This document shows positions 1 through 36,349 of a stretch of DNA of 36,349 nucleotides, one piece after another. The notes beneath the pieces were generated by a model. That model ran no database searches, was not told the DNA's origin, and worked only from the letters and a program-made list of their open reading frames with translations. Both the position numbers and the translations under genes were made by a program. Source of the stretch: Candidatus Erabacter solicola. Lineage in GTDB: Bacteria; Vulcanimicrobiota; Vulcanimicrobiia; Vulcanimicrobiales; Vulcanimicrobiaceae. Numbering within the stretch: the stretch's first letter is position 1; every line of letters begins with the position of its first letter. The stretch is from positions 5,486 to 41,834 of the forward strand of contig PLDY01000045.1 in the NCBI GenBank assembly GCA_003136895.1. Direction: 5' to 3'.

Positions 1-182
1 CCGATGTCGAAGTTGCCGAAGTGGCGTAACGTTCCGGAGCCGTTGTTCGTGAACTCCACCGGGCGGAATCCGATCACGACGTCGCCTTTAAGGACCGGCT
101 CATAGAGTTCGACCGCATAAGCGTGACAAGCTAGCGGCACGATGGCACCATGGCTGCCCGTTCCCGCGTTCGAATCGGACAT
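1..182 (-). CDS. Hypothetical protein, N-terminal fragment cut by the window edge
   Basis: An open frame runs on the minus strand from an ATG at 182 to the left edge, giving 60 residues that begin MSDSNAGTGSHG and continue into an alternating hydrophobic/polar pattern (VELYEPVLKGDVVIGFRPVEF). That pattern suggests beta structure. No family is recognised and no signal peptide is seen. It lies 49 nt downstream of the CuA-type gene on the same strand, so the two could be co-transcribed. An in-frame GTG about 24 nt further upstream is an alternative start. The amino-acid composition looks like real coding sequence, but the rest of the gene is outside the window. Confidence 0.55.
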   Translation of the reverse strand, partial: MSDSNAGTGSHGAIVPLACHAYAVELYEPVLKGDVVIGFRPVEFTNNGSGTLRHFGNFDI

Positions 183-231
183 GCGCTCGCGAGGAGTGCG
201 ATGCACGCCCTCGCGAGCACAACGGGCCGTC

Positions 232-594
232 TCACGCTTGGACGTCCACCACTACGACCATACTGTCATGACCAGGGCCGCACGGAAGGTGGCAGTGCAT
301 GTAATACTTGCCGGGCTTTGAGGGTGCGACGAACGTGACGTCGACCGTCTTGCCGGGCAACAGCATAACTGTCTTAATGCCGAGATCGGTGGAGATGAGC
401 GCGTGCGCTCCTTCGATCGATTTTGCGTGTAACACGACTGTCTCGCCAGGATGCACGACGAGCGCGCTGGGGCTAAACTGCCAGTTGGAGGCAGTCAATT
501 CGATCCCGGTAGTGGTCGCCGGCGTGTCGGCGAGCGCTCCGGCGGTCGAGAGCGCGAATGTCGCGACGAGCACTGCGATGAGGGTCCGAAACAT
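232..594 (-). CDS. Exported single-domain CuA-type cupredoxin
   Basis: This 120-residue protein has an N-terminal signal peptide (about residues 1-22, MFRTLIAVLVATFALSTAG) followed by one cupredoxin domain. The C-terminal metal loop reads C101-x3-C105-x3-H109-x2-M112, within YYMHCHLPCGPGHDSM. Together with H64 upstream this matches the binuclear CuA site of cytochrome oxidase subunit II and nitrous-oxide reductase. Unlike subunit II it has no transmembrane hairpin, and no oxidase genes are nearby. It probably acts outside the cytoplasmic membrane in electron transfer or copper delivery; that role is inferred. I chose the ATG at 594 because the frame upstream is basic and only this start places the signal peptide at the N-terminus. 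A 9-bp inverted repeat lies upstream at 661-696. Confidence 0.85.
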   Translation of the reverse strand: MFRTLIAVLVATFALSTAGALADTPATTTGIELTASNWQFSPSALVVHPGETVVLHAKSIEGAHALISTDLGIKTVMLLPGKTVDVTFVAPSKPGKYYMHCHLPCGPGHDSMVVVVDVQA

Positions 595-660
595 GATGGG
601 TTTTCGCTTTCTACCGAGCATCCGGTGCCCAAAGACTAACAAAGCGGGCGGCACCCTTGA

Positions 661-696
661 TGAACGCCGTGCGAACCTTTGGCCGGTCGGCGTTCA
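661..696. promoter_or_regulatory. 9-bp perfect inverted repeat in divergent intergenic region
   Basis: TGAACGCCG at 661-669 is repeated in inverted form as CGGCGTTCA at 688-696, separated by 18 nt. It sits between the divergently transcribed CuA-type gene (start 594) and the SRPBCC-like gene (start 795). It could be an operator or an mRNA stem-loop. No T-run follows, so it is not an obvious intrinsic terminator. Function is unproven. Confidence 0.35.
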
Positions 697-794
697 CCGA
701 ATCTTCACGGGCCCACGAGGGACGGTGTGGATCCCTGGAGACTCCTGGCTCGCCGGTTCACGTCTTCTTCTCTAGCGCCGTGTAGTGTGAGCGG

Positions 795-1214
795 ATGGGC
801 AACATCCGAGAGTTCACCACGGTTGCGTGCCGCTTCGACGACGTTCCCGACCGGCTCTACGCGCATTTTGACGGCGGCAACGCCGTGCTTCCGCTTTGCG
901 TCCGGCTCGGCGATCTGCGTCTCGAACGCGATGTCGATTTTCACCTGAAGTCGAAGCCGGGTTACCCAGGCTATCGCCTCCTCGACGTGTCTTGGGAGCC
1001 AAAAGACGGAGGCCCGTATCCGACGTTCAAGGGCTTACTCAGCGTTGCTCAGGAGGCGATCGGCTGGAGCCGAATCGACATCGACGGCACGTACCAGCCG
1101 CCCTTCGGCATCGCCGGCGCGGTTTTCGACGCAGCAGTCGGCCAACGCATCGCGCAGGGCGCGGCGACCGAGCTGCTCGGCGAGGTCAAGCGAATTCTCC
1201 TCGCGCTAGGCTAA
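795..1214 (+). CDS. SRPBCC/START-like small protein, paralogue A
   Basis: A 139-residue soluble protein without signal peptide or membrane segment. Its C-terminal half, with GTYQPPFGIAGAVFD followed by an amphipathic helix, resembles the last strand and long helix of SRPBCC (START/Coq10-like) ligand-binding folds. This fold assignment is inference from pattern. The protein is clearly homologous to the product of 2211-2693: the two align from end to end, with GxYQxPFGxxGxxFDA as the best block. The two paralogues flank the response regulator and its H-box partner, which suggests a link to that signalling unit. The TAA stop overlaps an ATG at 1214 that is in frame with the response regulator, so translational coupling is possible if that start is used. 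Confidence 0.7.
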   Translation: MGNIREFTTVACRFDDVPDRLYAHFDGGNAVLPLCVRLGDLRLERDVDFHLKSKPGYPGYRLLDVSWEPKDGGPYPTFKGLLSVAQEAIGWSRIDIDGTYQPPFGIAGAVFDAAVGQRIAQGAATELLGEVKRILLALG

Positions 1215-1327
1215 TGTTAAAGCGTCGCCGGCGTGGCGAAAGTCAGCGAACATCTACATCGATCAGCGTCGCGCGTAGGCTTCTTCGCAACCGAAGGGCC
1301 CCACGCTGCCGGGCCGAAGCCCAGAGC

Positions 1328-2029
1328 GTGGCCCAGACCCCCAGCCGAACCGTACTACTCGTCGATGACGAAATCGCGGTGATGGACGTTCTCGAACGTT
1401 ATCTCCGCGACGACGGGTTCAATGTCGTGTGTGCCGCCGACGGACCGGCCGCTCTCGAGATGTTCGCGCGCCACTCTCCGGATTTAGTCCTGCTCGATAT
1501 CAACCTTCCCGGATTGCCGGGCACCGAAGTGCTGCGCCGGATGCGCTCCGAACGCGACGTTCCCATCATCATGCTGACCGGCCGCATCGAAGAGATCGAC
1601 CGCGTGGTCGGGCTCGAACTCGGCGCCGACGACTACGTCGGCAAGCCGTTCAGCCCGCGCGAAGTCGTCGCACGCGTACGGAGCGTGCTTCGCCGTAGCG
1701 AGCGAAGTGAAGCGCCGGCGTCGTCGAGCGAGCGGCGTGTCGGCGCGATCACGATCGACCCGGTGGCGCACGAAGTGCGGGTCGACGGAAAGCCGGTCAC
1801 GCTAACGCCGACGCAGTTCAAGATTCTCGACGTTCTCTCGTCGCACGTGAATCAGACGCTGACGCGCGAGCAGCTGCTCGAGCGCGTCAGCGCCGACGGC
1901 GACGTTTTCGACCGCACGCTCGACCGCCACATCGCGAACCTGCGCGCGCGAATCGAGCCCAATCCGGCAAGTCCGCGGCACATCGTGACCGTCTTCGGCG
2001 TCGGCTACAAAATGATCGACTCGGCATGA
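1328..2029 (+). CDS. OmpR/PhoB-family two-component response regulator
   Basis: The 233-residue product has a receiver domain (about residues 8-122) with acidic residues D13 and D14, phospho-acceptor D57 in LVLLDINLPG, switch T84 in IIMLTG and conserved K106 in DDYVGKPF. A linker leads to a C-terminal winged helix (about 135-232) with LTPTQFKILDVL, a recognition-helix region DRHIANLRARIE and the typical ending VFGVGYKM. It should be a phosphorylation-controlled DNA-binding regulator. I chose the GTG at 1328, directly before the receiver. An ATG at 1214 (TAATG overlap with the previous gene) would add 38 Arg-rich residues that do not look like receiver sequence. Its stop overlaps the next start as ATGA. 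The likely kinase partner is the hybrid kinase at 2819. Confidence 0.93.
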   Translation: MAQTPSRTVLLVDDEIAVMDVLERYLRDDGFNVVCAADGPAALEMFARHSPDLVLLDINLPGLPGTEVLRRMRSERDVPIIMLTGRIEEIDRVVGLELGADDYVGKPFSPREVVARVRSVLRRSERSEAPASSSERRVGAITIDPVAHEVRVDGKPVTLTPTQFKILDVLSSHVNQTLTREQLLERVSADGDVFDRTLDRHIANLRARIEPNPASPRHIVTVFGVGYKMIDSA

Positions 2030-2214
2030 GCGATCCGGCCGCGAGCCGCCTGGTCCACGAGATACGCAATCAGCTCGCAGTCGCCGTCGCGAACGTCGAA
2101 GCGTTTCGCGACGGCGTCCTCGAACCGACGCCGGCACGCCTCACTATCGTCCTCGACGCGCTCGAACAACTGGAGAACTTGCTACGCGAGATACCGTCAG
2201 AGCGGTCGTCTTAG
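2026..2214 (+). CDS. 62-residue H-box (DHp-like) miniprotein coupled to the response regulator
   Basis: This small protein starts at an ATG that overlaps the response regulator stop by 4 nt (ATGA), so it is probably translationally coupled to it. Residues 8-25 read SRLVHEIRNQLAVAVANV, matching the H-box of histidine kinase dimerisation/phospho-acceptor domains (H-E-x-R-N-x-L), with H11 as the candidate phospho-acceptor. A second predicted helix (about residues 36-56, ARLTIVLDALEQLENLLREI) would complete a helical hairpin. There is no room for a catalytic ATPase domain. It could serve as a histidine phosphotransfer protein between the hybrid kinase and the regulator, or act as a decoy or dimerisation partner. 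The function is inferred. Its stop overlaps the convergent paralogue B by 3 nt. Confidence 0.75.
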   Translation: MSDPAASRLVHEIRNQLAVAVANVEAFRDGVLEPTPARLTIVLDALEQLENLLREIPSERSS

Positions 2215-2693
2215 CAAGACGCTCGCCCCGCACGATACGCGGTCTCCGATTGCCGCGCTGCGCCGGCGAGGATATCGGCGGCGAGGCGATCGAGCATATC
2301 TTCCAACCCGCGCGGTGCAATGCCGCGAGCGGCGGTGGCGTCGAACGCGCGACCCAGCAGCCCGAACGGCACCTGATATTCGCCCGACAGCTTCAGGCTC
2401 GTCACGGCGGCGCCCAACTCGATAGGCTCGAGCTCGCCTCGGAAGCGCGGGTACAACGCGGACGCGTTCAGAGCCGCGATGGCCAGCCCGAATCGCGGGC
2501 TCCTCGGCGCCGGGTAGTTCACGCGCAAGCGCACCGGCACCGCAATGCGGCCAGCCCCCGGGATACGTGCGGCCAGGACGACCGTCCCGTGCTCAGAGGC
2601 TTCTTCCAAGACCTCCAGCTGGGCTCGCAGCAAGGGCACGATCGAGTCGCAGCTCAGCGGCAAGCTTCGCGTAATTGAGACCAACGAAGTCAT
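2211..2693 (-). CDS. SRPBCC/START-like protein, paralogue B
   Basis: The 160-residue product contains SGEYQVPFGLLGRAFDATAA near its C-terminus and aligns with the 139-residue product of 795-1214 over the whole length. In particular LYPRFRGELEP matches PYPTFKGLLSV. Aligning the N-termini (MTSLVSITRSL with MGNIREFTTVA) supports the start at 2693; the frame is open a further 81 nt upstream. No signal peptide is seen. The C-terminus carries an extra tail of about 20 residues ending near RASC. It converges on the H-box gene with interleaved stop codons and diverges from the hybrid kinase with a 125-bp gap. An SRPBCC-type ligand-binding fold is likely but not proven. Confidence 0.7.
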   Translation of the reverse strand: MTSLVSITRSLPLSCDSIVPLLRAQLEVLEEASEHGTVVLAARIPGAGRIAVPVRLRVNYPAPRSPRFGLAIAALNASALYPRFRGELEPIELGAAVTSLKLSGEYQVPFGLLGRAFDATAARGIAPRGLEDMLDRLAADILAGAARQSETAYRAGRASC

Positions 2694-2818
2694 CCCGACG
2701 GCCGCCGCAGGGCATGTAAGTGCATTCCGAGATACTCGCCGATCCGACGGAAGATGATTGGAACGAGGATTCACACGAGAGGTACGCCATCGGGCGCGGT
2801 TAACCGAGCCCAGACGGC

Positions 2819-4717
2819 ATGCAAGATCCCTCGTACCTGCGCCTCGTCGTCGAGGCAGCGCCCGTCGCCATCGTCGTCGCTGACGAAAGCGGCAGTATCA
2901 CGCTGGTCAACGGCCAAGGCGAGCGCCTTTTCGGATACGATCGCGACGAGTTGCTGGGGCGTTCCATCGAGACGTTGGTGCCCGATCGTTTCCGCGCCGG
3001 CCACCCTGGGCTCCGCCGAGAGTACCTAGCCGCGCCGACGACACGGACGATGGGCGCCGGGCGCGATCTGTTCGGGCTGCGGAAGGACGGCACGGAAGTT
3101 CCCATCGAGATCGGCCTCAACCCGATCGCGACGCCGCAAGGGAACTTCACGCTCGCGGCCGTCATCGACATCACACAGCGCAAGCACGCCGAGGGACTGC
3201 GGCTAGAGCGCGACCGCGCCGTCGACGCGTCGCAGCTCAAGTCGCAGTTCGTAGCGACGATGAGCCACGAATTGCGTACGCCGCTCAATGCAATCATCGG
3301 CGCCGCCGAACTGCTCAGTGGCACGAGTTTGGAAGAGCGGCAGCGCAGCTTCGTCGAGACGATCGACCAATCGGCGGAGGCCCTGCTCGCGCTGATCAGC
3401 AGCATCCTGGACTTCTCGAAAATCGAGGCGGGGAAAATCGAGCTTGAGATGCGCGACTTCGGGCTCGAGTCGATCGTTGCCGCGGCCGCGGCGGTGCTCG
3501 CGCCACAGGCTCGCGACAAGGGACTGACTCTGGACACGTACGTCGATCCGATGATTCCGCCGACGCTGCGCGGCGATCAGGACCGGCTGCGGCAGATTTT
3601 CCTCAACCTGATCGGCAACGCGGTGAAGTTCACGGAGCGCGGGCGGGTCGACGTACGCGCGCTGCTCAGCGAGACGTCGAATCGGCACTCGCGCGTGCGT
3701 TTCGAGGTTCAAGACAGCGGGATCGGAATCAACGAGGCGACGCTGCCGAAACTCTTCGAGCCTTTCGTCCAAGCCGATAGTTCGTCGTCGCGCACGTACG
3801 GCGGAACCGGCCTCGGCCTCTCGATTTCCAAGCGGCTCGTCGAGTTGATGGACGGCGAGATCGGAGTCGCGAGCGAACCGGGAAGCGGCTCGCTGTTCTG
3901 GTTCACCGCACGCTTCGGCCGGCCGAGCGTCGCCGGATCGAGCCGGCACATGTACGGCGTCCGCGCGCTCATCGTAAGTGCCGACGAGATGTTCGGCGAT
4001 ACCGCCTCGCGCTACGTAGAATCGTGGGGGATGCCGGCCATCCGCGCGCGTGATGCGGCGCTCGGGCTGGAAGCGCTCCGCGCTCGCAACGAGACGCAGA
4101 ACGCGAGCGACTCCGTCGACTGGGTCGCGATCGTCGATGGCGACGACGCTGCAGCCGAAGTCGACGCGCTGCGCAGCAGCCCGCTCTTCGAGCCTGCGCG
4201 GGTCATCGCGATCGGTCGCGAGGAACACCTATCGAAACCGATCGACCAGTCGCAGCTCTTCAACCGTATCGCCGAAGTGCTCGACGGCGGCGCAAGCCTT
4301 CCGCCGAGCCCGGCTCGGGCGCCACTTGAAGACCGGCGCGCGAGCGGGACGGTGCTCATCGCCGAGGACAACTCGAAACTGCGAGAGATCCTCGTTCACC
4401 AATTCGCCGCGCTCGGGATTCCGGTGAAGATCGTCGCCGATGGCGTCGAGGCGCTGGAGGCCGTCGCGCGCGAGCGCTTCTCGCTGATTTTCATGGATTG
4501 TCACATGCCCAACATGGACGGCTTCGCGGCGACACGCACGATCCGCGCTACGGAAGCGAGGGCCGGCGGACACGTGCCGATCGTGGCCATGACGGCTAAC
4601 GCGTTCAAGGAAGATCGCGAAGCGTGCCTGGCCGCCGGCATGGACGACTACTTGCCGAAGCCGGTGCGGATGAACGACCTGCGTAACATGGCGGAACGCT
4701 GGATCGGAGTCAGCTAA
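2819..4717 (+). CDS. Hybrid sensor histidine kinase (PAS-HisKA-HATPase-pseudoreceiver-REC)
   Basis: The 632-residue soluble hybrid kinase starts with a PAS domain (about 5-122) ending in the usual DITQRKHAE. HisKA follows, with phospho-acceptor H150 in MSHELRTPLN. The ATP-binding domain (about 250-370) has the N-box around N263/N267, the G1 motif DSGIGI and the G2 motif GGTGLGLS. Residues about 381-490 look like a degenerate receiver, with AIVDGDD around D440 and a SKP motif at 472-474 but no clear acidic pocket. The last domain (about 511-630) is an intact receiver: E516/D517, D560 in IFMDCHMPNMDGF, T592 and K614. No membrane segment or signal peptide is present, so it senses a cytoplasmic signal. 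It lacks an Hpt domain, and the H-box protein at 2026 is a candidate partner. Confidence 0.95.
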   Translation: MQDPSYLRLVVEAAPVAIVVADESGSITLVNGQGERLFGYDRDELLGRSIETLVPDRFRAGHPGLRREYLAAPTTRTMGAGRDLFGLRKDGTEVPIEIGLNPIATPQGNFTLAAVIDITQRKHAEGLRLERDRAVDASQLKSQFVATMSHELRTPLNAIIGAAELLSGTSLEERQRSFVETIDQSAEALLALISSILDFSKIEAGKIELEMRDFGLESIVAAAAAVLAPQARDKGLTLDTYVDPMIPPTLRGDQDRLRQIFLNLIGNAVKFTERGRVDVRALLSETSNRHSRVRFEVQDSGIGINEATLPKLFEPFVQADSSSSRTYGGTGLGLSISKRLVELMDGEIGVASEPGSGSLFWFTARFGRPSVAGSSRHMYGVRALIVSADEMFGDTASRYVESWGMPAIRARDAALGLEALRARNETQNASDSVDWVAIVDGDDAAAEVDALRSSPLFEPARVIAIGREEHLSKPIDQSQLFNRIAEVLDGGASLPPSPARAPLEDRRASGTVLIAEDNSKLREILVHQFAALGIPVKIVADGVEALEAVARERFSLIFMDCHMPNMDGFAATRTIRATEARAGGHVPIVAMTANAFKEDREACLAAGMDDYLPKPVRMNDLRNMAERWIGVS

Positions 4718-4741
4718 GCAGCTCCGCGCAATTGTTTGCCG

Positions 4742-5437
4742 CTAGCGTTCCGCGTGAATGATGCGGGTTGACGTGATGATGCCCATCGAGAGGGCGTTCG
4801 GGCCCACGATCGGCGTGCACGCGCCGTAGTCGCCCCGGTTCGCGCCGGGACCATGGCAATCAAAGACGGTCGCACCTTTCGGCGTACCATCCGCGCCGGG
4901 GTAGCGAAAGCGTACCAACGAACCCTGATCGGTCAGATGGAGCCAACGCTCCACAAGTGCCGAGTCGATCTTGCCGCCCGTCTCATCCTGTACGACTCCC
5001 TTGAGAAACTGCAGCCGATCTTCCGGCGCCAGCACCCTCTGGTTATTATAGCTGCCGTGAAATCCGATTGAGGTCGTATCGATCGATTCGCCATCGCTGA
5101 AAAACCGCTCGGTGCCGCTCAGAAATACCATCGCGCAGGCGGAGACGCAATAGCCGGCGACTGCGGTCTTCAATTTTCGATCCTGGATCAGTTTGGTGAG
5201 GCCGCGGTTGGCCACAAATGCGCCCCCGGGCGAATTCCACAGAACGACGGTCGTAACCGAAGGATTGGCGTCAAGAAGTCTCTGGAATTGGGCGATATCG
5301 TCGGGGACGAGTTGTCCGCTAAGAATCACCTGATCGCGCACGACGTGCATCGTCATCGCGCCCGCGCTCCCGCTCGATGCGAAAAACGCGAGCATAAGGG
5401 CGAAAATCCTGCGGCGCCCGCTCTCATTTGCTCGCAA
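4742..5437 (-). CDS. Exported ClpP/crotonase-fold serine protease-like protein
   Basis: The 231-residue product starts at TTG 5437. It has a basic n-region (RRR) and a hydrophobic segment giving a signal peptide of about 27 residues. The body matches the ClpP/SppA-like fold: NSPGG (68-72) would form the oxyanion hole, S99 in YCVSACAMVFLSG is the likely nucleophile, and H127 in IGFHGSY a likely base. Conserved cysteines near the nucleophile and close to the C-terminus (DCHGP, YGAC) suggest disulfides, consistent with export. It lies 9 nt downstream of the S9A peptidase gene on the same strand, so the two probably form an operon of exported peptidases. The substrate is unknown. The start is uncertain; an ATG at residue 15 would shorten the signal peptide. 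Confidence 0.75.
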   Translation of the reverse strand: MRANESGRRRIFALMLAFFASSGSAGAMTMHVVRDQVILSGQLVPDDIAQFQRLLDANPSVTTVVLWNSPGGAFVANRGLTKLIQDRKLKTAVAGYCVSACAMVFLSGTERFFSDGESIDTTSIGFHGSYNNQRVLAPEDRLQFLKGVVQDETGGKIDSALVERWLHLTDQGSLVRFRYPGADGTPKGATVFDCHGPGANRGDYGACTPIVGPNALSMGIITSTRIIHAER

Positions 5438-5446
5438 CGTTTCGGC

Positions 5447-7597
5447 CTACTTTAACTTTTCCGTAAAGTACGTCATGCCGAGTGCCGTCGTGAAGGACCG
5501 TTCGCTGATGTTGGCCCCCGCGCTGTGGCCGCCTTCGGTAACCTCGTAGAAGAGATACGGGTCTCCCATTGAGGCGAGCTTAGCAGCAAATTTGCGCGCA
5601 TGTTCGGGGCCGACGCGATCGTCTTTGGTCGTCGTCCAGATGAACGGTTCCGGATACTTTACGCCCGCCTTGAGATTGTTATACGGCGAGATCGATGCCA
5701 GGAACGCCCGCTCCTCGGGAATTGAAACGCTGCCGTACTCGCCCACCCACGACGCGCCGGCTTCAATCTTCTCGAAGCGCAACATGTCCAACAGCGGAAC
5801 CTCGATATTGACCGCGTTCCACAACTCCGGATGCTGTGTGAACTCGACGCCTACCAACAGCCCGCCGTTCGACCCGCCCTGAATCCCGAGATGCCGTGGC
5901 GAGGTGACCTTCTTCGCAATGAGATCCTCGGCAACCGCGGCGAAATCATCGTAGATCCGCTGACGGTGCGTCTTCAGACCCGCCTCGTGCCATGCAGGTC
6001 CGAATTCCCCGCCGCCGCGGATATTGGCAACCACATAGACGCCGCCGTGCTCCAGCCACAGTTTTCCCAAGGAGCCGCTGTACGTGGGCGTCATCGATAT
6101 GGAGAACCCGCCGTATGCATACAAGATGGTCGCATTGGTTCCGTCGAGTTTCATGTTTTTCGGGTGAACGATGAAGTACGGAATCTTGGTGCCGTCCTTC
6201 GACGTTGCGAAGCGTTGCTCGACGGTATCTCCCGACGCATCGAATTTTGGCGACTCCGCTTTGGCCCGGCTCAGCGCGCCGGTATTGGTGTTGGCAAGCA
6301 ACAGCGTCGGAGGCGTCAAGTAGCCGCTCACGTTGACGAACGCGCCCACACCGGTCTTGTCGGCTGCGCCAAGTCCTATCGAAGAGTTGTCGGGCAGATC
6401 GAGCCGGCGCGCCGACCAGCCGTTGTTGGCCATCGGAGTGTAGACGTACGCTCGACCCTTTACGTTGTCGAGTGTGGCAACGATGAGATGATCGCGAGTC
6501 GCGCTCACCCCTTCGAGCGTCTCTCGTGGCCCAGGCTTGTAGATGACCGTCGGCCGGAGATGCTCGGGATCCTTCAGCGCCGCGGCGAGATCGACCGACA
6601 CGAGCGCTCCGGCGGGAAACACCGTCCCATTTGCCGTCCACGTCTCATCGAGCCCGATCAGCAAGCGCCCCGCGATCAGTTGTCCGGGATTGGACTTGAG
6701 CGGAATGTTGAGCTTGCGAGGCCCGGCCGCGGTGAGGATTTGCGTTTCGGACTGAAAGAACGATACGCCGCGGCGAATGAATAGCGCGCGGTGGCCCTGT
6801 CCATCTGAGCGGGCGAAAGGACTGACGCTAACATCGGACTTGATGCCCCGAAGAAGCTCGACCGCACTCGTGAGCGGTTGGCTGCGATTGAGTCGCTTGA
6901 CCACGAACGCATAGCCGGAAGCGGTAAGAAGCCCAGGTTCCCATTCGCGCGAGACCAACAGTGAATTGTCATCGGCCCAGATCGCGCTCTGCTTGCCGCG
7001 CGGGAGCGCGAAACCGTCGGCCACAAAATCGCCGCTCTTGAGATCGAACTCGCGAACCGTTACGGCATCTTCGCCGCCTTCCGAAAGCCGGACGAGACAG
7101 CGGGTGCGGCTCGGTGAATCGCAATCGGCCCCGCTCCAGACCCAGTTTTTCTGCTCGGTCTTTGACAGCATATCCAGATCGAGCACGGTCTTCCACGCCG
7201 GCGCCGGGCTCGCGTAATCGGCGAGCGACGTCGTACGCCAGATGCCTCGGACGTGATCGGCATCGCGCCAAAAATTGTAGACGCGTCCATTGATGAACTG
7301 CGGGGCCGGGATGCGATCCTTAGCCTGACCGATCTTCAGCGCGCTCGCATAGAAATCTGCGAACCGCGGATCCTTCTGCAATACGTTCAGGGTCTTGGCA
7401 TTCTCGGTTTTGACCCAGTCAACGGCACGGGCGCCGTTCACTTGTTCCAGCCAGAGAAACGGATCGGACGCGTCGCGATCCGCGGCGGCCGTTGCGCTCG
7501 TAGTTGGTTGCTGAGCGGTTGTCGTTTGCGCGCCGGCGCTTAGCGCAAGGTTCAAGGGGAGAGCGATCAGAGCAAGGAGCGCAAGAACGCGAAACAA
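5447..7597 (-). CDS. Exported prolyl oligopeptidase family protein (peptidase S9A)
   Basis: A 716-residue protein with a signal peptide (about 1-23), a seven-bladed propeller region (about 45-450) and a C-terminal alpha/beta-hydrolase domain. The catalytic triad is visible: S576 in IQGGSNGGL, an Asp at 659/660 in TKDDRVGPEHA and H691 in EGGHSAG. NIRGGGEFGPAWH (525-537) is the typical S9A motif ahead of the nucleophile. It should cleave proline-containing or related short peptides outside the cytoplasm. The start is TTG at 7597, with an AGAGG Shine-Dalgarno 7 nt upstream. It is the first gene of a likely two-gene operon with the ClpP-like gene. A short palindrome (CATCTACAGATG at 7674-7685) lies in the upstream region. 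Confidence 0.93.
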   Translation of the reverse strand: MFRVLALLALIALPLNLALSAGAQTTTAQQPTTSATAAADRDASDPFLWLEQVNGARAVDWVKTENAKTLNVLQKDPRFADFYASALKIGQAKDRIPAPQFINGRVYNFWRDADHVRGIWRTTSLADYASPAPAWKTVLDLDMLSKTEQKNWVWSGADCDSPSRTRCLVRLSEGGEDAVTVREFDLKSGDFVADGFALPRGKQSAIWADDNSLLVSREWEPGLLTASGYAFVVKRLNRSQPLTSAVELLRGIKSDVSVSPFARSDGQGHRALFIRRGVSFFQSETQILTAAGPRKLNIPLKSNPGQLIAGRLLIGLDETWTANGTVFPAGALVSVDLAAALKDPEHLRPTVIYKPGPRETLEGVSATRDHLIVATLDNVKGRAYVYTPMANNGWSARRLDLPDNSSIGLGAADKTGVGAFVNVSGYLTPPTLLLANTNTGALSRAKAESPKFDASGDTVEQRFATSKDGTKIPYFIVHPKNMKLDGTNATILYAYGGFSISMTPTYSGSLGKLWLEHGGVYVVANIRGGGEFGPAWHEAGLKTHRQRIYDDFAAVAEDLIAKKVTSPRHLGIQGGSNGGLLVGVEFTQHPELWNAVNIEVPLLDMLRFEKIEAGASWVGEYGSVSIPEERAFLASISPYNNLKAGVKYPEPFIWTTTKDDRVGPEHARKFAAKLASMGDPYLFYEVTEGGHSAGANISERSFTTALGMTYFTEKLK

Positions 7598-7892
7598 ATC
7601 GACGCCTCTTCATCTGTACTTCGATCAATAGGCTTTTTGGGTAGCATTTCCGTTGGAAGAGTATGGCGACCTGCATCTACAGATGGCGCCTCTTGCCCGA
7701 TGCGCGTCTGCGGACTTCCTAAATTGCGTTATGCGCCTGGGCTAGTTTGGCGGTATGTACTACCAGTTGCAGATCTCGAAGGTGAAGCGTCCCGGCTCGA
7801 CAAGCCAGACACCGGGCATGCCGCTTCCTATGCCACGATCGTGATCCGTGGTACCATGAGCGGACCTCCGCTTACGAAAGGCAGCACACAAC
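7598..7892. other. Divergent intergenic region, 295 bp
   Basis: This is one of the longest gene-free stretches. It separates the S9A peptidase gene (minus strand) from the small membrane protein gene (plus strand), so it should hold both promoters. I see a 12-bp palindrome CATCTACAGATG at 7674-7685. A further CATCTGT at 7611-7617 is inverted relative to ACAGATG at 7679-7685. No convincing -35/-10 pair or small gene could be defined by eye. Confidence 0.5.
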
Positions 7893-8078
7893 TTGGAACA
7901 CTTCGTCGCGCAGATGCTCCATATCGGAGCCTGGGTTTTCGGAATTATTTTTCTGTTCGCGCTTATTGGTGTCTTCGCGGTCATCAGCTGGATCGTCAAT
8001 GCGTTCCGGAAAACGGAGGCTGCCATCGAGGGCGGCGTTCACAACGTTCAAGACAAACTTCACGGCCACGATTCGTAA
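7893..8078 (+). CDS. Small single-pass membrane protein, unknown function
   Basis: The 61-residue product has one strongly hydrophobic segment (about residues 9-35, HIGAWVFGIIFLFALIGVF). It is followed by a polar, charged tail of about 25 residues ending in KLHGHDS. The start is TTG at 7893 with an AAAGG Shine-Dalgarno about 11 nt upstream. Overlapping frames on both strands lack such a coherent layout. It converges with the retropepsin gene, with a 24-bp gap. No family is recognised; the shape resembles small membrane-bound accessory or stress proteins. Confidence 0.6.
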   Translation: MEHFVAQMLHIGAWVFGIIFLFALIGVFAVISWIVNAFRKTEAAIEGGVHNVQDKLHGHDS

Positions 8079-8102
8079 AGCTCCCGCTCGTACCCACGGA
8101 AA

Positions 8103-9704
8103 CTATCCCCAGCGCAGTCTGTAGCGCGCATTGGGCAAGAGATAGACTCTTGAACGGTGATAGTCTAGGTAGACGGTGAAATTTCTCAGCAAGTCTTGCC
8201 CCAGCAAGCCATCGAAATCTTCACCCTCGAACGAGCGGCCGTCGTCTTCGGTCGCATAGAACAGCCAGCGCGGGAACGAGAGCGATCCGACGCCCAAACT
8301 CGACGCCTGGACCGGATGAAACCGAATCTTGCCGCCGACACCCCAAATGTGCGACACGAACGGCGAACTCGCGGTGATCGCATCGCCGAGACCTTGATCC
8401 TTCGTGTCTTTGGGATGGGCCGCGACGAAATCCGAAAAGAGCATGCTGCGGTCGGCGCCGGTGTCGAGAATGAAATGCTCGCCCTTCGCTTCGCCGACGC
8501 GAGCTTCGAGAATCGGCACGTCGTCGTCGAGCTGGATCGGAAGTTCGATCGCTCCCACCGGCGGGGTGAAGCGCTCCACGTCGATCGCCTCGGCCGTTCC
8601 ACTTTCGTAATCGATCGCGACGACACAGCCGGCGATGAAGTCGAATCCCAGCAATCCGGCAATGGGCGTCTGCTCGTCGGCCCACGTCTGAAAGAGCGCC
8701 GTCTCCGCCTCGACGTTGGTCACCTTGATGCCGTTAAACGTCATCAGCGGAATGATCGCGTGACCGGCGACATACACTCCGGCCGTCGCCTCCGTCGATT
8801 TCCCAAACGTTTCGATCTTCAGCGCGTCGGCGACCGAGCGATCGAGTAGTATCCCCGACGCCCCGGAATCGAGTTGAAAATTGACCTTATGTCCACCCAT
8901 CTCGGCGGTGATGATGATCCGGTCGCCGATGATCTTTATCGGAAGCTTGACGCGCTCGGCCGGCATCGCGACGGGGTTGCGTGCATCGGGGGGGATTTGC
9001 AGCCGCGCATCGTCGACGGACTCGTTTGCCGAGTACGACTTCAATGTCCAATCTTCGTCATTGTACTGGCGTCCGTCGCTGACGCGAAAATGCCAGGGGC
9101 GCGTGACGCCGTCGGCGGTTCGGAAATCCTCGAACGTGGTAACGACGCGCTGGTCGTAGACCGCGCGCTCGCGCCGAACGAGCAAAAACGTCTTCTTGTC
9201 GTAGAAGCGATACTCGACCCGGCCGCCCGGCGGCGCGACCTTGACGACAAAGGCCTCCGGCGACGCCGCTTCACCGATCAGCGCAACGCCGTGCGTCACT
9301 CCATCGCTCGCCTCCGCCAGCGCTGCCACATTCCGGTCGTCGCGGTCGTGGATGCCGCCCTCGATGACCGTGTAGCCGCTGTACCCTTGGTGCCAGCTGC
9401 GTCCTTTGTAGCGTCCGGATGCCGAATGGAGTCTCGCGTAGGTGCGGTCGTACCGGTACTCGTCGCCCGCATCGAGATCGGTCTCCGTTCCCGAGATCTC
9501 GCCGTCCCGAAAATCCCACGCTTCTAGCGTCGCGCGCGCCTCGGCTCGCAACGTTCCGCGCGCGCTCTTCGCCTGAAGCAGAACGTGGTCGAGGGTTTCG
9601 GTCGTGGGTGAAACGGCCGGCGCCGACGACGGATCGCTTTTAGCCTCCGACGCACTCGCCGCTAAGAAACACGCAGCGGCGATGCCCGCAAGACAGTGCC
9701 GCAT
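8103..9704 (-). CDS. Exported retropepsin-like aspartic protease with two DxG motifs
   Basis: The 533-residue product has a signal peptide (about 1-22). Residues about 35-235 form a domain that looks like a LolA/LppX-type beta sheet, with alternating charged beta strands and the ending TRPWHFRVSD. Two retropepsin-like domains follow. The first has D279 in FQLDSGASGILLD and a flap/FDF region near GLLGFDFI. The second has D414 in FILDTGADRSML and ends with DGLLGQDLLRNFTVYLDY. Both catalytic D-S/T-G triplets are intact, so a single-chain enzyme that pairs its own lobes is plausible. The ATG at 9704 overlaps the stop of the upstream paralogue (TGATG). An open frame continues further upstream but lies in that gene. 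It is probably periplasmic or surface-exposed, with unknown substrate. Confidence 0.88.
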   Translation of the reverse strand: MRHCLAGIAAACFLAASASEAKSDPSSAPAVSPTTETLDHVLLQAKSARGTLRAEARATLEAWDFRDGEISGTETDLDAGDEYRYDRTYARLHSASGRYKGRSWHQGYSGYTVIEGGIHDRDDRNVAALAEASDGVTHGVALIGEAASPEAFVVKVAPPGGRVEYRFYDKKTFLLVRRERAVYDQRVVTTFEDFRTADGVTRPWHFRVSDGRQYNDEDWTLKSYSANESVDDARLQIPPDARNPVAMPAERVKLPIKIIGDRIIITAEMGGHKVNFQLDSGASGILLDRSVADALKIETFGKSTEATAGVYVAGHAIIPLMTFNGIKVTNVEAETALFQTWADEQTPIAGLLGFDFIAGCVVAIDYESGTAEAIDVERFTPPVGAIELPIQLDDDVPILEARVGEAKGEHFILDTGADRSMLFSDFVAAHPKDTKDQGLGDAITASSPFVSHIWGVGGKIRFHPVQASSLGVGSLSFPRWLFYATEDDGRSFEGEDFDGLLGQDLLRNFTVYLDYHRSRVYLLPNARYRLRWG

Positions 9705-11350
9705 CACGTCTTCGGCATAACCTTGAAACGCTGCGAGAAGTGCGCGTTCGGTTTGAGGAACATGCGGTGATTGGCATAGTCGAGGTACATGTCGAAGTAC
9801 CACAGCATATCGAAACCGACGATTGCGTCCACATCGTGATCGTAGGGTGAGTCGTCGTTCGTGGCGACTACGGGCAACTTCACGAAATGCGCGGTCGAGA
9901 AGCGAAAATCCGGAACCTCGCTCAACCAAACCGCGAGCTCGCGCCCATACGTCGCGGAATCCGCAAACGGGACAACGGCCTTGCGCCGCGATTTTCCGGC
10001 GCTGTCCGGAACGGCGTCGGGGTGCTGATCGGTGAACGGCGCCATGATGAACGAGACTGGAAAACGGCAATCGATCAACATGTTACTCGCGTCGTGACCC
10101 CCGATCGAGCCGCTCGTGAACGGCAGGCCGTCGTCTATCGTCAGCGGGACGATGTATGCTCCCTTCAGGAGGTCATCCGTCAGCGCATTCTCCATCAGAA
10201 CTTCGGTCCGGCCGTTCACAAAGTCGATCTTGAAGACGCCGCTCTGCAGAAAGTCCGTGCCGAGCAATCCGACGATCTTCGTACCGTAATCCGCCATGTA
10301 GTTGAAGCTCACCGCGCGCAGCGCTACGTGATGGAGCACCACGGATTCTCCGACGCGCGCCTCAGGAATCTCCGTATCGTACCCAACGTGAGCACCCGTC
10401 TTTGTTTGGATCGTTTGCCCGAAGGTCGGCAGGTTGAGTTCGCGCGCTACGTCGCGATCGATGATCGAGACCGGCGCGCCGGTGGAGAGTTCGAAGTCGA
10501 GCCCGCGCCCGTTGACGGTGAGGCGAACGACGACCGTTTCGTTCGTGACCCGGCCCGCGACAATGCCGGGTTTATCAAAGACGCCCGGATTGAACGCGCC
10601 GGCCGGCGCCGCAAAGATCCCGGCCTCGACCGGCTCCCCGAGCGTCAACGCCGTGCGCATGAAATCGTCTTCGAGTCCGAGTTCGGCGACCGAATCGCGC
10701 ACGTGCCAGGGCTCCGTGTAGCCGTTTGTCGTCCGATAGTCCTCGTAGTAAGCGACGAGCCGGCGGCCGGCCACGCTCGCCTCGGTGCGGACGATCAAAC
10801 CGGATTCCTTGTCATACAGAATCCATTCGGGATGCTTTGCGCCTGAAAGGCGCACTTCGACAACGTAGGCGGGCTTCGGAAGCGCGATCTCACCCAAGAG
10901 CTTCGCATCGTTCTTGGGGTCGGCTGCGTCTTCTACGACGCGAAACATTGCGAAGCTCTCGTCGTCCGTGGTCGTCATCAGATAGACGTTGCCGTTGGGG
11001 ACCTTGTGCCAGCGGCGTCCTTCGAATTGTCCGTATTCCTCGCCGAACGGGCCGTGCTGGATGTGTGAGACGTAATCGAGACCGCGCCGAAAGAGCGTCT
11101 CGCTTCCGGCAAAACCGAGATCGTTCCGGGACCAGACCTCGCGGCGCGATTCCTGCAACCCGGGATGACGGCCGATCGCACTCTCGTGCTGTTTAAGGAC
11201 AGCTGCCAGTGTGGCAGCCGTCGCACTGATTCCGGTGGGAGGCGCGTCGAGGGCCTTCTCTTTTTCCGCCTTATCGTCACGCGCCGAAGCCGGCCCGGCG
11301 GTTACGATCAAGAGCAGTCCGACGAAAAATGCCAAAAACGAGCGTTTCAT
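9704..11350 (-). CDS. Exported retropepsin-like pseudoprotease, paralogue of the downstream gene
   Basis: The 548-residue product has the same layout as the next gene: signal peptide (about 1-23), an N-terminal domain ending TEPWHVRDS, then two retropepsin-like lobes (GLLGTDFLQSGVFKIDF and VGFDMLWYFDMYLDY). The active-site motifs are altered. The first lobe reads ELSTGAPVSIID, with S289 in place of the catalytic Asp. The second reads LIDCRFPVSFI, keeping D427 but losing the T/S-G. It is therefore probably inactive as a protease, and may bind peptides or regulate its partner. The start at ATG 11350 has a GAGG 12 nt upstream; a TTG four codons earlier is possible. The stop overlaps the start of the active paralogue, implying coupled translation. 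Confidence 0.85.
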   Translation of the reverse strand: MKRSFLAFFVGLLLIVTAGPASARDDKAEKEKALDAPPTGISATAATLAAVLKQHESAIGRHPGLQESRREVWSRNDLGFAGSETLFRRGLDYVSHIQHGPFGEEYGQFEGRRWHKVPNGNVYLMTTTDDESFAMFRVVEDAADPKNDAKLLGEIALPKPAYVVEVRLSGAKHPEWILYDKESGLIVRTEASVAGRRLVAYYEDYRTTNGYTEPWHVRDSVAELGLEDDFMRTALTLGEPVEAGIFAAPAGAFNPGVFDKPGIVAGRVTNETVVVRLTVNGRGLDFELSTGAPVSIIDRDVARELNLPTFGQTIQTKTGAHVGYDTEIPEARVGESVVLHHVALRAVSFNYMADYGTKIVGLLGTDFLQSGVFKIDFVNGRTEVLMENALTDDLLKGAYIVPLTIDDGLPFTSGSIGGHDASNMLIDCRFPVSFIMAPFTDQHPDAVPDSAGKSRRKAVVPFADSATYGRELAVWLSEVPDFRFSTAHFVKLPVVATNDDSPYDHDVDAIVGFDMLWYFDMYLDYANHRMFLKPNAHFSQRFKVMPKT

Positions 11351-11398
11351 AATAAACGGCAACCTCGTAGCTAGTCGGATGTTTCTAGTCCTGTTCGC

Positions 11399-11415
11399 CC
11401 GGCCTAGACGGCCGG
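11399..11415. repeat. Perfect 6-bp inverted repeat (CCGGCC / GGCCGG)
   Basis: CCGGCC at 11399-11404 and GGCCGG at 11410-11415 are separated by TAGAC. The repeat lies between the HD-domain gene and the pseudoprotease gene, both on the minus strand. No T-run follows on the minus strand, so it is at best a weak hairpin or an operator-like site. Confidence 0.3.
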
Positions 11416-11507
11416 ACCTCTTTGCAATTCAACCTTCCGCTGACCGCCGGATCGACTTCGAACTTCGGGGTCTCTGTCACGGCGGCGCGCTCGCTTAACG
11501 GCGGTTC

Positions 11508-12365
11508 CTACAAAAAGCGCGTCGGCTGATTGATCGTACGCCAGATGTGGGCCGAGGGGCTCGCATCGAAGCCGAGGCCCTCTTCCGGTTGACGAAAGTT
11601 TCGCGCGACGATATCGGTGAACGTTTCCAGACGCACGACGGCGTCGGGGTCGAACGAATAGATGTCGTTCACCGTGATCATACGGCTGGTCAGATACCAA
11701 GGGTGGTTGCGCGCGTACGCATACGCGGCGGCGATATGCGGTTCGGGTTCGAAAGCGTCGCCGAAAAAGCGAACGTACGTCTCGGGGTAGCTGTAACCAG
11801 CCGCTTCGTCGGCGTAGAAACGCAACGCCTGGTGATAGCGGATCGCCCAGCTCACTTCTTCATCAACATACGGCTCGACGAGTTGGGCCGCCCAGTACCC
11901 GTGATCGGCGCGAATGAAACCGATAACGCTGATATCGTGCAGAAGGCACGCTAGCACGATCTTCTCGGGTTGTCCCGCTTTGAGCGCGTGCGTCGCGCTT
12001 TGCAGAACGTGGGCGGCCGGCCCGAAGCGGTACCGGAAAAAGTCGAGCAGCGTGGGACGCTTGGGCATCGGCGGCAGCCGCGGGTCGCTGCCCATCAAGT
12101 AGCGTTGCCCGAGCCGTCGCAACTGCGGTGTACGGTAACCCGTCGGATCGTCTTCGCCCGACGTGAACACATTTGACTTGACGGCGAGCGCATCCAATTC
12201 ATCGCTGAGACGCATCTCGAGCGCGTCGGCGCGCTCCGAGATACTCAAGCCAGTCTGATCGGAGGGTGACACGAAAATCGGCTTCGGCGGGGAGTTCCCG
12301 GCCGCCTCGAACTCGATGTGATCGGCGAAGGGATAGCCCGACCGCGACCGTATCGTGAGCGGCAT
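11508..12365 (-). CDS. HD-domain protein of unknown substrate
   Basis: The 285-residue product has an HD-superfamily core: H119 and/or H126 (AAHVLQSATHALKAG), the H143-D144 pair in LLHDISVIGF, H155 in ADHGYWAAQLVEPY and H178 in RYHQALRFY. These are placed to bind one or two metals. The C-terminal half has a very characteristic stretch (ARNHPWYLTSRMITVNDIY and QPEEGLGFD). It recalls a conserved family of uncharacterised HD proteins related to PhnZ/MIOX-type oxygenases; that relation is from memory and inference. Phosphohydrolase activity is the alternative. No signal peptide is present. The annotated ATG is preceded by no clear Shine-Dalgarno and faces the start of the divergent membrane-protein gene, so the true start may be internal (for example near MRLSDELDALAV). 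Confidence 0.8.
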   Translation of the reverse strand: MPLTIRSRSGYPFADHIEFEAAGNSPPKPIFVSPSDQTGLSISERADALEMRLSDELDALAVKSNVFTSGEDDPTGYRTPQLRRLGQRYLMGSDPRLPPMPKRPTLLDFFRYRFGPAAHVLQSATHALKAGQPEKIVLACLLHDISVIGFIRADHGYWAAQLVEPYVDEEVSWAIRYHQALRFYADEAAGYSYPETYVRFFGDAFEPEPHIAAAYAYARNHPWYLTSRMITVNDIYSFDPDAVVRLETFTDIVARNFRQPEEGLGFDASPSAHIWRTINQPTRFL

Positions 12366-12648
12366 GGCAATGGGACTGCTGTACCTCTTCCTGGCGATCT
12401 GGATCGTCAGCTATGCGATGAAACGCAAGCAGTGGTCCTGGCCCGCCTTCGGCTGGATACTGTTGCTGGCAGTCATCGTAGGCGGCGCGGCCATCGGCGC
12501 CGGCCTGATGGTGGTCGACCGCGTCGGTCCCGGAAACGACGGCGTAAGCTTGGGTGTATTTTTCGGATTGATCGCCGCGGCCGTGCTGATCATCACATTC
12601 CTCGCGATCAAGATCGAACGGCACTACATCAAGCCGCCGTACCTTTAG
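12364..12648 (+). CDS. Small membrane protein with about three transmembrane segments
   Basis: The 94-residue product contains three hydrophobic stretches: MGLLYLFLAIWIVSYAM, a central WILLLAVIVGGAAIGAGLMV, and GVFFGLIAAAVLIITFLA. A short basic tail (IERHYIKPPYL) follows. No family is recognised. Three starts are possible: GTG 12355, ATG 12364 and ATG 12370. The last has the best-spaced purine-rich stretch (GAGCGG, 7 nt). The ATG at 12364 shares the palindromic CATG with the start codon of the divergent HD gene, so one of the two starts is probably mis-assigned. Confidence 0.65.
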   Translation: MAMGLLYLFLAIWIVSYAMKRKQWSWPAFGWILLLAVIVGGAAIGAGLMVVDRVGPGNDGVSLGVFFGLIAAAVLIITFLAIKIERHYIKPPYL

Positions 12649-12721
12649 TGCGGTTTCGGCATCGCCCGGTTGACCGTAGGGTGCAAGAGGCCGGAACTCG
12701 CAAACGGCACGCATACCCAAT

Positions 12722-14161
12722 TTGAATCCGTCGAATAGGTCGGGCTGGTCAAGGCACAAGCCCAGTCGCAATGCGGTTCTTGCCATTATGCTGTCGGTCG
12801 GGGTTGCCACTCCGATAGCCTGCCATAGGGACGGTACGTCGGCGCAAGAACGTGGCGAACGATCCTATCGTTTGCCAGCGATACGATTGTCCTCCGCCAG
12901 CGTGCTCCGCCAAGCCAGCTCGCCGATTTGGTCGCGCGAGGCAGACCCCCCGGAAAATCTGGCGCCTCCGCAGAGCAGTGCGAGCTTGCTCGCTTTCGGC
13001 AAGGGCATTATCGTCTTCTCGTCGCGCAGAGTCGTCTCGGGCTTTAGCGAGGCCACCGGCAGGCTTATCTGGCGTGCCGGGCGAGGCGCGATTCCCGTCT
13101 ATGCTGGGGGAATCTTCGCTTATTCAAGCTCGGACGGGAGCGTACACGGCGTCAATCCATTGACCGGCGTAACGCGGTGGAGTTTCACGTTTCCGCCAAG
13201 CACCCGCCACCCTTCAGGAGAGTTCTCACACATTCTTTGGTCAACGGGAACGACGTTCCTCATTTCCCGCGCCTTCAGAGAAAAGGCGCAGGATGTGATT
13301 GGGGAGACAAATAGTTACGGCGAACTTTCAGCAACTGGGAAGCTGGACTGGACAGCCCCATTAAGTGGTTACGCCATGACACCGATTATCGCGGGACCGT
13401 ACGCGATTCAGGCGTTCATCCCACACATGGACAGCTTCGTTTATTCTCTGCGACTGGGCGCGCACGGTGGTTTCTCTTCGAACCTGGGGCAAGCGGACGA
13501 GATTAATGACGTCCAACCACCGCTGGCTATTTTGTCCGGCGGAGCAAGATATGGCACGGAGCCTCAAGACAGGGTTCTTACGTTCGAGATTCATGCGGCT
13601 GACCTGCGGAGCGGAAAGGTTGATTGGAAATATTTATATGCACCGGACTACAATGAGAATTACGCCAGGTTCTACACGAAGAACTTAAAGGATTTGTGCA
13701 CCGGGGAATGCGGTTGGCGCTCGATTGGGATTGAAGGCAACGCGGTCTATGTCGCCGTTTACGGCGTACGGGTCTATCGCTATGGACTCAGTCTTGGTAA
13801 TTCGCAACATCCGCTCCTCGTTTCTGAGGACGGAAGGTATATTGGAGGCCCCTATCACGGCGCAATCTATGTCGCTCGCGGAGACGGTATATGGATGATT
13901 CGGCCACGCGAGCATTCGATCGAATCGATGCGCATTGCTCAGTCGTCTTCGTCCTTCAGCGCGATCGCAATCATCGGGAAAACGGCGTACGTCGGCTTCG
14001 CTGACGGCCTCTTAAGGGGCGTCGACGTGGACGACGGGCACACTGTTCTGGATGCCAAGACCTGCCCTGCCACTCGCATATCGGTCAGTTCGACCAGAGT
14101 GTATGCTGTTTGCGCTCTCGCCAAGAACCACTGGCGCGTGGTCGCGTTTTCACGGCGCTAG
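12722..14161 (+). CDS. Exported PQQ-type beta-propeller protein, lower GC
   Basis: The 479-residue product starts at TTG 12722. It has a basic n-region (KPSRN), a hydrophobic segment (about 19-34) and a cysteine at about 35 in ATPIACHRD, giving a signal peptide or weak lipobox. The rest shows repeated propeller-blade patterns such as ATGRLIWRAG, NPLTGVTRWSF, ATGKLDWTAP, RSGKVDWKYLY and VDVDDGHTVLD. These are typical of PQQ/BamB-like repeats, so a 7-8-bladed propeller binding protein or polysaccharide partners is likely. Codon choice and base composition (for example AT-rich runs near 13625-13665) differ visibly from neighbours, suggesting horizontal acquisition. No Shine-Dalgarno precedes the TTG; an ATG at 12788 is an alternative start. 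Confidence 0.75.
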   Translation: MNPSNRSGWSRHKPSRNAVLAIMLSVGVATPIACHRDGTSAQERGERSYRLPAIRLSSASVLRQASSPIWSREADPPENLAPPQSSASLLAFGKGIIVFSSRRVVSGFSEATGRLIWRAGRGAIPVYAGGIFAYSSSDGSVHGVNPLTGVTRWSFTFPPSTRHPSGEFSHILWSTGTTFLISRAFREKAQDVIGETNSYGELSATGKLDWTAPLSGYAMTPIIAGPYAIQAFIPHMDSFVYSLRLGAHGGFSSNLGQADEINDVQPPLAILSGGARYGTEPQDRVLTFEIHAADLRSGKVDWKYLYAPDYNENYARFYTKNLKDLCTGECGWRSIGIEGNAVYVAVYGVRVYRYGLSLGNSQHPLLVSEDGRYIGGPYHGAIYVARGDGIWMIRPREHSIESMRIAQSSSSFSAIAIIGKTAYVGFADGLLRGVDVDDGHTVLDAKTCPATRISVSSTRVYAVCALAKNHWRVVAFSRR

Positions 14162-14231
14162 CGTCTCGAGGCTCGGCTACAATCGCAAATGTTAGAGAAT
14201 GTCGGTCTGCAAACGGGGCAATGAACCGATG

Positions 14232-14257
14232 GCTGGAACCTACCGGGAGGCTCCAGC
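14232..14257 (+). promoter_or_regulatory. Stem-loop upstream of the leader ORF
   Basis: GCTGGAACCT (14232-14241) pairs with AGGCTCCAGC (14248-14257) with one mismatch around a six-base loop. It lies 40 nt before the leader ORF ATG at 14298. A TACAAT hexamer at 14178-14183 could be a -10 element but lacks a matching -35 at 17 bp. A role in regulating the TPP enzyme operon is possible but unproven. Confidence 0.3.
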
Positions 14258-14297
14258 GAAAACGTCTGCGCCGCTGTAGTACAGGAGATATTAGGCG

Positions 14298-14360
14298 ATG
14301 TCTTTGGCCAACAATTTGCGGGAAATCATGCCGGATATGCTGCGGACCCCTACTGGGTGA
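14298..14360 (+). CDS. 20-codon leader ORF overlapping the TPP enzyme start
   Basis: A short frame beginning MSLANNLREIMPD ends with TGA at 14358-14360. It overlaps the GTG start of the TPP enzyme by 4 nt (GTGA). An AGGAG Shine-Dalgarno at 14283-14287 lies 10 nt before its ATG. The GTG of the enzyme has no Shine-Dalgarno of its own, so re-initiation after the leader is the simplest route to the enzyme. The peptide is not a run of regulatory codons, so classical amino-acid attenuation is not supported. Its arrangement matches the other 4-nt couplings in this window. Confidence 0.5.
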   Translation: MSLANNLREIMPDMLRTPTG

Positions 14361-16033
14361 AAGTAACGAACGCGCCGCGCTCGGGCGGCCGGCTGATCGT
14401 CGACGCGCTGGCGATCAACGGCAGCGACACCGCCTATTGCGTGCCGGGCGAGAGCTACCTTGCGGTCTTGGATGCGTTCCTCGACGTTCCGGCGATTCGC
14501 GTGATCGTCTGCAAGCACGAAGCCGCTGCGGCCAATATGGCCGACGCCTACGGCAAGATGACCGGCCGCCCCGGCATCGCATTCGTGACCCGCGGACCGG
14601 GCGCGACCCACGCCAGCATCGGCGTGCATACCGCAATGCAAGACTCGACGCCGATGATTCTGTTCGTCGGTCAAGTCGCGCGCGAAATGCAGGGACGCGA
14701 GGCGTTTCAAGAGATCGACATACCGCGCGTCTTTGGCGGTCTGGCCAAGTGGGCGGCGCAGATTGACGATGCGCGGCGCATCCCCGAATATGTATCGCGC
14801 GCCTTTTCCGTGGCCACCTCCGGGCGGCCGGGCCCCGTGGTGCTCGCGTTACCCGAGGATATGCTGCGCGATCGCGTCGAGGTCGCCGACGTGGGCGCGG
14901 CGGCGACGGTGCAGGCATATCCAGCGCGCGAGCAGATAGCGGAACTCCGAACGATGCTCGCCGCCGCGCGCCGCCCTATCGCTATTCTCGGCGGCAGCGG
15001 CTGGAGCAATGCAGCCTGCGAACAGTACCGCCGATTCGCGACGCGCAACACGTTGCCCACGGCCTGCTCGTTTCGGCGGCAATCGCTCTTCGACAATCGC
15101 GACGCGCTCTACATCGGGGATGCGGGCGTCGGTATCAATCCGGCACTCGCCGCGCGGATAACGTCGGCCGATCTCATCCTAGCGATCGGCGGCCGCCTCG
15201 GCGAGATGCCGACCAATGGCTACACCCTGATCGAGTCACCGCGTCCCAAGCAGCGCCTCATCCACGTGCACGCCGACGCGAACGAGCTGGGACGAGTGTA
15301 CCAAGCCGATCTTGCAATCAATGCCGGTCCGATCAACTTCGCAGCCGCGCTTGAAGATGACGCAGTGCCGGCGAAACCTGCCTGGGCGGCGTGGGCTGCG
15401 GACGCGCGGACCGACTACGAGCGCAACCTCGAACCCAGTTACTCGCCGCCCATGGTCGACCTGACGACGGTCGTGCGTTACCTCTCGGCGCACCTGCCCG
15501 AGGATGCGTTTCTCTGCAACGGCGCCGGCAATCACTCGGCCTGGCTGCATCGCTTCTTTCAGTACAAACGCTTTGGAACGCAACTCGCGCCGATCAGCGG
15601 AGCGATGGGCTACGGCGTGCCGGCGGCGATTGCGGCAAAACTGCGCTATCCCGAACGTGAGGTCGTCTCGGTCGCAGGCGACGGCTGTTTTCTGATGACC
15701 GGGCACGAACTTGCGACCGCCGTGCAGTACGATGCGCGCGCGATCTTCCTCGTGGTCAACAACGGGATGTATGCAACGATCCGGATGCATCAGGAACGCA
15801 GCTACCCGGGACGCGTCAGCGCGACGGAGATCGTCAACCCTGATTTCGTGATGCTCGCGCGCGCCTACGGCGCGTATGGCGAACTCGTCGAGCGCACCGA
15901 GGATTTCCCTGCGGCGTTCGAACGCGCGCGAAACGCGAAAGCACCCGCCCTGCTCGAATTGCGCGTCGACCCGGATGCGATCGCACCCCGCACCACGCTG
16001 ACCACGATTCGCGAGCGCGCGCAGGCGAAGTAG
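14357..16033 (+). CDS. Thiamine-diphosphate-dependent enzyme, acetolactate synthase-like
   Basis: The 558-residue product has the three-domain layout of the acetolactate synthase/benzoylformate decarboxylase family. The N-terminal pyrimidine-binding domain has the activating Glu, E55, in VCKHEAAAANMADAYGK, and REAFQEID near 114-121. The central domain is about 190-335. The C-terminal pyrophosphate-binding domain has GDG at 441-443 and the metal-binding NN at 468-469. No small regulatory subunit gene is next to it, so it may not be the biosynthetic IlvB; related decarboxylases or carboligases are equally possible. It starts at GTG 14357 inside the stop of the short leader ORF, without its own Shine-Dalgarno. 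It converges with the exported protein gene ending at 16043. Confidence 0.88.
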   Translation: MKVTNAPRSGGRLIVDALAINGSDTAYCVPGESYLAVLDAFLDVPAIRVIVCKHEAAAANMADAYGKMTGRPGIAFVTRGPGATHASIGVHTAMQDSTPMILFVGQVAREMQGREAFQEIDIPRVFGGLAKWAAQIDDARRIPEYVSRAFSVATSGRPGPVVLALPEDMLRDRVEVADVGAAATVQAYPAREQIAELRTMLAAARRPIAILGGSGWSNAACEQYRRFATRNTLPTACSFRRQSLFDNRDALYIGDAGVGINPALAARITSADLILAIGGRLGEMPTNGYTLIESPRPKQRLIHVHADANELGRVYQADLAINAGPINFAAALEDDAVPAKPAWAAWAADARTDYERNLEPSYSPPMVDLTTVVRYLSAHLPEDAFLCNGAGNHSAWLHRFFQYKRFGTQLAPISGAMGYGVPAAIAAKLRYPEREVVSVAGDGCFLMTGHELATAVQYDARAIFLVVNNGMYATIRMHQERSYPGRVSATEIVNPDFVMLARAYGAYGELVERTEDFPAAFERARNAKAPALLELRVDPDAIAPRTTLTTIRERAQAK

Positions 16034-16042
16034 CCGCTTACC

Positions 16043-16636
16043 TCACTTGTCGACGCGTTTGGCGTTCCTCGGCGTTGAAATTGTGATGGCCGGATCGTTG
16101 TAGTTCGAGAACGCGATCTTCGAAGGCCCGCCGCTGCAGGCCAACAGACGAAACGTACTCTTTTCGTACGTGCAGTCTAGGAAATCCGTCACTTTGGCGC
16201 CGCGCGGATCCTTGATCACGACGCTGCCGACCGTCTTTCCGCCGGCCGTTAGATCGGGTCCGGACGATCGCACGACGACGTCGAAGACGTCGCCCTCGAA
16301 CCCCATGACCAGGTGGTCGGACCAGGTTTGAACGGTCGGACCGGCAGGATCGTTGCCGTACACTTCGTGACCGATGATAATCGTCTCGTCGCGTCCCATC
16401 GAGCCGCCGGCCGCGAGTTGACGATAGCGGTTCGGCGCGACGACGGTAAACGTGATCGTGCCTCCCAGCGGCACGAACGGATTGGGACTCACCGTGACGG
16501 TCTCAACAAACGACGTCGCAGCGCGCAGCGCCGCGCGAATCTTCGCTTGCAATATCGAAACGTCGCCGGCGCGAGCCGGAAGCGCTTGCGCCAGCAAAAC
16601 GAACGCCGCTAACGCGGCGGTCAAGATGTATTTCAT
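16043..16636 (-). CDS. Exported protein, possibly LolA/LppX-like fold
   Basis: The 197-residue product has a clear signal peptide (MKYILTAALAAFVLLAQALPARA, cleavage near residue 22-23) and a mostly beta body with regular amphipathic strands (FVETVTVSPNPF, TITFTVVAPNRYRQL, VFDVVVRSSGPD). The start of the mature part, which moves from a short helix (LQAKIRAALRAATSFV) into long strands, is reminiscent of LolA/LppX-type half-barrels; this is inference. Two Cys (in LDCTYEK and LLACSGG) could form a disulfide. The ATG at 16636 has AAAGG upstream and places the signal peptide at the N-terminus. It follows the 55-residue gene by 19 nt and is the last gene of the VOC operon. Confidence 0.7.
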   Translation of the reverse strand: MKYILTAALAAFVLLAQALPARAGDVSILQAKIRAALRAATSFVETVTVSPNPFVPLGGTITFTVVAPNRYRQLAAGGSMGRDETIIIGHEVYGNDPAGPTVQTWSDHLVMGFEGDVFDVVVRSSGPDLTAGGKTVGSVVIKDPRGAKVTDFLDCTYEKSTFRLLACSGGPSKIAFSNYNDPAITISTPRNAKRVDK

Positions 16637-16655
16637 CGCCCCGGCCTTTCGCGTC

Positions 16656-16823
16656 CTAATGTCCCAAATGCCAGCCGTGCTTCGCGCACTCGTACGGGCG
16701 AAGCCCGCTGCTGGTCCGCGGAATCGCCCGTTCGGCCGCCTTGGCGGTAGCGTATGCTGCCTTGGGCGCACCGTTCTTCTTGTAGCACGAACGCGGACCG
16801 CCCGTCTTGCGCGGCGCGGTCAC
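16656..16823 (-). CDS. 55-residue zinc-ribbon-like protein
   Basis: The small basic product begins at GTG 16823 with an AGGACGG Shine-Dalgarno 7 nt upstream. It contains SCYKKNGAP near the N-terminus and ends YECAKHGWHLGH. A Cys about 32 residues before C-x2-H-x2-H, with an AYATAKAAERAI helix between, matches the layout of small bacterial and phage proteins that end in YxCxxCxGWHLT. Zinc binding is inferred; one of the usual N-terminal Cys pair is missing. It lies 11 nt after the VOC gene and 19 nt before the exported protein gene, so all three are likely co-transcribed. Confidence 0.65.
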   Translation of the reverse strand: MTAPRKTGGPRSCYKKNGAPKAAYATAKAAERAIPRTSSGLRPYECAKHGWHLGH

Positions 16824-16834
16824 GTCAGGCCGTC

Positions 16835-17212
16835 CTACTTCCGCTTGTGGAGGATGAACCCGTTGCCCTCGGTATCTTCGCCAAAGGCCATGTGACAAAC
16901 GGGCGTCTCTTCAACGTGTCCCTCGCCGTGGAACTTCACGCCGCGCGCCATGTGGGCCGCAACCGCCGCCGGAACGTCATCGACGACGAACATGACGCCG
17001 CCGCCCGGCGTGAAGCCGGATGTTTCCGTCGGCTTGTATACTCCGAATGATTCGCCGTTCGGAAACGTCCATTCGCTGACCATTCCCGGAAAGGCCAGCG
17101 TCGGCTCGGCCCCGAGCAGCTCGGTGTAGAATTTCGTCGCGCGATCGAGATCCTTAACGTAATAGTACGATGCATCGATGCCCGAGACTTTATGTGCGGT
17201 CGTGCCTGCCAC
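16835..17212 (-). CDS. VOC (glyoxalase/bleomycin-resistance) family protein
   Basis: The 125-residue product is a single vicinal-oxygen-chelate unit with two beta-alpha-beta-beta-beta modules: ASYYYVKDLDRATKFYTELLG at the N-terminus and VMFVVDDVPAAVAAHMARGVKF in the second half, ending FGEDTEGNGFILHKRK. Such proteins bind a metal and act as lyases, dioxygenases or binding proteins; the substrate cannot be told. The start is GTG 17212, because a perfect GGAGGT lies 6 nt upstream. The long open frame further upstream is antisense noise. It heads a three-gene operon with the zinc-ribbon-like and exported protein genes. Confidence 0.9.
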   Translation of the reverse strand: MAGTTAHKVSGIDASYYYVKDLDRATKFYTELLGAEPTLAFPGMVSEWTFPNGESFGVYKPTETSGFTPGGGVMFVVDDVPAAVAAHMARGVKFHGEGHVEETPVCHMAFGEDTEGNGFILHKRK

Positions 17213-17292
17213 GGTGATACCTCCAGCAAACGGTAGGGGTCGGGACCACCCAATTCTGCCGGAGGGCCGTCTAATGCCTTCCGCGTTCGATG

Positions 17293-19344
17293 CTACCAGA
17301 TTTGGCACCGCGTCGCGGGCGGACGGACCATCGCCGCGAGTAGCGGGCAGTCGAAGGCCTTTGCGAAGGTCTCCATGTTTGAGACGGTCGCATTGACGCG
17401 GAACTTTGCGTAGGCGTGAACGTTGGTCTTGGCCATCAGCGCGATGTATTCGGGACGCTGATTCGATGCCCAGACCTGCGCGAAGCCCATGAAGAAACGC
17501 TGCTCGGGCGTAAAGCCGTCGATGACGAGCCGCGGATGAGCGGCCTGCCACTTTTGGAAGGCTTTGTATGCGATCGCGACGCCGCCGAGGTCGGCGATCG
17601 CTTCGCCTTCGACCAGCTTCCCATTCTCTTGCACGCCGGGCATCGGCGAGAGCGCGTCGTACTGCTTGACCACACAGTCCGCGCGCGTCGTGAATTTCGC
17701 AACGTCTTCGGGCGCCCAAAGATCGCTGAGGTTTCCATCGGGGCCGTACTTGCGGCCTTCGTCATCGAAGCCGTGCGTCGATTCGTGGCCGATCACCGCG
17801 CCGATCCCGCCGTAGTTGACCGCCATATCGGCATCCTTGTTGAAGAACGGCGGTTGCAGGATGCCGGCGGGGAAGACGATCTCGTTGACGTTTGGGCTGT
17901 AATAGGCGTTGACGGTCGGCGGGGTCATCCCCCAACGGGCGCGGTCGACCGTCTTGCCGATGCGCGAGAGGCCTTCAGCGAAGCGGTAGCGGGCGGAGGT
18001 CATGACGTTCGCCGCGTACGAGGCGCGCGTGATGTCGAGCCCGCCGTAGGTGCGCCACGTGTCCGGATAACCGATCTTCAATTGAAACGCATCGAGTTTC
18101 TCGATCGCGCGCTGACGCGTCTGCGGCGACATCCAGTCGAGCGTCGAGAAATCGTCGCGTAGCGTCTGCTTGACGTTTTTGACGAGGTCCAGCATCTCGG
18201 CTTTGGCCGAGGGCGGGAAGGTTCGCGCCACGTACAGTTGGCCGAGCGCATCGCCCAGATTCATGTCGGTCACGCGGACGCAGCGCTGCCAGCGCGGCAA
18301 CTGTTCCGGCGTACCGTTGAGCGTCTTGGTGTAGAAAGCGAAATTCGCATCGTCGAACGGCTTCGAAAGGTACGGGGCCGCGTTGTGGACGGTCTGCCAG
18401 CGCAGATACGTCCGAATATCGGCGACGTTCGCGGTCGCAAGCCAAGCCGAGAGCGCCCGGAAGAAGTCGGGTTGCGCGACGTTGATCGGCCCATCTGCCG
18501 GGATCTTATTGGTCGCGAAGAACGTGGCCCAATCGAAGCTGGGGGCGAGCGCTTGCACCTGTGCGAGCGTCATCTTATGGTCGGTAGCCGCCGGATCGCG
18601 CTGCGCTACCCGCGAGAGCTGATTCTGCGCGAGCGTCGTCTCGAGTGCGAGCACGGTTGTGGCGTTCTTGGCCGCCACATCGGGAGCGTCGCCAAGCAAC
18701 GCGAACATCTGGGTTACGTGCGCGAGATAACCGGCGCGTATGCCCTTGCTGCGATCGTCGTCTTTAAGATAGTAGTCGCGGTCCGGCAGGCCCAGACCAC
18801 CCTGACGCAGTTGGAGAATCACGTGATTCGCGTCGTGAGAGTCGGCGCCGCCGTTGTAACTAAACAGCGCACCGACGCCTTCCGCGCTCAGCGCGGCGAG
18901 CGGCCGCGCCAGCGTCTTCACGTCGCTGATCGTCGCGACCATCGCGAGACGATGTGCGATCGGTCGCGCGCCCGCGGCATCGATTGCAGCCGTATCCATG
19001 CAACTCGCATAGAAATCGGCGATCTTCTGCCGGCTGCTGCCCGGCGCGAGGTTCATGGCCGTCGACGCTTCGGTGAGAATGGCATGCAGCACGTCCTGAT
19101 TGCGATCGGCCAGGGCGTTGAACGTACCGGTGACCGCACTTGAGGCCGGAATCGGATGACTCTTGATCCAGCCGCCGACGGCGTATTGATAGAAGTCGTC
19201 GCAGGCTTTGCACGTGGGATCGATATTGGCTTTATCGATCCCACTCAGTTCGCCGGTCGCGGCGCCGGCGTTGCTGCCGGCAAAAAAGGCAATGAGGGCG
19301 ACCACGGCGCCGATGCGTAACGTGCGAAAAATGCTCATACTCAT
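17293..19344 (-). CDS. Exported M13-family zinc metallopeptidase (neprilysin/PepO type)
   Basis: The 683-residue product has a signal peptide (about 1-29) and a full M13 architecture. The zinc motif is HESTH at 520-524 (catalytic E521), followed by the ExxxD motif E581-AIA-D585. NAYYSPNVNEIVFPAGILQPP (479-499) is the substrate-binding stretch, and the ending CQIW fits the family's C-x-x-W terminus. Cysteines near residues 45 and 48 match the conserved N-terminal disulfide region. It should degrade peptides outside the cytoplasm. The ATG at 19344 has AGGTA 7 nt upstream. It is divergent from the beta-barrel/psuK operon across 93 bp. Confidence 0.95.
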   Translation of the reverse strand: MSMSIFRTLRIGAVVALIAFFAGSNAGAATGELSGIDKANIDPTCKACDDFYQYAVGGWIKSHPIPASSAVTGTFNALADRNQDVLHAILTEASTAMNLAPGSSRQKIADFYASCMDTAAIDAAGARPIAHRLAMVATISDVKTLARPLAALSAEGVGALFSYNGGADSHDANHVILQLRQGGLGLPDRDYYLKDDDRSKGIRAGYLAHVTQMFALLGDAPDVAAKNATTVLALETTLAQNQLSRVAQRDPAATDHKMTLAQVQALAPSFDWATFFATNKIPADGPINVAQPDFFRALSAWLATANVADIRTYLRWQTVHNAAPYLSKPFDDANFAFYTKTLNGTPEQLPRWQRCVRVTDMNLGDALGQLYVARTFPPSAKAEMLDLVKNVKQTLRDDFSTLDWMSPQTRQRAIEKLDAFQLKIGYPDTWRTYGGLDITRASYAANVMTSARYRFAEGLSRIGKTVDRARWGMTPPTVNAYYSPNVNEIVFPAGILQPPFFNKDADMAVNYGGIGAVIGHESTHGFDDEGRKYGPDGNLSDLWAPEDVAKFTTRADCVVKQYDALSPMPGVQENGKLVEGEAIADLGGVAIAYKAFQKWQAAHPRLVIDGFTPEQRFFMGFAQVWASNQRPEYIALMAKTNVHAYAKFRVNATVSNMETFAKAFDCPLLAAMVRPPATRCQIW

Positions 19345-19437
19345 GCGACGTACCTACAAAGCACGCTCGGCGATTCCTACCAAGCGAGCGGCATGTGAGC
19401 AAAGGTCAGGTGTACGGCCCGTGCAAAGCAGACACCA

Positions 19438-20286
19438 ATGGAATGCTCTTACCTGGCCGCCCTCGTGCTGGTCGCCGCAGTGTTTGCGAGTAGCGGAGCG
19501 GCAGCCCAAGAGCGACCGTCGCCCGCTCCGGCTGCTTCCGCGACTCCCGATCCGTGCGGCGGCGACTCGCGGCTGCTCGCGACTCTGAACCGGCCGACAA
19601 TCGGCTTCAGCGCCTGCGCGATTGCCAAGGGAACGGTCGTTTTCGAGGGAGGCTATCAGAATTCGGCCGTCACGGGGGCCGGCGCGGGCAACCAGGTACA
19701 ATACGCGCAACCGTTTACGCGCATCGGTGTCTTCGACCGACTCGAACTGGATCTCGTGACGCCGGATTTCAATCGCGTTACTTCGGCCGGCACGTTGACA
19801 AGCGGCTACAACGATTCGGGTCTCGGTTTCAAGTATCAATTCGATCCCAGGACAAAGTGGACGTACGGCATCGACGGCATCCTGACCGTGGCCACCGGGA
19901 CCAACGCGTTCGCGGGCGGCGCGCCCGGCTATACCGGCAACTTCGACGTCTCGTATGCGCTCAGCCCGGCAACGGCGATCGGCTCGACCCTCGCCTTCGA
20001 GTCGTTGAGTGGTTTCGTGCGCAGCGGCGCCCGAACTCGCTACGGCGTCTTCATGCCGTCGGTGGTTCTCTCCGGGCAGCTTCCGGGGTACTTCCAACTC
20101 TACGCCGAGTATGTCTTCGCCTCGAAAGTTGCGCCCGACATGGGCGCGCGGTCGACGATCGACTACGGCGTCCAGAAATTGCTTGGCAGACGACTCGAAA
20201 TCGATCTCGAAGTTGGACAGAGTCTCAATGCCGTCGCCGGAGCGCGCACGCACTATATCGGCTCGGGCGTAGGCATTCAGCTTTGA
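19438..20286 (+). CDS. Predicted outer-membrane beta-barrel protein, first gene of the psuK-psuG operon
   Basis: The 282-residue product has a signal peptide (about 1-23) and a Pro/Ala-rich linker. About 12 amphipathic strands follow, with alternating aromatic and polar residues (VVFEGGYQNSAVT, LGFKYQFDPRTKW, FQLYAEYVFAS). It ends in a short strand with a terminal hydrophobic residue (YIGSGVGIQL). The pattern resembles the MetA-type outer-membrane family often annotated as transporter. It overlaps psuK by 4 nt (TTGA), so it is translationally linked to pseudouridine catabolism. It could be a nucleoside uptake channel, but no direct evidence supports that; chance operon membership is possible. 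Confidence 0.72.
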   Translation: MECSYLAALVLVAAVFASSGAAAQERPSPAPAASATPDPCGGDSRLLATLNRPTIGFSACAIAKGTVVFEGGYQNSAVTGAGAGNQVQYAQPFTRIGVFDRLELDLVTPDFNRVTSAGTLTSGYNDSGLGFKYQFDPRTKWTYGIDGILTVATGTNAFAGGAPGYTGNFDVSYALSPATAIGSTLAFESLSGFVRSGARTRYGVFMPSVVLSGQLPGYFQLYAEYVFASKVAPDMGARSTIDYGVQKLLGRRLEIDLEVGQSLNAVAGARTHYIGSGVGIQL

Positions 20287-21209
20287 TCGTCTGTTTCGGC
20301 GCCGCGGCGCTCGACCGCAAATATCACGCGCTCGGCGAGCTCCGGCTCGGTACGTCGAATCCGGTTCGCGGCGAGCGCAGCTTCGGCGGCGTCGCGCGCA
20401 ACGTGGCCGAGAACCTCGCGCGACTGGGCGTCGATACGAGCCTCGTCTCGATCGTGGGCGACGACGAGTCCGGCGCCGAGCTCGTCGCGCACCTGAAGCT
20501 TTCCGGCGTGAATACCGATCGCATCGCCGTTGCAGCGAGCTGGGCCACCGGCGAATACGTCGCGATCATGGATCGAACGAACGATCTGACCGTCGGAGCG
20601 TCCGACATGACGATCCTCGATTCGCTGACGATCGCCGCCGTCGAATGGATCCGCACCACGCCGTCACCGCCCGATTGGATCTTCGCGGATTGCAATCTCC
20701 CGCCCGACGTCCTGGCATTCTTCATCGCCACCGGCGCCGCCGGAGGCAGCAGCCTCGCGGTCGACGCGGTCTCGATTCCCAAGGTTGCCCGTCTAGGGCG
20801 CGATCTGCACGGCCTCGACCTGCTCTTCATCAACGAAGGCGAAGCGCGAGCTTATCTTGGCCGCGAGCGCGAGCCCCAGGCGAGCGAACTCGCCTGCGAA
20901 CTCGTGCGACGCGGCGCCGCGACGGTCGTGCTGACGCTGGGCGCGCGCGGACTCGTCGTCGCGGACGCTGCGGATGTCACGTCGCACGCGGCGCCTTCGA
21001 TCGTGGCGCGCGATATGACCGGAGCCGGTGATGCGTTGATCGCGGGTACGCTTCTACGGCTGATGGAAGGTCTGCCACCACGCAGCGCAATCGATACCGG
21101 GATTCTCCTCGCCGGCCTCACCGTCGAAAGCGCGGCGAGCGTTCATCCCGATCTGTCGCCTGCATTTCTGGAGTCGCAGCGGACGCGACTCGAGGCTGCC
21201 TTCCGATGA
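20283..21209 (+). CDS. psuK: Pseudouridine kinase (PfkB family)
   Basis: The 308-residue PfkB-family carbohydrate kinase begins at a TTG overlapping the previous stop. It has the N-terminal GGVARNVAENLARLG signature (35-49), where the GG and N contact the sugar. The C-terminal catalytic loop is D244-MTGAGD250, with D250 as the base. The family phosphorylates pseudouridine to pseudouridine 5'-phosphate with ATP. Assignment as PsuK rather than another PfkB kinase rests mainly on the 4-nt overlap with psuG, whose product uses that phosphate. Long frames extending upstream lie in the beta-barrel gene and are not part of this protein. Confidence 0.88.
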   Translation: MIVCFGAAALDRKYHALGELRLGTSNPVRGERSFGGVARNVAENLARLGVDTSLVSIVGDDESGAELVAHLKLSGVNTDRIAVAASWATGEYVAIMDRTNDLTVGASDMTILDSLTIAAVEWIRTTPSPPDWIFADCNLPPDVLAFFIATGAAGGSSLAVDAVSIPKVARLGRDLHGLDLLFINEGEARAYLGREREPQASELACELVRRGAATVVLTLGARGLVVADAADVTSHAAPSIVARDMTGAGDALIAGTLLRLMEGLPPRSAIDTGILLAGLTVESAASVHPDLSPAFLESQRTRLEAAFR

Positions 21210-22108
21210 TTCGCATCGCACCCGAGGTGGCATCGGCCTTGGCGAACGGCGCGCCGCTGGTCGCACTCGAGACGACGATCGTCACGCACGGCATGCCGTA
21301 TCCGCAGAACGTCTCGACGGCGCTGTCGGTCGAGGCAATCGTCCGCGATGCCGGCGCCGTTCCGGCAACGATCGCGGTAATCGAAGGCTGCATTCGCATT
21401 GGACTTTCGGCCGAAGAACTCGAGCGGCTCGCGACCGCGAGCGACGTCCTCAAGTTGAGTCGCGCGGATCTTCCCTATGCGCTCGCAAGCGGTCGTACGG
21501 GCGCGACGACGGTCGCTGCGACGATGATCTGCGCGCACCTTGCGCGCATCGGCGTCTTCGCAACGGGCGGCATCGGCGGCGTGCACCGCGGCGCCGAGAC
21601 GACGATGGATATCTCGGCCGACCTCGAGGAACTCGCGCGAACGCCGGTCGCCGTCGTTTGCGCCGGTGCGAAGGCGCTGCTGGATATTCCGAAGACGCTG
21701 GAAGTTCTCGAGACACGCGGCGTTCCGGTCGTGTGTTATCGCTGCGACGAATTTCCGGCGTTCTGGAGTCGCTCGAGCGGACTGCCGGCGCCGTTGCGGC
21801 TCGACGAGCCGCGGGCGATCGCGCAACTTATCCGCGCTCAACGCGAACTTGGCCTCGGCGGCGGCCTGGTCGTCGCCAACCCGATTCCGCATGCCGACGA
21901 GATTCCGGCGCCCGAGATGAACGACCACATCGAAACCGCCGTCGAGGAAGCGCGCCGCGACGGAATAACCGGCAAAGCGCTGACGCCCTTCTTACTCGAT
22001 CGTCTGATGTCGAACACGGCGGGGCGCAGTCTCGACGCCAACATCGCACTCGTCAAGAGCAACGCGCACCTCGCGGCGCGAATCGCGCTGGCGCTCGTCG
22101 GCACCTAA
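21206..22108 (+). CDS. psuG: Pseudouridine-5'-phosphate glycosidase
   Basis: The 300-residue product matches PsuG along its length: VALETTIVTHGMPYPQN near the N-terminus, the GRTGATTVAATM stretch, GGIGGVHRGAETTMDISADL, and ANPIPHADEIP with the C-terminal GKALTPFLLDRL. The enzyme breaks the C-C glycosidic bond of pseudouridine 5'-phosphate to give uracil and ribose 5-phosphate, using a manganese ion and a lysine Schiff base. It is cytoplasmic and follows psuK with an ATGA overlap. Its stop overlaps the stop of the convergent S9 peptidase by 4 nt. Confidence 0.95.
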   Translation: MIRIAPEVASALANGAPLVALETTIVTHGMPYPQNVSTALSVEAIVRDAGAVPATIAVIEGCIRIGLSAEELERLATASDVLKLSRADLPYALASGRTGATTVAATMICAHLARIGVFATGGIGGVHRGAETTMDISADLEELARTPVAVVCAGAKALLDIPKTLEVLETRGVPVVCYRCDEFPAFWSRSSGLPAPLRLDEPRAIAQLIRAQRELGLGGGLVVANPIPHADEIPAPEMNDHIETAVEEARRDGITGKALTPFLLDRLMSNTAGRSLDANIALVKSNAHLAARIALALVGT

Positions 22109-23982
22109 CGCAGGAAAGTTTCGATCTCCTCGCCCGGGTTCGGCGGCTCCACGCGGCCGCCGAGGTTCTGACCCAAGAAAACTTCGGCGGCGGCAGTGAA
22201 CCGCTTGTTGTTCTGAGGGTTCGCGAAACCGTGCCCTTCATCTTCAAACAAGACGTATGTGACGGGTATCCCGTTCTTGCGCATCACGCCGACGATCTGA
22301 TCGCTTTCGGGTTGCTTGACGCGTGGATCGTTCGCGCCTTGCGCCACGAGGAGCGGGACGCGAATCTCGCTCGCCTTGAACAACGGCGATTGCGTATCCA
22401 GGAACGCGCCTTCGCCCATGCGCTGCGTGAACGTCGCCCGCATCGTCTTCCAGTACGGCGGGATCGAGGCGAGCAGCGTGTTGAGATTCGACGGTCCGAC
22501 GATGTCGATGCCGCAGGTGAAAGCTACGGGCGTGAACGTCAATGCGGCGAGCACCGCGTATCCACCGTAACTGCCGCCCATGATCGCGAAGCGCGCCGGA
22601 TCCGAGTAGCCCTGCGCGATCGCCCAATCGCGCGCGTCGAGCAAGTCGGTGCGCATCGTGCCGGCCCACTCGAGATTGCCCGCGTTCAGAAACGCTTTGC
22701 CATAGCCGGTCGAACCGCGAAAGTTCACCTGCAGCACGGCATATCCACGATTCGAGAGCCATTGCGCCCACGGATCGAAGCCCCAGCGGTCGCGATGCCA
22801 GGGACCGCCGTGAACGAACATGACGGTAGGCAATCCCCGCGGTTCGACGCCGGCGGGAAGCGTGAGATATCCGTGAATCTCGAGACCGTCGCGAGCGGCG
22901 AAGACGATCGGACGCATCGGCGACAGCACGCGTCCGAGAAGTGCCGGACGCGTATAGAAAAGGAACGTGCCTGACTTCGCGGCGCGATCGTACGCATAGT
23001 ACGCGGTCGGCCCTGAGTCGACCGAATAGCGCACGATCAGCGTCTCTCCGTCGGCGCTCCCGCCCTCGATGCCGAAATCGCCGTCGTGGAGCGCCGCGAG
23101 CGCGGCAAAGGCCGGCGCAAAATCGGTTTCGAGGACGGTCCACTCCGTTCGCTCGCGCGAGATCGCAACGGCGACCAGCCGGTTCGTCGCGGGATCGACG
23201 TAGGCAGCGGCGACATCGTAGGTCGGATCCTCGACGATCGGACTGCTCGCGCCGGTTGCGAGATCGTAGAGCATCAAGCGCGCAGCATTGGAGCCCTTCG
23301 AACTGATGACGTACATCTTCCGGTCGTCGGGCGTAAACGCCACGGGCGACCCCGGGCCGTCTTCGAACGAGTACTCGTCCAGCGTTCTCCACGGCGACGA
23401 CGCGTCGTCGCGCACGCGGATCAGTGAGGTGCCGTCATCGTTTTGCACGACCGCCGCCCGTACGGCAAAGGCGTTGTCGCTCAGCCAAGCACTGACGTCG
23501 CCCGGATTCTGCGTGTCGAGCCGGCTGGTTCCGTTCTTGAGATCGAAGCGATGAATATCGAAGACGCTCTCATCGCGATCGTTCTGCGCGATCAAAATCT
23601 CGTCGGGAAAACGATGATCGAGGGCGATGATCTGGGCTCGCAGCTTTTCGCCGGGCGTGAGATCGCGGGCTTCGCCGCCATCGAGATCGACTTGAAAGAC
23701 GTGATAATTTTCGTCGCCGGCACGGTCCTGCACGTACAGCACATGGCGGCTGTCGCCCCGCCAGGCAATCCCGGGAATCGGTCTGGCCGGATCGCGTGCG
23801 ATCACGCGGTCGTCGCTCTTGCCGATGGTGGCGACCCAAACGCTGAGCATGCCGTCGCTCGGCGCGAGATAGGCCAGCATCGTTCCATCCGGAGAGAGCT
23901 TGGGGCTCACTCGCTCGGGATTACCGAAGAGCATATCGCGCGGAATGAGCGGCGGAGGTTTCTCGAGGGTCGTTGAGTTCAT
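22105..23982 (-). CDS. S9 family peptidase (acylaminoacyl-peptidase/S9C-like), cytoplasmic
   Basis: A 625-residue protein without signal peptide. An N-terminal beta-propeller (about 20-360, with strand motifs such as VSPKLSPDGTMLAYL and VAFTPDDRKMYVIS) is followed by an alpha/beta-hydrolase domain. The nucleophile is Ser471 in IMGGSYGGYAVLA. The oxyanion-side motif is FVHGGPWHRD, the Asp is in QGANDPRVKQPESDQIV, and the His is in EDEGHGFANPQN near the C-terminus. It probably trims acylated or small peptides. ATG 23982 is preferred over GTG 23985 because the GAGG upstream is better spaced. It is convergent with psuG and divergent from the xanthine dehydrogenase operon. Confidence 0.93.
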   Translation of the reverse strand: MNSTTLEKPPPLIPRDMLFGNPERVSPKLSPDGTMLAYLAPSDGMLSVWVATIGKSDDRVIARDPARPIPGIAWRGDSRHVLYVQDRAGDENYHVFQVDLDGGEARDLTPGEKLRAQIIALDHRFPDEILIAQNDRDESVFDIHRFDLKNGTSRLDTQNPGDVSAWLSDNAFAVRAAVVQNDDGTSLIRVRDDASSPWRTLDEYSFEDGPGSPVAFTPDDRKMYVISSKGSNAARLMLYDLATGASSPIVEDPTYDVAAAYVDPATNRLVAVAISRERTEWTVLETDFAPAFAALAALHDGDFGIEGGSADGETLIVRYSVDSGPTAYYAYDRAAKSGTFLFYTRPALLGRVLSPMRPIVFAARDGLEIHGYLTLPAGVEPRGLPTVMFVHGGPWHRDRWGFDPWAQWLSNRGYAVLQVNFRGSTGYGKAFLNAGNLEWAGTMRTDLLDARDWAIAQGYSDPARFAIMGGSYGGYAVLAALTFTPVAFTCGIDIVGPSNLNTLLASIPPYWKTMRATFTQRMGEGAFLDTQSPLFKASEIRVPLLVAQGANDPRVKQPESDQIVGVMRKNGIPVTYVLFEDEGHGFANPQNNKRFTAAAEVFLGQNLGGRVEPPNPGEEIETFLR

Positions 23983-24144
23983 CACGCGCCTCGGTTGGCC
24001 ATCCGGGATCGCTTTACATTGTGCGCCTCACCCGCCTGCGATGCGGCGAGCGGCCGTGCATTGGCGCCCCGCGTGGGCGCTCGCTCGCTCCGGGCGATCG
24101 TCGACGAAAGATGGCGAGCGGTCCGGAGCGAAGGTTACGGGCCG

Positions 24145-25569
24145 ATGATTGAAGCCTATATGCGACCCACGACCCTTCGTGAAGCCCTCGAACTCTTAGT
24201 GCGCGAAGGCGGCCACGCCCGGCTCGTCGCCGGCGGGACCGATGTCCTGGTCGAATTGCAACGCGGCGTCAAGCCGACAAGGCGCCTCATCGACGTGACC
24301 GGCCTGCGAGCCGAACTCGATTTCATCAACGACGCTGGGGATCGCGTCGTGCTCGGCGCGCTCGCGACCCACAATGCCGTCTTGGCCTCTCCGCTCCTGC
24401 GGCGCGACGCGCTTCCTCTCGTTCAGGCTTGTGTCGAGGTCGGCGCTCCGCAGATTCGCACGCGTGCCACGGTCGCGGGCAACGTCGTCACCGCCTCACC
24501 CGCAAACGACACGATCAGCGCGCTCTACGCGCTCGACGCGCAGGTCGAACTCGTCAGCCTGAGCAGCTCGCGCACGCTCCCGGTCGAGGATTTCTGCACC
24601 GGATTTCGCACGACCGCACTCGTAGCGGGCGAGATGATTCGCAGCATCAGCGTTCGCAAACTCGGTTCGCGGCGGCGCGGCATCTTCATAAAACTCGGCC
24701 TGCGCCGCGCGCAGGCGATCTCGGTCATCAACGTTGCCGTCGTCGTCGAACTCGAAGGCGCACGCGTTCGCGATGCGCGCATCGCCCTGGGCTGCGTCGC
24801 ACCGACGATCTTTCGCGCACGCACGGGCGAAGCGGCACTCATCGGAGCCCCGCTCGACCGTGCCACGCGCGAACGCGTCGCCGGGCTAGTGGCCGAAGAG
24901 ATCAAACCGATCGACGACGTGCGCGGCTCGGCCGGCTACCGTCGCACGACGGTCGCGACGCTGATCGAGCGCGCTCTCGAGCGGATCGCCGACGGAACCG
25001 AAGCTGCCGGACTGTCCGACGTTCCGGTGCTGCTCGAAACCGCCTGGCCATCACAGCCGGCGCAGACGTTCTCGGGAACGATCGCGACCATCATAAACGG
25101 CAAACCTTATCGGCTGGAAGGCGCGATGCACAAGTCGCTCCTCGATGCGTTGCGCGAGAACGCCGGCCTGACCGGCGCTAAGGAAGGCTGCGCCGAGGGT
25201 GAGTGCGGCGCATGCACCGTGTGGCTCGACGGCAAGGCGGTCATGTCGTGCCTGGTTCCGGCGCCGCAGGCGCACGGCGCGCAACTGACCACGATTGAAG
25301 GCTTGGCCGGCGACGCTGAATTACACCCGCTGCAACGCGCCTTCATCGAGCGCGGCGCGGTCCAGTGCGGCTTTTGCATTCCGGGCATGATCATGGCGGG
25401 CGCGAAGTTGATCGACGAGCGCCCGGGCTGCGATCTCGACGACGCGCAGACCGCGATCAGCGGAAATATCTGCCGCTGCACGGGATATCGCAAGATCCTC
25501 GACGCGATGAGCGATGCCGCCGCCGAAACCGCGCGCGAGCACGCGCCGAAGAGCAAGGTGCCCGCGTGA
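24145..25569 (+). CDS. Xanthine dehydrogenase FAD and 2Fe-2S subunit in reversed domain order
   Basis: The 474-residue product fuses an N-terminal CoxM-type FAD domain (about 1-290) to a C-terminal CoxS-type iron-sulfur domain (about 310-465). FAD signatures are VAGGTDVLVELQRG (28-41) and TRATVAGNVVTASPANDT (106-123). The iron-sulfur domain has the plant-type cluster ligands C349, C354, C357 and C369, and the second-cluster ligands C408, C411, C443 and C445. Known bacterial XdhA and eukaryotic enzymes place the 2Fe-2S domain first, so this order is reversed. It passes electrons from the molybdenum subunit to the acceptor, probably NAD. ATG 24145 is chosen because upstream sequence is not domain-like. 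It overlaps the next gene as GTGA. Confidence 0.9.
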   Translation: MIEAYMRPTTLREALELLVREGGHARLVAGGTDVLVELQRGVKPTRRLIDVTGLRAELDFINDAGDRVVLGALATHNAVLASPLLRRDALPLVQACVEVGAPQIRTRATVAGNVVTASPANDTISALYALDAQVELVSLSSSRTLPVEDFCTGFRTTALVAGEMIRSISVRKLGSRRRGIFIKLGLRRAQAISVINVAVVVELEGARVRDARIALGCVAPTIFRARTGEAALIGAPLDRATRERVAGLVAEEIKPIDDVRGSAGYRRTTVATLIERALERIADGTEAAGLSDVPVLLETAWPSQPAQTFSGTIATIINGKPYRLEGAMHKSLLDALRENAGLTGAKEGCAEGECGACTVWLDGKAVMSCLVPAPQAHGAQLTTIEGLAGDAELHPLQRAFIERGAVQCGFCIPGMIMAGAKLIDERPGCDLDDAQTAISGNICRCTGYRKILDAMSDAAAETAREHAPKSKVPA

Positions 25570-27752
25570 AGATCGTCGGCGCTTCGATACCGCGTCCGGA
25601 TGCGCTCGGGAAAGTAACCGGAGCCGCACAATATCCGGCCGACCTCGTGCGGCCCGGCATGCTGCACGCTGCCGCCGTGTGGGCGCACCACGCGCACGCC
25701 CGCATTCTTTCGATCGACACCTCGGCCGCCCGCGCGCTGCCCGGTGTTCGCACGGTCTTACTCGCAGTCGATGTCCCCTACAATCGATTCGGTTTGATCG
25801 AAGCCGATCAGCCTCTCCTCTGCGATGATATGGTGCGTTTCTACGGCGACCGCGTGGCGCTGGTCGTCGCCGAGAATGCGGCGATCGCCCGCGCTGCCGC
25901 GGACCTCGTGCGCGTGGAGTACGAAGACTTGCCGATCGTGAGTTCCGCCCAGCAGGCGATCGCACCCGGCGCGCCGCGCGTGCACGAGGATCGTTCCAAC
26001 GTCCTGCTTCATCAAAAGATTCGCCGCGGCGATATCGAGGCCGGCTTCGCCGCCGCCGACGTCGTACTCGAGGGCCGCTTCACCACGAGTTGGCAGGAGC
26101 ATGCGTACCTGCAGCCCGACGCCGGCATCTCGTATTGGGAGGGCGACAAACTCGTCCTCGAGACCGCCGGCCAGTGGCTGCACGAAGATCAGCGTCAGAT
26201 CGCTGCGATGTTCGAGATGCCCGAGGAACGCATCGTCATTCGCTACGCGAAGATCGGTGGAGCGTTCGGTGGTCGCGAGGATCTTTCGCTCCCTCCGCTG
26301 GTCGCCCTAGCCGCCTGGAAGCTGCGCGAGCCGGTCGCGATGGTCTGGAACCGGGAAGAGTCGATCGTGGGTCATCATAAACGCCACCCCTTCACGATCA
26401 CGATGAAGTGGGGCGCGAAACGCGACGGCTCGATCGTGGCGGCGCAGATCGAATCGATCGCCGATGGCGGCGCCTACGCTTCGACCTCGGCCGAAGTGCT
26501 GAAGTGTGCGGCGATTTTCGCGATCGGTCCGTACTCGATTCCGAACGTCGCAACCGACGCAATCGTCGCGTACACGAATAACGTGCCGAGCGGCGCCTTT
26601 CGAGGGTTCGGCGCGCCCCAGGCGCACTTCGCCGCCGAGACGATGGTCACCAGGCTCGCGCACGAGCTCGGTCTCGATCCTACGGACGTGCGCCGCAAGA
26701 ATCTGTATAAGGAAGGCGACCTCGAATCCACGGGCAAGCCGTTGCCGGCGGGTGTCAGCGTCCGTCAGGTTTTCGAACGCTGTCTCGAAGAAAAGGCCGT
26801 TCGCTTCAAGAGTGACGGACGCGTCACGCCCGGATCGTCCCTGCGCCGCGGCGTCGGTCTGGCCTGCGGCATCAAGAACGTCGGCTACTCTTTTGGATTC
26901 CCCGAGCAGGCGACGGCGACGGTCGAACTCGAGGTTACGCCGGCGGAGATTCGCTCCGCCACGGTCCGCGTCGGAGCGGCCGAAGTGGGCCAAGGCGTCC
27001 ACTTAGTCCTGCGCCAGATCGCCGCCGAGACGCTCGGGTTGCCCTTCGAAGCGGTGCGCATGATCACCGATGACTCATCGCAAGCACCCAACGCGGGTTC
27101 GGTCTCGGCCTCACGCATGACCTTGATGGGTGGCCGCGCCGTAGCAGAGGCTGCGAACGCAGCGCGCGGCAGTTGGGTCTACGGCGATCCGCCGAGGGCC
27201 ACCGTGCAGTATATTCCGCCGCGCACGACGCCGCTCGATCTCGAAACAGGCGCCGGCGTTCCAAACTATTGCTACGGCTATTCGGCGCAAGCCGTCGAGG
27301 TCGAGGTCGACATGCGAACCGGCGTAACGCGCGTCGCGCGCATCATCAGCGTGCACGACGTGGGGCGCGCGATCAACCGCCAACAGGTCGAAGGTCAGAT
27401 CGAAGGCTGCCTGGCGCAAGCCGTCGGCTACACGCTGACCGAGAACCTCTTGACGCGCGACGGCAAGATCTTGACGCCGTACTTCAGCACGTATCTACTT
27501 CCGACGACACTCGACATGCCGACCGAGGTCTATCCGATCATCCTCGAGAGCGCCGACCCCAACGGTCCCTTCGGCGCCCGGGGTGTCGCCGAGATGCCGC
27601 TCGTCCCGTTTGCGGCGGCCGTCGCCGCGGCGATTTTTGACGCGACCGGAGCATGGGTGACCGATCTGCCGATGACGCCGGAACGCATTCTGGCCGCGAT
27701 CGACGAATCGCGTCGCCGCTCGGCGGCGAGCGCCGCCGCCCTCATCGTTTGA
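25566..27752 (+). CDS. Xanthine dehydrogenase molybdenum-binding subunit
   Basis: The 728-residue product starts at GTG 25566 and has the CoxL/XdhB architecture. The N-terminal hammerhead domain begins with PRPDALGKVTGAAQYPAD. It also has GGAFGGREDLSL, the substrate-arginine motif AFRGFGAPQAHF, GSVSASRMTLMGGRAV and, near the C-terminus, GPFGARGVAEMPLVP, which carries the catalytic Glu. The Arg and both Glu positions fit purine hydroxylases rather than CO dehydrogenase, which has a Cys-containing active loop. It would oxidise hypoxanthine and xanthine to urate at a molybdopterin cofactor. It is coupled to the FAD/Fe-S gene upstream (GTGA) and to the permease downstream (TTGA). Confidence 0.93.
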   Translation: MKIVGASIPRPDALGKVTGAAQYPADLVRPGMLHAAAVWAHHAHARILSIDTSAARALPGVRTVLLAVDVPYNRFGLIEADQPLLCDDMVRFYGDRVALVVAENAAIARAAADLVRVEYEDLPIVSSAQQAIAPGAPRVHEDRSNVLLHQKIRRGDIEAGFAAADVVLEGRFTTSWQEHAYLQPDAGISYWEGDKLVLETAGQWLHEDQRQIAAMFEMPEERIVIRYAKIGGAFGGREDLSLPPLVALAAWKLREPVAMVWNREESIVGHHKRHPFTITMKWGAKRDGSIVAAQIESIADGGAYASTSAEVLKCAAIFAIGPYSIPNVATDAIVAYTNNVPSGAFRGFGAPQAHFAAETMVTRLAHELGLDPTDVRRKNLYKEGDLESTGKPLPAGVSVRQVFERCLEEKAVRFKSDGRVTPGSSLRRGVGLACGIKNVGYSFGFPEQATATVELEVTPAEIRSATVRVGAAEVGQGVHLVLRQIAAETLGLPFEAVRMITDDSSQAPNAGSVSASRMTLMGGRAVAEAANAARGSWVYGDPPRATVQYIPPRTTPLDLETGAGVPNYCYGYSAQAVEVEVDMRTGVTRVARIISVHDVGRAINRQQVEGQIEGCLAQAVGYTLTENLLTRDGKILTPYFSTYLLPTTLDMPTEVYPIILESADPNGPFGARGVAEMPLVPFAAAVAAAIFDATGAWVTDLPMTPERILAAIDESRRRSAASAAALIV

Positions 27753-29278
27753 GCACGGCCTACGGCGCAAACGTCGCCGTCGTCGAGCCTCACGGAATCG
27801 AGCGCATCGACGAAGGCGAGCGCCACGGCAGCGAGCGCGACCTGTTTTCGTTGTGGTTCGCGGCGAACGCCGAGACCGCGACGTTCGCGATCGGCATCCT
27901 GACGATCGCGCTCTACGGCGCGAGCTTTTGGGGCGCGGCGCTCGGTATCGTGGTCGGTAATGTCGCTGGCTACGTCGTACTCGGCTTCTTGTCGCAGTTC
28001 GGTCCGCGCTTCGGCCGGCCGCAGATGGTCGCGTCTCGTGCGGCCTTCGGTTCGAACGCGAACGTCTTTCCAGCCGTACTCGCGTTCTTGGGCGGCGTCG
28101 GCTGGTTCGCGATCAACACGATCTTCGGCGCCTTTGCCGTTCAGGCGCTCTTTCATCTCCCGTATCTGCCGTCGCTCGCGATCGTACTGGGCATCGAGAT
28201 CGTCATTGCGATCTACGGGCACAACATGATCCACCGCTTTGAGAAGGTCGCGGGCGTCGCGCTGACGATCGGCTTCATCGCGATCGCCATCGCCTGCTTC
28301 ACGCGCGCGCACCTCGGCACGCCCTTCAACGCGCACGCACCGCTCGCGGCCGGCGGCGAGTGGGCGGCGATCGAATACTCGGCGGCGATCGCGTTCTCGT
28401 ATTCGATCGGCTGGGCTCCGTGCGCGGCCGACTACTCGCGTTATCTCCCCGCAAAGAGCAGCAGCCGAAAGGTTTGGTGGTGGACATTCCTGGGCGGCAT
28501 GATACCATCGACGGCGCTTGAGATTCTGGGTGCCGCGGCGGTCACAGCGATCGTCGGCACGGACCTCGTTGCGGCGACGCCGAGCGAGATCATCGGCAAA
28601 CTCTTCAGCAGCGGTTGGCTCGTCGCGCTCGGTCTGATCACGGTGACGCTCGGAACACTGAGCGCGAATTGTCTGAACCTGTATTCGGGGGCGCTCTCGG
28701 CGCTCGTCGCCTGGGACCGCTTACGACGCCCCTGGTTCGCGCTACTCGTCGGTGCGTGTTTCGCCGCCGCGACCGTCGTGATCTTTACGGTTGCCGGCGC
28801 CACGGATGCGACCGCACGCTTTCCGGTCCTCGTGATTGCGCTGGCCGCACTCGCCGTCGGCCTGCTATGCGCCTTGGTCGTACGCTACACGCTCGTGCGT
28901 TGGCAAGCCGCGCTGATCGTCGGCCTGGTCGGCGGCGCGCTCGCGCTCTCGGGCACGCATCCCGAACAGGTCGCGCGGCTGTACACGAATTTCTTGCTGC
29001 TGCTCTCGAGTTGGGCGGCGCCTTGGGCCGGCGCGATGATCGCTAGCCGCGGCGCGGATAACTCGCGTCGCGTCTCCGGCGCGCTCGTCGGCTGGCTCGC
29101 CGGCCTCGTCGTCTCGTTCCCGTTCTACCAGCAGTCCTGGTTCGTCGGCCCAATTGCTGCGCACAATCCGCAGCTTGGCGATATCTCGTACTTCCTCGGC
29201 TTCGCCGTCGCATTCATCGTCGCGCGAATTGTGTCGGTCCCCGGCGCCAAACTCGGCGCCATGGCCGCCGAAACCTAA
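27749..29278 (+). CDS. NCS1-family nucleobase permease
   Basis: The 509-residue integral membrane protein has about 12 hydrophobic segments and the NCS1 (nucleobase-cation symporter-1) features. These are a polar N-terminus ending in SLWFAANAETATFAIG, FGRPQMVASRAAFGSNAN, and a central AIAFSYSIGWAPCAADYSRYLP stretch typical of purine/cytosine permeases. The TTG start at 27749 overlaps the stop of the xanthine dehydrogenase Mo subunit by 4 nt. That coupling makes uptake of a purine, xanthine or related base likely. Its stop overlaps the convergent small gene at 29275 by 4 nt. Confidence 0.92.
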   Translation: MSTAYGANVAVVEPHGIERIDEGERHGSERDLFSLWFAANAETATFAIGILTIALYGASFWGAALGIVVGNVAGYVVLGFLSQFGPRFGRPQMVASRAAFGSNANVFPAVLAFLGGVGWFAINTIFGAFAVQALFHLPYLPSLAIVLGIEIVIAIYGHNMIHRFEKVAGVALTIGFIAIAIACFTRAHLGTPFNAHAPLAAGGEWAAIEYSAAIAFSYSIGWAPCAADYSRYLPAKSSSRKVWWWTFLGGMIPSTALEILGAAAVTAIVGTDLVAATPSEIIGKLFSSGWLVALGLITVTLGTLSANCLNLYSGALSALVAWDRLRRPWFALLVGACFAAATVVIFTVAGATDATARFPVLVIALAALAVGLLCALVVRYTLVRWQAALIVGLVGGALALSGTHPEQVARLYTNFLLLLSSWAAPWAGAMIASRGADNSRRVSGALVGWLAGLVVSFPFYQQSWFVGPIAAHNPQLGDISYFLGFAVAFIVARIVSVPGAKLGAMAAET

Positions 29279-29589
29279 CGCACCCGGGTGCACCGCGACT
29301 GATAGAATCCCGGTGGCGGCGGGATCCATCGGCCGTCCGCCGATAACCACTCATAGCCGTCGTCGATGAGGACATTGCCCTGCACGGTGATTCGCTCCCG
29401 TACCAAGGCCGCCGTTGGACTCTTCATGTAAACGAGCGTGTCCTTCAACCAATACTTGAATCGGTACGCACCGTAATTCATGATCTTGCTGCCGTTTCCA
29501 TCGCGGCCAAAGACGTACGTGAACCGGTCATTCGGCGCATGAGGAACGTTGGAGCATTTCCAGGTTCCGAGAAGCGCCGAAAGGGTCAA
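29275..29589 (-). CDS. Small hypothetical protein, lipocalin-like start
   Basis: About 104 residues, from a TTG at 29589. LTLSALLGTWKCSNVPHAP near the N-terminus resembles the GxW start of small lipocalin-like beta-barrels. It is followed by repeated strand patterns (RFTYVFGRDGNG, YRFKYWLKDTLVYM, RERITVQGNVLID) and ends FYQSRCTRVR. The two Cys could pair. The longer frame upstream to 29778 is antisense to the decarboxylase-like gene and has an improbable Ser/Arg-rich composition. The start is uncertain and the Shine-Dalgarno weak; coupling to the upstream gene is possible, since its stop is 19 nt away. Function is unknown. Confidence 0.55.
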   Translation of the reverse strand: MTLSALLGTWKCSNVPHAPNDRFTYVFGRDGNGSKIMNYGAYRFKYWLKDTLVYMKSPTAALVRERITVQGNVLIDDGYEWLSADGRWIPPPPGFYQSRCTRVR

Positions 29590-29608
29590 CTCAGTAAACA
29601 GGAAAGCC

Positions 29609-29995
29609 TCAACCGCAGCTGGCGCGTTCGCCCTTGACGGTTTCGATGACGCGGCGGGCGGTCCGGAAGGCTTCGGCCGCGATCGGGACGCCGCCGTAGA
29701 CGCCGGCTTGGAGGAGAATCTCCGCGATCTCTTCCTCCGTGACGCCGTTGTTGAGCGCGCCGCGGACGTGCACTTCAAACTCGTGCCAACGCGCCATCAC
29801 CGAGAGCATCGCGAGGTTGAGCATGCTGCGCGTCTTGCGTTCGAGCCCGGGGCGAACCCAAACGTTTCCCCAACAGAACTCCTCGGTGAAATCAATGAAG
29901 TGCTGGGAAAACGGGTCGGAACTCGTCTTCATGCGATCGACATGATCGGGGCCAAGCACCTCGCGACGGACGCGAGCGCCTTCAATTCGGTCCAC
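29609..29995 (-). CDS. Carboxymuconolactone decarboxylase family protein
   Basis: The 128-residue product begins at GTG 29995 (VDRIEGARVRREVLGPDHVDR) and aligns with the 4-carboxymuconolactone decarboxylase (PcaC) pattern: RREVLG, FIDFTEEFCWGNVWVRPGL, the helix LNLAMLSVMARWHEFEVHVRGAL and GVTEEEIAEILLQAGVYGG. It lacks the CxxC pair of the AhpD peroxidase branch, so decarboxylase or lactonase-like activity is more likely. No other protocatechuate genes are present, so the substrate is unclear. It sits between purine-degradation genes and may act on a ring-opened intermediate, which is speculation. Confidence 0.87.
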   Translation of the reverse strand: MDRIEGARVRREVLGPDHVDRMKTSSDPFSQHFIDFTEEFCWGNVWVRPGLERKTRSMLNLAMLSVMARWHEFEVHVRGALNNGVTEEEIAEILLQAGVYGGVPIAAEAFRTARRVIETVKGERASCG

Positions 29996-30035
29996 AGCGA
30001 TATACCTCGTGCCGGTTGGAGCGGTTGGCGCCGAT

Positions 30036-30422
30036 TTAGCTGCCCGGACAGGGGCTCGGGCAGAGCTTGGCTTGGAACTGCTTCGCGACTGACAGCGGGA
30101 TGCCGTAGCGCTTCACCATCATCGACGCGTAGGTGACGCCGCCGTCGGTGCCTAGGAAGTGCCACGCGCCGTTCGTTAGATGCAGCCAGGCCTGACCCTC
30201 GGCATTGCCGCCGCCGGTTCCGAAGGTACATTGCGCCCAGGTCTGGAGGATGAAGCACGCCGGCTGCTCGATGTCGCTGTTCCCGACCGACCTAAAGTGC
30301 GCGACCATCGCCGCGACCGCGGCCTTCTGCGCCGGGGTCGCCGCAGCTGCCGGAAGCGTCGCAAGTATTGCGAGCGTCGCGCCAAACGCGAGCGCTCGTC
30401 TTACAGATGTAAAGGTCGTCAT
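30036..30422 (-). CDS. Small exported protein of unknown function
   Basis: The 128-residue product has a signal peptide (RRALAFGATLAILATLPAAA, cleavage near residue 27). The mature part contains four Cys (PACFILQTWAQC, KLCPSPCPGS) and a Gly-rich turn (FGTGGGNAEGQAWLHL). The two Cys pairs suggest disulfides in the periplasm or medium. ATG 30422 puts the signal peptide first. No family is recognised. It lies between the 8-oxoguanine deaminase gene (84 nt upstream on the same strand) and the decarboxylase-like gene (40 nt downstream), but its link to purine use is unclear. Confidence 0.7.
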   Translation of the reverse strand: MTTFTSVRRALAFGATLAILATLPAAAATPAQKAAVAAMVAHFRSVGNSDIEQPACFILQTWAQCTFGTGGGNAEGQAWLHLTNGAWHFLGTDGGVTYASMMVKRYGIPLSVAKQFQAKLCPSPCPGS

Positions 30423-30505
30423 GACCGTAGCCTTCTGGTTCACCGGGGTCATCGTCCTTTCGCCGATCGCGGGCGCTCAGGCTTGGGGCCTCAAAGTCTC
30501 GCCCT

Positions 30506-31858
30506 TCAGGCGACCAGTTCTCTCGCCAGCCGATTGTGCCGCGCGATCAGTTCGGGGAGGTCGACGTCGACGAGCGCGCCGTTGCGCACGCGAACGCGGC
30601 CCGCAATCACGTTCAAATCGACCTGTGGAATCCGGCAGAAGACGAGCGACGCGAGCGGATCGTGTACCGCGCCGCCGGCCGTCTGAAGCGTATCGATGCG
30701 CACGCCGATAAAATCGGCGGCCATGCCCGGCGCGAGCCAGCCGATGTCGTCGCGCCCGAGGACTTCGGCACCGCCGCGCGTCCCTAGGCGCAAAGCTTCG
30801 TGGGCGCTCATCGCTCCGGCACCATGCGCGACGCGCTGCAGCAGCATCGCCTGGCGAGCCTCGTCGAGCATGTGGCAGCCGTCGTTGGAGGCTGAGCCGT
30901 CAACGCCGAGACCGACGTGCATTCCGGCGCGCACTTGCGCGAGCAGCGGCGCGATGCCCGCGCCGAGGCGCATATTCGAGGTCGGACAGTGGGCGACGCC
31001 TGTCCGCGATGCACCGAGACGCTCGATCTCGTCGGGCGCGAGGTGCACCGCGTGGGCGTACCAGACGTCCGGCCCGCTCCAGCCGAGCGACTCCGCGAAT
31101 GCGACGGGACGCTGTCCGAATTTTTCCAGACAGTACTGCTCTTCATCTTTCGTTTCGCAAAGATGCGTGTGCAGCGAGCAGCCGTGTTTGCGGGCAAGTT
31201 CGGCACTTGCGCGCATCAGCTCGGGCGAGACCGAAAACGGCGAGCACGGCGCGAGCACGACGCGCGTCATCGCGTGCCTGGCCGGGTCGTGGTGTTCGGC
31301 GATAACCCGCTCGCAATCGCGCAGGATAGCGGCTTCATCTTCCACCACGTCGTCGGGAGGAAGGCCGCCGCGCGAGCGGCCGACCGACATCGATCCGCGC
31401 GAGGCATGGAAGCGAACGCCCATCGCACGCGCGACCGCGATCTGATCGTCGACGCGCGACCCGTTCGGCCAGAGGTAGCCGTGGTCGGCCGCGGTCGTGC
31501 AGCCGGAGAGCATCAGCTCCGCGAGTGCGATGGCCGTACTCGAGCGCACGCCCTCGGGCGTGAGCTTGGCCCAAATTGGGTAGTGCGCCACCAGCCACGG
31601 AAAGAGTTCGGCATCTTGGCCCGCTGGTAGATTGCGCGTCAACGTTTGATAGAAGTGATGGTGTGTACAAATAAGACCAGGCAGGATCACCATCCCGTGC
31701 GCGTCGATGACTTCATCCGCTTTCGCCGGCAACAATTCATGCGAGCCAATCGCCTCGATAACGCCGTCCCGCGCAAATATTCCAGCATTGAGAACGCGGC
31801 GATCGCTATCGTCAAAGGTCGTCACAAGCGTGGCGTCGCAAACGAGGAGCGTGCTCAT
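30506..31858 (-). CDS. 8-oxoguanine deaminase (amidohydrolase superfamily)
   Basis: The 450-residue product belongs to the AtzA/TrzN-like amidohydrolases. The metal site is seen in TH66-H67-H68FYQTL, HTHLCETKDEEQY and GLGVDGSASNDG. Family-specific stretches are QDAELFPWL, GSMSVGRSRGGLPPD, LAPCSPFSVSPELM and VAHCPTSNMRLGAGI. They match 8-oxoguanine deaminases, which release ammonia from 8-oxoguanine to give urate. Other substrates of the subfamily (hydroxyatrazine-like, isocytosine) are less likely given the neighbours. The ATG at 31858 is 15 nt from the ATG of the divergent OHCU decarboxylase gene; the frame upstream lies antisense to that gene and is not used. Confidence 0.9.
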   Translation of the reverse strand: MSTLLVCDATLVTTFDDSDRRVLNAGIFARDGVIEAIGSHELLPAKADEVIDAHGMVILPGLICTHHHFYQTLTRNLPAGQDAELFPWLVAHYPIWAKLTPEGVRSSTAIALAELMLSGCTTAADHGYLWPNGSRVDDQIAVARAMGVRFHASRGSMSVGRSRGGLPPDDVVEDEAAILRDCERVIAEHHDPARHAMTRVVLAPCSPFSVSPELMRASAELARKHGCSLHTHLCETKDEEQYCLEKFGQRPVAFAESLGWSGPDVWYAHAVHLAPDEIERLGASRTGVAHCPTSNMRLGAGIAPLLAQVRAGMHVGLGVDGSASNDGCHMLDEARQAMLLQRVAHGAGAMSAHEALRLGTRGGAEVLGRDDIGWLAPGMAADFIGVRIDTLQTAGGAVHDPLASLVFCRIPQVDLNVIAGRVRVRNGALVDVDLPELIARHNRLARELVA

Positions 31859-31873
31859 GTTCGGTCCCGGCCG

Positions 31874-32380
31874 ATGACGCTCGATCGGCTCAACGCCGCG
31901 GACCGCGAGACGTTTGTTAACGCCATTGGTTTCGCATTCGAGAACTCGCCTTGGATCGCTGAAGCAGCGTGGGAACACCGCCCTTTCGCAAGCTTGGCGG
32001 TACTCCATTCAAGCATGGTCTCGCTCGTGACGGCAGCGTCAAGCGAGCGCCAAATTGCACTGATCGTAGCGCATCCCGATCTCGCCGGCCATTTGGCGCG
32101 CGCCGGCTGGCTCACGTCGGCCTCGGCTACCGAACAAGACCACGCCGGTCTCGACCAACTGACGGCGGACGAACTCGTGCACTTCGATCGACTCAACAGC
32201 GCGTACCACACACGCTTCGGGTTTCCGTTTGTGATCTGCGCGCGCGAAAATAACAAAGCGTCGATCATCGCCGCGCTCGAAGAGCGTCTTACGAACGACC
32301 GCGAGGCCGAGAGTGCGATGGCGCTCGCTGAGATCGCAAAGATCGCGCGGCTGCGGCTGGCCGGCGCCATCACCGCGTAA
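31874..32380 (+). CDS. uraD: OHCU decarboxylase (2-oxo-4-hydroxy-4-carboxy-5-ureidoimidazoline decarboxylase)
   Basis: The 168-residue all-helical protein matches UraD: ENSPWIAEAAWEHRPF (23-38), the catalytic H67 in VAHPDLAG, E87 in SATEQDHAGLDQL and LNSAYHTRFGFPFVICARENNK near 107-128. The enzyme converts OHCU to (S)-allantoin, the third step of urate oxidation. The ATG at 31874 gives the expected family length. It lies alone on the plus strand between two minus-strand purine genes. Its promoter must fall inside the coding sequence of the divergent deaminase, because only 15 nt separate the two start codons. No HIU hydrolase is fused to it. Confidence 0.95.
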   Translation: MTLDRLNAADRETFVNAIGFAFENSPWIAEAAWEHRPFASLAVLHSSMVSLVTAASSERQIALIVAHPDLAGHLARAGWLTSASATEQDHAGLDQLTADELVHFDRLNSAYHTRFGFPFVICARENNKASIIAALEERLTNDREAESAMALAEIAKIARLRLAGAITA

Positions 32381-32384
32381 GGGC

Positions 32385-32765
32385 CTAGCGTTTGGCGCCC
32401 GCCGCCTTGAAGGCTGCCCAGCCGCCGTACTGCGAAACGTCCTCGTATCCGCGCTCCTCGATCAAGCTGCGCGGATAGATCATCGCCCGAACGGTCGATC
32501 CGTCCTCGAGCACGATGTCGCCTTCATAGAGATCGGGCGGTTCGCCTGCCATCAAATTCGCGTATTGCTCGGGCGTAAATTCATACAGCTCGCCGGCAAT
32601 CGAAACGCCGCCTTCGGATACTTCGTAGATCCCGGGATGCCGATCGCGCACGGAATACAAGCGATAGCGTGGCGCAGTCTTCGCTTCACCTACAAAGGGG
32701 GCGCCGAGCAAATTACCGTGATCGGGCTGACCACGCAAGGCGGAGCCGCAAATAAAAAAGCGCAT
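32385..32765 (-). CDS. Stand-alone allophanate hydrolase C-terminal-like / GGCT-like protein
   Basis: The 126-residue product begins MRFFICGSALRGQPDH and contains TAPRYRLYSVRDRHPGIYEV, GGVSIAGELYEF, LYEGDIVLEDGS and the ending YEDVSQYGGWAAFKAA. This is the pattern of the gamma-glutamylcyclotransferase-like (AIG2) fold, and more precisely of the C-terminal domain of allophanate hydrolase. There it is fused to an amidase and processes N-carboxycarbamate. Here the amidase part is missing. The ATG at 32765 overlaps the stop of the M20 amidohydrolase (TAATG), so the two are coupled. A role in removing carbamate-type products of ureide breakdown is a reasonable inference. Confidence 0.8.
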   Translation of the reverse strand: MRFFICGSALRGQPDHGNLLGAPFVGEAKTAPRYRLYSVRDRHPGIYEVSEGGVSIAGELYEFTPEQYANLMAGEPPDLYEGDIVLEDGSTVRAMIYPRSLIEERGYEDVSQYGGWAAFKAAGAKR

Positions 32766-34003
32766 TACGATCCTTTTGAGAGGAGCCGATCGACCGCGAC
32801 GATCGACTGCATGAGTGCTTCGACGCCGAGTTCCAAATCCTCGGGCTTGGTGTACTCCTCGCCGACGTGGCTGCGGCCACCCTGGCTCGGGACGAAGATC
32901 ATCGCGGCCGGAGCAACCGTCGCGACGCACATGGTATCGTGGCCTGCTCCGCTCGGCACGTCCATCGTCCGCACGCCGAGTGGACGGATTGCGGCCTCGA
33001 CTGCCTCCCGTAGCCGCGCATCCATCGGAACCGCGCGACGCCGTTCGAGCGGCTTGATCGTGGCCGTAACGCCGCGCTGGATTTGAACCCGGGCGCATTC
33101 ATCGCGCAACTCAGCATCGAGCCGCTCGACACGCTCGTCGTCAACGCTCCGTGCATCGACGCGAAAGACCACGCTGCCGGGCACGATGTTCGTTTGATTC
33201 GGCTCGACCACGACGTGTCCGACCGTGACGACGCACTCGCCCAGCACGAGCGCGCGGGATTCCAACGCTAAGGCGATCTCCGCCACCGCGGAAAACGCGT
33301 CGTGTCGCACGATCATCGGCACGGTTCCGGCGTGGCCGGGTTCGCCGACGATCTCGACCTCATGCCGGCCCTGGCCGGCGATCGCCGTCACAACGCCGAG
33401 TCGCGCCCCGGCGCGTTCCATGATCGGCCCCTGTTCGATGTGTAGCTCGAGGCATGCAGCCGGTCGCGGAAATGCATCGCGCACCGGAACGTCGGGCAGG
33501 AGACCGCTCGGACTCCGGCGCGCATCCGCGAAACCCATACCATCGTCGCCGACGAGTGCATCGATCTCGGCGAGCGTATTCAAGCCGGCGTAGGTCCCAC
33601 TACCCAAGCAACCCATCGGAAAGCGGCTGCCTTCTTCGCCCGCCCACGCAACGGCTTCGAGCGGATGCTCGGTGACGGTTCCCGCGGTCGCAATGACTTC
33701 GAGCGCGCAGAGCGCAGCGACGACACCATACGCGCCGTCGTAAGCGCCGCCGGTGCGTACCGTATCGAGATGCGAACCGATGACGATCGGCGGATGGTCG
33801 CCGCGGCCTTCGCGCCGCGCGAACAGATTGCCGGCGCGATCTTGCGAAAGCGCGAACCCGGCGGCTCGGGCCCAGCCCGCGAACGTGCGGCGCGCCTCGT
33901 GTTCGGCCGCAGTGAACAGTCCGCGATCGATACCGGCCTCGTACGCGCCGAGTTTAGCGAGTTCGGCGAGCCGCGCGACGACCGGCGTCCGCGCAAGCGT
34001 CAC
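32765..34003 (-). CDS. M20-family allantoate amidohydrolase-like enzyme
   Basis: The 412-residue protein has the M20 two-metal catalytic domain with a lid domain. Metal ligands are H78 in IGSHLDTV and D89 in GGAYDGAYG. E123/E124 in WAGEEGSRF provide the base and a ligand, with further ligands in LELHIEQGP and SGAGHDTM. The lid contains GEPGHAGTVPM. This subfamily holds allantoate amidohydrolase (AllC), ureidoglycolate amidohydrolase and N-carbamoyl-L-amino-acid hydrolase. Its position after allantoinase favours allantoate, giving ureidoglycine, CO2 and ammonia. GTG 34003 overlaps the allantoinase stop (GTGA); the longer frame upstream is antisense-like and Arg-rich. Confidence 0.85.
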   Translation of the reverse strand: MTLARTPVVARLAELAKLGAYEAGIDRGLFTAAEHEARRTFAGWARAAGFALSQDRAGNLFARREGRGDHPPIVIGSHLDTVRTGGAYDGAYGVVAALCALEVIATAGTVTEHPLEAVAWAGEEGSRFPMGCLGSGTYAGLNTLAEIDALVGDDGMGFADARRSPSGLLPDVPVRDAFPRPAACLELHIEQGPIMERAGARLGVVTAIAGQGRHEVEIVGEPGHAGTVPMIVRHDAFSAVAEIALALESRALVLGECVVTVGHVVVEPNQTNIVPGSVVFRVDARSVDDERVERLDAELRDECARVQIQRGVTATIKPLERRRAVPMDARLREAVEAAIRPLGVRTMDVPSGAGHDTMCVATVAPAAMIFVPSQGGRSHVGEEYTKPEDLELGVEALMQSIVAVDRLLSKGS

Positions 34004-34926
34004 CGATACTTCTCGGCGGGATGGTGCGCGATCCAATGGCGCGCGATATCGATGCGCCGCGCGATCCACACGTCGTCGCGGCCGCAAATGTAGTCCAAGA
34101 AGCGCCCGAGCGCCGCCGCGCGGCCCGGACGGCCCGCAAGGCGCGTGTGCAAACCGACCGACATCATCTTCGGGTGCGTCTTGCCCTCCGCGTAGAGCAC
34201 GTCGAACGTATCTTTCAAGTATTCGTAATACCCGCTCGGCGCCGTGAAGCCCGGCGGGACTGAAAACTTCATGTCGTTGACATCGAGCGTGTAGGGAATC
34301 ACGAGGTGCGATTTGTCGCCGACGCGCACCCAGTACGGAAGATCGTCGTCATACGCATCTGAGTCGTAGAGAAATCCGCCGTCTTCGACGACGAGCCGGC
34401 GCGTGTTCTCGCTCGGTGCGTACCGGCAATACCAGCCGAGCGGCCGCTGACCGATCGTCCTCTCGATCGAGGCGACCGCGCGTTGCATCTGCGCGCGCTC
34501 TTCGTCGATCGGCATATTCTGGAAGCCGATCCAGCGCCAGCCGTGCGAGCAGACCTCGTAGCCGGCTGCGGCGATCGCGCGCGCGGCCTCAGGATTGCGC
34601 TCGAGCGCGAGCGCCGCGCCGAAGACCGTTATGGCGAGGCCTCGCTCTTCGAACATTCGCATCAAACGCCAAAAGCCGGCGCGGCTGCCGTATTCGTAGA
34701 CCGATTCGACGATGAGATCCCGCTTGCCGGGGCCGAGCGTCGCACCCGGCACTTCGGTAAGATACATTTCGGACGTCTCGTCCCCGTCGGGAATCGAGTA
34801 TTCCGAGCCCTCTTCGTAGTTCATCACGATCTGCACGGCGATCCGCGCGCCGTTCGGCCAGGCCGCGTGCGGTGGCGTCCTTCCGTAGCCGATCAGATTG
34901 CGCGGGTAGGGCTCCATCTGCGGCAC
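34000..34926 (-). CDS. puuE: PuuE-type allantoinase (polysaccharide deacetylase fold)
   Basis: The 308-residue product is a NodB-like polysaccharide-deacetylase fold of the PuuE subgroup. It has IVMNYEEGSEYS (33-44), YEYGSRAGFWRLMRMFEERG, EVCSHGWRWIGFQNM, GWYCRYAPSENTRRL and VGLHTRLAGRPGRAAAL. PuuE allantoinases hydrolyse (S)-allantoin to allantoate without the metal site of the amidohydrolase-type enzyme. The start is GTG 34926, with GGGGG 6-8 nt upstream; ATG 34917 is an alternative. It is the first gene of a coupled trio with the M20 enzyme and the allophanate-hydrolase-C-like protein, and follows UraD in the pathway. Confidence 0.94.
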   Translation of the reverse strand: MPQMEPYPRNLIGYGRTPPHAAWPNGARIAVQIVMNYEEGSEYSIPDGDETSEMYLTEVPGATLGPGKRDLIVESVYEYGSRAGFWRLMRMFEERGLAITVFGAALALERNPEAARAIAAAGYEVCSHGWRWIGFQNMPIDEERAQMQRAVASIERTIGQRPLGWYCRYAPSENTRRLVVEDGGFLYDSDAYDDDLPYWVRVGDKSHLVIPYTLDVNDMKFSVPPGFTAPSGYYEYLKDTFDVLYAEGKTHPKMMSVGLHTRLAGRPGRAAALGRFLDYICGRDDVWIARRIDIARHWIAHHPAEKYR

Positions 34927-35000
34927 TTACGCCCCCACAGAATCAGCGTCCCCCTGATTGCTTACGATGAAAGCCGGGTTCAAGTTCGAATGCAGCGGAG

Positions 35001-36251
<1,251 letters not shown>

Positions 36252-36349
36252 CTACGGAGTCGCGACGGCGACCGCTTCGGTCGTATGCGCCGTTTCGTCA
36301 CCCTCGACCGACTTGAATCCGATCTTCTGGAGTGACCCCCGCCGGAGCT
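36252..36349 (-). CDS. C-terminal fragment of an unidentified protein at the window edge
   Basis: On the minus strand an open frame enters from the right edge and ends at TAG (36254-36252). It codes for about 31 residues with a plausible composition: SLQKIGFKSVEGDETAH and a final TTEAVAVATP. Its stop abuts the phosphofructokinase stop back to back. No family can be named from this fragment, and chance coding cannot be excluded. Confidence 0.45.
   Translation of the reverse strand, partial: LRRGSLQKIGFKSVEGDETAHTTEAVAVATP

Follow-up and report, generated by a model that had tools for sequence, protein, structure and literature searches.

A 62-residue protein reduced to the DHp hairpin of a histidine kinase, and its probable role as phosphotransferase for a hybrid kinase

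The window, a stretch of 36,349 nucleotides from Candidatus Erabacter solicola, encodes a 62-residue miniprotein (hereafter mini) that, judging by its sequence relatives, descends from the kinase of a two-gene system: the ATPase (CA) domain has been lost and only the DHp is left. We think it probable that this CA-less DHp of a former kinase serves as a histidine phosphotransferase, passing phosphate from H150 to D560 of a hybrid kinase, then to its own H11, and finally to D57 of a response regulator. With a little less assurance, we extend the proposal to the class, whose kinases seem to have been stripped repeatedly to a DHp-only phosphotransferase of about 60 residues that replaces Hpt in hybrid relays. 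The hybrid receiver would have been re-specified at its docking helix, and three arrangements would exist: separate genes, a PAS kinase with stand-alone receivers, and a DHp fused ahead of the hybrid. An origin from a CA-less two-gene-system kinase was absent from an earlier sequence-only reading of this DNA. The features are:

1328-2029, plus strand: OmpR/PhoB-type response regulator, 233 aa, GTG start, with Response_reg and Trans_reg_C; D57 is the codon at 1496-1498
2026-2214, plus strand: DHp-only miniprotein, 62 aa; H11 is the codon at 2056-2058 and N15 (H+4) that at 2068-2070
2026-2029, plus strand: ATGA stop/start overlap of the mini and regulator genes, read from the sequence
2819-4717, plus strand: hybrid histidine kinase, 632 aa, PAS-HisKA-HATPase_c-receiver; H150 is at 3266-3268 and D560 at 4496-4498
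4352-4693, plus strand: C-terminal receiver of that kinase, residues 512-625 (Pfam)
795-1214, plus strand: small protein with a START/CoxG-like predicted fold, whose relatives recur beside many family loci
2211-2774, minus strand: second protein, which aligns with the product of 795-1214 and has a weak Polyketide_cyc2 match; convergent with the mini gene

The regulator is the presumed recipient of the phosphate and the hybrid kinase, which starts about six hundred bases downstream of the mini, its presumed source. The plus-strand frame at 2026-2214 translates as MSDPAASRLVHEIRNQLAVAVANVEAFRDGVLEPTPARLTIVLDALEQLENLLREIPSERSS followed by a stop. Its ATG is the sole ATG, GTG or TTG listed between the preceding in-frame stop and the DHp, and it overlaps the regulator TGA (2027-2029). 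ATGA or GTGA overlaps were also found at loci L003, L004, L005, and L006, and the overlap suggests translational coupling of the mini to the regulator.

The sequence-only reading had described an H11 phospho-acceptor box and a second helix without an ATPase domain, in a protein that begins within the stop of a PhoB-like regulator. It had also placed H11, D57, H150, and D560, and noted a nearby hybrid kinase with a terminal receiver and no Hpt. All of this stands: the positions are correct, Pfam identifies the receiver and matches no Hpt domain in the hybrid kinase, and no above-cut-off Hpt match lies within 3 kb of that gene. HisKA is the only Pfam match of the mini at E<=1 (E 1.3e-4), but the score of 22.3 bits falls under the gathering score of 26.9, and taken alone the match is suggestive only. 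HisKA of the intact sister kinase at L058 scores 26.0, likewise below the cut-off, as does that of a mini from the second of the two clades described below (L044, Pfam E 0.0086). Since the window mini and L044 both fall short, annotation could miss such proteins. Pfam gave no HATPase_c match for the mini, whose 62 residues lack the N, G1, and G2 boxes, and no Hpt (PF01627) match at E<=1.

An AlphaFold monomer model built on a 27-row alignment is a helical hairpin (residues 4-28 and 36-54, pLDDT 92). With this model Foldseek returned HK853 and other HisKA DHp-CA structures as best matches, at E 0.16 and weaker (probability 0.99), and nothing at E<=0.001. Among NCBIfam models BaeS_SmeS matches at E 6.8e-5, and among sequences of solved structures AdeS (7cch) matches at E 7.2e-5 and has the DGxxxP loop in common with the mini. 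BaeS/AdeS-type HisKA domains are thus its closest named sequence relatives, but they are parts of full sensor kinases. The other structure-sequence matches (repeats, terminases, ribosomal proteins) are short and were taken for chance, and neither ChpT nor Spo0B was found by this search of solved structures. Assignment of 2026-2214 as a HisKA-type DHp hairpin is confirmed.

It is the relatives that raise the mini above chance: matches occur in many genomes, substitutions against one relative (L088) concentrate at third codon positions, and the H and N are kept throughout. At E<=0.01 the mini itself matches in 58 of 98 genomes (own included). The family alignment matches at E<=1e-4 in 80 of the 117 genomes of the class (own included), and a search of the phylum at E<=1e-8 found matches in 79 of 149 genomes, only one of which (G079) lies outside the class. 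Matches of at least 40 bits in fetched regions, classified by script, define 85 family loci: 36 intact short kinases, 30 DHp-only forms, 9 with a decayed CA, 3 with short tails, and 7 fused to PAS. Weaker tandem copies in G061 and G063 fall below 40 bits and are excluded. Domains were labelled by phmmer at thresholds of our choosing; the queries were domains from the window itself plus a few kinases of the family. Pfam agreed with the labels on the ten proteins checked apart from two kinds of exception, L044 and the fused DHps; in two of three fused proteins it missed the N-terminal DHp as a separate HisKA stretch. Twelve further regions, outside the 85, hold four intact kinases, three minis, one DHp cut by a contig end, and four weak matches, none above 25 bits, to larger kinases of a different type.

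Equivalents of H11 and N15 are kept in 85 of 85 members, including all 30 minis, with a one-residue insertion between H and N in the L057 mini; the residue at H+1 is acidic in 84. Compared with six other clade-1 minis over 44 codons, the window mini has dN of 0.06-0.19 and dS of 0.64-1.11, rough values given the Nei-Gojobori method and the short sequences. Against L088, 26 sites differ in 44 codons, distributed 3, 2, and 21 over codon positions 1, 2, and 3. Thirteen minis were compared (7 of the 12 in clade 1 mutually, and 6 of the 18 in clade 2), and dN is lower than dS in every pair with a usable, non-zero dS; the exceptions are two clade-2 pairs without usable dS and one near-identical clade-1 pair with dS of 0. 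In view of this purifying selection, a chance open reading frame was rejected. The nearest regulator retains D57 and K106 in 28 of the 28 minis that have a same-strand regulator in the fetched region. Earlier expectations that H11 would be conserved, that the fold is a helical hairpin, that the frame is translated, and that regulator-mini pairs recur in related genomes are borne out, the fold by the AlphaFold model and translation by the way the frame evolves.

The intact members of the family point to the origin of the mini. An OmpR-type regulator immediately precedes 30 of these 36 kinases. The kinase at L050 instead comes before such a regulator, that at L058 is about 3 kb from one, and four have none labelled within 4.5 kb. 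Read by eye in the alignment, the CA boxes of the intact kinases are kept almost without exception (N 36/36, G1 35/36, G2 36/36), and the nine decayed and three tailed forms have lost both G1 and G2. Two well-supported clades each contain intact and mini forms, so CA was lost at least twice if the ancestor was a kinase. In the regulator tree, well-supported branches require at least three changes of the mini label. We infer that the change ran in the direction of CA loss, not gain.

Two other origins were considered and rejected. A recent copy of the HisKA of the hybrid kinase is opposed by a search of the own genome at E<=1, which returned only the mini itself and one 24%-identical match elsewhere, and by intact-CA relatives that are 44-60% identical to the mini; the trees leave out the hybrid HisKA. 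An assembly frameshift in a full kinase is opposed by the domain labels, which place stray CA sequence beside a mini at L057 alone, as part of adjoining kinases, and by the presence of the short form in separate assemblies, including G041 (7 contigs, 97% completeness).

Spo0B, ChpT, and PhyT are likewise described as presumed former kinases that became phosphotransferases (PMC12826061, PMC3433190, PMC5898713), and intermediate steps are not visible in those cases. Here a single family contains intact kinases, kinases with a decayed CA, DHp-only proteins, and fusions of the DHp to a hybrid, all in one class and partly in one genus; genus g9 holds intact, mini, and fused forms. In three genomes (G062, G061, and G063), loci L057, L139, and L146 are tandem arrays of regulator-DHp units with one intact kinase, the others having a decayed CA or none. 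The intact kinase in these arrays might serve its defective neighbours.

Two kinase systems accompany the ATPase-less DHps. System A is the PAS hybrid kinase of the window. In system B two or three output-less receivers come after a PAS kinase; the set is often oriented divergently to the mini, and an OmpR-type regulator is close by. An orthologue of the hybrid kinase (identity of 55% or more across 350 aa or more) occurs in 14 genomes of the class, and all 14 have a mini or a fused DHp. Conversely, 10 of 11 clade-1 mini genomes have the orthologue; the remaining one, G039, carries system B, on a contig other than that of the mini. At least one of the two systems was found in 43 of the 46 genomes that have an ATPase-less DHp and in 4 of the 31 that have only intact forms (Fisher 2e-13), a comparison whose identity cut-offs were picked after the matches were seen and in which related genomes are not independent. 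Genomes with both kinds of DHp (e.g., G019, G029, and G131) were counted as ATPase-less, and three of the 80 were omitted: G069 and G014 (unrelated matches) and G077 (cut by a contig end). By genus the counts are 18 of 19 and 2 of 17. A tree-aware test on well-supported branches yielded two independent pairs, with the expected direction once or twice and the opposite never, too few for significance. The pattern has exceptions: three f2 genomes have an ATPase-less DHp and neither system, kinase B accompanies intact-CA DHps in G036, G067, G071, and G075, and it occurs with no family DHp match in G065, G104, and G123, and likewise in G077, where the DHp is cut by a contig end.

Proximity points the same way. 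A PAS kinase, or its HisKA-CA-REC part, lies within 4.5 kb of 17 of the 30 minis, some of which are at contig ends, and of 2 of the 3 tailed forms, versus 0 of 36 intact kinases. Against the relay, none lies that close to any of the 9 decayed forms, and in several genomes the hybrid is 2-14 kb from the mini or on another contig. Where mini and hybrid share a contig, their match starts are 0.8, 1.2, 2.3, 5.3, 12.3, 12.9, 13.8, and 14.0 kb apart; G060 and G133 have the two on separate contigs. At type-2 loci the receiver alignment singles out no stand-alone receiver that could be named as the donor.

At seven loci a PAS domain follows the DHp in the same protein, and this PAS is a homologue of the one in the hybrid kinase. 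Six of these proteins run on through HisKA, CA, and receiver, and these PAS-HisKA-CA-REC hybrids are 56-58% identical to the window's kinase. The DHp-PAS fusion is a Rosetta-stone link between the mini and the hybrid kinase. The seventh, at L052 (4473-5141), stops after the PAS and lacks kinase domains; a PAS hybrid kinase on the same strand follows about 3 kb downstream, and the L052 protein is possibly an intermediate between the separate and fused forms.

We found no Hpt within 3 kb at any of 17 places of mini-linked and fused hybrid orthologues, versus at least 26 of 37 places of paralogues, with matches below the cut-off excluded from both counts. By coordinates, at least 20 of the paralogue places have the Hpt within 150 bases downstream, and Pfam confirmed the adjacent Hpt frames in three of three examples. 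These paralogues are hybrids 40-48% identical to the window's kinase, except for a partial match near the G129 mini that is 60% identical and has no Hpt. The absence applies to the mini-linked hybrid kinase and not to whole genomes: an Hpt was found elsewhere in 15 of 16 genomes searched, a point that weighs against the relay, and genomes devoid of Hpt are ruled out by a match in at least 74 of 98 (own included). The own genome has one Hpt above the cut-off (G000:C5:10319-10573, L171 2820-3074), and a different hybrid kinase (L171 4338-6200) lies on that contig at a distance of about 1.3 kb.

The receiver of the mini-linked hybrids also differs from that of the paralogues. We aligned receivers of 10 mini-linked hybrids, 19 Hpt-linked paralogues (out of at least 26), and 11 clade-1 mini regulators, and scored 82 columns. 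Regulator-like rather than paralogue-like columns number 3 of 8 in helix alpha-1, the limits of which were chosen after inspection of the alignment, and 0 of 74 elsewhere (Fisher 6e-4). Two of the three are common to the six fused hybrids, which weighs against the relay reading. Over 13 alpha-1 columns, similarity of the ten hybrid receivers to the paralogues is 4.0, versus 10.2 within the paralogues; the rest of the receiver domain stays paralogue-like (69 of 102 columns versus 45 with the regulators). Alpha-1 of the hybrid receivers has thus departed from the Hpt-linked pattern. It does not single out the cognate regulator, given the small difference in similarity out of 13: 4.8 to mini regulators, 4.7 to regulators of intact clade-1 systems, and 4.4 to those of the other clade. 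A DHp is expected to meet receivers at the alpha-1 face, according to one source (PMC9981736), and the shift therefore sits at the place to be expected if the receiver had switched from Hpt to DHp.

In the relay that we propose, two mini hairpins would pair into a four-helix bundle. The hybrid kinase would autophosphorylate at H150 and pass the phosphate to D560 of its receiver, which would dock on the bundle and phosphorylate H11, and the coupled regulator would then accept the phosphate on D57. Flow may be reversible, and H11 and N15 may additionally support dephosphorylation of the regulator.

A conserved histidine alone cannot single out such a relay, because the histidine is also reported in phosphatase reactions (PMC5727384). 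The mini could be mainly a phosphatase of the regulator that works through H11 and N15 (H-E-x-x-N), sets a threshold, and carries no signal, with the regulator phosphorylated from another source. EnvZ reportedly has phosphatase activity without its catalytic domain, and the asparagine kept in 85 of 85 members and the acidic H+1 in 84 of 85 would suit this role. The isolated DHp of HK853 is likewise described as active as a phosphatase, with both its histidine and its E/DxxT/N motif involved (PMC5727384). We still regard a phosphatase as an unlikely main function, since it leaves unexplained the fusion of DHp and hybrid, the missing Hpt beside the hybrid, and the divergence of receiver alpha-1. 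Split kinases exist, and the partner kinases have HATPase_c, so H11 could be phosphorylated in trans by the CA of the PAS kinase or by another CA, with no receiver step. This we consider quite improbable: the partner kinases carry their own HisKA, and the receivers present in 10 of 10 aligned mini-linked hybrids would have no role. Within 4.5 kb of the window mini, no CA was labelled apart from the one in the hybrid kinase. Across the 30 mini loci, a CA lacking a HisKA of its own was labelled at that distance in one case, L057, and there it is part of adjacent kinases of the family.

Small size would fit a dimerisation or decoy module that binds the regulator or a kinase DHp and inhibits without catalysis, in the manner of the small proteins Sda and KipI, which are predicted to block DHp/CA contact (PMC12189002). 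A steric decoy has no need of the H and N that are invariant in 30 of 30 minis, and the relay is favoured over it by the fusion, the co-occurrence, the absence of Hpt beside the hybrids, and the alpha-1 divergence; we rate a decoy as very unlikely. The mini does resemble the remnant of a kinase, as would suit a functionless, degenerating one, translated or not. The low dN relative to dS (0.06-0.19 versus 0.64-1.11) and the short forms in many genomes leave that explanation scarcely credible.

Returning to the relay, the best reading by analogy is that the mini is a kinase-derived phosphotransferase of the ChpT/PhyT kind, cut down to the hairpin; if this is right, it would work like Spo0B, ChpT, and PhyT. 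ChpT of Caulobacter and Spo0B of Bacillus are dimeric histidine phosphotransferases built on a DHp-like helical hairpin. ChpT has a kinase domain architecture and no ATP autophosphorylation (PMC3433190), and Spo0B is possibly a former kinase without its sensor and ATP-binding domains (PMC12826061), as these sources put it. In Sphingomonas, PhyP/PhyT is presented as a kinase homologue with a degenerated ATPase domain, with phosphate passing from the single-domain receiver SdrG to PhyR (PMC5898713). This arrangement, so described, has parallels in the family: members with a degenerate CA, and loci that carry stand-alone receivers. The differences concern what surrounds the hairpin. ChpT retains a C-terminal Bergerat-like domain (PMC3433190), whereas nothing follows the hairpin in the mini. 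PhyP/PhyT are predicted to be membrane-anchored and have HRxxN and the degenerated ATPase domain; the mini is 62 aa long, has HExxN, and lacks such a domain. An ATPase-like C-terminal domain, the common feature of ChpT and PhyT, is absent from the mini, decayed in nine relatives, and reduced to short tails in three. Spo0B, unlike the mini, also has more after its hairpin. Hpt proteins (PF01627) have the same proposed shuttle role from hybrid receiver to regulator and belong to a different family.

The isolated DHp of HK853 is reported to form a homodimer, bind its regulator, and be active (PMC5727384). The isolated DHps of HK853 and EnvZ are laboratory truncations, whereas the mini is a natural gene. 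In searches of the open-licence literature we recognised no natural DHp-only phosphotransferase; with subscription papers mostly outside that scope, this supports novelty weakly. The family makes two questions testable: whether a bare hairpin suffices for a relay, and how a hybrid receiver changes from Hpt to DHp. If the relay is real, the mini would offer synthetic signalling a minimal component of natural origin.

The proteins encoded at 795-1214 and 2211-2774 belong to a family found next to minis and intact kinases alike. Relatives of the 2211-2774 protein adjoin the hybrid kinase in L163, L166, L174, and L175, and family members were noted at L163 5145-5627, L166 4066-4548, and L167 6285-6746 and 9540-9959. 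Pfam matched Polyketide_cyc2 in two of nine members (best E 0.0055). Foldseek indicated a START/CoxG-like fold (best 2ns9, E 5.9e-5) from models with a best pLDDT of 75 and 46-65 for the remaining four. The family may provide the system with a sensor or be one of its targets. In the hybrid kinase, residues from about 370 to 508, between the ATPase and receiver domains, appear receiver-like by eye, with the usual acidic residues absent and no Pfam match. Finally, sequence reading suggests that 232-654, on the minus strand, encodes a small exported cupredoxin-like protein that resembles the copper domain of cytochrome-oxidase subunit II.

Follow-up and report, generated by a model that had tools for sequence, protein, structure and literature searches.

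Why would a bacterium keep a protease paralogue with a degenerate active site directly in front of an intact one? The question is raised by a gene pair on the minus strand of the window, the 36,349-nucleotide stretch of Candidatus Erabacter solicola contig PLDY01000045.1 analysed here. The first gene (UP, 9704-11350, 548 amino acids) runs from an ATG at 11350 to a stop codon at 9704-9706, and the second (DN, 8103-9704, 533 amino acids) from an ATG at 9702-9704 to a stop codon at 8103-8105. The original prediction of two exported reading frames overlapping by one nucleotide in a TGATG agrees with these coordinates and with the sequence at 9702-9706.

9704..11350, minus strand: UP, putative exported pseudo-aspartic-protease, 548 amino acids (reading frame, Pfam, alignment, AlphaFold model)
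8103..9704, minus strand: DN, exported paralogue of UP, predicted to be catalytically intact, 533 amino acids (reading frame, Pfam, alignment, model)
9702..9706, minus strand: TGATG junction, in which the UP stop and the DN start share one nucleotide (sequence)

The orthologous junctions of 14 other pairs range from a 14-nucleotide overlap to an 11-nucleotide gap. Exactly 8 nucleotides overlap in 8 of the 14 (L043, L117, L118, L120, L121, L122, L123, and L124, most with a TAG stop), and since eight pairs share this value, the overlap length may itself be selected; the start codons of the orthologues were picked by eye, so individual overlap lengths could move. In the G054 pair, translating past the TAG stop places UP and DN in one frame. 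Both proteins of the window begin with a hydrophobic segment of the export type, as do UP and DN elsewhere wherever the starts are readable. Upstream of the window's pair lies a gene for an HD-domain protein, and downstream of it one for an S9 peptidase; in eight or nine genomes, genes on the opposite strand flank the pair, and the downstream neighbours are homologous and read from the sequence as purD and guaA. The conserved unit is the UP–DN pair itself. UP and DN are very probably co-translated; translational coupling is compatible with mere co-expression.

Based on AlphaFold2 models of UP (pLDDT 88.6, pTM 0.86) and DN (pLDDT 93.2, pTM 0.89), both proteins are predicted to consist of a LolA-like domain and a two-lobed pepsin fold.

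10601..11239, minus strand: UP LolA-like domain (about residues 38-250), conserved more than any other part of the protein (model, fold search, constraint comparison)
10181..10588, minus strand: UP pepsin-like lobe 1 (about residues 255-390; Pfam, model, fold search)
9731..10168, minus strand: UP pepsin-like lobe 2 (about residues 395-540), not detected by Pfam (model, fold search)
8985..9620, minus strand: DN LolA-like domain (about residues 29-240; secondary structure of the model, homology to UP)
8565..8957, minus strand: DN pepsin-like lobe 1 (about residues 250-380; Pfam, model, fold search)
8115..8552, minus strand: DN pepsin-like lobe 2 (about residues 385-530; Pfam, model, fold search)

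Pfam recognises both aspartic-protease lobes of DN but just one of UP, whose second, diverged lobe is visible by alignment. The families matched are Asp_protease_2, gag-asp, and, weakly, RVP. With PF13650 (Asp_protease_2) scores of 37.8 bits for UP and 65.6 bits for DN against a gathering score of 24.3, both proteins are members; against the models of the bacterial Asp_protease_2 and gag-asp proteases (PF13650, PF13975; clan AA), DN exceeds the curated cut-off in two stretches and UP in one. These families describe a single lobe, whereas UP and DN carry two lobes per chain behind a LolA-like domain, UP without the catalytic motif. Two lobes on one chain also set them apart from the MEROPS A2 retropepsins, with one lobe per chain and an obligate dimer.

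Compared with solved structures, the N-terminal domain of the UP model matches LolA3, NE2245, DUF1329, and LolB with probability 1.00, and in Foldseek the rest of it matches pepsins and the Bacteroides fragilis protein 9iy9. The DN model matches 9iy9, pepsins, and tethered HIV protease dimers (TM-scores of about 0.68-0.74, depending on the target). The closest solved structure is 9iy9, a two-lobed putative endopeptidase (sequence profile E = 4.5e-12, fold E of about 1e-12), and its sequence match spans the protease lobes only; to our knowledge it has no pseudo-partner. The Foldseek probability of 1.00 to pepsins describes a bilobed single chain with the pepsin fold. Pepsins (MEROPS A1) likewise have two lobes per chain with one active-site motif each, and the hydrophobic-hydrophobic-Gly motif is kept, but their identity to UP and DN in the fold matches is only 9-16%, and no A1 (Pfam Asp) match was found by sequence at the threshold used. 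The bacterial A1 pepsins described in PMC2761423 are also without a signal peptide, whereas UP and DN appear exported and carry the LolA-like domain. That domain in UP recalls the LolA/LolB/RseB-MucB fold (LolA3 9tp6, 3buu, LolB 8cm1, and, at a poor TM-score, MucB 6in8) but is fused to a protease in UP and DN, and by sequence no LolA family model was matched in Pfam or NCBIfam. Of the proposed layout of a LolA-like domain and two protease lobes, the three domains are thus upheld by fold, whereas the LolA likeness is not that of the sequence family.

The difference between the two proteins lies in the catalytic motifs.

10478..10486, minus strand: UP lobe 1 motif STG, with S289 (codon TCC) in place of the catalytic aspartate (alignment)
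10064..10072, minus strand: UP lobe 2 motif DCR, with D427 retained and T-G gone (alignment)
8862..8870, minus strand: DN lobe 1 motif DSG (D279), invariant in 16 of 16 DN (alignment)
8457..8465, minus strand: DN lobe 2 motif DTG (D414), invariant in 16 of 16 DN (alignment)

As had been proposed, the degenerate and intact motifs occupy equivalent positions: S289-T290-G291 and D427-C428-R429 of UP share alignment columns with D279-S280-G281 and D414-T415-G416 of DN. A single base error cannot account for S289, since TCC is two or three substitutions away from an aspartate codon, and the 15 orthologues in other genomes are likewise degenerate. Both aspartates are present in 65 of the 65 other family members examined and in 0 of 16 UP, a contrast for which the Fisher p is merely indicative because family members share kinship. 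D[ST]G occurs in both lobes of 62 of those 65 members and of no UP; all 16 DN have it. By this motif DN is predicted to be catalytically competent.

The wider family offers a background for this contrast. The window's genome (G000), a 2.9 Mb assembly, has about ten members of this aspartic-protease family (contigs C5, C91, C96, C102, C104, C136, C141, C146, and C172; loci L001-L008 and L152-L155), and proteins laid out in this way are present in no fewer than six further phyla (Nitrospirota, Zixibacteria, Eisenbacteria, WOR-3, Cloacimonadota, and Gemmatimonadota). The original view that the fusion of a LolA-like domain to a protease is uncommon is therefore not supported. The relatives in other phyla (L100-L115) are distant and mostly 620-700 amino acids long. 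Their lobe 1 reads D[STC]G and their lobe 2 DLG, DIG, or DVG, so that the lobe 2 motif retains the aspartate but not the Ser/Thr; two single paralogues (L138 in G011 and L149 in G073) resemble them in reading DSG/DLG. Tandem layout alone does not cause motif loss: D[ST]G is intact in all copies read from the arrays on G047 C19, G053 C162, and G014 C30. Some 0.7 kb behind a tandem of two intact copies lies a third, separately degenerate member (DST/DDT; L053:10161-11885, G047 contig 39), which may mark a second, independent origin of a pseudo-partner.

How regularly the active and the inactive copy occur together was assessed in 117 genomes of the class, searched with a profile of UP and then with a profile of DN. 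UP with readable motifs was found in 16 genomes, along with one UP fragment at a contig end (G109), and DN-type proteins in exactly those 16, their scores being clearly separate from those of the remaining paralogues (581.7 versus 528.2 bits). The two genes are adjacent, on the same strand, and tightly spaced in 15 of the 16; in G026 both lie at contig ends. Apart from the G109 fragment, no DN-type protein without UP and no UP without DN was found in the 117 genomes. The pairing of an active with a dead copy thus proved to be conserved, UP being dead and DN intact by motif in all 16 genomes, 15 of them with adjacent genes. A one-off duplication is ruled out by the presence of the pair in 16 genomes. 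Unlinked homologues with both copies active, named in the original prediction as counter-evidence, were looked for in this set and none was seen.

The hosts of the pair are soil bacteria of the phylum Eremiobacterota, and matching contigs of the named collection assign the relatives to Candidatus Eremiobacterota; a single-sequence scan of the named genomes returned no relatives, and an alignment-based search returned 28 loci. One 3,508,363-bp chromosome (G008) appears to carry a single intact paralogue (L036, DSG/DTG) and to lack the pair. In two genomes from a different family of the class (G054, locus L039; G041, locus L045), UP and DN nevertheless branch with the window's clade, either because the whole pair was transferred laterally or because it is ancient and was lost elsewhere.

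UP and DN are each monophyletic with support of 100, and their trees are largely congruent (mirror-tree r = 0.83, with 0 of 2000 permutations as high), a congruence that linkage and vertical descent would produce even if the proteins did not interact. Within UP the active site has degenerated in many forms. The lobe 1/lobe 2 motifs are STG/DCR in the window and SSG/DSS, SSG/DNG, SSG/DND, SAA/DND, STG/ANN, DPS/NTG, DTA/ANE (three genomes), DTS/ANE, DSS/STG, DSS/GSD, DSG/STS, DTL/TIE, and DSS/STT elsewhere. Exactly one aspartate is retained in 15 of the 16. The lobe 1 aspartate is absent in G026 and the window's clade, the lobe 2 aspartate in the other ten genomes, and both in G102 of the window's clade. 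A grouping of G026 with the window's clade is rejected (AU p = 0.009), a value that is indicative because the group was chosen with the tree in view. Remnants of the motifs persist: lobe 1 of the window's clade has S[ST]G, and the other clade has DSG (lobe 1) and NTG or STG (lobe 2). These remnants suggest a UP ancestor with both aspartates still in place and at least two later losses of activity along different routes. A scenario in which the lobe 1 aspartate disappeared early and was later regained requires an equal number of changes on the tree and is considered less likely.

Between closer relatives, pN/pS is 0.35-0.48 for UP and 0.38-0.48 for DN, values that are coarse because synonymous sites are near saturation; judged by them, purifying selection on UP is as strong as on DN. 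With its catalytic residues gone and its fold and selection kept, UP is, on the evidence of alignment and model, a pseudoenzyme.

Where the two proteins are constrained differs. The comparison was restricted to the 12 genomes with full-length UP and DN because incomplete sequences bias entropy. In the LolA-like domain, mean pairwise identity is 48% for UP and 39% for DN, and in the protease lobes it is 39% for UP and 51% for DN; other family members give 32% and 37%, respectively. All 66 genome pairs show the crossover, although the pairs are not independent of one another. UP has 48 invariant columns and invariant residues of its own, many of them in the LolA-like domain (for example D144, K146, and D148). 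This crossover, with UP constrained in its putative binding domain and DN in its catalytic part, is the main clue to mechanism.

The reading favoured here, with slightly more belief than doubt, is that the two genes form an operon for an exported aspartic protease system of two components, with UP as the binding or regulatory partner and DN as the protease. In such a system, UP and DN would be co-translated and would then assemble, or at least act jointly, outside the cytoplasmic membrane. Via its LolA-like domain, and perhaps its dead cleft, UP would capture a peptide or a hydrophobic or acylated ligand and would thereby present substrate to DN or control DN activity, and DN would perform the cleavage. 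A new kind of periplasmic or secreted sensor-protease can be suggested more tentatively: the pseudoenzyme UP, after independent inactivation in different lineages at one or the other catalytic aspartate, would be the ligand-sensing subunit, through its LolA-like domain, of an obligate complex with active DN, and the duplicates of a bifunctional ancestor would have split sensing and cutting between two co-translated chains.

It is rather unlikely that UP is instead a dedicated inhibitor, decoy, or folding chaperone that fills the DN cleft or keeps DN inactive until a signal arrives. Dead paralogues often act in this way, as the iRhoms do (PMC3149277), and UP is encoded first, directly before DN; the lobes that would imitate a protease or substrate, however, are less conserved in UP than its LolA-like domain.

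Slightly less credible is the proposal that UP merely shares DN's transcript as an independent binder of a lipid, acylated peptide, or glycan, with the pepsin fold as a scaffold. The plant proteins basic 7S globulin and conglutin gamma have a pepsin fold and are regarded as non-catalytic. Both are among the fold matches of UP, and the residues invariant only in UP would fit a binding role of its own. Unlike UP, which is paired with an active paralogue in an operon, these plant proteins stand alone. Against the proposal, DN-type proteins and UP are never separate in the class, bar the contig-end fragment.

That UP is still an enzyme, with changed chemistry or a migrated catalytic residue, is very improbable. 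The single aspartate held by nearly every UP could serve such a role, but it lies in lobe 1 in one clade and in lobe 2 in the other, the adjacent T-G is mostly gone, G102 has neither aspartate, and no shared candidate replacement residue was seen among the 16 UP. A functionless, decaying duplicate or a sequencing artefact has next to no probability: the variety of degenerate motifs resembles active-site drift, but open frames in 16 genomes, the invariant columns, and a codon change beyond one base error speak against it, and purifying selection, with pN/pS as low as in DN, rules out a decaying pseudogene.

The preferred two-component reading has partial parallels. Active and inactive protease paralogues are paired in ClpP/ClpR and in bacterial M16 proteases. 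Rhomboids and iRhoms similarly comprise a catalytic copy and a conserved dead paralogue (PMC3149277). All of these combine an active with a dead paralogue as UP–DN does, but they belong to other protease clans. RloA of Pseudomonas is a secreted retropepsin whose operon encodes RloB, an inactive transglutaminase (PMC12239564). It resembles UP–DN as an exported clan AA protease with an inactive enzyme homologue in its operon, but RloA has a single lobe and forms a homodimer, and the inactive protein encoded beside it comes from an unrelated family. In the open-access literature, no bacterial aspartic protease was found described as having an obligate dead paralogue, and no paper was found on aspartic proteases from Eremiobacterota.

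The clan AA protease, the LolA fold, and the pseudoenzyme are kinds already known; apparently new is the fixed pairing of an active with a dead copy among bacterial aspartic proteases. The dead UP has been kept in place despite loss of the active site by different routes, and the two paralogues are oppositely constrained by domain. With two exported proteins of about 500 residues each, the pair makes the question of why pseudoproteases are retained directly testable.
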